Source of the DNA: an uncultured Saprospiraceae bacterium
GTDB taxonomy: Bacteria; Bacteroidota; Bacteroidia; Chitinophagales; Saprospiraceae
Assembly: GCA_937934275.1 (NCBI GenBank)
Contig: CALHAM010000041.1
Location: 32,182 to 96,181 of the forward strand
Direction of reading: 5' to 3'
Length of the DNA stretch: 64,000 bases
Shown here: piece after piece, positions 1 through 64,000 of the stretch
How the letters are laid out: the number at the start of each line of letters is the position of its first letter
Numbering within the stretch: the stretch's first letter is position 1
Notes under the pieces: generated by a model
Seen by the model: the letters and a program-made list of their open reading frames with translations, nothing else
Told to the model about the DNA's origin: nothing
Database searches by the model: none
Translations under genes and position numbers: made by a program

Positions 1-2
1 CA

Positions 3-1046
3 GTAGCGGCACTGCGTTGGGTTTTTCAGAGCAGCGAGGTGTGTCGATGGCGAGGCTCATCGCACAGCTATTCTCTTGTGTGGGGGTGGTCAAGGGCCTA
101 TCCGGAGACGACAGGCTACCTGATACCGACACTATTGGCTTGGGGAGATTGGCGCCAAGACGAGCGCTGCCTTGAATTAGCGCGTCAGTGGGCTGAGTGG
201 CTGGTGGGTCTTCAGCAAAGAGAGGGTTTTTGGGCGGGCGGCGTGGTAGGAGGGCAGCAGCCGAGCGTTTTCAATACGGCCATGATTGTCGATGGCCTGT
301 CGGCCCTGGCAGAGCGAATGCCCGATGCGCATTTTGCTGCAGAGAGTGCGTACCGAGGCCTGGCGTGGTTGCTGGTTGCCTCAGACGCCGACGGCGCGTG
401 GAGGCAAGGGTTGTACGTGCCGGGTTTTACACCTGCCTACTACGCCTATGCGGTAGCCGCCGCGTTGCGCAGTATCGAGCGTTTGCACCAGTGGCGCAAG
501 GGCGAGGAGCTGCTTCGGCGCGCAACGGCCTACTACGCCCGCCATTTGGATGCCGACGGGACGTTGGTGCAGGCGGGTTTTCACCCCGGGCCGTGGGCTT
601 TCACTCACACCATAGCGTACGCCTTGCAAGGGCTTTGGGAAGCGGCGCTCTACTTTGAGGAGGTATCGCTTCAGCAGCGGGTGTTGCGGGCCTGCTGCAG
701 GTGGCAAATGGTCATGCAAGAGCGTGGGCGCGTTGGCGGCCGCTATCGGCAAGGGTGGAAGGGCGACTATTCCTTCACCTGTCCGTTGGGCAATGCGCAG
801 CTGAGTGTGTTGTTTCGGAAGGTAGGGAGTCATGCGGGTGCCATTGCGTTGGAGCGGTGGGCCGATTGGCTTTTGCACCAGGCTGTGGAGCACCAATACT
901 GGGGGACTGACCCCAACCGCCGCGGTGCTCTACCCGGCTCTGTGCCGCTGTGGGGGCCGTACCTGCGCTGGCGCTATCCGAACTGGGGAGCCAAGTTTCT
1001 GCTCGACGCGCTTTTGGCGGCGCTAATTTCGGATGGAGTAGAATAG
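3..1046 (+). CDS. Hypothetical protein, alpha/alpha-toroid (squalene-cyclase/prenyltransferase-like) repeats; 5' end truncated by window
   Basis: Reading frame stays open to the window start (VAALRWVFQSSEV... upstream of the GTG at 39); repeated W/G/A-rich helical repeats. Confidence 0.55.
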   Translation, partial: VAALRWVFQSSEVCRWRGSSHSYSLVWGWSRAYPETTGYLIPTLLAWGDWRQDERCLELARQWAEWLVGLQQREGFWAGGVVGGQQPSVFNTAMIVDGLSALAERMPDAHFAAESAYRGLAWLLVASDADGAWRQGLYVPGFTPAYYAYAVAAALRSIERLHQWRKGEELLRRATAYYARHLDADGTLVQAGFHPGPWAFTHTIAYALQGLWEAALYFEEVSLQQRVLRACCRWQMVMQERGRVGGRYRQGWKGDYSFTCPLGNAQLSVLFRKVGSHAGAIALERWADWLLHQAVEHQYWGTDPNRRGALPGSVPLWGPYLRWRYPNWGAKFLLDALLAALISDGVE

Positions 1047-1116
1047 AGTAGAAGAGCTCGTCAGTTCGTATAAGCGCTCTGCGCCTCAGGATTGCCCTAA
1101 AGTACGGGGTGCTTTC

Positions 1117-1707
1117 TTAGTGCATCCGGTCGCCCCGAGTAGGCAGGTTTTCCATCACATCGGCTTCGTACTTGAGATACTCTTGCCAACGCTGCCAGGT
1201 TTTTTCCCAACCAAAATAGCGTTCGGCCAAGTCCAAAAAGAGCCGATAGTGGCCGGCCTCCGCCACCATGAATTGGTGGTACCACTGGCGCAGGGCTTCG
1301 TCGGCGCAATGGAGCGACAACAGGCGAAAGCGCTCACAGCTGCGCGCCTCGATGAGGGCACACGTTAGCAAGCGCTCCAGCAGGGCCTCGTCGCGGCTGC
1401 CTCCTTTCTTCTGGAATTTCAGCAGCGCATTCACGTACTCGTCTTTGCGTTGGCGGCCCAAGCGGAGCGAGCGCTTTTTCATCTCGGCCAATACCATCCG
1501 AAAATGGCCCCACTCTTCCGTAACCACAGGGGCTAAGGCCTCCACCATTTCAGTTCGTTCGGGAAAGGCTTGAATGAGCGAAATACACGAAGTAGCCGCC
1601 TTTTGTTCGCAATAGGCGTGGTCGGTGAGAATTTCACTCAAATCCATCTCCGCTAGATTAACCCAGCGCGGGTCGGTCGGTAGTTTTAAGCCTAAAGTGG
1701 TGTTCAT
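1117..1707 (-). CDS. miaE: tRNA-(ms[2]io[6]A)-hydroxylase (MiaE family)
   Basis: MNTTLGLKLPTDPRWVNLAEMDLSEILTDHAYCEQKAATSCISLI...; di-iron helical motifs (EQKAA, EEWGHF, EARSCERF, EAGHYRLF). Start set at ATG 1707 rather than the longer ORF to 2214. Confidence 0.88.
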   Translation of the reverse strand: MNTTLGLKLPTDPRWVNLAEMDLSEILTDHAYCEQKAATSCISLIQAFPERTEMVEALAPVVTEEWGHFRMVLAEMKKRSLRLGRQRKDEYVNALLKFQKKGGSRDEALLERLLTCALIEARSCERFRLLSLHCADEALRQWYHQFMVAEAGHYRLFLDLAERYFGWEKTWQRWQEYLKYEADVMENLPTRGDRMH

Positions 1708-1872
1708 ACGCGTGAATGGCCTTTGTTGGCTTGGGAAAAAAAGGGCGGCCTCCCTGCCGCTGGGGCTGTAGATGTCGAAGCAACGCCCGCATTTAACGCC
1801 GGCAAAGTTCTGGCGAAAAAGCATCTTTGCGTAGCCCAACCGCTTAGCAAACGCGCTCTCTGGCTCGCATCT

Positions 1873-2466
1873 ATGAATCACGTCGCCCACTGCCTGCTTT
1901 CGTATCCAGACGAGGCCTTGCTCATCGGCAATTTCATTGGCGACTACATCAAAGGCAGCCGCTGGAAACACTATCCGGAACCCATCCAGAAAGGTATCTT
2001 GCTGCATCGCTTCATCGATGCTTGTGTTGAGGAGCATCCTGCTTTGCGGAGGAGTGTGCAGCGCCTTCGACCCTACGCTGGGCGCTTTGCCGCTCCGGTC
2101 GTAGACATTCTCTACGACTACCTGCTCTGCAAGGAATGGGAAACGGCAGCAGTAGTGCCGGACTTCGAGCGCTTTTCGTCGTGGGCATACGTTGGCTTGG
2201 AGGCTTACCGCCACTTCATGCCCGAGGCACTTCAGGAGCGCTGGCCGGACATGCGCTCAGGGCGGTTTCTGCACTTGTACACCAGCCGCGAAGGCGTTGC
2301 CTGGACGCTGGAGCGCTTTGCCTTGAGGCTATCGTTGTCGCTCGACGGTCGAGGTCTGCTCTCTTATTGGGAGAAAGATGAGGCTACCTTTACGGCAGAT
2401 TTTCAGGAATTGCTCCCCGATTTGAGGGCGAAAGTGGCCGCCTGGCGAAGCCGGTATTGCTCCTGA
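1873..2466 (+). CDS. Acyl carrier protein phosphodiesterase (AcpH-like)
   Basis: MNHVAHCLLSYPDEALLIGNFIGDYIKG...LLHRFIDACVEEHP; typical ACP-PDE N-terminus. Confidence 0.82.
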   Translation: MNHVAHCLLSYPDEALLIGNFIGDYIKGSRWKHYPEPIQKGILLHRFIDACVEEHPALRRSVQRLRPYAGRFAAPVVDILYDYLLCKEWETAAVVPDFERFSSWAYVGLEAYRHFMPEALQERWPDMRSGRFLHLYTSREGVAWTLERFALRLSLSLDGRGLLSYWEKDEATFTADFQELLPDLRAKVAAWRSRYCS

Positions 2467-2551
2467 CCAAAAGCAGCCTCGTTGGCTTGCGGCTTGCCTT
2501 CGCCATAAGAAAAGAGAAAAGAGGAAGTGGAAACTTAAATCATCGTCTGTC

Positions 2552-5500
2552 ATGCCGAGAGCTCCTAAGTATTCTCCGATCTGCGGGATTGTTGCTTTAG
2601 CGTTTTTATGGCAAAAGCCCGTATTGGCACAGGCCACGTATTTCCAGCAGGAGGTCAACTACCACATTCGGGTAACCCTCGACGACATCCAACATACCTT
2701 GCGAGGGCAGATGCGCTTAGAGTACATCAATCACTCGCCTGCATCGCTCGCCGAAATATGGCTACACCTGTGGCCCAATGCCTATCGGAGCCGCCAAACG
2801 GCTTTTTGTCGCCAAAAGCTGCGCCAGGGCGATATGCACTTCTACTTTGCTCCCGACAGTTCGATGGGCTACCTTTCTGGAGTAGATTTTCGGGTGAATG
2901 GGCAGCCGGTGCGCTGGGAGTTTCACCCCAAACACCCCGACATTGCCCGCCTCTGGCTCAACGAGCCGCTGCCGCCAGGAGGGCGCATTGTTCTGGAGAC
3001 GCCTTTTGAAGTAAAAATACCTGCTGTGTTCTCTCGCTTAGGGCATACTGGGCAATCTTACCAAATCTCGCAGTGGTATCCGAAGCCAGCGGTTTACGAT
3101 ACTCGGGGGTGGCATCCCATGCCCTATCTGGATATGGGCGAATTCTATGCAGAGTTCGGCACGTTTGAGGTGGAGATTACCCTGCCCGAAAACTACGTCG
3201 TAGGGGCTACGGGAGTGCTCCAGTCGCCGGAAGAGCAGGCGTTCTTACTGCGCCGGATGGCCGAAACTCAAGCCGAATTGGAGCGTCTGGACGTGGAAGG
3301 CGACGGACCTAAACCCTTCCGTAAAGCGCCGAACGATACCTTTCCGCCTTCTTCGCCAGTGCTGAAGACCCTGCGCTTTCGGGCGGAGCGCGTACATGAC
3401 TTTGCCTGGTTTGCCGATAAGCGCTTTCGCGTATTGCGCGAGGTGGCGCTGTTAGAGTCAGGGCGAGAGGTAGAGTGCTGGGCCATGTTCTTGCCCTCTT
3501 CATCGAGGCTTTGGCGGCAGGCGGCTACATACGTGCGGCGGGCTGTGGAGTTTTACTCCGCCCATGTAGGCGAGTACCCTTGGCCACAGGCTACGGCCGT
3601 ACTGGGTGCTCTGAGCGCCGGCGGCGGCATGGAATATCCTATGGTTACTGTCATTAGCGACGCAGCGAGCGAGGAGTCCTTAGACGAGATTATCGCGCAT
3701 GAGGTCGGGCACAATTGGTTCTACGGCGTTTTAGCCTCTAACGAGCGCGCCTATCCGTGGCTGGACGAAGGGCTGAACTCGTACTACGAGCAGCGCTACA
3801 TGGAGCACTACTACGGCCAACAGAATGCCCGCAGTTCAAAAAGTCGCAACGCGGCTGACCCCAAAAATTTCGGCTCGCTTTCTCGGCTGTTGTCGGTAGC
3901 ACTGGTGCGTGTAGGTGATACCCAAACGCCCGCTACGCCGGTAGAGGCGCTGACGCGCACGGGTTATTTTGCAACCGCCTACGTCAAGCCTCCGCTCTAC
4001 TTGCAGTGGTTAGAGAAGGCCTCTGGCAGGTTGCTGTTCGACCGAGCCATGAAGCACTACTTCCAAAGGTGGCAGTTTCGGCACCCCTATCCGGAAGATT
4101 TGCAAGCGGCGTGGCGAGAAGCAGGGCTAGAGGCCGATTGGTTTTTTGAGGCGATGCAGAGCGCTGCTCCGTTCGATATGGCTGTGCGCCGAGTGCGACG
4201 CTTGCCCAGTGGCGAATGGGAGGTTCGGGTGAGCCGACGCAAGGGGCAAAAGGCCCCGTTCAGCATCAGCGCCCTCCGGAACGACCAAGTGGTGCACACT
4301 CAGTGGTATGCACCCGTGGAAGGCTCTTCGGCAGTCTTGACCTTTCCTGCGGTGTCGGCCGAAGCCTTTGTTTTGGACTACGAAGGCGTTACCTTAGACG
4401 CCTTCCACTCGAACAATGGGTGGCGAGTGGGGCGTTTGCTGCCCAAACGCCGCCCGCTGCATGTTTGGCCTTTGGCCTTGTTTGAAGCGACGGACCGCAC
4501 TGTGGTCGGCCTCCTTCCCTGGGTGGGTTGGAATCAGTACGACAAGGCGACCATAGGGCTAGCCCTCCATAGTCCTCTTTTACCGCCGCAGCGCTTGCGC
4601 TACTACCTTTTGCCCGGCATAGGCACGGCCTCGGGCAATGTTGTCGGCCTAGTGGATGTGCAGTATCGCTTTTTGCCCGGAGGGCTAATCCCACATGCGA
4701 CCGCGGGCTTCAGCGTCCGCTCGGCCACGTATGCCCATCGGCTGGGCGAAGTCGGCTATCGGCTTCAGTATTGGCGTTGGTCGCCGACTCTTCGGCTCGA
4801 CTTGCGCAGCGGCTCGCCGTCGTTTGTGCATGCCTTAGACGTTCGGGCTATTCTTCTACAAAAAGAAGAGCCTATCTTCAGCGACCAAGGCGTTTTTGCA
4901 GGCAAAAGCCGCCCTACCGCCCAAGTGTATGAGGTGCGCTACGAGGCCCACAATCTCTCTGCGCCCAATCCCTGCAGTTTTTTTATTGGTTTGGAAGGAC
5001 AGCACTATTCAGTGCAGGGCGCACCCGCTAGCTATTTGCGCGCCGCTTTCGAATGGCAGCAAGAGTTCTACTACAAGCCCAAAAAACGCCTCTACGTCCG
5101 TCTCTTTGGCGGATACTTTTTGCACAACACCCAGCGCTATAGGGGCAGTGTGGCCACCAACAGCCTGACCAACGACGTGGCACGCGCCTCCTTTGCCCTG
5201 AACCCTCAGGGCTTCAACGATTACCGCTTCGACCAAGTGTTTTTGGGACGCACCGACACCCGCGGTTTCTTGGCGCGTCAGGTGAGCCAAACTGAAGGCG
5301 GCTTTAAAAACGCCTTCGGCCCCGCTTATGCGCAAGTGTTCGGTAACTCCAACGATTTTATTGCCGCGCTCAACCTCCGCGCCGATTTACCTTTCCGCAT
5401 GCCCTTTAAACCTTATTTCGACCTCGGCTACTTTCGCGATGCTACGCCCTTAGGCGCCTCCCGCTCCCTCCAAGAACAGCTCGTCTGGAGTGGCGGCCTG

Positions 5501-5677
5501 ATGCTGGAAGTGCTGCGCGGGCATCTGGAGGTGTACTTCCCACTCGTACATAGCAGCGCCCTGAGCCAGCTGTACACCAGTGCCACCAGCAATTATGCTC
5601 AGCATATCACTTGGAGCATCCGCTTGCCTCACCTGCGGGCGCGAGACAGGGAACAGCTCTTTCAGTGGCTCAACTGA
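2552..5677 (+). CDS. M1 family metallopeptidase with C-terminal outer-membrane beta-barrel-like region
   Basis: HEVGHNWFYG zinc-binding HExxH and downstream E (WLDEGLNSYYE); C-terminal ~400 aa made of alternating aromatic beta-strand-like segments. Confidence 0.82.
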   Translation: MPRAPKYSPICGIVALAFLWQKPVLAQATYFQQEVNYHIRVTLDDIQHTLRGQMRLEYINHSPASLAEIWLHLWPNAYRSRQTAFCRQKLRQGDMHFYFAPDSSMGYLSGVDFRVNGQPVRWEFHPKHPDIARLWLNEPLPPGGRIVLETPFEVKIPAVFSRLGHTGQSYQISQWYPKPAVYDTRGWHPMPYLDMGEFYAEFGTFEVEITLPENYVVGATGVLQSPEEQAFLLRRMAETQAELERLDVEGDGPKPFRKAPNDTFPPSSPVLKTLRFRAERVHDFAWFADKRFRVLREVALLESGREVECWAMFLPSSSRLWRQAATYVRRAVEFYSAHVGEYPWPQATAVLGALSAGGGMEYPMVTVISDAASEESLDEIIAHEVGHNWFYGVLASNERAYPWLDEGLNSYYEQRYMEHYYGQQNARSSKSRNAADPKNFGSLSRLLSVALVRVGDTQTPATPVEALTRTGYFATAYVKPPLYLQWLEKASGRLLFDRAMKHYFQRWQFRHPYPEDLQAAWREAGLEADWFFEAMQSAAPFDMAVRRVRRLPSGEWEVRVSRRKGQKAPFSISALRNDQVVHTQWYAPVEGSSAVLTFPAVSAEAFVLDYEGVTLDAFHSNNGWRVGRLLPKRRPLHVWPLALFEATDRTVVGLLPWVGWNQYDKATIGLALHSPLLPPQRLRYYLLPGIGTASGNVVGLVDVQYRFLPGGLIPHATAGFSVRSATYAHRLGEVGYRLQYWRWSPTLRLDLRSGSPSFVHALDVRAILLQKEEPIFSDQGVFAGKSRPTAQVYEVRYEAHNLSAPNPCSFFIGLEGQHYSVQGAPASYLRAAFEWQQEFYYKPKKRLYVRLFGGYFLHNTQRYRGSVATNSLTNDVARASFALNPQGFNDYRFDQVFLGRTDTRGFLARQVSQTEGGFKNAFGPAYAQVFGNSNDFIAALNLRADLPFRMPFKPYFDLGYFRDATPLGASRSLQEQLVWSGGLMLEVLRGHLEVYFPLVHSSALSQLYTSATSNYAQHITWSIRLPHLRARDREQLFQWLN

Positions 5678-6525
5678 AGCAACTCGCAGAGCGCTCCTAC
5701 TTGCCGAGGGCCAATGCGCCCGTCAGGTCCAACGGCCACCAGCGCCGCCTCAGCGCCGGGGTCGTGTTCAAAAAACAAAACATGCCCCTGTTCAGCGGCT
5801 TCGGCCAGCAGGCGAGCCTTCTCCTCTAGTGTGATCAGCGGCCGCACGTCGTAGGCCATGACGTAGGGCAGCCCAATATGCCAACGAGACGGCAATAGGT
5901 CGGCACAATACACTACGGTGCGCTGCTCAGCCTCGAGGACGGGTATCATCATAGCTTCCGTATGGCCGTAGGCAAAGCGCACGCGAAAGCCGGAGTACAG
6001 CTCAATGTCGGGCTGCACCTCGACGAAGCGCAGCACGCCTAAGTTGCGCAAGGGCTGAAAATTTTCGGCCAAAAACGAGGCCTTTTCGCGCGGGTTGGGT
6101 GTGCTAGCCCAGCGATAATGATCCTCATTGGTCCAGTAGATGGCGTTGGGAAAGGAGGGGGCCACCTCGCCCGTAGCCTCGTCTTTCCACAAAGCGCCGC
6201 CGCAGTGGTCGAAATGTAAGTGGGTCAAAAAGACGTCGGTGATATCTTCAGGCGCGTAGCCTGCTTGCTGAAGCGAGGTGAAAAGCAAGCCAGTTTGCTC
6301 GGGCAAAAAATGGGCGCGAAATTTTTCGTCTTGCTTGTTGCCAATGCCTGTGTCAATGAGAATGCGCCGATCGGCTGTTTCCACTAACATCGCGCGCATG
6401 GCCCACAGACACATGTTGTCGGCGTCGGGTGGGTTCATTTTTTGCCACATGCGCTTAGGCACTACGCCAAACATGGCACCGCCGTCGAGCCGGAAAAAAC
6501 CGGTTAAAAGGGAGGTGAGTTTCAT
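5662..6525 (-). CDS. MBL-fold metallo-hydrolase
   Basis: TDVFLTHLHFDHCGGALW (HxHxDH) and ILIDTGIGNKQ. Confidence 0.9.
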   Translation of the reverse strand: MKLTSLLTGFFRLDGGAMFGVVPKRMWQKMNPPDADNMCLWAMRAMLVETADRRILIDTGIGNKQDEKFRAHFLPEQTGLLFTSLQQAGYAPEDITDVFLTHLHFDHCGGALWKDEATGEVAPSFPNAIYWTNEDHYRWASTPNPREKASFLAENFQPLRNLGVLRFVEVQPDIELYSGFRVRFAYGHTEAMMIPVLEAEQRTVVYCADLLPSRWHIGLPYVMAYDVRPLITLEEKARLLAEAAEQGHVLFFEHDPGAEAALVAVGPDGRIGPRQVGALCELLQLSH

Positions 6526-6534
6526 AATCTTTTC

Positions 6535-7197
6535 TTGAAAAAAATATTAAACCACGTGTCGTACTGCTGGGTTTTCCGCAGTGTAGAGTTTTACAATCCA
6601 CGCCGTGAAAAACTAAAAAAACCGATCGCTAAAACCAGGTGGCGGCATTTCGAACGAGGATGCTCGTTTGCCAAAAAACCGATAACGATTGTGGGCAAGA
6701 ACATTGTAGGCCCAATCGCGCCACTTCAGGGGCAAAACGCGCAACCAGTGGGCTTCGCTCTGCGTCAATTGCGGAAAATGACTGCTTTTGTATCGGAGGC
6801 ATTCCCTATGACAGGGGTAATGTTGCTCGATGCCCTGCGAACCAACACCAACGATGCCGCCAGCCGAGCCGCTGTAGCCTGCCTAGAGGAGTGGCAAAGG
6901 GCATTTCCCATCTTAGCGAAACTGCGCCCTGACATGCGCATGCGCGACCTACAACAGGTACTGGCGACTACACAGCGCCAACTACTGCAGTTCGTTCGAG
7001 CTGATTTGAGCGGTCGCCCCTTAATCGTTCTGGACCCTCCGGCCGTTGGCCTTGATGACCTGACTTACTATCGCCTCGGCGACTTTTTAGCAGAAAAATG
7101 GGCCGACCGAGCCATCATTCTACTAAGTTCCTTAAGAAAATGGGATAAAGAGAGCCACAGATGGATACAAATTGAGAAAAGCACTGTGAAGGGTTAA
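6535..7197 (+). CDS. Hypothetical protein with ABC-ATPase-like C-terminal half (Walker-B/D-loop-like) and no clear Walker A
   Basis: ORF; LATTQRQLLQFVRADLSGRPLIVLDPPAVGLDDLTYYRLGDFLAEKWADRAIILLSS resembles signature-to-D-loop region of ABC ATPases. Start codon uncertain. Confidence 0.4.
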   Translation: MKKILNHVSYCWVFRSVEFYNPRREKLKKPIAKTRWRHFERGCSFAKKPITIVGKNIVGPIAPLQGQNAQPVGFALRQLRKMTAFVSEAFPMTGVMLLDALRTNTNDAASRAAVACLEEWQRAFPILAKLRPDMRMRDLQQVLATTQRQLLQFVRADLSGRPLIVLDPPAVGLDDLTYYRLGDFLAEKWADRAIILLSSLRKWDKESHRWIQIEKSTVKG

Positions 7198-7382
7198 TGT
7201 CCCTTAGCCTTTAAAAATGCTTTTGGGCTAAAAACGCAACCTTAGAAACTTCTGGGCAAAGGGGCTCGCTTCGCAGCCTACCCTTGTTCTTCAAAGCCCT
7301 TGATTGTAGAAGATAAATCAATGCCTGCATTGAGCCATACCATATTTGAGACCATCGCTGGTTGCCTATCTTTGCCTCAACA

Positions 7383-7763
7383 ATGGCACGCCGAGTTCTC
7401 CTTTTCGTGTGGGCAGTGGGCATATTGGGCCAAGCTTCCGTTCGAACGATACTGTTGGTGCACTACCGTTTGGAGCGGGAGGTATACGTGAAGCGCTGCG
7501 AGAATGCGGCAAGGCCTGAGTTAGATTGCCAAGGCAAATGCTATTTGAAAAAGCGCATGATGGCCGTAGAAGGGCAGCGGGAAGACCGCCAGCAACCCCT
7601 GCCGGCCTTCTTTTTTTCGCTGAAAGATCTGCCCCTCTTTTGGGAGGACGGGTGCAAGACCGTTTTGCCGATGCAGGACGCCGAAGGTATGCGGACTTTC
7701 CCATCGCTCAGAGGAAGGGCGTGTAGAGGCTGCCTCAGCGATGTTTTTCACCCGCCGTGTTGA
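7383..7763 (+). CDS. Conserved hypothetical small Cys-containing protein
   Basis: MARRVLLFVWAVGILGQASVRTILLVHYRLEREVYVKRCENAARPELDCQGKCYLKKRM; N-terminal hydrophobic segment, C-x3-C motif; precedes the next two co-directional ORFs. Confidence 0.65.
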   Translation: MARRVLLFVWAVGILGQASVRTILLVHYRLEREVYVKRCENAARPELDCQGKCYLKKRMMAVEGQREDRQQPLPAFFFSLKDLPLFWEDGCKTVLPMQDAEGMRTFPSLRGRACRGCLSDVFHPPC

Positions 7764-7856
7764 GAGCACATTTGCGCTTTTTTATTCTCCGCTGAGCTGC
7801 CGGTAGCCCAAGAGGGAGAGTTGCGTTTCTAGGGTCTCTCAACATTTTTTTCAAAG

Positions 7857-8858
7857 ATGAAAAGATTAACTATTCCTTTCTTAGGGTGGTTGGTGCTGAC
7901 GCCGCTTTCAGCATCGGCTTGCGATATTTGCGGTTGTTCGAGCGGCGCCCAGTCGATGGGCCTTTTACCGTTGGTACATCGCCATTTTTTGGGTGCTCGG
8001 TGGCAAGGGCAGGGTTATCGCACCTTTGCGCACGGTAGTGAGGTCAATTCCCGAGAATATTTCTATGCTTGGGATGTCTGGGGCCGTTGGATGCCGCATC
8101 CGCGCTGGCAAGTAATGGCGTTGATCCCTTATCAGTACAATCTTCGGGAGTTTGACGACGCTCAGAGGCAGCGCGTGCGCGGGCTAGGGGATGTGTCTTT
8201 GTTGGCTCAATTTTCGGTTTTTGACCCCCTCATGTCTAGGGCACGCTCTTGGCGGCATGTGCTTCAAGTAGGAGGGGGCGTCAAGTTGCCCACAGGCGAC
8301 TTTCGACTGAGGGCAACAACGAATGGCCTTGAGGAGGCGCTACCGCCAGCCATGCAGCCCGGAACGGGCAGTACGGATGTGCTGGCGTCGGCGCTGTACG
8401 TCTTGAGCCGAGGTCGCTGGGGCATCAGCGCAGATGCCAGCTATCGACTTACGGGGGTGAACGGAGATGGTTACCGCTTTGGCCCCCGAGTTAACGGCGC
8501 ATTTCGCCTTTTTTACGTGGGGTTATGGCGGAAAATCGCCTGGACGCCCTACTTGGGTGCTCAGTTGGATCACCGACAGGCAGACTTCCTCGAGGGCGAA
8601 CAACAGCCCGAAACCGGAGGTTGGGCAGTGCTAGCTACAGCCGGCCTAGAAGTTTTTGCCCAAAACCTCGCTTTTAGCCTTACCTGGAGCCAGCCGCAGG
8701 CCTATGAACTGTCTGGCGGCTTCGTCGTTCCGCAAGGCCGACTGTCTGCTTCTATCGCCATCCTGTTCGGTCGACAGCAAATGGCGTCGAATGCGCCAGC
8801 ACCTGTTCCTCTTCTATTTCCAAACGTCCAATCGGACACTAATGCCGTAAAACAATGA
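7857..8858 (+). CDS. Putative outer-membrane/transporter-like protein with N-terminal CDICGCSSG motif
   Basis: Signal peptide followed by ACDICGCSSGAQSMGLLPLVHRHFLGARWQ; beta-rich remainder. Confidence 0.65.
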   Translation: MKRLTIPFLGWLVLTPLSASACDICGCSSGAQSMGLLPLVHRHFLGARWQGQGYRTFAHGSEVNSREYFYAWDVWGRWMPHPRWQVMALIPYQYNLREFDDAQRQRVRGLGDVSLLAQFSVFDPLMSRARSWRHVLQVGGGVKLPTGDFRLRATTNGLEEALPPAMQPGTGSTDVLASALYVLSRGRWGISADASYRLTGVNGDGYRFGPRVNGAFRLFYVGLWRKIAWTPYLGAQLDHRQADFLEGEQQPETGGWAVLATAGLEVFAQNLAFSLTWSQPQAYELSGGFVVPQGRLSASIAILFGRQQMASNAPAPVPLLFPNVQSDTNAVKQ

Positions 8859-9172
8859 TTACAACTATAGTAAGCGATTTGTCTTATTACATCGTTATTG
8901 CAGCGGCCATTGGCTCGTTGTTCTATTGGCTATTGGCGGGCAGCCGACTGTTTGGGCTTTACCTGCGCTGGATAGACCACTTAAGCATTGGTGTGGAAGA
9001 CATTCAGCAAGTGGTCAGTAACTTCGGGCGAGCCATTGCTTGGGGAGCTGTGGCGCTTTTGTTTTGGGCCTTGCCCTTTGCTATGGCCTTGGCTGCTTTT
9101 TCATGTGCGTTTTTGTTTTATCAACTGCTGCTTGTATCCAAGAACACGCAGAAATTAATAGGAAATCGCTAG
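8855..9172 (+). CDS. Small hypothetical membrane protein
   Basis: ORF overlapping the upstream stop by ATGA; hydrophobic segments. Confidence 0.55.
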   Translation: MITTIVSDLSYYIVIAAAIGSLFYWLLAGSRLFGLYLRWIDHLSIGVEDIQQVVSNFGRAIAWGAVALLFWALPFAMALAAFSCAFLFYQLLLVSKNTQKLIGNR

Positions 9173-9175
9173 CGT

Positions 9176-11146
9176 ATGAACATTCATTGGTATTTCTCGA
9201 TGTTTCTGATAGGGAGCCTCTCTATGGCTCCCTATCAGGCCAATGCCCAAAGCACAGAGGCTTTAGACAGCATCATCGCCTTTGAGAAGAGCGCCTGGCT
9301 GCGACGTCAGGCTGCTATGGAGCGCGGGGCCTTGGCCAGTGCCAACAATCGCTCCGATGTTCAGTACTGTCGAGCGCATTGGAAAGTAGACCCGCAAATG
9401 CGCTACATTGAAGGTGTTATCACCACTGTCTTCGAGCCGCTAGAGAATGTCGATGCTCTGGAATTTGACTTTTCTGCTGCTCTGATCATGGACAGTATCC
9501 TGTATCGCGGGCAGAAGATATCCCACAGTCAGAATGGCGATGTATTAACTGTGCACTTTCCTGCAACGTTGCCGGCTTTTCTTCGGGACACGATTGTCTT
9601 TTACTATCGAGGCGTTCCGCCTAAGACGGGTTTTGGCTCTTTCGAAGTTGGTCAGCACAGTGGGGTGCCGGTGCTATGGACGCTGTCAGAACCCTATGGC
9701 GCACGCGACTGGTGGCCCTGCAAGCAATCGCTCAACGACAAGATTGACTCGATAGACATCTATGTAACTACTCCAGTAGCCTACCGGGCAGCCAGCAATG
9801 GCCTGCTGCAGTCAGAAGTGGTGGATGGTGACCGCCGCACGGCGCACTGGAAGCATCGGTATCCCATCGCAGCCTACTTAGTGGCCATTGCAGTTACTAA
9901 CTATGAGGTTTTCGCTGAACCTATTGCTGTGGGTGTGGATACGGTACTCATGGTAAATTACATCTATCCAGAGAGTGTGACGGCCGCTCAAAACAGCATG
10001 AGCTATTTGGCCGACCACATGCGGCTGTTTAGCGAGTTGTTTGGCCCCTATCCGTTTTTGAAGGAGAAGTACGGCCATGCGCAGTTCGGATGGGGAGGGG
10101 GAATGGAACACCAGACAATGTCGTTTATGGGTGGCTTCGGCTACGAGCTAGTGGCACACGAGCTGGCACACCAATGGTTTGGCAACAAGGTAACTTGTGG
10201 CTCTTGGGAAGAGATTTGGCTCAATGAGGGCTTTGCCACCTACTTGTCGGGGCTTTGCTATGAGCGCTTTCAGCCGCAGTTTTGGCGCAGCTTCAAGCAA
10301 GGGCGCATCAACAGCGCCACCTCACAGCCCGGCGGCTCCATTCGGGTCAACGACACCACAAACGTCAACCGCATCTTTAGCGGGCGCCTAAGTTACAACA
10401 AAAGCGCTATGGTGCTGCACATGTTGCGCTGGATTTGCGGAGACTCCCTCTTCTTCCGCGCCGTGCGCAACTACATCGACGATCCGCAGGTGGCCTATGG
10501 TTATGGGCATACGCCCATCTTAAAAGCGCATTTCGAGGCTGTTCTCGGGAAAAGTCTTGACTACTTCTTCGACGATTGGTACACGGGCGAGGGTTACCCC
10601 AGCTACACCGTCCGATGGTCGCAGCAAGGGAGTGGGCCGGTGCTGATACAGTTGGAGCAAAAACAGTCGCATCCGTCGGTGTCGTTTTTCGAACTGCCGG
10701 TACCTCTGCGCTTGGTCGGCGCCAATGGCGAGGTGCAGGACATTCGCTTAGAAAACCTTTTCAACGGTCAGGCATTCGCAGTGCCCACCTCCTTTAGCGT
10801 GGTCGAGGTGCTTTTTGACCCCGACCTTTGGCTTATTAGTCGAGATAATGAAGTGGTGCGGACGACTTTGGTGCCGACGCCCGAAGAAATGGGTCTCTCT
10901 TTCCGAATAGAGCCGAACCCGGCCATGCGCCAACAGGTGCATGTTGTTTGGGAAGGCGTTGCAGCTACGACAGTCAGTTTTTCGCTTTGGGCTACGGATG
11001 GCCGTCAAGTGGCTGCCCATACAGAGGCGCTCGCCGCGGGCCGCCGGGTCGTTACCCTTAGGCCGGAGCATGCACCTGCTGGGCATTACCTTCTGAAAAT
11101 TGCTACCCCCGTCGGGGTGTGGTGGCAGCCGGTGGTGCTCCGCTGA
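9176..11146 (+). CDS. M1 family aminopeptidase with C-terminal type IX sorting domain
   Basis: HELAHQWFGNKVT...NEGFATYLSG; C-terminus FRIEPNPAMRQQVHVVWEG...GHYLLKIATPVGVWWQPVVLR resembles T9SS type A sorting domain. Confidence 0.88.
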   Translation: MNIHWYFSMFLIGSLSMAPYQANAQSTEALDSIIAFEKSAWLRRQAAMERGALASANNRSDVQYCRAHWKVDPQMRYIEGVITTVFEPLENVDALEFDFSAALIMDSILYRGQKISHSQNGDVLTVHFPATLPAFLRDTIVFYYRGVPPKTGFGSFEVGQHSGVPVLWTLSEPYGARDWWPCKQSLNDKIDSIDIYVTTPVAYRAASNGLLQSEVVDGDRRTAHWKHRYPIAAYLVAIAVTNYEVFAEPIAVGVDTVLMVNYIYPESVTAAQNSMSYLADHMRLFSELFGPYPFLKEKYGHAQFGWGGGMEHQTMSFMGGFGYELVAHELAHQWFGNKVTCGSWEEIWLNEGFATYLSGLCYERFQPQFWRSFKQGRINSATSQPGGSIRVNDTTNVNRIFSGRLSYNKSAMVLHMLRWICGDSLFFRAVRNYIDDPQVAYGYGHTPILKAHFEAVLGKSLDYFFDDWYTGEGYPSYTVRWSQQGSGPVLIQLEQKQSHPSVSFFELPVPLRLVGANGEVQDIRLENLFNGQAFAVPTSFSVVEVLFDPDLWLISRDNEVVRTTLVPTPEEMGLSFRIEPNPAMRQQVHVVWEGVAATTVSFSLWATDGRQVAAHTEALAAGRRVVTLRPEHAPAGHYLLKIATPVGVWWQPVVLR

Positions 11147-11350
11147 CGGGGCCGGTGTGCGAAAACCTCATAAGGTTTTGGGAAGGCCATAGGGCTGGTC
11201 TGCAGGCTCTTGCCCTCGGTGTGTTGGGGCTTGGCCGTGAGGAAGAAGTGTCGCAGGAAATAGGGCGCCAGCACGCCCGAATGTCTATCTTTGCCTAACG
11301 AAACAGAGACAGCAGGCGTTTTTTCACCACTCTGAGACGAAAGGCAAGGC

Positions 11351-12376
11351 ATGAACAAAGAATTAGCTCAGGCTCCGGCAAGCGCTGAGGAAAAGTTGGT
11401 CGAAAAGGCCCTGCGCCCCAAACTGCTCGAGGAGTTCAGCGGTCAGCGCAAGATTGTCGAAAACCTACAGGTATTCATTCAGGCCGCTCGCCAACGCGGA
11501 GAAGCGCTTGACCACGTCTTGCTTCACGGGCCGCCGGGGTTGGGCAAGACTACGCTGTCGCACATCATCGCCAATGAATTAGATGCCTCTATTAAAATGA
11601 CCTCCGGGCCGGTATTGGAAAAACCCGGAGATTTGGCAGGGCTGCTGACCAATTTGGAACCCGGCGATGTACTGTTTATTGACGAGATCCACCGCCTGAA
11701 CACGGTGGTCGAGGAGTATCTCTACTCGGCCATGGAGGATTTTCGCATCGACATCATGATCGACTCCGGCCCTAATGCGCGCAGCATTCAAATTACGCTC
11801 AACCCCTTCACATTGGTGGGCGCCACCACGCGCATGGGTCTGCTGACGGCTCCGCTGCGCGCTCGTTTTGGCATCAATTGCCTGCTCGACTACTACGACG
11901 TGCCTACGTTGGAGCGCATCCTCTTTCGTTCGGCCGATATCTTGGGTATACCCATCACCTCCGAAGGTGCACATGAGATCGCTCGCCGTAGCCGCGGAAC
12001 GCCGCGCATCGCCAACGCCCTTCTGCGCCGCGTTCGCGACTTTGCCCAAGTCAAAGGCACGGGCGTCGTGGACCGCGATATTGCCCGCTACGGCCTGGCT
12101 GCCTTAGACGTGGATGAACACGGCTTAGACGAAATGGATAACCGCATCCTCAACGCCATCATTCACAAGTTTAGAGGTGGCCCTGTAGGACTAACCACCA
12201 TTGCCACGGCAGTAGGTGAAGAGCCGGGCACCATCGAAGAGGTACACGAGCCTTTCCTAATCATGGAAGGCTATTTGCAGCGCACCCCTCGCGGCCGAAT
12301 AGCCACCCAGAAGGCTTATCACCACATCGGCGCCGTGCCACCCAACCAAGCTGGCACGCTGTTCGACCACGCTTAG
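11351..12376 (+). CDS. ruvB: Holliday junction branch migration DNA helicase RuvB
   Basis: [57 protein letters not shown]; canonical RuvB. Confidence 0.97.
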
Positions 12377-12439
12377 CAAAACAGCGCCTCTCAAGAGCAG
12401 GGTAGCCTTAGCGCCAACGCAGGTGAGTTGCTCAGCTCA

Positions 12440-13249
12440 TTATTTCAACCACTTATCGCGATTGGCCAGCCGGCCCAGCTGTTCCCACGTAAGGACAAAA
12501 TCGGTAGGCCCTAATGCGTAAGCCGTTACTTCGTAGGGGTTGTAAATCATGCGAATGCCCTCCGGTACAACGCAAAAATTGAGAGGCAGTGGCAAGGGCA
12601 TATCGGGTTCTAGCAGCAGGCTCTCCAAACTGACCTCTCCATCCTCCTCCTTCGCGCGATTGGCTTCCAAAAAAGCCTGTTCGACCAGCGGGCGTAGGGC
12701 TGCAGTGTCAGCAACGATTTCGGTCAACTCTTGCACAGCGCGCCCATCCGCTTTGTGCAAAGTAAAGAGAAGGACATAACCCGTCCCATGTGCTCCACCC
12801 ACATAAGAATAGCTGGAAATTTCTATAGAAAGGTAATGAGGCGCATTCAGCAACACCTCAGATATGGCCTCTACAGAGTAGGTCATATAGGTGGTCGAAG
12901 TGTCCTGGCCAAAATCGGCCACAACAGACTCCAGCAGTTTAGGGCCGATACTCTCCAGACGCTCTCGGAAAGGCTTGTGGTGGGCCATGTCCTCATCGGT
13001 GGGTTCCAGCGTTTGCATGAGTATTGCCTGCAAGGAATCGTTGAGCCGCTGTGCCAAGGCGGCGTCGGTGCTGCTCACCACGGGGTAAGTGACGCGCACT
13101 TCGGCGCACAAGGAGTCGCGATCGCAGCGCAGAAAATGGTACTCTTCCATGCGGATCTCCACAGCTGCAGGAGTGCGCTCAGATTGGCAAGCGTTCCAAA
13201 GGGCAGCGCTCGTGAGAAAGCAGACGGCCCAGAAGACTTTTTTTGTCAT
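12440..13249 (-). CDS. Hypothetical lipoprotein, DUF3298/RsiV-like
   Basis: MTKKVFWAVCFLTSAALWNACQSE lipobox; YLSIEISSYSYVGGAHGTGYVLLFTL typical of DUF3298/4163 proteins. Confidence 0.7.
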   Translation of the reverse strand: MTKKVFWAVCFLTSAALWNACQSERTPAAVEIRMEEYHFLRCDRDSLCAEVRVTYPVVSSTDAALAQRLNDSLQAILMQTLEPTDEDMAHHKPFRERLESIGPKLLESVVADFGQDTSTTYMTYSVEAISEVLLNAPHYLSIEISSYSYVGGAHGTGYVLLFTLHKADGRAVQELTEIVADTAALRPLVEQAFLEANRAKEEDGEVSLESLLLEPDMPLPLPLNFCVVPEGIRMIYNPYEVTAYALGPTDFVLTWEQLGRLANRDKWLK

Positions 13250-13277
13250 TGTTTTGATGATATTGAGTGAATGTGTG

Positions 13278-14444
13278 TTAGACAATCGCCCCCCGCTCCG
13301 AAGTGGACAGAATTTGCTGAAGTCTGAGCACGGTTTCCTCGATTTCGTCCGGCTGATTGAGATGAGAAAAAGAAAATCGAATGGTTTTGCGCTTTGGGTC
13401 GGCCTGGATGGCCTCCAGAACGTGGCTGCTGTGTTGTTCGGCTCCGCTGGTGCAGGCGCTGCCGCCGGAGGCGCTGATGCCGGCAATGTCGAGATGCAGC
13501 AGGAGGAGTTCGTTTTTTGGGGAAGGCGGGAAAGAGACGCTCAAGACGGTGTACAGGTCGGCGTCGCTCTCTGGGTTGCCGTTGAAGCGAATATCGTCGA
13601 AGGCTTCGCGCAAACGCGCCATGAAATGGCGTCGCAGTTGGCGGATGTGCTGGGTGCGCGCCTCCAGGTCGCGCAGGGCGAGTTCTAAGGCTTTGGCCAT
13701 GCCGACGATACCGGCCACATTTTCCGTTCCGCCGCGCATGTTGCGCTCCTGACCGCCGCCGTCAATGAAAGGGCGGGTAAAGTTGTTGCGGTTGATGTAC
13801 ACAAATCCGACGCCTTTGGGGCCGTGAAATTTGTGGGCCGACCCCGTCAAGAAGGCCACTGGCGATTGTCGGACGTCGATCGGGAAGTGCCCTACCGTTT
13901 GCACGGCATCAGTGTGTAGCAAAGCGCCGTATTGTTGGCAGAGCTGAGCAGCCGTGCTGAGGTCGAGCAGCGTTCCGATTTCGTTGTTCGCATGCATGAG
14001 CGACACCAGCGTTGGCTGGGCGTCTTGCTGCGCCAACAGTTCTTCCAACTGCTCCAAGTTGGGCTGGCCAAGGGCATCTACTCGAAGCCAAAATACTTCA
14101 AGAGAGTATTCTCGGCTAACGGCTTCAATGGCATGTAGCACAGCGTGGTGTTCGGTAGGGCTGCTGACGATGCGACGCACCCCCAAATCGCGCACGGCGC
14201 ATTTGATCGCCATGTTGTTGCCTTCTGTGCCGCCCGAAGTAAAAAAGACTTCGGCTGTGCTGGCTCCGATAGCCTGCGCGATGGTCTTACGGCCGGCCTC
14301 GACCAGTGCGCGTGCGCGGCGCCCTTCTGCGTGAATGCTCGAAGGATTGCCATAATGCTCGCGCAATGCCGACAGCATCGCCCCTACGACTTCCTCCAAC
14401 AGGGGCGTAGTGGCAGCATGGTCGAGGTAAATGCGGCGGCTCAT
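13278..14444 (-). CDS. Cysteine desulfurase (NifS/IscS family)
   Basis: MSRRIYLDHAATTPLLEEVV...; SAHKFHGPKGVGFVYI PLP lysine; SGGSACTSGAEQHSSHVL Cys loop. Confidence 0.93.
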   Translation of the reverse strand: MSRRIYLDHAATTPLLEEVVGAMLSALREHYGNPSSIHAEGRRARALVEAGRKTIAQAIGASTAEVFFTSGGTEGNNMAIKCAVRDLGVRRIVSSPTEHHAVLHAIEAVSREYSLEVFWLRVDALGQPNLEQLEELLAQQDAQPTLVSLMHANNEIGTLLDLSTAAQLCQQYGALLHTDAVQTVGHFPIDVRQSPVAFLTGSAHKFHGPKGVGFVYINRNNFTRPFIDGGGQERNMRGGTENVAGIVGMAKALELALRDLEARTQHIRQLRRHFMARLREAFDDIRFNGNPESDADLYTVLSVSFPPSPKNELLLLHLDIAGISASGGSACTSGAEQHSSHVLEAIQADPKRKTIRFSFSHLNQPDEIEETVLRLQQILSTSERGAIV

Positions 14445-14532
14445 CCGAAAAAAGCGAAACCTTCGGGCTGCTCATAACCGCGAAGGTTTCGATGGCAAAA
14501 TTAGCCTATTCAACGCTATGCGCAAGCGCTCC

Positions 14533-14964
14533 TTAACGAATGCCGCTGCTGTTGTCGCCGCTCTGATGAGTGGCTTCGGCCTTTTGGATAGCAGAGGGGT
14601 CGTAGCGAACGTTCAGGTTGAGCCACATCAACCGCGAGATGCGAAAAATATACACAAAATTAATGGCCAAAAAGGCTATCAAGAGCGCAAAGGCGGTATT
14701 CAGACCCCAGTCAAGTATCCAGTGGAAGAGAGCTACGAAAAAAAGGCAAAACCACCCCGTCCAGATGTACGAGATGAACATGGCTCCGTAGTAATAGCCC
14801 GGTTCTGGAAAGTAGTTTAGCCCACACTTCGGGCAGCGCTCCAACATCTCGAACGGCTTAACGAACGACCAGCTGCTGCTCTCGAACGTTTCTCCTTCGT
14901 GGCAGCGCGGACACTTCAACGCAAAAATGCTGTACGCTTTGCTTCCTTTTCCGAACAGCGGCAT
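14533..14964 (-). CDS. DUF983 family protein
   Basis: CPRCHEGETFESSSW...CPKCGLNYFPEPGYYYGAMFISY plus TM segments. Confidence 0.85.
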   Translation of the reverse strand: MPLFGKGSKAYSIFALKCPRCHEGETFESSSWSFVKPFEMLERCPKCGLNYFPEPGYYYGAMFISYIWTGWFCLFFVALFHWILDWGLNTAFALLIAFLAINFVYIFRISRLMWLNLNVRYDPSAIQKAEATHQSGDNSSGIR

Positions 14965-14968
14965 ATGG

Positions 14969-15277
14969 CTATGCTTTGGCGGGTTCCATGAAGGACTCCA
15001 GCGTGCGCACCAGCTCGGCGGCAGACATCAGCCCTGAGCGACGCCACACGGGTTTGCCGTTTTGAAAAATGATGAGCGTCGGTACAGCCATCACTTGGTA
15101 GGACGAAGCGATGAGCGGGTTGCGGTCTACATCGAGCTTATAGATCACGGCCCGATCGCCCACTTTCTGCTTTACCTCTTCCAAAATAGGCGCCAGCATG
15201 CGACACGGCCCGCACCATTCAGCGGAAAAGTCTACCAAAACTGGTTTGTCTGAGCGAATTAATTCTGAAAATGTCAT
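14969..15277 (-). CDS. trxA: Thioredoxin
   Basis: VLVDFSAEWCGPCRMLAPILEEV...VMAVPTLIIFQNGK. Confidence 0.95.
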   Translation of the reverse strand: MTFSELIRSDKPVLVDFSAEWCGPCRMLAPILEEVKQKVGDRAVIYKLDVDRNPLIASSYQVMAVPTLIIFQNGKPVWRRSGLMSAAELVRTLESFMEPAKA

Positions 15278-15557
15278 GGCTTTCTCTTATTTTTTTAATC
15301 TCTGCACTTACCGCTGTTGGCACTTTTGCCAACAACATAGTACTGTATCCTTCGGTTTTTATTGCACAAAGATGCCACTATCGAGGCGATGTTTAGGTAG
15401 GATGTCTTCGAGCATTTGCGGCATTTTTCACACTTGAGCTGCTGACTATCCTCACGAAGGTCTTTGATGGCGGTCATTCGAAGGGCTAAGTGCATGCAGG
15501 CACCTTTGTCTAACGAAAAAAGAGGGCTTGCATGCCCGCAACGATGAACTGCTGCCT

Positions 15558-18005
15558 ATGTCTCCGCAACCTGCCCTTGCCGCCCTTCGCCAACCGACCC
15601 TTCTGGAAGGTCTGACGTGTTACCATTGCCACCAACCTTGCCCAGACGATAGCCTGCGCATAGAGGACAAGCACTTCTGCTGCGAGGGTTGCAAGACCGT
15701 CTATGAAATTCTGAGCGCCAACGATCTGTGTGCCTTCTACCAACTCGACCCTGAGGCAGGGCGCACCCAACGCGACGCCGCCGATGCCCACGGCTATGCG
15801 TGGCTAGACGACCCTGAGGTGCGCCGGCAACTCCTGCAGTTCTCCGATGGGCGCACGGCGCGCGTTACCTTTTACTTGCCGGCCATCCACTGCGCCTCGT
15901 GCATCTGGCTTTTGGAGCACTTCTATCGCCTCGATCCGGGCGTCCTGCAGTCGCGCGTAGATTTTTTGAAAAAGGAAGTGTCCATCGTCTTTGATGAGCA
16001 AAAAACTACCCTGCGCCAGCTGGCTCGAATGCTGGAGCGCGTGGGCTATCCGCCCGATATTCGCTTGGGCGACGTCAGCCAACAGCACCAGGTGCGTCCG
16101 GTCGTCGACCGCTCCCTGCTCTACAAAATAGGCGTGGCCGGCTTCGCCTTCGGCAACATCATGTTGCTCAGCTTCCCGGAGTATTTAGGTCTACAGCAGG
16201 AGCGCGACGCTTGGTTTTTCAGCCTCTTTGGCTACCTCAACATTGCGTTGGCTTTACCGACGCTGCTGTACAGCGGGCGCGACTATTTCATTTCGGCCTA
16301 CGAGGGGCTGCGCCAACGCTACTTGAACATTGACTTGCCGCTGGCTTTGGGCATGGCAGTACTCTTTGGCCGTTCAGCTTGGGAAATCCTGACGGCCACA
16401 GGGGCCGGCTACCTGGACTCGTTGGCTGGGCTGGTGTTTTTTCTGTTGTTGGGCCGTTGGTTTCAGCAAAAAACCTACCATGAGTTGTCTTTTGAGCGCG
16501 ACTACCGCTCTTATTTTCCAGTAGCCGCTTCAAAAGTGGAAAAAAACAGTGCCGAAACCCCCACGCCCATTCAAAAGTTAGAGCCGGGCGACGTCATTCG
16601 GGTGCGCCATGGCGAGCTCATTCCTGCCGATGGTGTCTTGTTGAAGGGCCGCGCGCAGCTCGATTACAGCTTTGTAACCGGTGAGGCCGAGCCGGTGGAG
16701 GTTCCCGAAGGCGAGGTTGTTTACGCGGGCGGGCGCCAAATAGGCGAGGCCATTGACGTGTGCTTGACGCGGCGCGTCGATACCAGCTACCTGACCCAAC
16801 TGTGGAACGACGAGGCCTTCCAGAAAGGCATTAAGAGCCACGCTAGCCTGCTGGCTGAGCGAGCCGGGCGCTATTTTACAGTCCTTATCCTGGGGGTGGC
16901 ATCGCTGGCCTTTTTGTACTGGGCACCGCAAAACATAAGTACAGCCGTCAACGCCTTCACCGCTGTGCTCATCATTGCCTGCCCGTGTGCTGTAGCTCTG
17001 TCTATACCTTTCACGATGGGCAACGTGTTGCGTATCCTGGCCCGGCATCGCTTCTTTGTCAAAAACACCCAAGTGCTCGAGGCTTTTTCCACCATTACGG
17101 CGGTGATCTTCGATAAAACGGGAACGCTCACTACCAGTAGTAACGCTCAAACGGCGCGCTTTGTGGCAACAGAGGGCCAACGACCGCTGAGCCGCCGAGA
17201 GGAGGTGCTTTTGCACGCCTTAGCTCGCCAAAGCAACCACCCCGCCAGCCGTCAAATAGCGGCTTCGTTGTCTCAAAGCCGCTCGTTACCTGTGCAGCAG
17301 TTCTTGGAAGCCACCGGCCAAGGCATCTGCGGTATCGTGCAGGGCCACTCCGTGCGCATTGGCTCCGCCGCCTTTATTTTAGGGAAAAAACAACCCGCTA
17401 CGGGCACCTTTGTAGAAATAGACGGCGTCGTGCGCGGCTACTTCGAAACCCAAAGCCGCTACCGCGAGGGCTTGCGCCACGTCATTGACTTTTTCAAAAA
17501 ACAACATCGGGAGGCATGGCTGCTCTCGGGAGACAACGAGCGGTCAGCTGCCGAATTGGCACCCCTGTTCAATAGCCCTGACCACTTGCGCTTCCACCAA
17601 AGCCCTCACGACAAACTGGCCTTTGTGCAGCAGCTGCAACAGCAAGGCCACCGCGTTCTCATGATCGGCGATGGCCTCAACGACGCCGGCGCCTTGCAGC
17701 GCAGCGATGTGGGCATCGCCGTGGCTGAAAACACCAACACCTTCACTCCCGCTTGCGATGCCATTCTGGATGCCGGTCAGTTCAGTAAGTTGCCTCAATT
17801 CCTCACCCTGGCCCGCTGGGGCATCCAGACCGTCAACCGCGCCTATCTGCTCGCTGCAGCCTACAACGCCGTGGGCTTGAGCTACGCCGTCAGCGGCGCC
17901 CTTTCGCCCATAGTAGCGGCTATTCTCATGCCGCTCAGTTCCGTAACCATCGTGCTTTTCGGCTTCGGCATGACGCACGCAAAGGCGCGGCGGATGGGTC
18001 TGTAG
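15558..18005 (+). CDS. Heavy-metal (copper-type) translocating P-type ATPase, CcoI/FixI-like
   Basis: N-terminal TCYHCHQPC...CCEGCKTVYEIL, HMA CASCIWLLEHF, CPCAVALSIPF, DKTGTLT, GDGLNDAGAL. Confidence 0.92.
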   Translation: MSPQPALAALRQPTLLEGLTCYHCHQPCPDDSLRIEDKHFCCEGCKTVYEILSANDLCAFYQLDPEAGRTQRDAADAHGYAWLDDPEVRRQLLQFSDGRTARVTFYLPAIHCASCIWLLEHFYRLDPGVLQSRVDFLKKEVSIVFDEQKTTLRQLARMLERVGYPPDIRLGDVSQQHQVRPVVDRSLLYKIGVAGFAFGNIMLLSFPEYLGLQQERDAWFFSLFGYLNIALALPTLLYSGRDYFISAYEGLRQRYLNIDLPLALGMAVLFGRSAWEILTATGAGYLDSLAGLVFFLLLGRWFQQKTYHELSFERDYRSYFPVAASKVEKNSAETPTPIQKLEPGDVIRVRHGELIPADGVLLKGRAQLDYSFVTGEAEPVEVPEGEVVYAGGRQIGEAIDVCLTRRVDTSYLTQLWNDEAFQKGIKSHASLLAERAGRYFTVLILGVASLAFLYWAPQNISTAVNAFTAVLIIACPCAVALSIPFTMGNVLRILARHRFFVKNTQVLEAFSTITAVIFDKTGTLTTSSNAQTARFVATEGQRPLSRREEVLLHALARQSNHPASRQIAASLSQSRSLPVQQFLEATGQGICGIVQGHSVRIGSAAFILGKKQPATGTFVEIDGVVRGYFETQSRYREGLRHVIDFFKKQHREAWLLSGDNERSAAELAPLFNSPDHLRFHQSPHDKLAFVQQLQQQGHRVLMIGDGLNDAGALQRSDVGIAVAENTNTFTPACDAILDAGQFSKLPQFLTLARWGIQTVNRAYLLAAAYNAVGLSYAVSGALSPIVAAILMPLSSVTIVLFGFGMTHAKARRMGL

Positions 18006-18054
18006 GCCGGCTCAACCTCTTCCATCGCCATTTGAGGCGGAGCCGTACAAAAAA

Positions 18055-18088
18055 GGCCGTTGCTCGCTCATAAGAGCAAACAACGGCC
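18055..18088 (-). terminator. Rho-independent terminator of the FKBP gene
   Basis: GGCCGTTGCTC...GAGCAAACAACGGCC stem; on the minus strand it is followed by TTTTTT. Confidence 0.75.
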
Positions 18089-18120
18089 CGCCGATATCGC
18101 AATGCGCAGGAATAACCCTA

Positions 18121-18624
18121 TCAATGGCCGCCTACGCCGTGGTGAATGTGTCCATGAGCAATCTCTTCTGGTGCAGCGTCACGGATGCTTTCAATATAGC
18201 CCGTAAAGTGTAAGTCAACGCCTGCCATCGGGTGGTTGAAGTCAATTTTAACTGACTCCAGGCCTACCCACTCCACAATGCCTTGATAATGATTGCCGTC
18301 TTGATCGGTCAGCGGCAAAATATTGCCGATTTCAAGTAGCCCGTCGGGAATCTTGCCGTTCGTTTCAAAAATGCTTTTAGGCACTTCGACGATAGCGCTT
18401 TCGTCGCGCTCGCCGTAGGCATCTGCAGCCTTTACGGTGAAAGAGAATTTGTCGCCGGCTTTCAGCCCTTCGATATTGGCTTCAAACTCGGGGAGCATAG
18501 CACCGATGCCGTATATGAAGGCCAGTGGCTCGTCGCCCTCGGTGGTTTCGATGAGTTCACCGTTGGCATTGCCTTCGGTCAGCGTGTAGTGTAAGAACAC
18601 TGCTTTATCTTTTTCTACGACCAT
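18121..18624 (-). CDS. FKBP-type peptidyl-prolyl cis-trans isomerase (SlyD-like)
   Basis: DKAVFLHYTLTEGNANGELIETTEGDEPLAFIYGIGAMLPEFEANIEGLKAGDKF...; His-rich tail. Confidence 0.9.
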   Translation of the reverse strand: MVVEKDKAVFLHYTLTEGNANGELIETTEGDEPLAFIYGIGAMLPEFEANIEGLKAGDKFSFTVKAADAYGERDESAIVEVPKSIFETNGKIPDGLLEIGNILPLTDQDGNHYQGIVEWVGLESVKIDFNHPMAGVDLHFTGYIESIRDAAPEEIAHGHIHHGVGGH

Positions 18625-18875
18625 TAGAAAAGGAAAAATGAAAAAGTGAGAGAAAATTATGAATATTAAGCAAAGGTACGGCGCTTAGGGCTTACACTGG
18701 GCATGGTTTCTCGTTTTTGTGCTAACAATGGCCGAAAAAATGCCCAAAGATTTAAAAGAGGGCTGAGAGGTGTTAAGACTTCCCGTGGTTGAGCGGCTGT
18801 TGATAAATTCTAACACTGTATTGGCGAGTGCATTAGAACTTTACCCCAAAAACAACCCAAATACTCTTTCGTTGC

Positions 18876-19523
18876 ATGAAATTATTACTTATTGGCATGG
18901 GGCCGGGCATCGGCCTATCGGTAGTGCGGCGTTTTGGTCGCGAAGGCTTTGAGGTACTGATGGTAGCGCGCAGCGCTGAGAAGCTGGCGCATCTGGAGCA
19001 AGAACTGGCTCAACAAGGCATTCGCAGCCGGGGCTATGCTTGCGACATTGCAGAGGAGGCGGCCTACGAGGCGCTTTTGCAACAGTTGGCTTCTGAGCAT
19101 CCAGATGTGGAGGTGTTGCATTACAACGCGAGCGCCTACCATCCGGCGTTGCCGACGGCCATTGCGCTGCCGGTGTTTCACACCGACTTTAGCGTCAACG
19201 TCGTTGGGGCTTTGTTGGCGGCGCAGGCGTTTGTACCGCGCATGAAAGAGCGCGGAGGCGGCACGGTGTTCGTTACCGGAGGTGGCTCAGCGCTGAAGGC
19301 ACCGGCGGAATTGGCATCGCTCAGTGTGGGCAAGGCGGGCGTGCGCAATTTGGCCATGTGTTTGGCCGAAGAATGCGCGCCACACGGCATTCGGGTAGGT
19401 ACTATCACAGTGTGTGGCATGGTGCAGCCGGGCACGAAGTACGACCCCGATCACATTGCCGATCTTTTTTGGCAGATGTATCAAACACCGGCAGCCCAGT
19501 GGAAACGCGAGATTGTGCTCTAA
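18876..19523 (+). CDS. SDR family oxidoreductase
   Basis: MKLLLIGMGPGIGLSVVRRFGREGFEVLMVAR Rossmann motif; VSVGKAGVRNLAM. Confidence 0.85.
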   Translation: MKLLLIGMGPGIGLSVVRRFGREGFEVLMVARSAEKLAHLEQELAQQGIRSRGYACDIAEEAAYEALLQQLASEHPDVEVLHYNASAYHPALPTAIALPVFHTDFSVNVVGALLAAQAFVPRMKERGGGTVFVTGGGSALKAPAELASLSVGKAGVRNLAMCLAEECAPHGIRVGTITVCGMVQPGTKYDPDHIADLFWQMYQTPAAQWKREIVL

Positions 19524-20374
19524 GGAGAAGTAGGCTTCTTTGGCCGCCACACGAGGGTCAGGGCGGGCGCGATACCCAGTGCGGTATGCCATTCAGCAGC
19601 AGAGGATAGGGCTACTTCGCGCGTCAGCGACACGTCGGCCCCCAAAGCGAACCGCAGTGGCTCGGCGCGTATACCTGTGCGCAAGGTTAAGGCGGGAAGC
19701 GGGTGATACGCCATGCCTATGCGTGTTTGGGCTGGTCGCTCCAAGTCTTTTTCTACCTCAGCCAAGGCGACAAACACTTCGGAAGCTTGCCAGGCAGCGC
19801 CCAGGCGAAGGACGGCGGGCACAGGCGTGCCGGCTATTTCCACCTGAGGGGGGTTATACATCTGTGCGCCAAACCAGAGCTTAGGTATCGGATTCGCCAG
19901 TGCGCTCAGGCTAAAGGTCAGCGCTGTAGCTTGACCGTATTCGCGCGCCGACACGTGTAGCACTCCCAGTCCGCCGCCTATGAGCAGCGCGCGGCTCAAG
20001 CGCCGCCCGTATAGGAGGCGGAGGCATTGCTCGCCATAGGTTTCGATGCCCGAATGGGCAGCGTCTAACCCTAAGCCCTCTTGTTGGCTGGTCTGAATGG
20101 CTACTTGTGCGCGCACCCATCGCCAGCCCGCCAGTCCATAGGGTAGGGTAGCTCCGGCCCATATCCCTGTCCCTTCACCCAAGCCCAAGGCAGCCTCCTG
20201 CCCTACGCCTCCGTCCAGCGACGGGTAGGCTACTGTAGCTCCGCCCGAACTCATCGCCGGCGCTACTTGCGGAGAGCGCATAAATACTTGCGCGCCAGCA
20301 ACGCCGCCAAACAGTAGAGCAAAGAGCACTGACCACAACACTAAGGAGGAAACAAAAGGAGAAGTGCAGCGCAT
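19520..20374 (-). CDS. Hypothetical outer-membrane beta-barrel-like protein
   Basis: Signal peptide and beta-rich composition; convergent 4-bp overlap with the SDR gene (CTAA). Confidence 0.55.
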   Translation of the reverse strand: MRCTSPFVSSLVLWSVLFALLFGGVAGAQVFMRSPQVAPAMSSGGATVAYPSLDGGVGQEAALGLGEGTGIWAGATLPYGLAGWRWVRAQVAIQTSQQEGLGLDAAHSGIETYGEQCLRLLYGRRLSRALLIGGGLGVLHVSAREYGQATALTFSLSALANPIPKLWFGAQMYNPPQVEIAGTPVPAVLRLGAAWQASEVFVALAEVEKDLERPAQTRIGMAYHPLPALTLRTGIRAEPLRFALGADVSLTREVALSSAAEWHTALGIAPALTLVWRPKKPTSP

Positions 20375-20380
20375 GGCGCA

Positions 20381-21022
20381 TCATTGTGTGCGCTGAGCGG
20401 TGGACGAGCCAAATTGCTCCTCCAGCAGTGCGTCTATGTCTTCCATGAAGCGGTCCACGTCGCGCGCATTCGTGCCATCGCAAAAAGAGCGCACGTGCCG
20501 GTTGGTGTCTACCAAAATAAGGCGCCCACTGTGGTCGAAACCGCCGGGAGCATCGGGGTTGACCACCGCCACGCTGAAATAATCGTCGGCAATGCCGTAG
20601 ATGGCGTCGTGGTCGCCCGTAACCAGCTTCCAGCGGCGTGCGTCGATGCCGAGCTTTTGCGCATAGCGCTGTAGCGCCTCTACCGTGTCGTTCTTGGTGT
20701 CTATCGAGTGCGACAGCAGCATTACTCGGTCATCGTTGCGGTACTTTTGGTAAATGCGCAGAGCATTGGCCTTCACCTTAGGGCAAATCGTTGGGCAGTG
20801 GATGAAAAAGAAATCGGCCACATAAATCTTCCCGCGAAAGGTTTCGTTGGTCACAGGTTGGCCCTCCTGGTCGATGAAACTAAAGTCAGGAATAGTGGGG
20901 TAGAGGGTATCGCCGTTGACGATGTCGCGCTCGCCAAGAATGGGTAGGCGGCGCGGCGCTCTCTGACAGGAGAAGGCCAGCGTCAGAAGGGTGCAAGACA
21001 GGAGAAACAAGAGACGGCTCAT
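20381..21022 (-). CDS. SCO1/SenC family protein
   Basis: FIDQEGQPVTNETFRGKIYVADFFFIHCPTICPKVKANALRIYQKY; CxxxC and lipobox LAFSCQR. Confidence 0.9.
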   Translation of the reverse strand: MSRLLFLLSCTLLTLAFSCQRAPRRLPILGERDIVNGDTLYPTIPDFSFIDQEGQPVTNETFRGKIYVADFFFIHCPTICPKVKANALRIYQKYRNDDRVMLLSHSIDTKNDTVEALQRYAQKLGIDARRWKLVTGDHDAIYGIADDYFSVAVVNPDAPGGFDHSGRLILVDTNRHVRSFCDGTNARDVDRFMEDIDALLEEQFGSSTAQRTQ

Positions 21023-21103
21023 AGGGCAATTGCCGAACTTTAGAATCCAGTAACGATAATGGTCGTCTTTGAAGGGTCTGGTGTTTGTGCAACAGCCGTT
21101 TTT

Positions 21104-21526
21104 TTATTCCTGTTGCAGGATTTTTTGCGCAGCGTCGCGCGCTTGGCGAATGTCTTGCTGGTTTTGGCTGATTCGCTTTTTTTGCTCTTGTAAGTAGCGG
21201 AGGGCATCTTCTTTGGCTTGTTGTGGGGAGGGTGGCTCGTATTCGCGCATCCAAGTGTACATGTCGTCTTCGGCCTTTTTCATCTGGCGAAGGAGGGCTT
21301 GTAAAGAGTCAGCGCGAGGCGAATGAGCAGGCAGTTCGGTCAGCATTCGCTTTAGGGTGCGTCCAAGGCGGTTCATTTCGGCCATTTCAACCATAGCTTC
21401 GTCGTGAATAGCCATAGTTTGGGCTTCCAGGTCTTTTACCGCCTGATTCTGCTGAGGTAGTAGGACGAACACAAGGGCCGCCGCCGCTATCGCCAGACCT
21501 ATCCACGTGTTTTTGTCCATATACAA
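21104..21526 (-). CDS. Hypothetical membrane-anchored coiled-coil protein
   Basis: N-terminal TM (WIGLAIAAAALVFVLL) followed by charged helical region. Confidence 0.5.
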   Translation of the reverse strand: MYMDKNTWIGLAIAAAALVFVLLPQQNQAVKDLEAQTMAIHDEAMVEMAEMNRLGRTLKRMLTELPAHSPRADSLQALLRQMKKAEDDMYTWMREYEPPSPQQAKEDALRYLQEQKKRISQNQQDIRQARDAAQKILQQE

Positions 21527-21579
21527 CGATAATGTGGTGATGCGCTTTTACAGAGAGGTATTAGCCTTGAAGCTGGCAC

Positions 21580-22185
21580 TCAAGATGCCTTGCGTCGGCG
21601 CAATTCGTCTCGTAGTCGGGCAGCGGCTTCGTAGTCTTCGCGCTCAATCATTTCCTTAAGAAAGCGCTCCAGGTCGCTATCGCTGTAGTTTTCCAGGGCA
21701 TCCAAGTTAATTCGGCTTGAGGAGGCTGGGCTGTGCTGGGCAACTTGCGTTTGTGGCTCATCTTCTTCTTCCATTTCCGGGAAGACAATGCCGGCGGCAT
21801 CGAGGATGAATTCGTAGGTGTAGATCGGGCACTCGAAGCGAACGGCCAAGGCGAGAGCGTCGGAGGTTCGGGAGTCGATTTCGAACACCTCTCCTTGATG
21901 CACACAGACCAGTCGGGCGTAAAAGATGCCGTCTAAAAGGTTGTTGATGACTACTTCGCGCAGTTCGATGTGAAAGGTTTCCAGCGTGCTCTTAAACAGG
22001 TCGTGGGTTAGAGGGCGACCTGGGAGCATGCGCTCCATGGCAATAGCGATGGAGTGCGCCTCGCAGCTGCCGATGACGATGGGTAATCGGCGATGGCCGT
22101 GGCGTTCTTTGAGCACCACGGCGTAATTCTGCGCTTGCGATACGCTGGAAGAGAGTTGGACAATTTCCAATTCGACACGATTCAT
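21580..22185 (-). CDS. Bifunctional nuclease family (DUF151) protein with C-terminal UVR motif
   Basis: VVLKERHGHRRLPIVIGSCEAHSIAIAMERMLPGRPLTHDL...FEIDSRTSDALALAVRF; C-term DLERFLKEMIEREDYEAAARLRDELRR. Confidence 0.9.
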   Translation of the reverse strand: MNRVELEIVQLSSSVSQAQNYAVVLKERHGHRRLPIVIGSCEAHSIAIAMERMLPGRPLTHDLFKSTLETFHIELREVVINNLLDGIFYARLVCVHQGEVFEIDSRTSDALALAVRFECPIYTYEFILDAAGIVFPEMEEEDEPQTQVAQHSPASSSRINLDALENYSDSDLERFLKEMIEREDYEAAARLRDELRRRKAS

Positions 22186-22285
22186 AGCCAGAAAGATAAG
22201 GAGCGGTTAGCGATAGGGAGGCAGGGCCTGCGGTATACAGCAGCAAAGTTAACCGCTAATGCCCGGTTTGCGTGTCAAGAACAGT

Positions 22286-23254
22286 TCATTGGGCTGCCTT
22301 GAATTTGCGAATTGCCTCCGTCAAGCGCGGTACTACCTCGAAGAGGTCGCCTACGACACCGTAATCGGCCGCTTTAAAGAAAGGCGCTTCGGGGTCTTTA
22401 TTGATGACGACGATGACCTTAGAATTGTTGACGCCAGCCAGGTGCTGGATGGCGCCGCTGATGCCTATCGCGATGTACAGGTTGGGTCGAATAGCGATGC
22501 CGGTTTGGCCAACGTGTTCGTGATGTGGGCGCCAATGGCTATCGGCCACAGGGCGCGAGCAGGCGGTGGTGGCGCCCAATGCTTCTGCCAGCTCTTCTAC
22601 GATGCCCCAATTGGAGGGGTCTTTCATGCCTCGGCCCGCCGACACGACTATCTCGGCCTCGGGCAGTGGTACGCGTCCTTCCACTGTGCGCACGGCGCGC
22701 ACGCGTATGCGCGGTGCTGGCGCGCTCACCGTCAGCACCTCTGCACTAACCGGCTGACCGCTGACTTCGAGGCGGATGGCGTTGCCCATCAGCGACAGTA
22801 CTTTTACTGGGCTAACGATGGCATATTCTGCCATAGCCTTACCTGAAAAAACCGATTTGCGCACCACTAGGGTACCATCGCTCTCTACCGAGGCTACGCC
22901 GCTAACCCCCGACACCAAACCGGCATTCAGCCGAACGGCAAGGCGGCCGGCCAGGGTCTTACCTGTAGAAGTGTGGCTCATGACTATCGTCGTGGCCCCC
23001 ACCTGACGGGCTACTTCGGCCAGCGCCTGTGTGGCCGCCTGCGAGTCTAAGATGTCAAAGCGCTCGTCGGCCACATGCAGCACTCGCGAGACGCCGTAGC
23101 GACCCAACTCGCCGGGGTCGCTCTGGGTAGTGCCTAACACCACAGCAGCACAGGGTTGCCCCAACTGTTCGGCTAATTTTTTTCCAAATGTAACCGCTTC
23201 AAAAGCGGCTTTCTTTAGCTGCCCACGCGGGCTTTCGGCATAGACCAAAACCAT
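22286..23254 (-). CDS. etfA: Electron transfer flavoprotein subunit alpha
   Basis: C-terminal FAD signature [53 protein letters not shown]. Confidence 0.95.
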
Positions 23255-23311
23255 ATTTCAAACAAGAGAAAAGGCTGATGAGAACGAAAGAAGAGAAGAA
23301 AGGCAGGTTTT

Positions 23312-24052
23312 TTAGAGAACTTTGGCTTCTTCATGAAGCAGGCGCACCAGCTCGTCCATGTCTTCGGGGTTGACGAGCTTGACCCCGGCCTTGGGCGGCG
23401 GAAGGGTGAATTTCACCACCCGCACATGCTCCTCTACAGGCACGGCGGGCACGACTTTGAGCGGCTTGGTGCGGGCCATCATAATGCCGCGCATGTTTGG
23501 AATGCGCTGTTCGGCCATGCCTTTAGCAGCACTGACGACGAAAGGCAAGTTGACTTCCACTACTTCGACGCCGCCCTCAATGTCGCGCTCTACTACTGCT
23601 GTATTTCCCTCCAAGTCGAGTTTGCTAGCAAGAGCAATATAGGGCAGGTCCAAGTGTTCCGCCACCATAGCACCGACTTCGGCGCCGTTGTAGTCAATCG
23701 TTTCTTTGCCCAAAAAAAGAATGTCGAAGGCTTCTGTGCGCGCATATTCGGCAATCTGACGGGCCGTAAATGCCGATGAAGTCGCTTCGGCATCGATGCG
23801 TACGGCTTCATCGGCGCCAATGGCTAAGGCTTTGCGCAGAGTGGTTTCGTTGGCTGCTGGCCCTACGTGGAGGGCAACTACTGTGCCGCCTAAGGCCTCG
23901 CGCAGCTCGCAGGCTCGAACCAAGGCATACCATTCGTCGTAGGGGTTCATGATAAATGTAACGCCGTTACTGTCGTACGCTTTGCCGTCAGGGGTAAAGG
24001 CTACGCGCGCGGTAGTGTCGGGCGTTTGGCTGATACAGACGAGAAATTTCAT
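23312..24052 (-). CDS. etfB: Electron transfer flavoprotein subunit beta
   Basis: MKFLVCISQTPDTTARVAFTPDGKAYDSNGVTFIMNPYDEWYALVRACEL; start set at ATG 24052. Confidence 0.94.
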   Translation of the reverse strand: MKFLVCISQTPDTTARVAFTPDGKAYDSNGVTFIMNPYDEWYALVRACELREALGGTVVALHVGPAANETTLRKALAIGADEAVRIDAEATSSAFTARQIAEYARTEAFDILFLGKETIDYNGAEVGAMVAEHLDLPYIALASKLDLEGNTAVVERDIEGGVEVVEVNLPFVVSAAKGMAEQRIPNMRGIMMARTKPLKVVPAVPVEEHVRVVKFTLPPPKAGVKLVNPEDMDELVRLLHEEAKVL

Positions 24053-24202
24053 AGAGAAAGGCAGAACAATAAACAAACCAGGACAAGGGCGGGCCTTTAA
24101 GGCCGAAAATTTGCCCAAAAGCGCGGCAAAGGTAGCAAAGGGTTAGACATCGTACCTTTGGCGTTCAGTCAACAAATGTTGGTTCGTTTCGTTCAAATAA
24201 GC

Positions 24203-24532
24203 ATGAGTCAGCGTTTACAACGACTAATGGCCTTGTGGCAGGCTAGCCCGAACGATGGCTTTTTGTTATTTGCTATCGCTAAGGAATATGAAAAAGCGGG
24301 CGACGATGCCGAGGCACTCCTCTGGTACGAGCGCTTGCGCGAAGTGGACCCTGCCTACGTGGGCTTGTACTATCACTTGGGCCGGCTTTACGAGCGCCTA
24401 GGCCAGCTACAAGATGCCATCGATGCCTATCGCACGGGCATGCGCGTTGCTCAGCAGGCCGGCGATCAGCACGCCTGGGCAGAGCTGAAAGCCGTACACA
24501 TGGAAATCGCTCCGGACGACGATGATTATTGA
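24203..24532 (+). CDS. TPR-containing small protein
   Basis: TPR-like repeats (LLWYERLREVDPAYVGLYYHLGRLYERLGQLQDAIDAYRTGM). Confidence 0.75.
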   Translation: MSQRLQRLMALWQASPNDGFLLFAIAKEYEKAGDDAEALLWYERLREVDPAYVGLYYHLGRLYERLGQLQDAIDAYRTGMRVAQQAGDQHAWAELKAVHMEIAPDDDDY

Positions 24533-25322
24533 ACGTTTGCTACACCGCGTGCTGTTGGCTGTGTTGGCAATTGCGCTGGTGAGCTTCACCTGTCGGCGAA
24601 AAGCCACTCTTGGGCAGGAGCACATTGCGCCCGCCACCGCGCCGATGACGGCCGAGGCCTTGAAAAGGCACTTACAACAAAGGAGCCTCACACAAGTGCG
24701 CACGTTAGTAGCACATGCTCGCCTCTACATAGAGGGCGAAGAGGTAGCCGCCGACGCCAGCGCAAACTTCATCTGGGTGCGCGACAGCGCTTTGTGGGTT
24801 AACATCAAAAAATGGGGCATGGAGGTCTCGCGAGCGCTCGTTACGCCCGACTCCTTCTTTCTGATCAACCGCATCGACAAGACGGTACTTGTGGTGTCGC
24901 GCCAAGACTTTCAACAGCGCTACCAATTGCCCGACGGGCTGCCCATTCTGCAGCACCTCCTCCTGGCAGAGGCATGGCTGCCCAAAAACGTCGCCTTTCA
25001 GGCCGACATCAAAGACTCGCTGCACCGCCTAAGCGGCACCGATGGGCGTTTTCTGATGGACTACCGCATCGAGGAGGGCGCCTTTTGGCTGCGTCAAAGC
25101 GCGTTTTTGCAGCCCGCTGAAGGGCAATGGCTCTCGCAAAACTGTGCTCGCTTTCAGAAATTGCCGCGCACAGGCGCCTTTTTTCCCTATTTTCGCCGCA
25201 TTGAGTTCTTTAGCCCAGAAAGTGGCTATTTCCGCGCCGACATCGATTTCACTCAAATTGAGACCAACGTTGCTAGACCATTTCGCTTCGACATCCCCGA
25301 ACACTACCAGCGTTTGCCGTAG
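24522..25322 (+). CDS. DUF4292 family lipoprotein
   Basis: Lipobox ALVSFTCRRK; FIWVRDSALWVNIKKWGMEVSRALVTPDSFFLINRIDKT. Confidence 0.75.
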   Translation: MIIERLLHRVLLAVLAIALVSFTCRRKATLGQEHIAPATAPMTAEALKRHLQQRSLTQVRTLVAHARLYIEGEEVAADASANFIWVRDSALWVNIKKWGMEVSRALVTPDSFFLINRIDKTVLVVSRQDFQQRYQLPDGLPILQHLLLAEAWLPKNVAFQADIKDSLHRLSGTDGRFLMDYRIEEGAFWLRQSAFLQPAEGQWLSQNCARFQKLPRTGAFFPYFRRIEFFSPESGYFRADIDFTQIETNVARPFRFDIPEHYQRLP

Positions 25323-26580
25323 CGCCCTGCGTCTGAGCGCTGTCTTGTTGCTGTTGGTGTTTGCGGTCTGTGCAGGCCTGGCTCAAAACCGCCAAGAGCT
25401 GGAAGAAAGGCGCAAGCGACTGTTGCGCGAAATTGCTATGACCAACAACCTATTGGAAAAGACCAGTCGCAATAAAGCCGCTACCTTAGACCGCTACACG
25501 ACCTTGCAAAAGCAAATCGAGCGCCGCGAGCGCCTCATCCAAACGCTCACCTCCGAAATTGCCGCCGCCGAAAGGGCCATTGAACGCAACACAGCGGTCA
25601 TTGCCTCTTTGGAGCGAGATATTCAAACGATGCGCCTCGACTACGCCCACACAGTTCGGCAAGCCTACCGGCACAAAGTGCTGGCTCATCCGCTGCTCTA
25701 CATCCTGTCGGCCGACGATCTCAATCAGGCCTTCCGCCGCTGGCTCTTCGTGCGCAAATACGACCGCTTCCGAAAAACACAGGCCGAAGCCATCGCCTCC
25801 ACGCAGCAAGCGCTCCAAATACGCACGGTCGCCCTGGAAAACACGCGCCGCCAACAAACGGAACTGTTGCAGTCGCTACAGCAGCAACGCCAAACTTTAG
25901 GGCAAGAGCTGCAAGAGAAAGAACGCCTACTGCGCGTACTCAAATCCGATGAGGAGCGCCTGCGCACCGACTTAAAAAAGCAGCAGGCCCAACACGAAGC
26001 CCTCAATGCTGCCATCGAGCGCATCATCCAGGAAGAAGTGCGCAAGCAGGCCGCTAGAAGAGAAGAGGCTGCCAGCGGAGCGCCGCTCACTGGAATTACC
26101 TCCGCAGAGGCTGCTTCCCTCGGTGAGGCCTCGTCAGCATTGCTGCTAGTGGAAGACATCGCCACAAAAAGCTTCCGCCAAAGCCGCGGACGCCTGCCCT
26201 GGCCCGTGCAAAACGGATACGTCTCGCGCCGATTCGGCCGGCAGAGACACCCTACCCTGGCCAACATCGAAATCGACAACAAAGGCATTGACATTCGAAC
26301 CGATGAGCGTGCAGCTGTAAAAGTGGTGTATGACGGAATAGTCTCCGGCATCCAATACGTGCCCGGGCACGAAAACACCGTCATCGTGCAACACGGTGAT
26401 TTCTACACCGTTTACAGCAACCTCAGCGAAGTAAGCTTTTCGAAGGGCGCTCGTGTGAAGGCCGGCCAAACCATCGGGCGCGTCAACACCAATCCGATTT
26501 CCAACGCCGCTGAGCTGCATTTCGAAATATGGTACCAAACCCAACGCCTCAATCCCAGTCAGTGGCTTAAGGTTCAATAA
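25144..26580 (+). CDS. Murein hydrolase activator (EnvC-like, coiled coil + M23 peptidase domain); true start probably near 25290-25330
   Basis: Signal-like ALRLSAVLLLLVFAVCAGLAQ, long coiled coil, C-terminal GIDIRTDERAAVKVVYDGIVSGIQYVPGHENTVIVQHGDFYTVYSNLSEV. Confidence 0.87.
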   Translation: MLAFRNCRAQAPFFPIFAALSSLAQKVAISAPTSISLKLRPTLLDHFASTSPNTTSVCRSALRLSAVLLLLVFAVCAGLAQNRQELEERRKRLLREIAMTNNLLEKTSRNKAATLDRYTTLQKQIERRERLIQTLTSEIAAAERAIERNTAVIASLERDIQTMRLDYAHTVRQAYRHKVLAHPLLYILSADDLNQAFRRWLFVRKYDRFRKTQAEAIASTQQALQIRTVALENTRRQQTELLQSLQQQRQTLGQELQEKERLLRVLKSDEERLRTDLKKQQAQHEALNAAIERIIQEEVRKQAARREEAASGAPLTGITSAEAASLGEASSALLLVEDIATKSFRQSRGRLPWPVQNGYVSRRFGRQRHPTLANIEIDNKGIDIRTDERAAVKVVYDGIVSGIQYVPGHENTVIVQHGDFYTVYSNLSEVSFSKGARVKAGQTIGRVNTNPISNAAELHFEIWYQTQRLNPSQWLKVQ

Positions 26581-26591
26581 TTCAATGCGAT

Positions 26592-27107
26592 ATGCTTCCC
26601 GTCTCCGTTAGTGCCGACGAACGCGTAGAGGCCGCCCGCCACCTTCTCAACAGCGTGTGCGACCCAGAAATACCAGTGTTGACCATTGCCGATCTGGGCA
26701 TCCTCCGCCAGGTGCGTTGGTTAGAAGAGGAGCAAGTGCTCGAGGTCGTCATTACGCCTACCTACAGCGGTTGTCCAGCGATGAACGCCATCGAAGTCAA
26801 CATTCGGGCTGCCCTACAAGAAGGCGGCTTCGAGCGCGTGCGCATCACTACCGCTCTAGCTCCCGCCTGGACGACCGATTGGCTCAGCCCCGAAGGTCGA
26901 GAAAAACTGCGCGCTTTCGGCATTGCACCACCCGCCGAAGCTACAGCCGACAAACAAGCCTTGCTGGGCCAGCCCCGTATTCTCCAATGCCCTCACTGCG
27001 GCTCGCGCAACACGGAAATGATCGCTCCCTTCGCCTCTACGGCCTGCAAAGCCCTATTCCGGTGCCTGGATTGCCTTGAGCCTTTCGATTACTTCAAATG
27101 CCACTGA
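26592..27107 (+). CDS. PaaD-like (phenylacetyl-CoA epoxidase subunit D; MIP18 family + C-terminal zinc motif)
   Basis: LLNSVCDPEIPVLTIADLGILRQVRW...VVITPTYSGCPAMNAIEVNIR; CPHCGSRNTEMIAPFASTACKALFRCLDCLEPFDYFKCH. Confidence 0.87.
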   Translation: MLPVSVSADERVEAARHLLNSVCDPEIPVLTIADLGILRQVRWLEEEQVLEVVITPTYSGCPAMNAIEVNIRAALQEGGFERVRITTALAPAWTTDWLSPEGREKLRAFGIAPPAEATADKQALLGQPRILQCPHCGSRNTEMIAPFASTACKALFRCLDCLEPFDYFKCH

Positions 27108-27195
27108 GGTCACCTGACCTTTAGCACCTTAACTAATTAGGCATCGTTTTTGCCTATTTGGCGCATTCCTAACGCTTTTAAACGACAGATGTCCC

Positions 27196-28170
27196 ATGAG
27201 CAAAAATGCTCTTGGCCTGAGCAGTAGCGGTTTCAAAATCGGCAGCAGCCGCTTGGGTCAGTACGGTGCACACACCGGCTCTATTCGCCAGCTCGTCCAC
27301 GACGGTGACACCATCAATGTGCGTTTGCCGGGTAATATCGGCTTGCGCTTTTTGGGAATAGACTCCCCCGAGGTCAGCTTTCCACTGCCGGGCTCGCCCT
27401 CCTTTGTCGCGCTTAAAAATGCGCGTTGGGCAAGTTTTTTTGCCTCCGGCAAATGGCGCAAGCAGTTGCCCTTCCCCCAACACCTCCTCGACCACCTGAG
27501 CGACCGCATCCAGGACCGCGCGGAAGTGGCACACAACCACGCCCACCACGCCGAACAGGCCGAACGCAGCCTGGAGGCCGCCATGCTGGCCGACTTTGAA
27601 AGAAGCCGCCGGTCTGCAGAGGAATATTCTTTGTTTATGGCCTTCGCCTACGAATTCTTGGATGCTACAGGGCGTTTGTTGGGCTATCTGCATGCCGATA
27701 AGAGCAATTTTGAGGATGCCGCCCAAGGAGAGGCTATCGCTAAGTGGAGTTACAACGAGCGGCAGTTGATGGCCGGCACGGCTCTGCCCTACTTCATCTG
27801 GCCCAACGTCCAGCCCTTTTTGCGCCTCAATCCCTTTGCTCAGGAGAATTTGCACCCCGACCAGTTCTGGAAAAACGTGAGAAGCAGCACCAAACTCAAA
27901 ACGGCACGTCAGAGCGTTCAGGCGGCCCGAAAGGCTGGCCTAGGTGTGTTCGACAAGAGCAACCCGCTTTTGTTGGAGCCTTTCGAGTTGCGCTTCATTA
28001 GCCGTCGGCGTTTGCCTGCGCGGTTTGTGATCCATCTGGGGCAGCCCGGCTCCACCTGCTTGTTGTCGCCCGATCAGTACTACCGCATCCCGCATCCCGA
28101 AGATCGCCTTTTCGTGCCTGCAGATTTTCGCGTCCTGTTCGAGCAAGCGGGTTGGCAAGTGTTATCTTAA
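27196..28170 (+). CDS. Hypothetical protein with SNase-like (thermonuclease) N-terminal signature
   Basis: HDGDTINVRLPGNIGLRFLGIDSPEVS; GYLHADKSNFEDAA. Confidence 0.6.
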   Translation: MSKNALGLSSSGFKIGSSRLGQYGAHTGSIRQLVHDGDTINVRLPGNIGLRFLGIDSPEVSFPLPGSPSFVALKNARWASFFASGKWRKQLPFPQHLLDHLSDRIQDRAEVAHNHAHHAEQAERSLEAAMLADFERSRRSAEEYSLFMAFAYEFLDATGRLLGYLHADKSNFEDAAQGEAIAKWSYNERQLMAGTALPYFIWPNVQPFLRLNPFAQENLHPDQFWKNVRSSTKLKTARQSVQAARKAGLGVFDKSNPLLLEPFELRFISRRRLPARFVIHLGQPGSTCLLSPDQYYRIPHPEDRLFVPADFRVLFEQAGWQVLS

Positions 28171-28223
28171 AGCAAATTGCTGCTCACGCTCTTATTTTTG
28201 CCTGAGTTATTAACCATGGCTTC

Positions 28224-28865
28224 ATGACTTATAAGCGTCTTTCTCCACTAGCCGTGCCGCTGTTGCTCCTCCTTGCGCTGTCTTGCGGTTCCAAATCGGA
28301 CAAAAAAGCATCCAGCACCTCCTCTGCAGCTCCGCCGGGCGCCGAGAGCGCCGCAGCAGCCAGCGACCCAAAGTTTGCGTTCAAAGACTCAGCTACGCGA
28401 GCCGCCTTTAAGCGGCAGTATTTGGTGGCAGAAAAAGACCTGCCTCCGTTGAGCACGCTGCTGCCTGCCCGCATCGGCCCATACAAGAAAATTTATGAAA
28501 AAAGCGAGCGGAGTGGCCCAGAAGTCATGATGCTTTACTCCGCCTGGGCCGAGTACATGACGCCCGAAGGCGATGCGATTATTCTTTACCTCACCGACAC
28601 TGGGCAGCGGCCCGAATATCGGGAAAAGATGGCCAAATGGGCTAGAACAGAAATGGACCTCAAAAACAGCCGAGGTTACGAGAAATCCATCACTTTCGAC
28701 GGATACCCGGGTTTTGAGAAACACTATCCGAAGTTGAGCAGCGAGATTGGCCTTTGGGTAGCCGATCGCTACATCGTCAACGCCTCTTGCCAGGGCTGCG
28801 AGTTGGACCTCCTGCGCGATGCTATACGCAGCATCCCTCTTAAGCGCTTAGAAGTGCTGCAATAA
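28224..28865 (+). CDS. Hypothetical lipoprotein
   Basis: LLLLLALSCGSKSDKK lipobox. Confidence 0.65.
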   Translation: MTYKRLSPLAVPLLLLLALSCGSKSDKKASSTSSAAPPGAESAAAASDPKFAFKDSATRAAFKRQYLVAEKDLPPLSTLLPARIGPYKKIYEKSERSGPEVMMLYSAWAEYMTPEGDAIILYLTDTGQRPEYREKMAKWARTEMDLKNSRGYEKSITFDGYPGFEKHYPKLSSEIGLWVADRYIVNASCQGCELDLLRDAIRSIPLKRLEVLQ

Positions 28866-28869
28866 ATCG

Positions 28870-30207
28870 ATGTTTATGACTCGGCAGACCCTTGTTGTGG
28901 CGTTGTTGCTTTTGTTGGCTCAGGCGTGCAGTCCGCTGCGGCAAGCCCGGCGAACCGAGCAAGCCGTAGAGCGCTCGGCGGTGTTTGCGCAGGGTCTGAC
29001 GGGTTTTGCCTTGCTCGATGCTGAAACGGGTCGCCTTCTGGCCAACGTCCGCGGTGATCGCTACTTCACTCCGGCCTCCAACGCCAAAATTCTGACTCTT
29101 GCAGCTTGCTTACAGCTGTTGCCCGACACCCTCCCCGCCCTTGAAGTGCGGCCCTTTGCTACCTCAGCAGCTGAAACCACGCCGCGCCTGTTGGTGCGAG
29201 GCTTGGGCGATCCCTCCTTCTTACATCCGCATTTCCAGCAATGGCAAGGTCCTTTCGAATTCCTGCGCCGGCGTCCAGAGCCGCTGTGGCTTTGCCCGCG
29301 CCCCGAGCGCATCGAGCGTTTCGGCCCTGGCTGGGCGTGGGACGACTACGCCGAGGACTTTCAGCCCGAGCGCAGCGCCTTACCCCTCTATGGCCACCTG
29401 CTGTACATTCGCTCCTCTACCTCAGGCGGCGTGAAGGTGTGGCCGTCCCGCTTTCGCGACAGCTGTCGCACAGAGGCCGCCTGCTCGGCGCCAAGGCGAA
29501 GCGAATGGACCAACCGCTGGACGTTGCCCGCCCCCACAGCAACCGAACCCACGACCTACTGGTCGCCCTTCATTCCCAACAACTTACCTCAACTGCTGGC
29601 CGATACGCTCGGCAAAAGCACCGAGTGGCTGCCCGACTCGCTGCAACAACACCTGCCTTCCGACGGCTGGCAAACCCTCTACGGCACCCCCTTAGACACC
29701 GTGCTGCGCCGGCTCATGTATCAGAGCGACAATTTCATCGCCGAGCAGCTGCTGCTCATGTGCGCCGATCGCCGCTTTGGCTCTCTTCAAACCGATACCC
29801 TTATTCGCTGGTTGCTGGACAGCGCCTGGGCCGACCTGCCGCAGCGCCCTCGGTGGGTAGATGGCTCCGGCCTGTCGCGCTACAACCTCATCTCTCCGCT
29901 GAGCCTCGCCCACCTGTTGCGCAAACTTTGGCAACAGCAACCCCGCGAGCGTTTGTTCAACCTCTTCGCCGCCGGCGGACGCGACGGCACCCTTTCCCGC
30001 TGGTATGCTCCCGAACCGGGCGAAAACCCCTGGCTCTTCGCTAAAACCGGAACCCTTAGCGGTGTCCATTGTCTGAGCGGCTATCTAGTGGCTCGCAGCG
30101 GACGGGTACTCGTCTTTAGCTTCATGCACACCAACTTTGTAGGCAGCAGCACTCCTTGGAAACGCCAAATGGAACAACTCCTGCGTCAGCTGCGCCAGCA
30201 ATACTAA
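28870..30207 (+). CDS. D-alanyl-D-alanine carboxypeptidase/endopeptidase (PBP4, S13 family)
   Basis: YFTPASNAKILTLAACL (SxxK), VDGSGLSRYNLIS (SxN), LFAKTGTLSGVHCLSGYL (KTG). Confidence 0.93.
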   Translation: MFMTRQTLVVALLLLLAQACSPLRQARRTEQAVERSAVFAQGLTGFALLDAETGRLLANVRGDRYFTPASNAKILTLAACLQLLPDTLPALEVRPFATSAAETTPRLLVRGLGDPSFLHPHFQQWQGPFEFLRRRPEPLWLCPRPERIERFGPGWAWDDYAEDFQPERSALPLYGHLLYIRSSTSGGVKVWPSRFRDSCRTEAACSAPRRSEWTNRWTLPAPTATEPTTYWSPFIPNNLPQLLADTLGKSTEWLPDSLQQHLPSDGWQTLYGTPLDTVLRRLMYQSDNFIAEQLLLMCADRRFGSLQTDTLIRWLLDSAWADLPQRPRWVDGSGLSRYNLISPLSLAHLLRKLWQQQPRERLFNLFAAGGRDGTLSRWYAPEPGENPWLFAKTGTLSGVHCLSGYLVARSGRVLVFSFMHTNFVGSSTPWKRQMEQLLRQLRQQY

Positions 30208-30386
30208 CCGAGGAAGGCGGTAAAGGAAGTTGCCCCCCGAATAGCTCGAAAAATGAAAAATGGCAAGTGTCTGAGCCAGTGCAGAGAAGCCCGTCAGAGA
30301 TGTCCCCGCTTTTAACAAATTGCGGCGCAAATGCGTACAGAAGCCCGTAGGGCTGCCCCCGTTTGTAGCCTTTGCGGACGCAATCG

Positions 30387-32066
30387 TTATTTCACCCATT
30401 CTATACGGATGTAGAAGTTTTCATCCACCTGGATGTCGGCCGGATTGAGCCGTTGGACGGAGAGCGTTTTCCATTGGGTGGTTGGGTACAGGAAGGTCCA
30501 ATTTCGCGGAGCAAGGCTTATTTTCACCGGCATATCGAAGTCAGGGATGCAATTGCTCCAGCGATAGGCGAGTTGTTTTTTTTCGACTCGGCATTCGAGT
30601 ACGGGTATTTGGGTGTGACGCAGGTATTGCTCAAAGACCTTTTCCAAATTTTTGCCGGTGTGTTGAGTAAGGTAAGCCTCTACCTGAGCACTGCTGACGG
30701 TTTGATGGTAAAAATCGCAATTTAGTCCGCGGAGGACACTGCGCCACAGCGAGTCGTTATTCACGATTTGGCGGATGGTGTGCAACAGGTTGGCGCCTTT
30801 AGGGTACATGTCTTGCGAGCCGCGCGTATTGACGCCATAGGGGCCAATGATAGGAGCGGCATTAGCGATGGAGCGGCGCAGCCCGCGTAAGTATTCGGCA
30901 CCGGCCGATTTGCCGTAAAAGTACTCGACGAAGAGACCCTCGCTGTAGGAAGTGAAGCCTTCGTGGATCCACATGTCGGCGATATCGCTGTACGTAATGT
31001 TGTTGGCAAACCATTCGTGCCCAGACTCGTGGATGATGATGTAGTCCCATTTTTTGCCGTATCCGGAGTTGGAGAGGTCGCGGCCCAAGTAGCCGTTTCG
31101 ATAGCCGTTTCCGTAGGCGACGGCGCTTTGGTGTTCCATGCCGAGGAAGGGAGTTTCCACCAGTTTATAGCCGTCTTCGTAGAAAGGGTAGGGGCCAAAC
31201 CAGTACTCAAAGGCGCGAAGCATATCTTTAGCCTGTCGGAATTGTGTTTTTGCCTTGAGAAGGTTTTCGGGCAAAACGTAGTAGTCAAGCGTGAGGAGGC
31301 CTTTTTCGCCGTGGAAGGTGTCGGCGAAGTGCTCATAAACAGCAACGTTGAGAGTAACGCCGTAGTTGTTGATGGGGTTTTGGACGTGCCATTCAAAAGT
31401 ACGTGTGCTGTCGGGGTTTTCCCAGATTTGGCGCAGGCGTCCGTTAGAGATGGCCTGATAAGGTATAGGTACGGTTAAGATGACAGTTTGAGAGTCGGGT
31501 TCATCGGCGGGGTGGTCTTTGCAAGGCCACCAAACGCTGGCGCCTAGGCCTTGACAGGAGGTAGCCACGAAGTGGCGCCCGAGGCTATCGCGTGCCCAAC
31601 TAAAGCCGCCGTCCCAAGGGGCATTGCGCGCACGGCGCGGGCGTCCGCGATAATGAAGGGTCAGGGTTTCTATTGAGCCGGGCACTTGCTCTTTTCTTAA
31701 TTTTAGGTGGTAAATGCCTTTAGTAACTCGCTCGACGCTCAGAGTTTCGCCCTCTTGCTCAGCGCGCTCAAGAAGGAGTGGGGGCTGCAGGTCAATTTGC
31801 ATGACTTGCCCGGGTTTCAGCACTCGGTAGTGGATTTCGTTGCTGCCGCTAATGCGCTGCGAGTCCAAGTTTGGCTGAATAGTGAGGCGATAGTAAGTAA
31901 CATCCCACCAGGCGCGCTCCGGCGTAATGCTACCGCGCAAAGTATCTTCTAAGGTGAATATTCGTGTTTGGGCAAGAGCACAAAAGCTTCCTGTCCACAA
32001 CAGGAAAGCTGTCACGAAAATTGGTTTCGTCATGAGCACTGATATTTTGGGCAAAAGTAAAGGCAA
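30387..32066 (-). CDS. M1 family metallopeptidase
   Basis: IIIHESGHEWFANNITYSDIADMWIHEGFTSYSEGL. Confidence 0.92.
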   Translation of the reverse strand: MPLLLPKISVLMTKPIFVTAFLLWTGSFCALAQTRIFTLEDTLRGSITPERAWWDVTYYRLTIQPNLDSQRISGSNEIHYRVLKPGQVMQIDLQPPLLLERAEQEGETLSVERVTKGIYHLKLRKEQVPGSIETLTLHYRGRPRRARNAPWDGGFSWARDSLGRHFVATSCQGLGASVWWPCKDHPADEPDSQTVILTVPIPYQAISNGRLRQIWENPDSTRTFEWHVQNPINNYGVTLNVAVYEHFADTFHGEKGLLTLDYYVLPENLLKAKTQFRQAKDMLRAFEYWFGPYPFYEDGYKLVETPFLGMEHQSAVAYGNGYRNGYLGRDLSNSGYGKKWDYIIIHESGHEWFANNITYSDIADMWIHEGFTSYSEGLFVEYFYGKSAGAEYLRGLRRSIANAAPIIGPYGVNTRGSQDMYPKGANLLHTIRQIVNNDSLWRSVLRGLNCDFYHQTVSSAQVEAYLTQHTGKNLEKVFEQYLRHTQIPVLECRVEKKQLAYRWSNCIPDFDMPVKISLAPRNWTFLYPTTQWKTLSVQRLNPADIQVDENFYIRIEWVK

Positions 32067-32193
32067 AACGCCTGTTGTCTACGGATGATAGCGGAAGGGC
32101 GAAGTTGCTTTGACGATCTTCTTTCGAGGCAAAACCTTGCAGCGGGCCTGTTTGTCTATATCTTGCGCTTTCAAATAGCGCCTTGCCGAGCAC

Positions 32194-34263
32194 ATGAATC
32201 GCCTTCAATACGAGTCTTCGCCTTATCTGCGACAACACGCCCACAACCCAGTGGATTGGTATGCCTGGAAGCCTGAGGCCTTCGAGCGGGCGCGCCGCGA
32301 AAACAAGCCCATTCTGGTCAGCATTGGCTACTCCACGTGCCATTGGTGCCATGTGATGGAGCGCGAGTCTTTCGAAAATCCGGACATTGCTGCCTTCATG
32401 AACGAACATTTTGTCAACATCAAGGTGGATCGCGAGGAGCGCCCGGATGTGGACGCCATCTACATGGAGGCTTGTCAGATTTTAACAGGTAGCGGCGGCT
32501 GGCCGTTGAACTGCTTCTTGACGCCCGAGGGCAAGCCCTTCTATGCTGGCACGTATTTTCCGCCGCGTCCGGCCTACAATCGCCCTTCCTGGTTGCAGTT
32601 GTTGCAGCATATGGCCAATGCATGGGAAACGAAGCGCGAGACCGTATACGAACAGGCGGAGCGCTTAGTGAAGTACTTGGAGCGCAACGACAACCTTTTT
32701 GTTGAGCCGCTGCCGTCGGAGCTGACCACCCAGCCCCTGCCAGCGCAGTCGGCCTTAGAGAACATGTACTACGCTATGCGCGAACACTTCGACCGCGCGG
32801 AGGGAGGCTTTGGCGGAGCGCCTAAATTTCCGTCATCTATGGCGCTGCATTTTTTGCTCTATTACTACCGGCTGTCGGGCAATGCAGAGGCTCTGGAACA
32901 TGCCCTGTTTTCGTTAGACAAAATGATTGGGGGCGGCATTTACGACCAGTTGGGCGGCGGCTTTGCCCGCTACGCTACGGACAGAACGTGGTTGGTGCCT
33001 CACTTTGAAAAAATGCTCTACGACAATGCCCTGCTCGTCAGCGTGCTGGCCGACGCCTGCCGGCTGCTTCAGGAAGCGGGCGATGCGCGCGCGCAGCAGC
33101 GCCGAAAGCGCTATGAGGCGGTCATCGAAGAAACGCTCGAATTTGTGCGCCGCGAGATGACTCACCCCGAAGGTGCCTTTTTCGCTGCTTTAGATGCCGA
33201 CTCCGAAGGAGTGGAGGGCAAATTTTACGTCTGGAAAAAATCGGAAATTGAAACCCTACTGGGCAGCGATGCCGAGGCGTTCTGCGCGCTCTACGGCGTG
33301 TCGGAAGAGGGCAACTGGGAAGGAGTCAACATTTTATGGCGGGCCGTAGACTTAGAAGAGTACGCTCAACTACACGACCTCGAGGTCGAAGCGCTGCGGC
33401 AACAGGCGCGCCATTGGCGCCAACGCCTCCTAAAGTATCGCTCGCAGCGCATTCGCCCGGCGCTCGACGACAAAGTGCTGCTGAGCTGGAATGCGCTCAT
33501 GGCTTCTGCGTATGCTCAGGCTTCTACTGCTCTGGAAAGAGCAGAGTACCGAGAGGCAGCGGTGCGCAATGTGGATTTTTTGCTTCAGCACTTGGTGGAT
33601 GCAAATGGACGCCTCCTGCACAGTTGGAAAGACGGAAAAGCCCAACATGCAGCGGTGCTAGAGGATTACGCCTTCCTCATCGCAGCCCTGCTCGACGTTT
33701 GGCACATCACTTTTGAACAGCGCTACTTGGAGCACGCGCAGCGACTGACCGAAGCGGTTTACACCTATTTCTACGATGAGCAAACTGATTTGTTCTTCTA
33801 CACCGCCGCCGACCAAACCGACGTTATCCTGCGAAAAAAAGATCTCTACGACAACGCCACCCCATCGGGCAATAGTACCATGATGCACAACCTCCAGCGC
33901 CTGAGCCTTCTCCTGGACCGCAACGACTGGCGGGAGCACGTTTCGCGGGTGCTCGAAAAAATGCGCCCTACACTAGAGCGCTACCCCCTATCGTTCGAGC
34001 GCTGGGTGTTGGCCTTCCTCTTCCAAGTGCGCCCTCGGCCTGAGGTAGCAGTGGTTGGGCCAGGAGCTTTGCAGGCAGCCCAAGAGTTGCAGCGCTATTT
34101 TACCTGGAATGCCGTTGTAGCTGCTGCTGAGCATCCGAATCCGAATAGCCCACTTTTGCGCGGCAAAGCATCTGAGGGTCGCACCTTACTTTATTATATA
34201 TGTCAGAATTACGCCTGTCAACGTCCTGTTCGGACGCTCCAAGAGGCCTTAACGCTTTTGTAA
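32194..34263 (+). CDS. Thioredoxin domain-containing protein (DUF255/YyaL, spermatogenesis-associated protein 20 family)
   Basis: [60 protein letters not shown]. Confidence 0.95.
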
Positions 34264-34267
34264 GAAC

Positions 34268-35254
34268 ATGAAAAGGCGCATCTACCTTTGGCTTTTCTTG
34301 CTGGCGGCGCCTTGGGTGCTGCAGGGGCAGCAACTGCCCCAATACAGCCTATACATGCTCAACCCCTATGCCTACAATCCGGCCTACGCGGGTGTAGCCG
34401 GCACCTTATTCGCTCATGGCGCCTATCGACAGCAGTGGTCTGGGTTGAGGGGGGCTCCAGAAAGTCAGTATTTAGATGCTCATTTGCCGCTCTTCTTTTT
34501 GCGCGGCGGGGCGGGGATTCGCCTGGAAAACGATAAGATCGGCGCCCATCGCACTACGCGCGCCGCCCTCCACTATGCTCACCACCTGGATGTGGGTCGC
34601 GCGGGCTTGCTCTCTGTAGGAGTGGGCATCGGATACATCCAATACGCCCTGGATGGCGGGCAACTGCGCACACCGGATGGGATTTACGAGCCTGGTGGTG
34701 TTTTTACGCACAACGACCCACTGTTTCCGGAGGGAAGAGTTGTGGGCGCTGCTCCCCTAATGGAAGTGGGCCTGTTTTTTCGCCAACAGTACTTCGAACT
34801 GGGCGGAGCCGTGCAGCCTGCTTACGTGCCGACCCTAGCAATCACCGACCAGGGGGCTTTTCGTGTGCAATTGGTCCCTCAATACGTGGGCATGGGAAGC
34901 TATCGAGTTCAACTTTCAACCCAGCTGCTCTTGATGCCGTCTTTTTTACTCAAATTTGACCCAGCAGCAACGCAGGTAGAAATTTCAACGGCATTTCGCT
35001 GGCGAGAAAATACTTTTGCAGGTACTTCCTTCAGAGGAGTAACTTCTGCTGCGCGCGACGCAATGGTTCTGTTTGGCGGCTTTAAAATTACAGAAAAAAT
35101 TTCCTTCTTTTATTCATACGATATCCCACTTTCATCGTTATCTAATGTGCAAAAAGGCTCTCATGAGATTTTGCTAAGGTATGATCTTGGGAAACCGCTA
35201 ATAGCTGGGCGATTGCCGCCCATTATCTATAATCCGCGCTTCTTGGGAACTTAG
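34268..35254 (+). CDS. PorP/SprF family type IX secretion system membrane protein
   Basis: QLPQYSLYMLNPYAYNPAYAGVAGTLFAHGAYRQQWSGLRGAPESQYLDAHLPLF; directly precedes gldK. Confidence 0.9.
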   Translation: MKRRIYLWLFLLAAPWVLQGQQLPQYSLYMLNPYAYNPAYAGVAGTLFAHGAYRQQWSGLRGAPESQYLDAHLPLFFLRGGAGIRLENDKIGAHRTTRAALHYAHHLDVGRAGLLSVGVGIGYIQYALDGGQLRTPDGIYEPGGVFTHNDPLFPEGRVVGAAPLMEVGLFFRQQYFELGGAVQPAYVPTLAITDQGAFRVQLVPQYVGMGSYRVQLSTQLLLMPSFLLKFDPAATQVEISTAFRWRENTFAGTSFRGVTSAARDAMVLFGGFKITEKISFFYSYDIPLSSLSNVQKGSHEILLRYDLGKPLIAGRLPPIIYNPRFLGT

Positions 35255-35456
35255 CGACCTAACTGTGTCGGAGTTATGAACTAAAAAAACAAAAATACAT
35301 ATCGGCCGGCGTTAAAACTGCGTTAAGGAGCGGCCTGTGCAGGTAGGTCGTCGAGACAAAAACCAATTTTGTTTGGATAAGTTTTTTGGGATCGAATTTA
35401 ATCCTCTACCTTTACGACCGTTTTTTCCAGGCAAATAATAAAAAAGGCAAACACGG

Positions 35457-36725
35457 GTGTCAAACATGGAAAAACTACAAAAATCGTTACTGCTACTGTT
35501 TCTCCTCGCGGTTTCGGCCGCTTCTTGCGGTCGAAAAGAAACCGGCGAACTCATTGGCGTTCAGAATCGGCCCAAGTGGAAGGGGATTAACCCCTACGGC
35601 ATGGTTTATGTTCCGTCGGGAACACTGCATGTCGGCGTGGGGGATGAAGACCTCAGCCGCCAGTTAGTGGCGCGTCCTAAGGCCATCTCTATCCAAGGGT
35701 TCTTCATGGACGAGACGGAAATCACGAACAATGAGTATCGCCAATTTGTGTACTGGGTGCGCGACTCCTTGGCGCACGACAAACTCGGTCACTTCAAGGA
35801 AGACGACGCAGGCGATTTTGAAAAACAGATGATTGACTGGGAGCAGAAAATTGACTGGGAAGACGAAGAAGTAATTGCCGAGTTGGATGAGCTCTTCTAT
35901 CCGGCTAACGAGCGCTTTGACGGTCGCAAAGAGCTAGACCCGAGCAAATTTGTCTACGAATACCAATGGTACGATTGGCAACGCGCAGCGCACGATCGCA
36001 ATAGCAGCCGCACGAGTCACATCCGGAAAGAGAAGGTTAAAATTTATCCCGATACCTTGTGCTGGATTCGCGACTATGCCTACTCTTACAACGAGCCGAT
36101 GACGCGCAATTACTTCTGGCACCCGGCATTCGACGATTATCCAGTTGTCGGCGTCAACTGGAAGATGGCCAAAGCCTTCTGCCACTGGCGCACCAAACTG
36201 TGGAACGCTTACAGTGCCGAAGCAGGTGTCAATTCCGAGGATTTCCGCTTGCCCACTGAGCACGAATGGGAGTATGCCGCTCGCGGAGGCCGCGAAGGGG
36301 CTACCTATCCGTGGGGAAGCTACTACACCCGCAACGCTAAAGGGTGTCTGCTGGCCAACTTCAAACCCGGTCGCGGCAACTACCCTGAAGATGGCGGCCT
36401 CTACACCGTAAGAGCAGACGCTTACTACCCGAACGACTACGGCCTATATTGCATGGCCGGCAATGTTGCGGAATGGACCGAAACGGCTTACTTCGAGAAC
36501 GCCTATTCCTTCATGCACGACCTCAACCCAGATATTCGCTACGACGCTAAGGAAGAAGATCCCATTACCGCTAAACGCAAAGTCATTCGCGGCGGCTCCT
36601 GGAAAGACATCGCCTATTTCCTGCAGACGGGTACGCGCTCGTGGGAATATCAGGATACCACGAAATGCTACATTGGCTTCCGCTGTGTGTTGACCTTCTT
36701 GGGCCGCTCCATCAATGATTTCTAA
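35457..36725 (+). CDS. gldK: Gliding motility/T9SS lipoprotein GldK (PorK), FGE-sulfatase domain
   Basis: Lipobox AASCGRKE; YVPSGTLHVG, MDETEITNNEYRQFVYWV, CMAGNVAEWTETAY, IRGGSWKDIAYFLQ; order K-L-M-N. Confidence 0.95.
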   Translation: MSNMEKLQKSLLLLFLLAVSAASCGRKETGELIGVQNRPKWKGINPYGMVYVPSGTLHVGVGDEDLSRQLVARPKAISIQGFFMDETEITNNEYRQFVYWVRDSLAHDKLGHFKEDDAGDFEKQMIDWEQKIDWEDEEVIAELDELFYPANERFDGRKELDPSKFVYEYQWYDWQRAAHDRNSSRTSHIRKEKVKIYPDTLCWIRDYAYSYNEPMTRNYFWHPAFDDYPVVGVNWKMAKAFCHWRTKLWNAYSAEAGVNSEDFRLPTEHEWEYAARGGREGATYPWGSYYTRNAKGCLLANFKPGRGNYPEDGGLYTVRADAYYPNDYGLYCMAGNVAEWTETAYFENAYSFMHDLNPDIRYDAKEEDPITAKRKVIRGGSWKDIAYFLQTGTRSWEYQDTTKCYIGFRCVLTFLGRSINDF

Positions 36726-36868
36726 TCATCTCATTGGTCTATGGGGCTAAACCAGTATTGCGTGCGAACCCTGTACCATTCACGCGCTCTCAAAGGCGAT
36801 TTCCTAAAGACAGGATTAAAAAAATCATCAAGAACAACTCTTCTTAAACTGCTAAAAAGTTTTTAACA

Positions 36869-37471
36869 ATGGGTTTCCAAAGTTTCGTCAAATCCAAACC
36901 ATTCAAGTATTTCAAGAACTTCATCATCGGTCTGGGCGCGTCCATCGTGCTCATGGGTGCTCTTTTCAAGCTGGAAAGCTGGGAGGGCGCTTCAGAAATG
37001 TTAATCGTCGGCCTTTCGGTAGAAGCCATCATCTTCCTTTTTTTGGGCATCATTGGCCCGGAGCCAGATTATTACTGGCACAAGCTGTATCCCGGTTTGG
37101 ATGACTACAACTCCCGCATCCAACCGCTGACGGCTGGTCCCAATCCGAACATGCCGGAAGTAGCTCCGCTGCACGGCGATGTGGTGGAGCGCCAATTAGG
37201 AGGAATGCTGACCGAGCTGCAGTCAATGTCTAAGAGCCTTGCTGCACTCAAAGCCTTGCAAGAAGTGGACTTTTCAGGCACGAAAGAGCAGATCAAGTCC
37301 ATGTCGAACTTCTACACTAAGATGAATGAGGCCATGGCCGATATGGCCCGTTCCGCTGAAGATGTCCGTCAGTACAAAGACCAGTTGGCCTCTCTAAACA
37401 AGAACCTGAGTTCCCTAAACACCGTCTACGGCAACATGCTGGCCGCTATGGCCAACATCGGCCGCCAATAA
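36869..37471 (+). CDS. gldL: Gliding motility/T9SS protein GldL (PorL)
   Basis: Two N-terminal TM helices, KFFKNFIIGLGASIVLMGALFKLESWEGA-like start, coiled-coil C-terminus; synteny. Confidence 0.93.
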   Translation: MGFQSFVKSKPFKYFKNFIIGLGASIVLMGALFKLESWEGASEMLIVGLSVEAIIFLFLGIIGPEPDYYWHKLYPGLDDYNSRIQPLTAGPNPNMPEVAPLHGDVVERQLGGMLTELQSMSKSLAALKALQEVDFSGTKEQIKSMSNFYTKMNEAMADMARSAEDVRQYKDQLASLNKNLSSLNTVYGNMLAAMANIGRQ

Positions 37472-37538
37472 ATCAGGCCCTGAGCGCGCAAACTGACTGC
37501 AAACCTCCTGTTTAACAACACTTAAAGACAACTACGAC

Positions 37539-39086
37539 ATGTCCATACCAAAGGAGCCGCGGCAGTTGATGATCAACCTGATGTACTTGGTGTTGACCGC
37601 ACTGCTCGCCTTGAACGTATCAGCCGAAGTTATGAACGCCTTCTTCTCGCTCGATAGAGGCTTGAAAGGGAGCCGCAATATCGTCGAGAAAAGCAATGAA
37701 ACCATTATGGAAAATATCAACAAACAGGCTGATGCTTACCGCAAACCGGAGAATGAAAAGTACCGCGAGAATGCTAAACAGGCGCTGGCGTTAGCCGAAG
37801 AATTCACCGCCTATATCGACGGCGTTCGTCAGAAGCTGTTCGATAAAGCCGGTGGCCCATCCAAAAGCGACCCAACCATTCCCAAAGACATCCGCAACAA
37901 GGACATTACCACGCGCATGTTTGTGTTGGGCGAGGCGGGTGCCAAGGAAGGCATCGGTTTTGAAATAGAGCGCAAAATCAAAGACTTGCGCAACAAGTTG
38001 TTGGAGTTGGCCGACAACGATCCTGAAGTGGCTGCCTCTATGCCCTTAGATGTGGAGCCGTTGCCTGCAAAGACTGATAAGACTAGCTGGGCCGACTTCA
38101 AATTCCGGCAAATGCCCGTAGCCGCTTGCTTTCCCATCCTGGGCAAAATTCAAAGCGATGCTAAGGCGTCCTCTTCAGCAGTGCTCAATTATTGTTTGAA
38201 GAAAGTAGCAGGTGAGGATATCAAGTTCGATGCCTTCCAGCCGGCCATCAGCGCTCCGAAAGGTTACGTCATCGCAGGAGAAAAGTATGAGGCGGATATC
38301 TTCCTCAGCGCCTACAGCACTAACGCAGACAACATTAGCATTTCTGTAGATGGCCGTCCCCTACCTATAAAAGATGGTGTGGCTAAATATGAAGTCATGA
38401 CCTCTTCCACGGGCGTTAAGTCGTATAAGGTAACGATCAACGTGAAAAACCCGCTGACGGGTGAAGTGAAGACCTATTCTAAAGACTTCCAGTACGAAGT
38501 GGGTCGTCGCTCTGCCTCCATCCAGCTGGATAAAATGAACGTTTTCTACATTGGCGTAGACAACCCGATCTCTATATCAGCTGCGGGGGTGTCTTCCAAC
38601 GAACTAAACGTGTCCGCATCAGGTGCGGGCATCTCTCTCAATAAGGATGGCCCTTCGCACTACCAAGTGCGCGTAACCACGCCGGGAGAAGCCACCATCA
38701 CCCTTTCGGGCGGGGGGCTTCCGCCTACCAAGTTCACCTATAAAGTAAAGCGCATCCCTGATCCCGTGCCGCTATTGGGCGCTCAACGCTTCGATAGCGC
38801 CATTCCGAACGGTACCTTCAAGGCGCAGGGCGGTGTAGCCGCTGTGCTGGAGAATTTTGACTTTGATGCCAAGTGTGAAGTCGCTGGCTACACGGTGGCC
38901 TATCAGAAAAAGCGCGCCGACGTGGTGGAAAAAACCAACAGCGGCGCCCGCTTCAACCCAGATGTACAAGACCTTATTCGGCGTGCTGAACCGGGCGATG
39001 TCTACTATTTCTTAGACATCCGTGCTAAATGCCCCGGCGACGTGGCCGCCCGCAAATTGGGCGATCTGGTCTTCAAAATTCGTTAA
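37539..39086 (+). CDS. gldM: Gliding motility/T9SS protein GldM (PorM)
   Basis: MSIPKEPRQLMINLMYLVLTALLALNVSAEVMNAFFSLDRGLKGSRNIVEKSN. Confidence 0.95.
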   Translation: MSIPKEPRQLMINLMYLVLTALLALNVSAEVMNAFFSLDRGLKGSRNIVEKSNETIMENINKQADAYRKPENEKYRENAKQALALAEEFTAYIDGVRQKLFDKAGGPSKSDPTIPKDIRNKDITTRMFVLGEAGAKEGIGFEIERKIKDLRNKLLELADNDPEVAASMPLDVEPLPAKTDKTSWADFKFRQMPVAACFPILGKIQSDAKASSSAVLNYCLKKVAGEDIKFDAFQPAISAPKGYVIAGEKYEADIFLSAYSTNADNISISVDGRPLPIKDGVAKYEVMTSSTGVKSYKVTINVKNPLTGEVKTYSKDFQYEVGRRSASIQLDKMNVFYIGVDNPISISAAGVSSNELNVSASGAGISLNKDGPSHYQVRVTTPGEATITLSGGGLPPTKFTYKVKRIPDPVPLLGAQRFDSAIPNGTFKAQGGVAAVLENFDFDAKCEVAGYTVAYQKKRADVVEKTNSGARFNPDVQDLIRRAEPGDVYYFLDIRAKCPGDVAARKLGDLVFKIR

Positions 39087-39203
39087 TCCAATTTAGCCCG
39101 GAATTGTGCGTTCCTCTGCTGTGTCATCACCTGTAGAAAATGCACAATTCCGGCTTTCTTTAGAGCGAATTTACTAAACACTCACCTCTAATCTTCTCAA
39201 ACC

Positions 39204-40085
39204 ATGTATGTTCTTCTTCGTTGGGCTGTTTTTGCCCTGCTTTTCTGCTCTGTGGGCACGTTGACTCTTGTGGCCCAAAACTATGGAGAAGTACGAGATG
39301 TACGCACTGAGGCCAGTGAGCCTGATGAATTCGGAGAAGTCTTAGACGACGTGGTGCCCAAAGAAACGATGAAAGAACGCCGTGTGCTGGATTATCAGCC
39401 CGTACGCGAAAGCGACATCATGTGGGAACGCCGCGTTTGGCGCATCATCGACGTGCGTGAAAAAATGAATCTTCCGTTTGCCTATCCGGAAGAACCATTT
39501 TTCCGCATCCTTTCAGATGCTGCTGTGAAAGGGGAATTGCCTGTCTACTCTGTAGATGACGACAAGTTCTCTAAGCGCCTGAGCACCGACGACGTCCTGG
39601 CTATGATGTCCAAGGCCGATACCATCGTCACTTTTGACCCAGAAACCTACGAAGAAAAAATTGAAGTGGTGCGCAACGACATCAACTGGGCTGATGTCAA
39701 ACGCTTCCGCATAAAAGAGGTCTGGTTCTTCGACAAAGAGACTTCCACGATGCAAGTCCGCATTTTAGGCATCGCACCCCTGATCGATGTTCGCGACAAC
39801 GATGGCAACTTCCGCTACGAAAAAGCCATGTTCTGGGTGTATTACCCACACGCTAGAAACCTCTTGGCTCGTCACCGCGTCTTCACGCTGGGTGGTAACA
39901 CGAACGCTACTATATCTTGGGAGGATTTCTTAGAACTGCGCTATTTCTCAAGCTTTATCATCAAGGAGTCGAACGTATACGACCGCCGTATCGAAGACTA
40001 CGCGCGTGGTACGGATGCCCTCTGGGAGTCGGAGCGCATCAAAAATGCCATTTTCAATTTCGAGCAAGACCTCTGGCAATATTGA
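39204..40085 (+). CDS. gldN: Gliding motility/T9SS protein GldN (PorN)
   Basis: REKMNLPFAYPEEPFFRILSDAAVKGELPVYSVDDDKFSKRLSTDDV; synteny. Confidence 0.94.
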   Translation: MYVLLRWAVFALLFCSVGTLTLVAQNYGEVRDVRTEASEPDEFGEVLDDVVPKETMKERRVLDYQPVRESDIMWERRVWRIIDVREKMNLPFAYPEEPFFRILSDAAVKGELPVYSVDDDKFSKRLSTDDVLAMMSKADTIVTFDPETYEEKIEVVRNDINWADVKRFRIKEVWFFDKETSTMQVRILGIAPLIDVRDNDGNFRYEKAMFWVYYPHARNLLARHRVFTLGGNTNATISWEDFLELRYFSSFIIKESNVYDRRIEDYARGTDALWESERIKNAIFNFEQDLWQY

Positions 40086-40114
40086 TTTAGCCCACATCTC
40101 AGGGGTGATTAAAA

Positions 40115-40157
40115 GGGAGGCTGCACAAAAACAGACAGTAGTTGCGCAGCCTCCCTT
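40115..40157 (+). terminator. Inverted repeat after gldN (probable terminator)
   Basis: GGGAGGCTGC (40115-40124) / GCAGCCTCCC (40146-40155), 10-bp perfect stem. Confidence 0.6.
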
Positions 40158-40254
40158 CTCCTTTGCCGCCGACATGGACAACATCACACGGTATTGCTGC
40201 TTAGAAGGTCCAGCCGCCTCAGTTCTCTAAACGATGCTGACCTAAGCTATCAAA

Positions 40255-40306
40255 CATCAAAAGGCCCATCCGATAAAACATCAGATGGGCCTTTTGATGC
40301 TTTTTT
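40255..40306 (+). terminator. Strong Rho-independent terminator
   Basis: CATCAAAAGGCCCATC (40255-40270) / GATGGGCCTTTTGATG (40284-40299), 16-bp perfect stem followed by C and TTTTTT. Confidence 0.85.
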
Positions 40307-40364
40307 CGGCGAGCTATTTTATGCAACTTGTTATCAGCATATCTCGCCTGCTCTTTTGAGCAAA

Positions 40365-40949
40365 TTAGTCAAAAACAGGTGCAAACGTATCCGCTAAATC
40401 AGTCGTATCTTCTTCCTTATCCTTTGCTAACCTTCCCAAGTCAAAGCCATAGTTGGATAAAATCTTTTCCTTGAGCTCTTTGCGCGCGAAGAAAATTCGG
40501 CTTTTAACCGTACCCAAAGGCAAGTTGAGGTGGTCGGCAATCTCTTGGTACTTGTACCCTTCAAAATGCATCAAGAAGGGGATGCGCGTGTTATCGTCTA
40601 AAGCGGCCACGAGTTCGTTTAGCTCCTTAATCGTTATCTCACTTTCCGCCGAATTGCCCACGGCATGGCTTCCCGAGTTCAAATAGAACTGATTATCGGT
40701 AGTGTCAATAATCGTATTGGCCTTGACTTTACGGCGGTAATTATTGATAAAGATGTTTTTCATGATGGTAAACATCCAGGCTTTAAAATTAGTGCCTGGG
40801 CGGAATTTATCGCGATTTGCCAGCGCCCGATAGGCCGTCTCCTGATACAGATCTTTAGCTTCCTCCGAGTTTTTAGTCAGATTATAGGCAAACGTCTGCA
40901 GCATGCTGGTCAAGTCGCTCAAGCGGTAATTAAACTCAAGTATCGTCAT
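40365..40949 (-). CDS. ECF-type RNA polymerase sigma factor (candidate SigP-like)
   Basis: DLYQETAYRALANRDKFRPGTNFKAWMFTIMKNIFINNYRR...GYKYQEIADHLNLPLGTVKSRIFFARKELK. Confidence 0.92.
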   Translation of the reverse strand: MTILEFNYRLSDLTSMLQTFAYNLTKNSEEAKDLYQETAYRALANRDKFRPGTNFKAWMFTIMKNIFINNYRRKVKANTIIDTTDNQFYLNSGSHAVGNSAESEITIKELNELVAALDDNTRIPFLMHFEGYKYQEIADHLNLPLGTVKSRIFFARKELKEKILSNYGFDLGRLAKDKEEDTTDLADTFAPVFD

Positions 40950-41154
40950 GGTAGGCGCTTTTTGATTTGCAATGCTGCAAAGGTATTTTATGTTTAACTT
41001 TCCTGCAAGTGTTCTTGAACGTTTTAAGTGTCAATAATTAGCAAATTTGAATGTATTGGAATTTATTTTGTATTTAATCATTGATAATCAGATTTTTATA
41101 CAGTTTAGACAAAGTCTACTCTTTGTTTTTTTTCAAAAAAAAATGAAAAATACT

Positions 41155-42381
41155 TTAGTGATTAGAGGGGCGAATATTCTTGGGATAGCAAACGAAGTGC
41201 TTGGTTACCGTTTGGGTATACAGGGGAACATCCGAGCATTCGTCTATGGGTAAGACTCGCCCGCTCTTAAAAAGAATGTTTATTTTTTCAGCGGCGGGGT
41301 CATAGGCGCGGTTGCTGGATGCTCCAGTGAAGACGAGGTTTGGCCCCCAGTTACCGTATTTGCGATGGGCTGCTTCCTGGAGTTGGTGGAGGTAGCTGAT
41401 TTCGATGGGTGCGCTCCGCCACTCCAATCGGAACAACCGCCTTTCGATAAGGCCTTTGGCCAAAAAAGCGAGCATAGGGTCGTCGTGAGAGCACCAAGCC
41501 TTTATAGAGGCCGCTACGTCCACGTCGTCCAGTTGGGCCAAGTAGTGTACAAGTTGGTCGGGAGTTGGGTTATCGTTGGGCGCGCGGTACAAGAACCAGC
41601 GCAAAGGCTTAGAGGCTTCTAAGGCAACGCCCTGTAGCGCAAGAGTTCGGGCATGGCGCAACAGATGTACGACCATCTGCTCGGCCGAAACGTTAGTCTT
41701 GTGTAAGTACACTTGCCAATACATCAGCCGGCGCGCTATGAGAAATTTTTCGATGCTGTATATGCCTTTTTCCTCAACGACCAGTTCGCCATTGTGAACG
41801 GCAAGCATTTTGATAATGCGGTCGTAGCCGATGACTCCTTCGGAAACACCGGTAAAGAAGCTGTCTCGGTTGAGGTAATCCATGCGGTCCATGTCGAGCT
41901 GCCCAGAGACCAATTGGTGCAGAAAAGGCTTGGGGTACTGGTCTTTGAAAATCTGGATGGCTAAGCTCAGGCGCCCATTCAACTGTTGATTGAGCGCTTC
42001 CATGAATAGGAGCGAGAGCGCTTCGTGAGAAAAGTCCACGAGATTGTGCTCCAGCGCGTGGGAATAAGGGCCATGCCCGATATCGTGCAAAAGAATGGCC
42101 GCACAAACGGCCTCGGCTTCTTCCTCTGTAATCTCCTCTCCTTTACTGCGCAAAACTTCAACGGCTTGTTGCATCAGGTGCAGCGCACCCAAGGCGTGGT
42201 GAAAACGCGTGTGGAGTGCTCCCGGATAAACGTAGTGCGCCATACCTACCTGCCGAATACGCCTCAAGCGTTGAAAATAAGGGTGGTCAATGATTTCGAG
42301 TAAGAGACCTTCGGGCACGGAAACGAAACCATACACTGGGTCGTTGAATATCTTCCGCCGAGGTTGCATATCGAGTGCCAT
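41155..42381 (-). CDS. HD domain-containing phosphohydrolase; start may be 42369
   Basis: KIFNDPVYGFVSVPEGLLLEIIDHPYFQRLRRIRQVGMAHYVYPGALHTRFHHALGALHL...LLHDIGHGPYSHALE. Confidence 0.93.
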   Translation of the reverse strand: MALDMQPRRKIFNDPVYGFVSVPEGLLLEIIDHPYFQRLRRIRQVGMAHYVYPGALHTRFHHALGALHLMQQAVEVLRSKGEEITEEEAEAVCAAILLHDIGHGPYSHALEHNLVDFSHEALSLLFMEALNQQLNGRLSLAIQIFKDQYPKPFLHQLVSGQLDMDRMDYLNRDSFFTGVSEGVIGYDRIIKMLAVHNGELVVEEKGIYSIEKFLIARRLMYWQVYLHKTNVSAEQMVVHLLRHARTLALQGVALEASKPLRWFLYRAPNDNPTPDQLVHYLAQLDDVDVAASIKAWCSHDDPMLAFLAKGLIERRLFRLEWRSAPIEISYLHQLQEAAHRKYGNWGPNLVFTGASSNRAYDPAAEKINILFKSGRVLPIDECSDVPLYTQTVTKHFVCYPKNIRPSNH

Positions 42382-42463
42382 GAGTTGCCTCGCAAAGATA
42401 ACCGCGCAATAGCGCTACCTTCGCACAACTGCTGTAAGACACAGTACTACTAACTGAAAAAGT

Positions 42464-44023
42464 ATGGAAAAAGTCAGAATTCTCTGGGCCGACGATGAAA
42501 TTGAAATGCTAAAGCCGCACCTGATGTTCTTAGAGGGCAAAGGGTACGAGGTAGAAACCGCAACTAACGGCCATGATGCTCTGGAGATTTATCTGGAGAA
42601 AGGCAACGAGATAGATGTTGTTTTCTTAGACGAGTCTATGCCCGGCCTAACGGGACTGGAAACACTGCCTAAGATTAAAGAAATCAACCCTCACGTGCCG
42701 GTGGTGATGATCACGAAAAATGAGGCCGAGCAGGTCATGGAAGAGGCGATCGGTTCCCAAATTGCCGATTACCTCATCAAGCCCGTCAACCCCCACCAAA
42801 TTCTGCTCACCCTCAAAAAGATCCTCGACAACAAACGCTTAGTGCGCGAGAAAACCGCCCTGGATTACCAGCAGGATTACCGCCAAATGTTCCTGCAAAT
42901 TACAGGTGGCCTCGACCACGAGGAGTGGGTAGAGGTTTACCGCCGCATTATTCATTGGGAGCTTCGCTTAGATGCCAATCAGGCCGAAGTAGGCGATATC
43001 CTGGCCCAGCAAAAGCAGCAAGCCAACACCGAGTTCAGTAAGTACGTCGTAAAGAACTACTTCGACTGGGTGGATAAGAATAAAGAAGTCGGTCCCGTTA
43101 TGTCGCATTCTATGATGCGCAAGCACATCTTCCCGCACATAGGCAAAGGCCTGCCCACCGTTGTGGTGTTGCTCGACAATTTGCGCTACGACCAATGGAA
43201 GGTGATCGAGCCGTTCCTCAACGAGCTGTTTCGCACGGAGCACGAGGGCTATTTTTTCAGCATCTTGCCTACGGCCACCCAATACAGTCGAAATGCCATC
43301 TTTGCCGGTATGATGCCCGCCGACATTGAAGCAGCTTTTCCAGACAAGTGGAAGAACGACGTTGACGAGGGCGGCAAGAATCTTTTTGAGGACTTTTTCC
43401 TGGGCAAACAAATCGAGCGCGTTTTCCGCAAAGGCATCAAATGGGAATACGTCAAAGTCACTAACGTCGGTCAGGGCAAAGACCTGCTCGACAATATGCT
43501 CAACTATCTGAACAACGACCTAACGGTCATCGTCTACAACTTCATCGACATGCTGTCGCACGCGCGCACGGAGATGGAAGTGCTCAAAGAGCTGGCTGGC
43601 GACGAGCGCGCTTACCGCTCACTGACGCGGTCGTGGTTTCTACACAGCCCTCTGTGGACAGCCCTGCAGCGCTTAGAGGGTCGAGACGTCCAGCTGTTCG
43701 TAACGACCGATCACGGCACCATTCGGGTGCAATCGCCTTCTCGCGTGGTGGGCGACCGCGAAACCACGACCAATTTGCGCTATAAGGTAGGCCGGAACTT
43801 ACAGTACGAAGCCAAAGATGTGCTGGCCGTCAAGGATCCCAAACAAGCTGGCTTGCCAAGACCTAACCTCAGCAGCACCTTCATCTTTGCCAAGGAAGAC
43901 TATTTCTTCCTGTATCCGAACAACTACAATCACTTCTACAACTATTATCGAAACACCTTTCAGCACGGCGGCATTAGCCTCGAGGAAATGATCTGCCCCA
44001 TCGTGCGCATGCGAAGCAAGTAA
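42464..44023 (+). CDS. porX: PorX-like response regulator with PglZ/alkaline phosphatase-superfamily C-terminal domain
   Basis: Receiver: ILWADDEIEMLKPHLMFLEGKGYEV...VVFLDESMPGLTGLETLPKI...VVMITKNE...DYLIKPVNP; C-term VVVLLDNLRYDQWKVIEPFLNELF, FVTTDHGTIRV. Confidence 0.93.
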   Translation: MEKVRILWADDEIEMLKPHLMFLEGKGYEVETATNGHDALEIYLEKGNEIDVVFLDESMPGLTGLETLPKIKEINPHVPVVMITKNEAEQVMEEAIGSQIADYLIKPVNPHQILLTLKKILDNKRLVREKTALDYQQDYRQMFLQITGGLDHEEWVEVYRRIIHWELRLDANQAEVGDILAQQKQQANTEFSKYVVKNYFDWVDKNKEVGPVMSHSMMRKHIFPHIGKGLPTVVVLLDNLRYDQWKVIEPFLNELFRTEHEGYFFSILPTATQYSRNAIFAGMMPADIEAAFPDKWKNDVDEGGKNLFEDFFLGKQIERVFRKGIKWEYVKVTNVGQGKDLLDNMLNYLNNDLTVIVYNFIDMLSHARTEMEVLKELAGDERAYRSLTRSWFLHSPLWTALQRLEGRDVQLFVTTDHGTIRVQSPSRVVGDRETTTNLRYKVGRNLQYEAKDVLAVKDPKQAGLPRPNLSSTFIFAKEDYFFLYPNNYNHFYNYYRNTFQHGGISLEEMICPIVRMRSK

Positions 44024-44041
44024 TTCTTTGGCTTTTTCCGT

Positions 44042-44956
44042 ATGGATCGGTTATCCTTTTGGCTCACGCGGCTAGCTGTTGAGCTTTTTCGCTGGATGCC
44101 TTTCTGGCTACTATATCGCCTGTCCGATGCGTTAGCGTTCTTGTTATGGCGAGTGGTGGGCTATCGCCGCCGTGTGGTGTGGGAAAATTTACAGCGCGCT
44201 TTTCCCGAGAAAACTCCCGAACAACTGACCGCCCTGGCGCGCGAGGTATATCGCAACCTGACGGACGTCATGCTCGAAACCCTAAAGTCCTACACGCTCC
44301 CTGTGGCCGAAATTCAGCGCCGTAGCCGCCCGGTTAATCCCGAGGTGGTCAATCGCCATTTAGATGCCGGCAAAAGCGTTATTCTCTGCGGAGGTCATTA
44401 CGCCAATTGGGAATATACCGGTGTTAGCATGCCGCCGCTTTTTCGGGGCGCCACCATTACCGTCTATAAACCAATTGCTAACCGCTATACCAATGCTTTT
44501 GTCAACCACTCGCGCGGGCGCGTGGGCATGCTCATGGTTCGCATGGAGGAAACCTTTTCGGCCATGCGACTGCGCAAAGCGCAGAATGCCCCCGCGGTGT
44601 TCATTCTGCTGGCTGACCAATCGCCCTCTAATCGAAAGGGTGCCCATTGGGTGCGCTTCCTCGGCCAAGAGACCGCTTCTCTGCCGGGGGTGGATGTGTT
44701 GGCGCGCCGCATGCACTTTCCCGTCGTTTTCTTCTACGTCAAACGCCAACGCCGCGGCTTCTACGAAGTATATTTCTCCGACCTTAACGATACCCCCGAG
44801 CTGGCTAAAGAAGGCGAAATCACTCAGGCCTTCGCCAAAACTTTAGAAACCATCATCCGCCATAAGCCAGAAGATTGGCTCTGGACGCATCGGCGCTGGA
44901 AAATGAGGCGTACCAAGGCTGATACTTCCGGCGCCCTCTCGCAGGCTCCACGATAG
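44042..44956 (+). CDS. Lysophospholipid/lipid A biosynthesis acyltransferase (LpxL/HtrB family)
   Basis: VILCGGHYANWEYTGV (HxxxxE-like), LLADQSPSNRKGAHWVRFLGQETA, WLWTHRRWK. Confidence 0.9.
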   Translation: MDRLSFWLTRLAVELFRWMPFWLLYRLSDALAFLLWRVVGYRRRVVWENLQRAFPEKTPEQLTALAREVYRNLTDVMLETLKSYTLPVAEIQRRSRPVNPEVVNRHLDAGKSVILCGGHYANWEYTGVSMPPLFRGATITVYKPIANRYTNAFVNHSRGRVGMLMVRMEETFSAMRLRKAQNAPAVFILLADQSPSNRKGAHWVRFLGQETASLPGVDVLARRMHFPVVFFYVKRQRRGFYEVYFSDLNDTPELAKEGEITQAFAKTLETIIRHKPEDWLWTHRRWKMRRTKADTSGALSQAPR

Positions 44957-45023
44957 ATGCCCTTATTACTGTATATTTGCTACATCGCCACCTGCCTCTA
45001 CCTGTACTCAACCACCTACACCC

Positions 45024-47060
45024 ATGTACAAAGTCCGATTTGGAGGTAAAAAAGACAAAAAAAGTCAGATTCTTCGGCTAGAGGAAAGCGCTGATTTGTT
45101 TGTGGTACGCACCAAAGGCAATCGCCAGCTGGAAGAGGCGGATCTGAACCGCCAAAGCCGCGAGGTGCTCAGCGAAACACAAGAAGTGGCAGCTTTCCCC
45201 GAAGCTGGCGTTAGCGTACGCCGCATTAGCGCCGACGATGACCCTAAGGCCAAACGCGACGAAGCGCGCGCTACCCTTAGAGAAGATGAAAATATTCGCT
45301 TCGCGGGGCGCGTCTTTCAGGATGTCGAAAGTGGGAACATCGTCCTGTACACCGAAAACTTCTTCGTGAAGTTCTACGACAACGTCGCACCCGAAACGTG
45401 CCGAGCCATCTTAGATAAGTATCACCTGACCATTAAAAGCCAGCTATCTTTTGCTCCTAACGCCTACTTTGTACAAGCCGAAGAGGGTACAGGCACCAAG
45501 GTGTTTGAAATTGCCGAACAGCTCCTCGCCGAAAAAGAGGTGGAGTATTGCCACCCCGAATTGGTGCAAGAGCGCCGCTTTAAAGGCGCGCATCCGCTGC
45601 AGTGGCATCTCATCCAGACGAGTGTTAACGGTAGGCTGATCAATCAGCACGTCAACATCGAAGGAGCATGGCGGCATACGCGAGGCAAGGGCATTACCAT
45701 TGCCATCCTTGACGACGGCTTAGACACTTCACACCCCGAATTTGCCGGCCGCATTGTACACCCTTACGATGCTACGCTCAACAGCAACGACCCTTCGCCT
45801 AAGCTGCCCGACGACAACCACGGCACTGCTTGTGCCGGTGTCGCGTGCGCCAGTGGTTTGCCCGACGGTGCCAGCGGCACGGCTCCCGAGGCGAACCTTA
45901 TGCCCATACGCCTGCGCAGCGGTTTGGGGAGTATGGCTGAAGCCAACGCCTTCGTTTGGGCTGCCGATCACGGTGCTGACGTCATCTCCTGCTCTTGGGG
46001 GCCTTCTGACGGCGATTGGTGGAACCCCACAGATCCGCTGCACAACCGAGTAACGCCGCTGCCCGACAGCACGCGCCTGGCCATGGAGTACGCCCTGACC
46101 AAGGGCCGAAACGGGAAAGGTTGCGTCATCCTCTTTGCCGCCGGCAACGGCAACGAGTCGGCCGACAACGACGGATACGTTAGTTTTCCGCCCGTTATCA
46201 CTGTAGGGGCCTGCAACGATACCGGCAAGCGGTGTGTGTATAGCGACTTTGGTCAATGCCTTTGGGTCTGCTTCCCCAGCGCCGACTACGGTTGGCGCGC
46301 CTTCCAGCACCCTGCTCCGCTCACCGAAGGGCTGCGCACCACCGATCGGCAAGGCCCTGTGGGCTACGCAACTGAGGGTTACGTCAATTCGTTTGGCGGC
46401 ACTTCCGCTGCTTGCCCGGGCATGGCCGGCATAGTGGCTCTCATGCTGGCTGTCAACCCCAAGCTGACACCGCCGCAAGTGAAAGACCTCATCCGCCGCT
46501 CCTGTACGCGCATTGATGAGGCTGGCGGCGAATACGATGCCAAAGGGCACAGCATTTACTACGGCTACGGCCGTATCAACGCTGGGCTGGCTGTCGAAAA
46601 CGCTTTAAAGGCGGCAACGGCTGCCTCTCCCCTAACCGGCATCCGTATCGAGGGAGCTGCTCGCTTCCATACTGGAGGTGAGGTCCCGCTTCTGTCCGAT
46701 GTCTGGGTAGGCAGCGCGTTTTCGCCGCCGCGCCGACTGTTGGGGCTGCGCTTGCAACTCCGCGGTGCGCCCGCCGGCTCTCGCCTTCGCTATCGCATTA
46801 ACGGCTCTTCTACCGGCATCCGCGAGAACAGCCGCGAGGGCGAATACGTCGGCGAAACCTCCGTCAGCCGCCGCCTGCTGGGCGTCGCCCTCTGGTTGGA
46901 AGGCCCAGCAGCTCAACAGTACAACCTCTGCTACGCCGTCCAACTGCAAGGACGGAAAACATTCGTTCAGGCCCAGAACGGCGCCTGGGCCGGAACGGAA
47001 GGCCGCACTGGTCGCTCCGTAGAGGCTCTCCGCGTATGGCTAATGCCAAGGAAGGCATAA
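45024..47060 (+). CDS. S8 family serine peptidase (subtilase)
   Basis: ITIAILDDGLDTSHPEF, DDNHGTACAGVACA, SFGGTSAACPGMAGIVALML catalytic D/H/S motifs. Confidence 0.92.
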   Translation: MYKVRFGGKKDKKSQILRLEESADLFVVRTKGNRQLEEADLNRQSREVLSETQEVAAFPEAGVSVRRISADDDPKAKRDEARATLREDENIRFAGRVFQDVESGNIVLYTENFFVKFYDNVAPETCRAILDKYHLTIKSQLSFAPNAYFVQAEEGTGTKVFEIAEQLLAEKEVEYCHPELVQERRFKGAHPLQWHLIQTSVNGRLINQHVNIEGAWRHTRGKGITIAILDDGLDTSHPEFAGRIVHPYDATLNSNDPSPKLPDDNHGTACAGVACASGLPDGASGTAPEANLMPIRLRSGLGSMAEANAFVWAADHGADVISCSWGPSDGDWWNPTDPLHNRVTPLPDSTRLAMEYALTKGRNGKGCVILFAAGNGNESADNDGYVSFPPVITVGACNDTGKRCVYSDFGQCLWVCFPSADYGWRAFQHPAPLTEGLRTTDRQGPVGYATEGYVNSFGGTSAACPGMAGIVALMLAVNPKLTPPQVKDLIRRSCTRIDEAGGEYDAKGHSIYYGYGRINAGLAVENALKAATAASPLTGIRIEGAARFHTGGEVPLLSDVWVGSAFSPPRRLLGLRLQLRGAPAGSRLRYRINGSSTGIRENSREGEYVGETSVSRRLLGVALWLEGPAAQQYNLCYAVQLQGRKTFVQAQNGAWAGTEGRTGRSVEALRVWLMPRKA

Positions 47061-47103
47061 CTCGACCCCTTCAGACTTCAGCAGATCGTGCCGCCTCCGT
47101 TTA

Positions 47104-47145
47104 AACACCCTCCGAACGCTTGTGGCTCCGTCACAAGGGTGTTTT
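47104..47145 (+). terminator. Terminator after S8 peptidase gene
   Basis: AACACCCT...CTTGTG/CACAAG...GGGTGTTTT hairpin with T-run. Confidence 0.6.
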
Positions 47146-47241
47146 CCTGCTGCCCTTGAAACCGACGTCAAGGAGCCTTTTGTTATTTAGGCAGACGACT
47201 GCTGGAGGCACTCTCGTAAATCACTCGTCAAAACAAGCGCT

Positions 47242-47451
47242 ATGAAAACTTCTCCATTTGACCGACTGCCCTTCTTCGTCAACCTCGAAAGCCTGGGCGA
47301 AGACGAGGAAATACGCATTGACTACGATACCGACGGAAACCCCGTGCGCATTAGAAGAGTGCGAGTGGATAACACTTGGGTGCTTTGGGTCGTAGGCGCT
47401 ATTGTCGGACTGTTCTTTTTGTTTTTTTTACGAGCACTGACAAGCCTCTAA
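47242..47451 (+). CDS. Small hypothetical protein with C-terminal TM helix
   Basis: ORF; WVLWVVGAIVGLFFLFFLRAL. Confidence 0.5.
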   Translation: MKTSPFDRLPFFVNLESLGEDEEIRIDYDTDGNPVRIRRVRVDNTWVLWVVGAIVGLFFLFFLRALTSL

Positions 47452-47567
47452 AAGAGCACTGGATGCGGCTTTTCCTGAGCTCTTCTTTTAGCGGGAGGTC
47501 GTTCGCACCTTAGCTTGCACCCTTTGCAGTGCAAGGCGCTCCACTCTCTGCAGTCCTGGTCGGAAAA

Positions 47568-48545
47568 CTAAGTGGTCTTTGGCTGTTTTTTACCCTCGAG
47601 CTGCACTCGCCTTCGGTCTCGCAGCACGGCCACTCCAGCGTTTAGTTCAAACCCGATGAGCAGAATGGCGCAATTGAGCTGGAGCCAAATCAGGAAAGCG
47701 ATGAGGGCGCCGATAGAGCCGTAGACCTTGTTATAGCTGCCGAAGTTGTCCACATAAAAAGAGAAGCCCCAAGAGACGAGGATGCTCAGCAGCGTAGCCA
47801 GCATAGCGCCGGGGTTGAAGAAGGGCAGTGGGCGGCGGGTGGCGGCGCCGTAGCGGTATATGGTAGAATAACCGGCATAAAACAAGGCGACAATGACTAC
47901 CCATCGGAAGGCCAAAAAGGCCAATCGGGTAAAGAGGCCGGCCTTGACGAAGGAGAAGAGAGCGCCCAGCAGCAGATTGCCTAAAATAATAAGGATGACA
48001 TCGCCGATGAGGATAAGGCCCAGCAGAAAAGTCAGTTGAATCGCTACGAGGCGCTTTTCGAGTAAAGAGCGTCGGCGAAAGGTCAGATGGTGCTCTTTTT
48101 CGAAACCCTCCATGAGCGAAAGCATGCCGTTGGAGGCAAACCAGACGGCCAAAAAGAAGCCTAAAGAGAGCAGGCCGCTGCGCTGGCGCGTGGCAATGTC
48201 TTCAATAGTGCTAAAAATGAGCTGACCGGCGCTGCCGGGCATAACGCGCACGATGGCTTCGGCCAGTACCTCGTCGAAGATTTCATATAAGGGCGTGTAA
48301 GCCAGTAAGGTGAACAAAACGATGATGGAAGGAAAGATGGCCAGGAAGAAATTAAAGGCAATGCTGTTGGCGCGCGTCATCAGGTCATCGTTGCGCAGTT
48401 CGTCGCGGATAAAGCCAATGAGGTTGTACAGCGGAATGTGCTTTAGCCCCGGCAGTGAGTGTGTTTTAGACCAGGTAAGGATGCGCTCCAACAAAGGGTG
48501 GCGCTCGAAATACTCCTGTATGCGTTGCAGGCGGCGCTTTGGCAT
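47568..48545 (-). CDS. YihY/virulence factor BrkB family protein
   Basis: NSIAFNFFLAIFPSIIVLFTLLAY..., WGFSFYVDNFGSYNKVYGSIGALIAFLIWLQLNCAILLIGFELNAG; start set at MPKRRL. Confidence 0.92.
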   Translation of the reverse strand: MPKRRLQRIQEYFERHPLLERILTWSKTHSLPGLKHIPLYNLIGFIRDELRNDDLMTRANSIAFNFFLAIFPSIIVLFTLLAYTPLYEIFDEVLAEAIVRVMPGSAGQLIFSTIEDIATRQRSGLLSLGFFLAVWFASNGMLSLMEGFEKEHHLTFRRRSLLEKRLVAIQLTFLLGLILIGDVILIILGNLLLGALFSFVKAGLFTRLAFLAFRWVVIVALFYAGYSTIYRYGAATRRPLPFFNPGAMLATLLSILVSWGFSFYVDNFGSYNKVYGSIGALIAFLIWLQLNCAILLIGFELNAGVAVLRDRRRVQLEGKKQPKTT

Positions 48546-48845
48546 GTGCGGGGGCAAATATACTCTGGGGCACCTGAAGGTATACACCCGCCTGCTGCAA
48601 AAGGCCAGTGGGCGGAGATTACGGAGATCACCCATTATACGCCGGATCAACCCAGCAAAAAGCTGGGCTAGCCCTGTCTGATAAGGCGTATTCAGCACAC
48701 GCCCAAGTCAGTCGTCATCGAAATGCTCTGCTTCGAAACTTTCTACCGAGCAGCAACTCCACCGGTTTGTCTCGAAAAAAAATGCACCATCAGGTACGAG
48801 CGTTTTTTGCGAGAAAGGGCGCGGAAGCCGTGTGAATGAGGTAAC

Positions 48846-49580
48846 TCATAGCTTTTTGAGCAACTCTTGGGCTTTTCCGAAGTAAGGCGAGTCTTGCGAG
48901 AATTTTCTGGCCAGCTCGCGGCAGCGTTCTTTATCGCCCGTTTTGAGGTAGCTGAGCACGAGGTTCCACTGGGCGAACTCCCGAACAGCAGGATCTTCAG
49001 AGGCTACTTTTGTGAACAGCTCTCTCGCTTCTTGCACTTTTCCCACCTCCATTTTAGCGATGCCGAGGTAGATTCGGATCAGGTCGTTGTCGGGGTAGTT
49101 GTGCAGTAATTGTTCAAGCAGCCCCTCCGCTTGCTCGTAATGTTGGCTGTTGAAGGCTGTTTCGGCTTCGTATTGCAGCTGTTCCTGAGAGGCCGATTTC
49201 TCGACTAAGGCAAGCGGTGGATGTGTGGCAAACTGGTCGTACAGGGAGGTGCGGAAGAGGAAGTAGGCGGTTATCAGCAACGCGAAAGATGCTGCCATGG
49301 CCATAATTGCCCAATGGCGGCGGAAGACGGACGTTAGCCTTTCCACGGTTTTTCCCGCTTGAGAGTGTTGAGAGAAGTACTCCGCCTCTATTTGCTGGAG
49401 TTGTTGCTCTAGCTGAAGCCTCTTGTCCCTTTTGGACAAAAACTGGCGCATTTCCTTATGAAGTTGGAGTTCTTCTTTTAGTGTCGGAGTTTCCGATATC
49501 TTCTTTTCAAAATCTGCGCGCTCTTCGGCACTCATTTGGCCGTCCAGATATTTTTCTATACGGGCAGTTTCATCGTTCAT
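48846..49580 (-). CDS. Membrane anti-sigma-like protein with C-terminal TPR-like repeats
   Basis: N-term EKYLDGQMSAEERADFEKKISETPTLKEEL, central TM WAIMAMAASFALLITAYFLF, C-term TPR-like repeats; next to the ECF sigma gene. Confidence 0.7.
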   Translation of the reverse strand: MNDETARIEKYLDGQMSAEERADFEKKISETPTLKEELQLHKEMRQFLSKRDKRLQLEQQLQQIEAEYFSQHSQAGKTVERLTSVFRRHWAIMAMAASFALLITAYFLFRTSLYDQFATHPPLALVEKSASQEQLQYEAETAFNSQHYEQAEGLLEQLLHNYPDNDLIRIYLGIAKMEVGKVQEARELFTKVASEDPAVREFAQWNLVLSYLKTGDKERCRELARKFSQDSPYFGKAQELLKKL

Positions 49581-49621
49581 GGTGTCTTATATTTTTATTT
49601 AGGGTGGATAACCGGTGCAAT

Positions 49622-50188
49622 CTATTTGCAGCGTTCGTAAAACAGTTGTTTCCAGCGGTTCAGACAGCGGTGGCGTGCCTGGTACACGGCATTGGCATTT
49701 GTCATGTTAAGCGCATTAGTTATTTTTTCTACGTCGTCTTGCCCTTGTGCATACAACTGGAGCAAGCGCTGGCATTGCTCGCTCAGTTGCCCAAAGACCT
49801 CTTCCAAGCAGTCCATTCTTTTCTTTTGCAACATTGCTTCTTCCGCACTTTCAAATTCAGGTGCTTCTTCCAGTTGTCTGTAAATCTCTTCAACTCTTAC
49901 GTTAGTTTCCCGTTTTTTTTGCCGCAGGCACTCGTACCATTTTCTCTTGGCAATAGTCATCAGCAGCCCCCCGAAACTTCCCTTGAAGGAGGGTGGGCTG
50001 CCACAGTAGCGGTCATAGATGGCTATCAGTGCCTCTTGCATCAAATCACGGGCATCTTCGGGCTGGCCACCGTTTTTGGCAACCCAGTACTTCAACGGAG
50101 TTGCATACTCCCGGTATATTTCCCGTAATATGCCGGAATGGCCCTGGCAGATTGCTTTCAGGCAGGCCTCGTCACTAAGTGATTTCAT
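49622..50188 (-). CDS. ECF-type RNA polymerase sigma factor
   Basis: DARDLMQEALIAIYDRYCGSPPSFKGSFGGLLMTIAKRKWYECLRQKKRE. Confidence 0.87.
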   Translation of the reverse strand: MKSLSDEACLKAICQGHSGILREIYREYATPLKYWVAKNGGQPEDARDLMQEALIAIYDRYCGSPPSFKGSFGGLLMTIAKRKWYECLRQKKRETNVRVEEIYRQLEEAPEFESAEEAMLQKKRMDCLEEVFGQLSEQCQRLLQLYAQGQDDVEKITNALNMTNANAVYQARHRCLNRWKQLFYERCK

Positions 50189-50365
50189 TAGCTAACGTTG
50201 ACTATTTCGCTCGAATTGCAGTAAAATTATGGTGTTTGGGCAGGCTTCTTGGCCTGCCTTTAAAAAAAAATTCGAAGAGGGCGTAAGAAAAAGGGAGGCA
50301 CCTCAATAGGAGGGTGTAAACGGTTTGTAACTAATTCAACGCTCACTACTAAAATTGATGAAACA

Positions 50366-50929
50366 ATGAAGAAAGTCTCTCTTTTGGTCTTAGCCCTCGT
50401 CTCCCTGGTTTTCACTGCCTGTAAAAAAGAGCTTCCTCTTAATCCTGACCCCATCGAAAGTGCAAACCGCACCATCATCGAATTGGGAAAAAAGTGGGGG
50501 ATCATCATTGGGGGCGGCAGTTGCGATCCTGGACGGGGCTGCTGCATCAAATTTGGGAAGTACAGTGATTATCTGCTCAGAACCAATGAGTTTAATGCAA
50601 AGCCCACTATTCAAATAGGTCCGGATGGCAATGAAAGCCTGGTTTTCAGGGGTGAAGTAGCCTTCGACAGCCTCAGCCAGGATGTGCAGCAGTTTCTTTT
50701 AAGCAAAAGGCCTACGGAAATAACGGAGGATATTCCTGTTTACGAAGAAATAGTAAAAGAGGCTTATGCCAACTCGGGTCTCAGCTATAAAGGGCAAAAA
50801 TTCACGATGCGCAGAGGAGTGGTCAAGGTTGATGGGCCAGAACCGGATGGCAGGAAGCCCATCAAGGTCAAAATCACCATCACCGTGAAAGACGTAACCG
50901 TAGTCATCACCATTGAATTTGGATATTAA
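50366..50929 (+). CDS. Hypothetical lipoprotein
   Basis: MKKVSLLVLALVSLVFTACKKE lipobox; CDPGRGCCIKFGKYSDYLL. Confidence 0.65.
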   Translation: MKKVSLLVLALVSLVFTACKKELPLNPDPIESANRTIIELGKKWGIIIGGGSCDPGRGCCIKFGKYSDYLLRTNEFNAKPTIQIGPDGNESLVFRGEVAFDSLSQDVQQFLLSKRPTEITEDIPVYEEIVKEAYANSGLSYKGQKFTMRRGVVKVDGPEPDGRKPIKVKITITVKDVTVVITIEFGY

Positions 50930-51067
50930 GTTTGGAGGCATAATGGTACCGGTCGGTATCGGCAGAGGGGACATCCCAACAACCTATTGCAACTAAAGGC
51001 AACCCAAGTCAAATCATAATGGAGGGTTCTTCTTTTCCATCATTCAAACCCAAATGGATCCGCCGCA

Positions 51068-51099
51068 GATGCCAGCGCTATCAAGCTGGCATCTTTTTT
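51068..51099 (+). terminator. Rho-independent terminator
   Basis: GATGCCAGC / GCTGGCATC followed by TTTTTT. Confidence 0.8.
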
Positions 51100-51192
51100 A
51101 TTTCTATTACTTTCGTGTGAAAAATATTCTCTTAAATAATCCAGCGCCTTATCACCCTGGTTGCTACCTTAAATCAAAGCCCTGTCGTATTT

Positions 51193-53175
51193 ATGAAAAA
51201 CACTGTTGTTTTCTTCGTTTTGCTGATGGTACGGACGCTTTACGGCCAACCCTTGCCTCCACGCGAGAGTGACTTCCGTTGGCACTGGCAAGAGGGTCGA
51301 GGTATGCACTTCCAACCTATCCTGCCACCGTTAGACCAAAAAGCTGGGGCACCCCCTGCTTTTTACGACCATTATTGGGAATTCGGCGACGGCTCATATA
51401 GTTTGGAGAAGGAGCCGATTCACTTCTATCGAGAGGAAGGGACTTATGAAGTCTTTTACATGGCTACCGGCAAGTATGACAACGGCAAGGCTCCGCGCTC
51501 CAGAAAAAAAAGCGTGCAAAGTCCGGCTGCAGGCGAGAATAAGAATGCCGTAGCTGAACATTCGCTCCAAAAGCAGCACCTTCGGATGCAGGCCGTGCGC
51601 AACCCCCGCGCAGAAGAGGAATTTGTCTGCATCCTGACGTATCGCAACCTCACTCCGGTGAGCCAGTCAGGGAGGTTGCTCTTTTTTTTCAACGAGCGCG
51701 CCTGGCCTGCTGCCCATTTCGATTGGCTCGAAGCTCGCATCCATCACGGCGAAGCGGAGGAGGAGTCGATCAGTTTTGCGCCGATCCCGTTTTCCGATAG
51801 CCACTTCATTGCCGACCTTCAATCGTCGTCTATCAACGATTACTTAGCCCTGCTACCCCCCTTCGAAGCACCCCGCCATTTTGAAAACTTGAGCCAGGAG
51901 TATCGAAACTTTAAAGCATGGCGATTCAAAGCTTTACAGCCAGGTGAACAGCGGCACTTGTTCATCTCTTTGATGGCAAGGCCCAACATGATAAAAGACA
52001 CCTCCGCCCTAATTTACCTGTCAGGGCTATACGAGAGCGATGATGGGCGGGTGTCGGAGCGGTTTGACCTAGAGCTGGAAATAGTGGCCTCCCACGACCC
52101 TAACGCTATGGCCGTTTCTAAGCGCAGAATGAGTTTTCGCAGGGCAAAAAAGAAGCACCTCGACTTCAAAATCCAGTTTCAGAACACAGGCGAAGGCCCG
52201 GCCAGTACTGTAAAGATTTCTACCCCAATACCACAAGGACTGAGCGCCCAAAGGCTTTATCTGCTTGATTTTCAGCCGTCCTGTGCTATTTGCCCTAAGA
52301 AAGAGGTGCTCTACAGTTGTTTAGACACACAGATTCTGAAAAACGAACTGGTTTTCGCCTTTAAAAACATATACCTGCCGGGCACCCGACAGCGGGATGT
52401 GAACGACAGAGACTCCACAAAAGGCTGGATAAAGTACCGGATACCCCTTGACCATCAGGTCAGAAAATTACCTTTGAACACGTATGCCAGCATTGTCTTT
52501 GATAAAAACCCGCCGGTAGTAACAAACCGTACTTCTACACACTTTAAAACGGGCCTTTCCCTCGCCCCTGCCATGGGTATAGACCTCGACGGAGACAACA
52601 ACAACCTCAGCTTGGGCCTATTGTTGGCCCCTTACAAGCCCTGGCGGCCCTTTTTGCAGGGAGAAGTATGGCAACATTTCCGGCAAGCCGATACCCTCAG
52701 CACTTCTTATCAAAAAGACACGTCTTGGTTTAGGGCCGTCATCCAGTCTGGTGGCGTAATTAGCGAAGCAAAAATAGATTCGTCCTACAAGGAGGTGTAC
52801 GTCAGCCGAACGACTTATTTCCCTAACCTTTCCTTTGCGCTGATGCCTGGCTACCACCTGAACGACTGGTTGAGCTTCGGAGCCGGTGCGCAGTTCGGGC
52901 TGGCGCAGCGAAAGACTAAAGAAGAGATTACCTTTACCCGCTCTGTGAAGGCGTTCAACCTGTCGACCAATCAAGAGATGAAGGACCTCAGTAAGGAATA
53001 TCCGGCGCAAAGGGAACAACGAACGAGTCATTCCACGCAATGGGACTGGCACATCTTTGCCAATGTGTTCATTGGCAGGGTTCGCTCCGGCCCCTCGGTG
53101 GGGGTGCGCTACTTCCTCCCCTTAGGCTCTGACCGAGCGGGCAGGTGGTTCGCCTTCCTAACCTGGCGTTTCTAA
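51193..53175 (+). CDS. PKD domain-containing secreted protein with beta-barrel-like C-terminus
   Basis: YDHYWEFGDGSYSLEKEPIHFYREEGTYEVFYMATG (PKD); DLDGDNNNLSLGLLLAPYKPW... beta-rich end. Confidence 0.7.
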   Translation: MKNTVVFFVLLMVRTLYGQPLPPRESDFRWHWQEGRGMHFQPILPPLDQKAGAPPAFYDHYWEFGDGSYSLEKEPIHFYREEGTYEVFYMATGKYDNGKAPRSRKKSVQSPAAGENKNAVAEHSLQKQHLRMQAVRNPRAEEEFVCILTYRNLTPVSQSGRLLFFFNERAWPAAHFDWLEARIHHGEAEEESISFAPIPFSDSHFIADLQSSSINDYLALLPPFEAPRHFENLSQEYRNFKAWRFKALQPGEQRHLFISLMARPNMIKDTSALIYLSGLYESDDGRVSERFDLELEIVASHDPNAMAVSKRRMSFRRAKKKHLDFKIQFQNTGEGPASTVKISTPIPQGLSAQRLYLLDFQPSCAICPKKEVLYSCLDTQILKNELVFAFKNIYLPGTRQRDVNDRDSTKGWIKYRIPLDHQVRKLPLNTYASIVFDKNPPVVTNRTSTHFKTGLSLAPAMGIDLDGDNNNLSLGLLLAPYKPWRPFLQGEVWQHFRQADTLSTSYQKDTSWFRAVIQSGGVISEAKIDSSYKEVYVSRTTYFPNLSFALMPGYHLNDWLSFGAGAQFGLAQRKTKEEITFTRSVKAFNLSTNQEMKDLSKEYPAQREQRTSHSTQWDWHIFANVFIGRVRSGPSVGVRYFLPLGSDRAGRWFAFLTWRF

Positions 53176-53193
53176 TCAGTCCTGTGCAGCTCC

Positions 53194-56037
53194 ATGGGGA
53201 AGTTCTACCTGACGCTGCAGCAACGACTATTCGTTGTTTTTCTCTTGGTCGTTCCGCCGTTTTTTGGCGGGGCACAGGCTGGCTCGTATCCAGTTTTTTC
53301 TTTGGAAACGAGGCGCAGCGATTTTAAAGGAGACTCGCTCTACGGTATTTACCTTCAACAACATGCGACATTTCGCCGAGAAGACGACCTCGACGGCTGG
53401 TTGTATTGGATGTGGGATTGGCAGGCTCTCCACTTCGACTATCCTGAGCGCGCGTTGGCTATTTTAAAGACGGCTTTGCGTTTGGCATGGCGACAGCCTG
53501 AGAATACGACGGAAGGGGAAGCTTTCCTTTGGGTGAAGGTCAACGAAGGCTACCACTTGTATAAGGTCGGGCGCATCGTTGAGTCGGTGGAAGCTTATGA
53601 AGCGGCCTGGTCTGCCTGGCAACGGTGGTCGCCGCCCGAATTCGAAGTGTTAGAGTACCTGGTACTACCGCTGGGGGCACATCATACCCGTTTGGGCGAT
53701 AATGAAAAAGCTCGGGCACTGTATGAAATGACTTTGAAAAAAATTTCCGCCACTGCCCATCCTGCTTTGGCAGGCATTTACAACAACTTAGGGCTTACCT
53801 GGTGGAATGAGGGGCACTATGGCAATGCCCGTCGTGTTTTTGCGCAAGGGCTGAAACTCAGAGGGATTGCGCCCGTGCAGCGCGGGCTTTTACACCTTTC
53901 CATGGCCCAGGCCTACTTTGACGAAGCATGCACCGACAGTGCTGATCTTCACCTCGAGAAGTCTTTCTTTTGGTTGAAAAAAGCGCGTGGGCATGCTGAT
54001 GCTGAGAACGCGGAGGATTACCTCGCCGGTGCGCTTTTGTTGAAAGGTCGTTTGTTCAGCCATCGGCAGTCCTATACCGAGGCACTGTCAGTCTATCGCG
54101 CGGCGCTGCACTTAAAGGCCAAAACCATCGGTACTACCCGTCATCGGGATGTCGGAAAAATTCAGGTGGCCATTGGTGAGTTGTATTTGAAGCGCCATCA
54201 GCCGGACGGCGCCCTGCGTGCTTTTCATCAGGCACTGGTTGATTTAATTCCGGCGTTCCCGCCCGACGATATCTGGGCTGTGCCGGACTCTACCCATATT
54301 TACGAAGAAAACACTCTGTCCGAGGCTCTGAGAGGTAAAGCGGCAGCCTGTTTTGAATTGTACCAGCAAAACCGCCGAGTCGAGCTGCTGCGCACAGCCT
54401 TGAGATGCTTCCAAATGGCCTGGCTAACCGACACCCGCTTGCGGTTTGCGTTGCAATATGAGTCGTCCAGGCTTACTCTGGTAGCCCAGCAAAGAAAGTA
54501 CGAAGAAAAAGCCCTCGATGTCGCCTATGCCCTTTGGCAGCAAACCGGTGAAGAAAGGTACCTGTTAGAAGGGTGGGCCATTGCAGAGCGTGCTCGGGCG
54601 GTATTGCTTTTAGACAATCTGCTGCGCCTGTACTACCAGCGGCACCTCAGCCAGCTGCTGCCGCGTTTGAAAGAAATGATTCGAATGCGGCGACAACTGG
54701 CCTGGGTAGAACAACAACTTATCCTCGAGCCAAACGCACCGCAGCGGATGGAGTGGCTCCGGCAGCGCCAACAACTGCTTGACCGCTTGCAAGCCGAGGA
54801 GCAGAAAAACCCTGCATGGGAGGCCGTCTTCCACCATTCCACGCGCTGGTCGGCCACTTCTGTGTTGCAATTGGCCGCACAGATTCCCACTTACGGCATT
54901 CTCGAGTATTTTGTTGGGAGCAATAACATTGAGATATTTTCGGTGCAACACGGCAAACGGGCCGCCTGGACGCGCATCCAGCAGCCGAGCAAGCATGCTG
55001 CGGCAGTGCAACAACTTCTGAAATGGATGCAGGCTAAAAGCCTACAAAAAGAGGGCTTAACCGCCTACAAGGACCTCGCGTTCTCAACGTACCAGCAATT
55101 GGTGCTACCGGCCATTCGGCAGGCGTCCATAGATGCCAGCCACCTGTTGATAATACCCGACCGATGGCTGGCCTTCTTGCCTTTTGAGGCTCTCCTTACG
55201 GAAAACAACCTGAAGAACTGGCAGCAAGCCCCATGGCTCCTGCGGCGGTATTCGGTGTGCTACGCTTATTCAATGGCTGTGTTTGAAGTGCAGTCTCGCA
55301 TGGATTTTTCCCCAAAAGCCAATATCCTTCAGGCTGCTCCCATGTTTGAAAATAGTCGGCATAACCTAAGCCCACTGCGATATAGCTTACAAGAAACACC
55401 CGCTCGCCACATGTGCGCAAGCCGCATTCTAGTGGCAGAGGAGGCCGCATGGAGTCTTTTTGAAAGCCTGGCACCCGAATATGCCGTCTTGAACCTGTCC
55501 ACCCATGCCGCCGCTTCTGCGCATAGCGGAGAGCCTGCGATTGAGTTTTACGATGGGCCAGTGCTGGTTCCTAAGGCCTATTCGCTATCGCTCCAAGCTG
55601 ACCTGGTAGTGTTGAGCGCCTGCGAAAGCGGGCTTGGTAACTTTCACGACGGCGAAGGGGTAATGAGCCTGGCCAGAGCTTTTACCTATGCCGGCTCGAA
55701 AGGGCTGGTAACTTCACTTTGGGTGATCAATGAGTCGGCTACAGCTGCTATTTTAGCAAAAATGTACCAGTATTTGAGGAAAGACGAGCCTAAAGACATT
55801 GCCCTGCACGCTGCCAAACTTAGCTATCTGGACGATGAGCACACCCCCCCCTTCCAGAAATCGCCGTACTACTGGGCTGCTTTGATTTACATGGGAGATA
55901 CAGGGTGCGTTCGCTGGCAGCAGTGCTCATGGCAGGGTGTATTAGTGAAGTGGGGGGCAATGGCGGTAGTGATGGCTGGAGCGGTATGGTTGTTCAGGAA
56001 ATATCGGAAAAAACGCGCCCTCCTCAGGCGGAGCTGA
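53194..56037 (+). CDS. TPR-CHAT domain protein (caspase-like), signal peptide and C-terminal TM anchor
   Basis: TPR-rich N-half; CHAT signature VLNLSTHAAASAHSGEPAIEF and LVVLSACESGLGNFHDGEGVMSLARAFTYAGSKGLVTSLWVINESAT; C-terminal GAMAVVMAGAVWLFRKYRKKR. Confidence 0.92.
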   Translation: MGKFYLTLQQRLFVVFLLVVPPFFGGAQAGSYPVFSLETRRSDFKGDSLYGIYLQQHATFRREDDLDGWLYWMWDWQALHFDYPERALAILKTALRLAWRQPENTTEGEAFLWVKVNEGYHLYKVGRIVESVEAYEAAWSAWQRWSPPEFEVLEYLVLPLGAHHTRLGDNEKARALYEMTLKKISATAHPALAGIYNNLGLTWWNEGHYGNARRVFAQGLKLRGIAPVQRGLLHLSMAQAYFDEACTDSADLHLEKSFFWLKKARGHADAENAEDYLAGALLLKGRLFSHRQSYTEALSVYRAALHLKAKTIGTTRHRDVGKIQVAIGELYLKRHQPDGALRAFHQALVDLIPAFPPDDIWAVPDSTHIYEENTLSEALRGKAAACFELYQQNRRVELLRTALRCFQMAWLTDTRLRFALQYESSRLTLVAQQRKYEEKALDVAYALWQQTGEERYLLEGWAIAERARAVLLLDNLLRLYYQRHLSQLLPRLKEMIRMRRQLAWVEQQLILEPNAPQRMEWLRQRQQLLDRLQAEEQKNPAWEAVFHHSTRWSATSVLQLAAQIPTYGILEYFVGSNNIEIFSVQHGKRAAWTRIQQPSKHAAAVQQLLKWMQAKSLQKEGLTAYKDLAFSTYQQLVLPAIRQASIDASHLLIIPDRWLAFLPFEALLTENNLKNWQQAPWLLRRYSVCYAYSMAVFEVQSRMDFSPKANILQAAPMFENSRHNLSPLRYSLQETPARHMCASRILVAEEAAWSLFESLAPEYAVLNLSTHAAASAHSGEPAIEFYDGPVLVPKAYSLSLQADLVVLSACESGLGNFHDGEGVMSLARAFTYAGSKGLVTSLWVINESATAAILAKMYQYLRKDEPKDIALHAAKLSYLDDEHTPPFQKSPYYWAALIYMGDTGCVRWQQCSWQGVLVKWGAMAVVMAGAVWLFRKYRKKRALLRRS

Positions 56038-56309
56038 TAGTGAATCCTGTGGGCATGCTTAGAATGATGAATTACACCCACTAGCTGTGGGTGGTGGCTG
56101 AAGCGGATGCGTACGAGGCCGTCCGCCAGTGTGTTTCTGGGGCAAATACCGTAAAAATTAGGCTTTAGGAATGGCGTTTTGGCCGTACCGCCGTGTCTTT
56201 ACGAACGGCTATGAGGAGGGCATGAGCAGCATCGTCCTACCAACCCTGCGTTCACTTCCATACCCTTTATGCGGTTGTACCAGTCGTGAGGGTGGTCGTT
56301 AAGCGTCGG

Positions 56310-56780
56310 TTATTCTTCGGGGGTGGGCGGCACTCCTCGGCGCGTTTGGTATCCGTGCGCTTCGGCAAAGTTGCGCAGCAGATTTTCTAAGTCGAGCAGC
56401 GCTTTAGGTCGGTCAATGGAACCGACAACACTTTTCATCTGGCCGTTGCAAAGCGCGCTCAGTGTGGACCAAGGCGCATCTGCAATCTCGGAGGGAATGT
56501 ACTCTGGGTATTGACACAAGCGGGTCCTTTTCATTTGGCGGCGCAGTTGGCGCATTTCGCTGTGGGTCAGCTGAAAGCTAGCGCGGCCCTGGCGTTCAGC
56601 AAATTGCTTGCCCTCGTATTCGACGCGCCCGCTGGTGTAAACGCTTAGGCGAACCACAGGGCAATAGCCGAAGCAGCTGCCCGTCTGAAGTTCTATCAGC
56701 AGGTCTTTACCCGTAGGGTCTACGGCGGGGCGACAGGCCAAAATGCTCAGGAGCAATAGGAAGAGTAGATACCGGGTCAT
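56310..56780 (-). CDS. DUF6438-like hypothetical lipoprotein
   Basis: LLLSILACRPA lipobox; LLIELQTGSCFGYCPVVRLSVYTSGRVEYEG. Confidence 0.7.
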   Translation of the reverse strand: MTRYLLFLLLLSILACRPAVDPTGKDLLIELQTGSCFGYCPVVRLSVYTSGRVEYEGKQFAERQGRASFQLTHSEMRQLRRQMKRTRLCQYPEYIPSEIADAPWSTLSALCNGQMKSVVGSIDRPKALLDLENLLRNFAEAHGYQTRRGVPPTPEE

Positions 56781-56846
56781 AAGAGCGTACTGGTGAGGAA
56801 GCCCCTTGAGGTTCTTTCCACTTTTACGGCGTTTTTGAAGGAGGAC

Positions 56847-58127
56847 CTACCGCTTCTCGCGCTGCTGAGCTATGCGTCGAATGGCCTGCACTAGGCGATC
56901 GAGGTCGCTTTCCAACGTGTAGACGTTAGGTGTAATGCGCACGCCATCCACATTCTGCCAGACGATAGCGACGGTATGAATTTTGTGGTCTCGGAAGAGA
57001 GCCTCGCTGATGTCGTTGCCCGATAAGCCTTCGAGGCCAAACACACCGATAGCACAGCTCCATTGCGGGTGAGTGGACGTGTAGAAGCGGATGCCCGGCA
57101 CATCGCGCACGCGCTCCATCCAGTAGTTTTTCAGGTAGTGCAGGCGCTGTTGTTTGCGCGCAGTGCCAATAAGGTTGTGCAAATCGAGCGAATAGCCGGT
57201 AGCCATTTCGGTAGGGAAACTGCGTGTGCCGAGGCTTTCAAACTTGCGAATATTATCGCCGTCGGGCTTGTCGTTCGACAGCAGCGCCCACACATTAGCA
57301 ATCTTATCGCGCCGAATCCAGAGCATGCCGTTGCCAAAGGGCGCACACAGCCACTTGTGCAGGCTAGTGCCGAAGTAGTCGCAGCCGAGGTCTGGAATGC
57401 GGTAGTCAAGTAGGGCGAAAGAGTGGGCGCCGTCCACAATAACCTCAATGCCTCGAGCGTGAGCGGCATCAGCAATGCGGCGCACGGGTAAGATCTGACC
57501 GCACCAGTTGATGACATGGGTGAGGTGTACTACGCGTGTGCGAGGCGTAAAGCGCGACACATAAGCGTTTACCAGAGCATCCTCGTCTTCGCTAGGCAGG
57601 CTCAGGTCCACCCAGTTTAGGCGGATGCCGTCGCGCTTTTCGCGCTGCTTCCAAGCGTTCATCATGTTGGGGTAATCGAAATGGGAGAGAACCACCTCAT
57701 CGCCAGCTTTCAGGTTGAGGCCGAAAATGATGGTGTTGAGCGCTTCTGTAGCGTTGCGGTTAAGGGCTATTTCTTCCGGGTCAGCGCCAGCCAGTTGGGC
57801 CAATCCTTCGCGTAGCGGCTCGCGGTCTTGGTCGAGGATGCGCCACATGTAGTACGAAGGGGCCTCGTTGCACATGCGGTTGTAGTAGTCCAACGCGTCG
57901 AGGGCGGCTCGTGGAGCAGGGCATACGCCGCCGTTGTTGAGGTTGATGAGGGTAGGGCTGGCAGCAAAAGCAGCGCGGATTTGGCGCCAGAAATCGTCTT
58001 CGCCGTCGTCTTGCGGGTAGGGCCATGCGGTGCTAGCAGGGAAGAAGGCGGCGCGGGCGTCGGTGTGGAGGGCCAGTGCGCCCAGGGCAAGGGCTGTTTG
58101 GCGGATGAAGCTGCGTCGGTTGAGCAT
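56847..58127 (-). CDS. PLP-dependent aminotransferase class V-fold protein (isopenicillin-N epimerase-like)
   Basis: MLNRRSFIRQTALALGALALH Tat-like leader; VDGAHSFALLDYRIPDLGCDYFGTSLHKWLCAPFGNGMLWIRR. Confidence 0.9.
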   Translation of the reverse strand: MLNRRSFIRQTALALGALALHTDARAAFFPASTAWPYPQDDGEDDFWRQIRAAFAASPTLINLNNGGVCPAPRAALDALDYYNRMCNEAPSYYMWRILDQDREPLREGLAQLAGADPEEIALNRNATEALNTIIFGLNLKAGDEVVLSHFDYPNMMNAWKQREKRDGIRLNWVDLSLPSEDEDALVNAYVSRFTPRTRVVHLTHVINWCGQILPVRRIADAAHARGIEVIVDGAHSFALLDYRIPDLGCDYFGTSLHKWLCAPFGNGMLWIRRDKIANVWALLSNDKPDGDNIRKFESLGTRSFPTEMATGYSLDLHNLIGTARKQQRLHYLKNYWMERVRDVPGIRFYTSTHPQWSCAIGVFGLEGLSGNDISEALFRDHKIHTVAIVWQNVDGVRITPNVYTLESDLDRLVQAIRRIAQQREKR

Positions 58128-58684
58128 AGTGAGCAGGCATCGTCGTTGTGAAGGGAAGAGGAGTTTTTGCTTGAGCAAAATTAGGTTTTTACAGCGGGAT
58201 GGTTGGGTTAAAGTTCGGAGTAGAAGAGACAGCAATAGGTTAAGCGTTGCCTCTTATCAAAGGTATAGATAGGTTTAGACTATTCGAAATAAGGTAGTCG
58301 CGCAACAACCCTTGCTGGTAGAAGTTTTGGAGGTAATCAAAATGGAGGGTGCACCGTGCTGCTCTTTCCTTACCGCTTGTGGTTAGTTGTCGACCTACTG
58401 GCATATAAACTTCTGCTCAGACGCTTTTAGAAGGCCGGCCAACTGCGAAGGGCAGGGCGCAGAAACTTCTCGTCTGTATAAATGCTGCAGCGGCCTAAAC
58501 AGAGCAAGAGAGGCAAGCCCAAGAACTCAAAGGGCAGAAACCTGCTTAACCGCCTGCTCGAGCACCAGGACGGGCGGCTTGCTTTTGCCTTGTCTTTCTT
58601 TCCAACAATCAAGCTGGGTGAGGCATTCAGGCTGGCTAAGTTTTTACAAAAAATCAAAAGACGTGAATATTTCAAAAAGAATCT

Positions 58685-58692
58685 TAGCTTTG
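58685..58692 (+). promoter_or_regulatory. Candidate Bacteroidota -7 promoter element for the recombinase gene
   Basis: TAGCTTTG matches the TAnnTTTG consensus ~45 bp upstream of the ATG; -33 element unclear. Confidence 0.35.
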
Positions 58693-58737
58693 CCTTGTGC
58701 TTGATGCGGTCATCTCAAACAGAACGCTACTTCAAAA

Positions 58738-59820
58738 ATGAAAGAAATCTCATTCAGCGCGGGTCATCACAAAGGGCATGCGGTCTTGTTCATGCGCTTT
58801 GAGTATGACCGGGCACTCCTTGAGAAAGTCAAAGGACTGGCCGGCGCCCGATGGAGCCGTTCGCAAAAGGCTTGGTATGTGCCGGATACCGCCTCGTACC
58901 GGGCGATGTTTGGCCTGACGAGCCAAGCTGAAGGCCCGACGCCTGCTGCCTTGCCGGACATTGCCCCGATCAACCAAACGGCACTGTCATCCTTCACATC
59001 AGCACTGCAATTGAAAGCATACAGCCCGAACACCCTCCGAACTTACCGCAACGAATTTGTTCAACTGCTTCGGTACATAGGTCAGACGCCTGTGGATACC
59101 CTAAATCCCGAACAACTCCGCGCCTATTTTTTGTACTGCGTCAGGGAGTTGAAGTTGTCGGAAAACACCCTGCACAGCAGGATCAACGCCGTAAAGTTTT
59201 ACTTCGAGCAGGTGCTGGCTCGAGAGCAGATGTTTATTCAGATACCTCGGCCCAAGAAAAAGGCCATGTTACCCAACGTTCTGGCCATTGCACAAGTAGA
59301 ACGGCTTTTTTCACAACTGGAGAATCTGAAACACAAGACGATGTTGTATTTGGCCTATTCGGCCGGCTTACGAGTGAGCGAGGTGGTGAATTTAAGGGTA
59401 AAGGATATCCATTCAGCCCGCATGGCGATCAACATCAAAGGCGCCAAGGGCAAAAAAGATCGAACGGTAGCCTTGTCGCAAGGCATACTGGCGTTGTTGC
59501 GCAAGTACTATATTGCCTACAAACCCCAGGACTGGCTATTTGAGGGTCAGCGCCCAGGCAGCCCGTACAGTACGCGCAGTTTGCAGCAGATTTTCAGGCG
59601 AGCCAAAACCGCTGCCGGAATTTTACAGGAAGTCACGTTTCATAGCCTGAGGCATAGTTATGCCACACACTTACATGAGGCCGGTACCGACATCAGACTG
59701 ATCCAGGAACTTTTAGGGCACAACGACATCAAAACCACGCTCCGCTACACCCACGTCAGCAACAGAACTTTGGAAAGCATAAAAAGCCCGTTTGACTATC
59801 TCAACCTAAAAAATGAATGA
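58738..59820 (+). CDS. Tyrosine-type site-specific recombinase/integrase (non-IntI)
   Basis: SAM-like core-binding domain (LQLKAYSPNTLRTYRNEFVQLLRYIG) and catalytic R (SAGLRVSEVVNLR), HSLRHSYATHL, LGHNDIKTTLRYTH; ends IKSPFDYL. Confidence 0.94.
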   Translation: MKEISFSAGHHKGHAVLFMRFEYDRALLEKVKGLAGARWSRSQKAWYVPDTASYRAMFGLTSQAEGPTPAALPDIAPINQTALSSFTSALQLKAYSPNTLRTYRNEFVQLLRYIGQTPVDTLNPEQLRAYFLYCVRELKLSENTLHSRINAVKFYFEQVLAREQMFIQIPRPKKKAMLPNVLAIAQVERLFSQLENLKHKTMLYLAYSAGLRVSEVVNLRVKDIHSARMAINIKGAKGKKDRTVALSQGILALLRKYYIAYKPQDWLFEGQRPGSPYSTRSLQQIFRRAKTAAGILQEVTFHSLRHSYATHLHEAGTDIRLIQELLGHNDIKTTLRYTHVSNRTLESIKSPFDYLNLKNE

Positions 59821-59826
59821 GCTTTA

Positions 59827-59902
59827 GTCGTACTTTTTGTATTGTCAAGGGCAACAATACAAAAAGTACGACAAAAGTTTCGTATATTTAAGAGTTATGC
59901 CT
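59827..59902 (+). repeat. attI-like site: 18-bp perfect palindrome plus cassette junction GTTATGCCT
   Basis: GTCGTACTTTTTGTATTG (59827-59844) / CAATACAAAAAGTACGAC (59855-59872), 10-nt spacer; GTTATGCCT at 59894-59902 is the reverse complement of AGGCATAAC at 60602-60610. Confidence 0.6.
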
Positions 59903-59945
59903 CACCCTAAAAGACGACACCTTAACATTAAAAAGACTTTGAAAA

Positions 59946-60575
59946 ATGGAAAATTTTGACCGCAAAAAGCATTGGGAAAATATCTATCAGACAAAAGAAC
60001 TAAAAGAGGTTAGTTGGTTTCAGCCGATACCAGAAACTTCATTGGACTTCTTTAAAGAATTCAACGTGCCGACAACTGCAAAAATAATTGACATTGGCGG
60101 TGGCGACAGTTTTTTAGTTGACCATTTACTCGACTTGGGTTATCAAGACATTACAGTTCTCGACATTTCAGCGACTGCCATTGACAGAGCAAAACAACGA
60201 CTTGGAGAAAAAGCGAAAAATGTAAAATGGATAGTTTCAGATGTAACGACATTTAAGCCGACAGAGAAATATGACTTTTGGCACGACCGAGCTGCATTTC
60301 ACTTTTTGACAGACGAGCAAGAAATTTCAAACTACCTGGAAATTGCTGAAAAAAATATAAACTCGACAGGTGTTTTAGTAATCGGGACATTTTCGGAACA
60401 AGGACCAAAAAAATGTAGCGGAATAGAAATCAAACAATATTCGGAAACGACAATGACCGACCGACTGAAAAAGTTTTTTGAGAAAATTAAGTGTATAACA
60501 GTTGACCACAAAACACCGTTCGACACCATTCAGAATTTTGTTTTTTGCAGTTTCAGAAAGTTACAAACGGCTTGA
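59946..60575 (+). CDS. Class I SAM-dependent methyltransferase (cassette 1)
   Basis: AKIIDIGGGDSFLVDHLLDLGYQDITVLDISATAIDRAKQRLG. Confidence 0.9.
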   Translation: MENFDRKKHWENIYQTKELKEVSWFQPIPETSLDFFKEFNVPTTAKIIDIGGGDSFLVDHLLDLGYQDITVLDISATAIDRAKQRLGEKAKNVKWIVSDVTTFKPTEKYDFWHDRAAFHFLTDEQEISNYLEIAEKNINSTGVLVIGTFSEQGPKKCSGIEIKQYSETTMTDRLKKFFEKIKCITVDHKTPFDTIQNFVFCSFRKLQTA

Positions 60576-60601
60576 CACGACACGAGAAAATAGAAGGGCG
60601 A

Positions 60602-60743
60602 AGGCATAACACGGGTTTGGCAAAAGTGGCGGTTCAGTGCTCCGCAGACACATTTGTGGTTAATCAAAGTTTGGTTATCCGCATCAACATTTGTGGTGAA
60701 AATCGCCACCTTCGCCAAGCCCGAAATCGTTGGCAGTAATGCT
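60602..60743 (+). repeat. attC-like recombination site 1
   Basis: Left edge AGGCATAAC; stem CGGGTTTGGCAAAAGTGGCG (60612-60631) pairs 17/20 with CGCCACCTTCGCCAAGCCCG (60704-60723); right edge GTTGGCAGTAATGCT (60729-60743). Confidence 0.7.
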
Positions 60744-60770
60744 ACTACACCACACACCCTTAACTGATAA

Positions 60771-61730
60771 GTGAACAACTTTCTGACATTTCAGAGCGAC
60801 CGAGACAACTTTTTAATTAAATTTGAAAAAATAACGACAGAAATAATGGTAGAAAATACAACTATAAATAATTTGGTTTTAGAGGACTTGGTCGGCTACA
60901 TTTCAAAAAATGGAGTTCAGCGGAGCATTAAACCCGTTTACAAAACGGACGATTTTGCTCTTTACAATGACGACAGTTTAGAAGTAATGAACCGTTTTCC
61001 CGACAATTACTTCGATATGATTTTTGCTGATCCGCCATATATGCTTTCAAATGACGGTTTCACTTGCCAAAACGGACGAATGGTAAGCGTGAACAAAGGA
61101 AAGTGGGACAAATCGAACGGCTTTGAGGATGATTTGTATTTTCACGAAACTTGGATCAAAGAATGTAAACGAGTTTTGAAGCCTGAAGGAACAATTTGGA
61201 TTAGCGGAACATATCACAGCATTTATCAATGCGGTTTTTTGCTTCAAAAACTTGGATTTCATCTTTTAAACGACATTACTTGGTTTAAGCCAAACGCTTC
61301 ACCAAATCTTTCTTGCCGATTTTTCACAGCATCACACGAGACTATTTTGTGGGCAAGAAAAGACAAGAAAGCAAAACATTACTTCAACTATGAAGCGATG
61401 AAAAACGGACGTTTTCCAGAAGACAACATTAAAAAACCAGACTCGCAAATGCGCAGCGTTTGGAGCATTCCGACACCTGCACCAAGCGAAAAAATATTTG
61501 GCAAACACCCTACACAAAAACCATTAGCACTTCTTAAACGAATTGTTTTAGCATCAACAAAACCTGGCGACATCATTTTTGATCCATTTAACGGAAGCGG
61601 AACAACCGGAATTGCTTCAACAATAATCGGTGAGAGAAAATACATCGGTTGCGATTTAAACAAAGATTATATTGACTTAACGATTAAGCGCTATGAGGCG
61701 TTAAAAGCAAACAAAGGATTATTTGAATAA
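60771..61730 (+). CDS. Site-specific DNA-methyltransferase, DpnA/M.DpnII-type-like (cassette 2)
   Basis: FADPPYMLSNDGFTCQNGRMVSVNKGKWDKSNGF...APNLSCRFFTASHETILWARK...HPTQKPLALLKRIVLASTKPGDIIFDPFNGSGTTG. Confidence 0.92.
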   Translation: MNNFLTFQSDRDNFLIKFEKITTEIMVENTTINNLVLEDLVGYISKNGVQRSIKPVYKTDDFALYNDDSLEVMNRFPDNYFDMIFADPPYMLSNDGFTCQNGRMVSVNKGKWDKSNGFEDDLYFHETWIKECKRVLKPEGTIWISGTYHSIYQCGFLLQKLGFHLLNDITWFKPNASPNLSCRFFTASHETILWARKDKKAKHYFNYEAMKNGRFPEDNIKKPDSQMRSVWSIPTPAPSEKIFGKHPTQKPLALLKRIVLASTKPGDIIFDPFNGSGTTGIASTIIGERKYIGCDLNKDYIDLTIKRYEALKANKGLFE

Positions 61731-62338
61731 TGGTAACGAGAGTAATAGCAATTCGCAATCTTGAAAAATTTATAGGGCAAGACCTATCAGAGTTAGCGAA
61801 GCAATACGGCATAACAACATATAAAGACGGCAAACAAAATAAAGGTTGGAAAGGCTTGACTTTAGAACATTTAGCAGGACTTTCTAACGACAACAAACAA
61901 GCACCAAACGGACTTGGATTTGAACTAAAATCAACTGCATTTTACAAAGTAAAAGGCGAATGGACACCCAAAGAAACATTTGCTATTACAATGATTAATC
62001 CACAAAATTTAATTGACACTCCATTTTTCAAAAGTCATTGTTGGGAGAAATTGAAATCGCTTGTTTATTGTGCAGTTTCTTGGAACGGCAAACACAATGA
62101 AAAATCCGAGTTGTTAAAAGTTCAATCATTTGACTTTTTGGAGAGTGATACGCTAATACAAGAAATTCAAGCCGACTATGAGTTTATCCGTCATAAACTA
62201 AAAACGCAAGGTTTTGCTGCTTTGACAGGTAAAGACGGCAAATGGATCCAAGCAAGAACTAAAGGGGCTGGACACGGTTCGATTAGCAGAGCGTTTTACG
62301 CAAGGAAAGCATTAATAAAGGAAATTATCAAGCTGTGA
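61730..62338 (+). CDS. MutH/Sau3AI- or MvaI/BcnI-like restriction endonuclease (cassette 2)
   Basis: GWKGLTLEHLAGLSNDNKQAPNGLGFELKSTAFYKVKGEWTPKETFAITMINPQ...FFKSHCWEKLKSLVYCAV; ExK motif; overlaps the MTase stop. Confidence 0.8.
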   Translation: MVTRVIAIRNLEKFIGQDLSELAKQYGITTYKDGKQNKGWKGLTLEHLAGLSNDNKQAPNGLGFELKSTAFYKVKGEWTPKETFAITMINPQNLIDTPFFKSHCWEKLKSLVYCAVSWNGKHNEKSELLKVQSFDFLESDTLIQEIQADYEFIRHKLKTQGFAALTGKDGKWIQARTKGAGHGSISRAFYARKALIKEIIKL

Positions 62339-62346
62339 GAATAAGA

Positions 62347-62496
62347 AGCACTACTGCCAACAGCGTGTATAAGAAATAGCGGGTTTAGTGCTAATTCAAA
62401 CGTCAGAGCTTTCAATAAAAGTCAGTGCCAAACTTAAAGTGAAGTGCTTTTAAATCCGCTACTTCTCATACACGCAAAACGTTGCGCCGCAATCCC
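62347..62496 (+). repeat. attC-like recombination site 2
   Basis: Left edge AGCACTACTGCCAAC (62347-62361), reverse complement of the cassette-2 start with 14/15 match; stem GCGTGTATAAGAAATAGCGGGTTTA (62363-62387) pairs 22/25 with TAAATCCGCTACTTCTCATACACGC (62451-62475); right edge GTTGCGCCGCAATCCC (62481-62496). Confidence 0.7.
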
Positions 62497-62499
62497 GAA

Positions 62500-62660
62500 G
62501 GGATTGCGGCGCAACGGCCGCTCCGCTTCGCGGACAGCCGTACGCCGCCCCTTCGGGACTGCGTAAAACTGTCCGCTTGGCAAAATTCCAAAAAAATTTT
62601 TCGCTTCGCGAAATTTTTTGGAACTTCGCCAAGCGGAGCGGTCGTTAGCAGTCATGCTAT
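62500..62660 (+). repeat. attC-like recombination site 3 (end of an ORF-less mini-cassette)
   Basis: Left edge GGGATTGCGGCGCAAC (62500-62515), exact reverse complement of 62481-62496; stem AACGGCCGCTCCGCTT (62513-62528) pairs 15/16 with AAGCGGAGCGGTCGTT (62631-62646); right edge GTTAGCAGTCATGCTA. Confidence 0.65.
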
Positions 62661-62743
62661 AAAAGACAGTAGAGTCCAGAAACTACTTAAAAAAACGGGG
62701 CGAACCAGAAAAGCCATACGAGTATGATTTTAAATGAAAGAAA

Positions 62744-63799
62744 ATGAATACCAGAAACAAAATTGCAAGTGTCTTTATGGTATTGTGCTTAGTTTTAGGT
62801 TACAGTATAGAATCAAGAGCATGCACAAGAGTGGTCTACAAAGGACCTAATAACACGGTTTTAACAGGAAGGACTATGGATTTTTCCATAGAAATACCTG
62901 CCAATCAATGGATATTTCCCCGTGGAATGAAACGAAACGGTGAAGTTGGTAAAAACTCCATAGAATGGGTTTCCAAATATGGTAGCATTGGTGTGAGCAC
63001 ATGGGATATCGCTATTGCCGATGGCATGAACGAAAAAGGTTTGGTAGCTAACTTACTTTGGTTGGTTGAATCAGACTATCCAACTTTCAATAAGGAAGGT
63101 GACAGAAAAGGGATGGCCATTTCTCTTTGGGCACAATACGTTTTAGACAATTTTGCAACTGTTGCTGAAGCCGTTGAAGAATTAAGTAAAGAATCATTCG
63201 CAATAGTTTCTGATTTTATTCCCGGCACTGACAAATTTACCACAGTGCATTTATCCATTTCGGATGCCACTGGCGACAATGCCATTTTTGAATACATCAA
63301 AGGTAAATTGGTGATACACCACGACCCATCATACACAGTGATGACCAATGACCCTCCATATGAACAACAGTTGGCAATAGCTAAATATTGGGAAAATATT
63401 CCGGGTAAAACTTTTCTTCCAGGTTCAGTAACAGCAGCGGACCGTTTTGTAAGAGCTTCTTTTTTCATTAATTCCATACCGCAAACGGACAATACAAGAG
63501 TAGCAGTAGCAGGTGTTTTTAGTGTGATTAGAAATGTATCGGTACCATACGGGTTCGAAATTGAAGGATTCCCAAATTTATCCACAACACGTTGGCGCTG
63601 TGTCGCAGACCAAAAAGAATTGGTGTATTACTTTGAAACAGCACTCACGCCAAATACATTTTGGGTTGACCTTAAGAAAATTGATTTCAGTGAGAAAGCG
63701 GATGTACGAAAATTGGATTTATCAGATAATAAAACCTATGCTGGCGAAGTTTCGGCAAAATTTATAAAGTCAAAACCATTTCAATTTTTAGGATTATGA
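62744..63799 (+). CDS. Linear amide C-N hydrolase / choloylglycine hydrolase family (cassette 4)
   Basis: Signal peptide then CTRVVYKGPNNTVLTGRTMDFSIEIPANQWIFPRG; Ntn-hydrolase N-terminal Cys context. Confidence 0.9.
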   Translation: MNTRNKIASVFMVLCLVLGYSIESRACTRVVYKGPNNTVLTGRTMDFSIEIPANQWIFPRGMKRNGEVGKNSIEWVSKYGSIGVSTWDIAIADGMNEKGLVANLLWLVESDYPTFNKEGDRKGMAISLWAQYVLDNFATVAEAVEELSKESFAIVSDFIPGTDKFTTVHLSISDATGDNAIFEYIKGKLVIHHDPSYTVMTNDPPYEQQLAIAKYWENIPGKTFLPGSVTAADRFVRASFFINSIPQTDNTRVAVAGVFSVIRNVSVPYGFEIEGFPNLSTTRWRCVADQKELVYYFETALTPNTFWVDLKKIDFSEKADVRKLDLSDNKTYAGEVSAKFIKSKPFQFLGL

Positions 63800-63863
63800 G
63801 CCAAAGTTTGATTAAAAAATTTGAAGTAGGTGTATTCTATATTCTTTCAGCAATAATTGTGTT

Positions 63864-64000
63864 GGGTAGTGTAATTAGTTGAGTGATTTAATATCTTTGT
63901 GTCAAATTTTTTTGTCATGGTAACAGAACATAAATGCTGTCACAAATGCGGTTCCGAGCACATCGTCAAAAATGGCTCGAATGGTTCGGGAAACCCCAAG
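63864..64000 (+). mobile_element. Left end and transposase N-terminus of an IS1-family element (truncated by window)
   Basis: ATG at 63917 encodes MVTEHKCCHKCGSEHIVKNGSNGSGNPK, the IS1 zinc-finger N-terminus; candidate terminal repeat begins GGGTAGTGTAATTAGTT at 63864. Confidence 0.75.

Follow-up and report, generated by a model that had tools for sequence, protein, structure and literature searches.

Downstream of a tyrosine recombinase gene of an uncultured Saprospiraceae bacterium lies a long perfect palindrome, and the question that this locus raises is whether the palindrome marks the point at which new gene cassettes are inserted. The locus belongs to a stretch of 64,000 nucleotides, referred to here in its full length as the window. 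The palindrome stands where the preliminary description had placed it, with arms GTCGTACTTTTTGTATTG (59827-59844) and CAATACAAAAAGTACGAC (59855-59872) around an N10 spacer (59845-59854), and the offsets given there, 6 nt after the recombinase stop codon (TGA, 59818-59820) and 21 nt before the first cassette junction, are exact. The perfect arms measure 19 bp (59827-59845 and 59854-59872) around an 8-nt loop and, with one mismatch, extend to 24 bp (59822-59845 and 59854-59877). Among the perfect inverted repeats of the 64 kb with loops of 3-30 nt, three have arms reaching at least 14 bp; the palindrome is the longest of them, and none occurs in three shuffled windows. A search of the genome with up to two mismatches returned no second match to the arm sequence. 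Rfam miRNA matches on the palindrome, with scores under the gathering threshold, are hairpin artefacts.

The comparisons described below indicate that the region 59822-59896 is very probably the attI of an integron-like cassette platform, in which the adjoining recombinase would join cassettes at G^TT. The platform appears to work like an integron because a conserved attI lies by the recombinase and is followed by cassettes with covarying attC sites, whose terminal repeats mostly pair with their own cassette start. The elements of the insertion region are as follows:

58738-59820, + strand: platform tyrosine recombinase, 360 aa, with R-K-H-R-H-Y catalytic motifs, an N-terminal extension (about residues 1-76) and no IntI insertion
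59822-59845, + strand: palindrome left arm, an inverted copy of the putative recombinase-site motif, limited to the four closest loci
59846-59853, + strand: palindrome spacer CAAGGGCA, 8 nt
59854-59877, + strand: palindrome right arm, containing the conserved box AAAAGTACGACAA (59862-59874)
59878-59896, + strand: candidate attI core TTTCGTATATT-N5-G^TT, with the putative crossover at 59894/59895

The probable attI region and its putative crossover point

Homologues of the recombinase were taken from public genomes, and the DNA 3′ of their stop codons was compared. In all 15 close homologues AAAAGTACGACAA (up to 3 mismatches) begins 32 nt before G^TT and is followed by TTTCGTATATT-N5-G^TT. Six of these 15 carry a second, direct copy of AAAAGTACGACAA at -86, and four carry an inverted copy, the palindrome left arm, at -69; several Cytophagales have extra direct copies in place of the left arm. 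A GTT-anchored motif learned by expectation maximization (EM) from 85 homologues (ttgCgtATATa-N5-GTT) describes a degenerate form of the site, which scores above the 99th percentile of shuffled controls 3′ of the recombinase in 54 of the 85 (leave-one-out); in some homologues, for example L015, L025 and L034, the site was not found. The conserved attI unit, as delineated by this comparison, is the right arm plus the core, and the right arm of the palindrome is in this sense part of a conserved putative attI. Consequently, the expectation that the palindrome would be conserved beside homologous recombinases is largely borne out: it holds for its right arm, in both the close and the degenerate sets, and fails for the palindrome as a whole, which is restricted to four close loci. 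With regard to a Pc promoter for the cassettes, TATATTT in the core resembles a -7 box of Bacteroidota.

A search of 399 genomes of the phylum with the 33-nt attI motif gave matches in three. One of these genomes, G579, has six attI-like sites, none of them near a recombinase. Isolated sites of this kind with a GTT behind them, in recombinase-free surroundings, were recorded in G579 and G571 (L077 at 5687 and 7165, L078 on the - strand, L079, L080 and L081); two of them come after what seems to be the end of a katG gene, and in four the preceding 260 bp or so are similar to one another.

The crossover would take place at G^TT, between 59894 and 59895, as judged from the comparison of relatives. 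In particular, the recombinase of locus L014 is 96% identical to that of the window and lies in the same chromosomal neighbourhood, with syntenic upstream DNA. The two loci are 97, 95 and 90% identical in three successive stretches up to the G, the last value being partly lowered by a flipped spacer, and 63-70% identical past the GTT. L036 and L037 split from the window as L014 does, at GTT. Searches of plasmids and phages with the recombinase gave as best plasmid matches proteins of about 43% identity from Chryseobacterium, and two such plasmids share a common site up to AAGACATATAAACAA|GTT and continue with different cassettes. Moreover, a motif-blind boundary finder, which relies on an attC stem and on complementarity between the GTT start and the AAC end of one cassette, chose this GTT in the window and in nine close or moderately close relatives. 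Equivalent sites were chosen in more distant relatives, where the cassette boundary of each homologue is a prediction. Since some match was also obtained in 9 of 38 upstream and 6 of 32 shuffled controls, it is the positions chosen, rather than the hit rate, that carry weight. The preliminary description had proposed the palindrome as a candidate attI or core site and as a possible insertion point. The region does appear to be of the attI type; its core, however, is the separate conserved box TTTCGTATATT beside the putative crossover, and insertion at the palindrome itself is contradicted by the G^TT, which sits 17 nt past the extended right arm.

Cassettes and attC sites

Downstream of the putative crossover, cassettes terminating in covarying attC hairpins are arranged head-to-tail:

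59895-60729, + strand: cassette 1, class I SAM methyltransferase ORF (59946-60575)
60604-60735, + strand: attC 1, R'' GCATAAC, R' GTTGGCA
60730-62481, + strand: cassette 2, DNA N6/N4 methyltransferase (60855-61730) and MutH/Sau3AI-like endonuclease (61730-62338), probably a restriction-modification pair
62355-62487, + strand: attC 2, R'' TGCCAAC, R' GTTGCGC
62482-62644, + strand: mini-cassette 3, geneless
62509-62650, + strand: attC 3, short-stem type
62645-64000, + strand: cassette 4, truncated at the end of the contig, with DUF805 RNA and a choloylglycine-hydrolase-family ORF (62744-63799)

A search for attC sites by hairpin alone found 32, against none in shuffled sequence. As a pairing partner, the AAC-side repeat (R'') favours the beginning of the cassette to which it belongs over the beginning of the next (24 versus 4, P = 1.8e-4), which is the pairing predicted by excision as a circle. 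In an alignment of 16 sequences, all 15 predicted pairs of the stem show changes on both sides. A covariance model, trained on 16 of the sites that it reports, describes 45 attCs in 21 loci; its matches in the recombinase loci lie downstream on the recombinase strand in about 40 cases and elsewhere in 2 (both in L025), and the first 58.7 kb of the window contain no match. Over the source genome, matches above background are confined to two attCs in the window, both of them members of the training set. Thus, two functional marks of an integron are found at this locus: an attI adjoining the recombinase gene with insertion at G^TT, as suggested by comparison, and cassettes ending in attC sites with AAC/GTT ends, a structure-conserved stem and an R'' complementary to their own start.

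Besides the restricted left arm, the homologues in which no site was found and the attI-like sites of G579 with no recombinase beside them, one further observation counts against the platform reading. Among 91 genomes of the family, carrying this attC type was not associated with carrying a homologue of the recombinase at E≤1e-60 (18/43 versus 16/48, P = 0.52); therefore, many attCs reside in genomes without a detected close recombinase. Array lengths are limited by the many homologue contigs that stop soon after the recombinase: in 40 homologue loci, contigs mostly end within a few kb downstream of it, as would be expected if the arrays were repetitive.

Some further observations concern the content of the arrays. 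The mini-cassette (about 165 bp, window 62481-62649) recurs twice at 92-93% identity in the array of another genome, G290 (L082, 2990-3160 and 8348-8539). The DUF805 RNA (RF03081, 75.6 bits) occupies 62664-62732, just inside cassette 4, where the next gene is of the choloylglycine-hydrolase family and not DUF805; a role of this RNA as a general cassette leader was rejected, as it was not found in 11 other loci. At the contig end (63918-64000), an apparent IS1-type transposase gene begins, seemingly right after the cassette 4 gene. Group II intron sequences are present in or near two arrays (L083, 15698-17440; L036, 5557-5634) and are reminiscent of the introns that target attC sites.

The recombinase and its likeness to known systems

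The GKGxKxR and HxLRH motifs lie 65-68 residues apart in the platform recombinases, whereas the distance is 73 in Xer and each canonical IntI measured has 107, which means that the IntI insertion of about 40 residues near patch III is missing. The TIGR02249 model matches with 184 bits against a cut-off of 265, and the match is split at the insertion; the best family model, NF040815 ('site-specific tyrosine recombinase/integron integrase'), is narrowly missed (212.5 against a cut-off of 220). In a tree of limited sampling and long branches, canonical IntI are monophyletic (100/100) and the platform recombinases form a separate group (88/95), both being apart from Xer. By these sequence features, namely the missing insertion and a position outside the IntI clade, the platform recombinase is not an IntI. 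Its predicted structure (pLDDT 81), in which domain placement is unsure because of a pTM of 0.52, contains an extra N-terminal alpha/beta domain. Compared with the PDB, this model best matches IntI4 of Vibrio cholerae (2a3v, E = 3.5e-17) and then XerA, which is also the best sequence match among solved structures (4a8e, 5hxy). The likeness to IntI4 has clear limits, as a stretch of 23 residues of the query faces 65 IntI4 residues, identity is 28% and the TM-score only about 0.6.

Absence of the IntI insertion is shared with XerA and Xer (NF040815; PDB 4a8e, 5hxy). Xer proteins act on one dif site, to deal with chromosome dimers, whereas the platform recombinase heads a cassette array. A Xer/dif site, consisting of two inverted arms around a 6-8 nt centre as the sole site, was rejected for the palindrome: the geometry is similar, the pair of arms is not conserved, and the breakpoint lies outside the palindrome. 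The likeness to integrons is broader, and includes a tyrosine recombinase beside a single insertion site, the G^TT crossover, cassettes with R''-L''-L'-R' hairpins and additional repeats in attI, as in attI1 with its DR1/DR2 (PMC8946536); in archaeal integrons, attI is located downstream of intI (PMC9668308). As far as sequence can tell, the platform would thus match integrons feature by feature in function. In contrast to integrons, the platform has a recombinase that is devoid of the IntI insertion, branches outside the IntI clade and possesses an N-terminal domain; the spacers of its attC sites are uneven, in most cases 1-3 nt behind AAC and 4-6 nt ahead of GTT; and its attI sequence is unrelated. 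The IntI insertion has been described as essential for integron function (PMC8138268) and is used for recognising IntI (PMC9024848, PMC9668308). Since it is absent here, the platform lies outside the strict, IntI-based definition of an integron. No description of such a platform was found in the open-access literature that was searched.

Of 200 genomes sampled from the phylum, 58 contain canonical IntI-like genes matching across the insertion, a share above that suggested by the cited survey, and one of these genomes (G029) belongs to the same family as the source; a plasmid search meant for diverse IntI was dominated by IntI1. With such genes at hand, a canonical IntI might move the cassettes in trans, leaving the adjoining recombinase with some other job. 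This is very improbable, as the source genome yielded no IntI-like gene at E≤1e-50, the order recombinase-site-GTT is conserved over dozens of homologues, and 15 canonical IntI loci of the same phylum contain neither the present attC type nor the present attI core. According to the favoured mechanism, instead, the recombinase encoded just upstream would bind the AAAAGTACGACAA box in the right arm together with the TTTCGTATATT core, synapse the double-stranded attI with the folded attC of a circular cassette, and join the cassette at G^TT.

The left arm and the meaning of the platform

The left arm is lineage-specific, being absent outside four close loci, and for this reason the palindrome is confined to them. 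Inverted repeats ahead of the site, often of unrelated sequence, are significant at P≤0.05 in 17 of 57 loci, where about 3 would be expected; in other words, they recur at this place without being universal, and the inverted repeat was rejected as a universal feature of the site. Furthermore, the spacer CAAGGGCA is inverted in the window with respect to the three nearest relatives (L014, L036 and L037/L082), with reverse-orientation matches of 91-98% over 52-53 bp; the spacer region is the reverse complement of that of L014 at 98% over 53 bp, the flip being less exact in L037/L082.

In the proposed mechanism, the left arm would most likely be a further site for binding the recombinase, in inverted orientation, and would correspond to the direct copies in several Cytophagales and to DR1/DR2 in attI1. 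This is the least certain step, with a chance slightly short of even. Alternatively, the left arm could be a neutral by-product of template switching, by which the right-arm site was copied back inverted once in the lineage, the same process keeping the arms identical and flipping the loop. Template switching has been proposed to make and maintain perfect hairpins, with loop inversions among its traces (PMC8794818), and the flipped spacer of the window fits well. The survival of the left arm across recombinases of about 80-100% identity, and the recurrence of unrelated inverted repeats at the same place in distant relatives, speak against this explanation, which appears unlikely, if still a serious competitor. 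Slightly less likely again is a role of the palindrome chiefly at the level of RNA, where it would form a terminating or stabilising hairpin at the 3′ end of the recombinase message, with only the right arm and the core belonging to attI. The predicted RNA fold, 1 nt past the stop codon, is very stable (-29.8 kcal/mol, z = -8.3). On the other hand, the palindrome had been judged not to be an obvious terminator, and this judgement was borne out by the absence of a T-run and of any terminator-like call at this position. In addition, the right-arm sequence is kept in homologues without the left arm and an arm mismatch in L037 is uncompensated, so that it is the sequence, rather than the pairing, that is conserved, which speaks against a purely RNA role.

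The IntI-specific domain is the basis on which integrons are defined and detected by software. The locus described here suggests, with somewhat better than even confidence, that Bacteroidota possess a widespread second class of integrons. Its recombinases would form a lineage devoid of the IntI domain that is regarded as essential for integron recombination, and the rules of its attI and the type of its attC would be peculiar to it. Should the platforms prove active, the capture of cassettes by Bacteroidota would have gone largely unnoticed, and the IntI insertion would not be needed for folding-dependent attC recombination. For a direct test of the insertion requirement, the necessary sites can be taken from the attI alignment and from the attC model.
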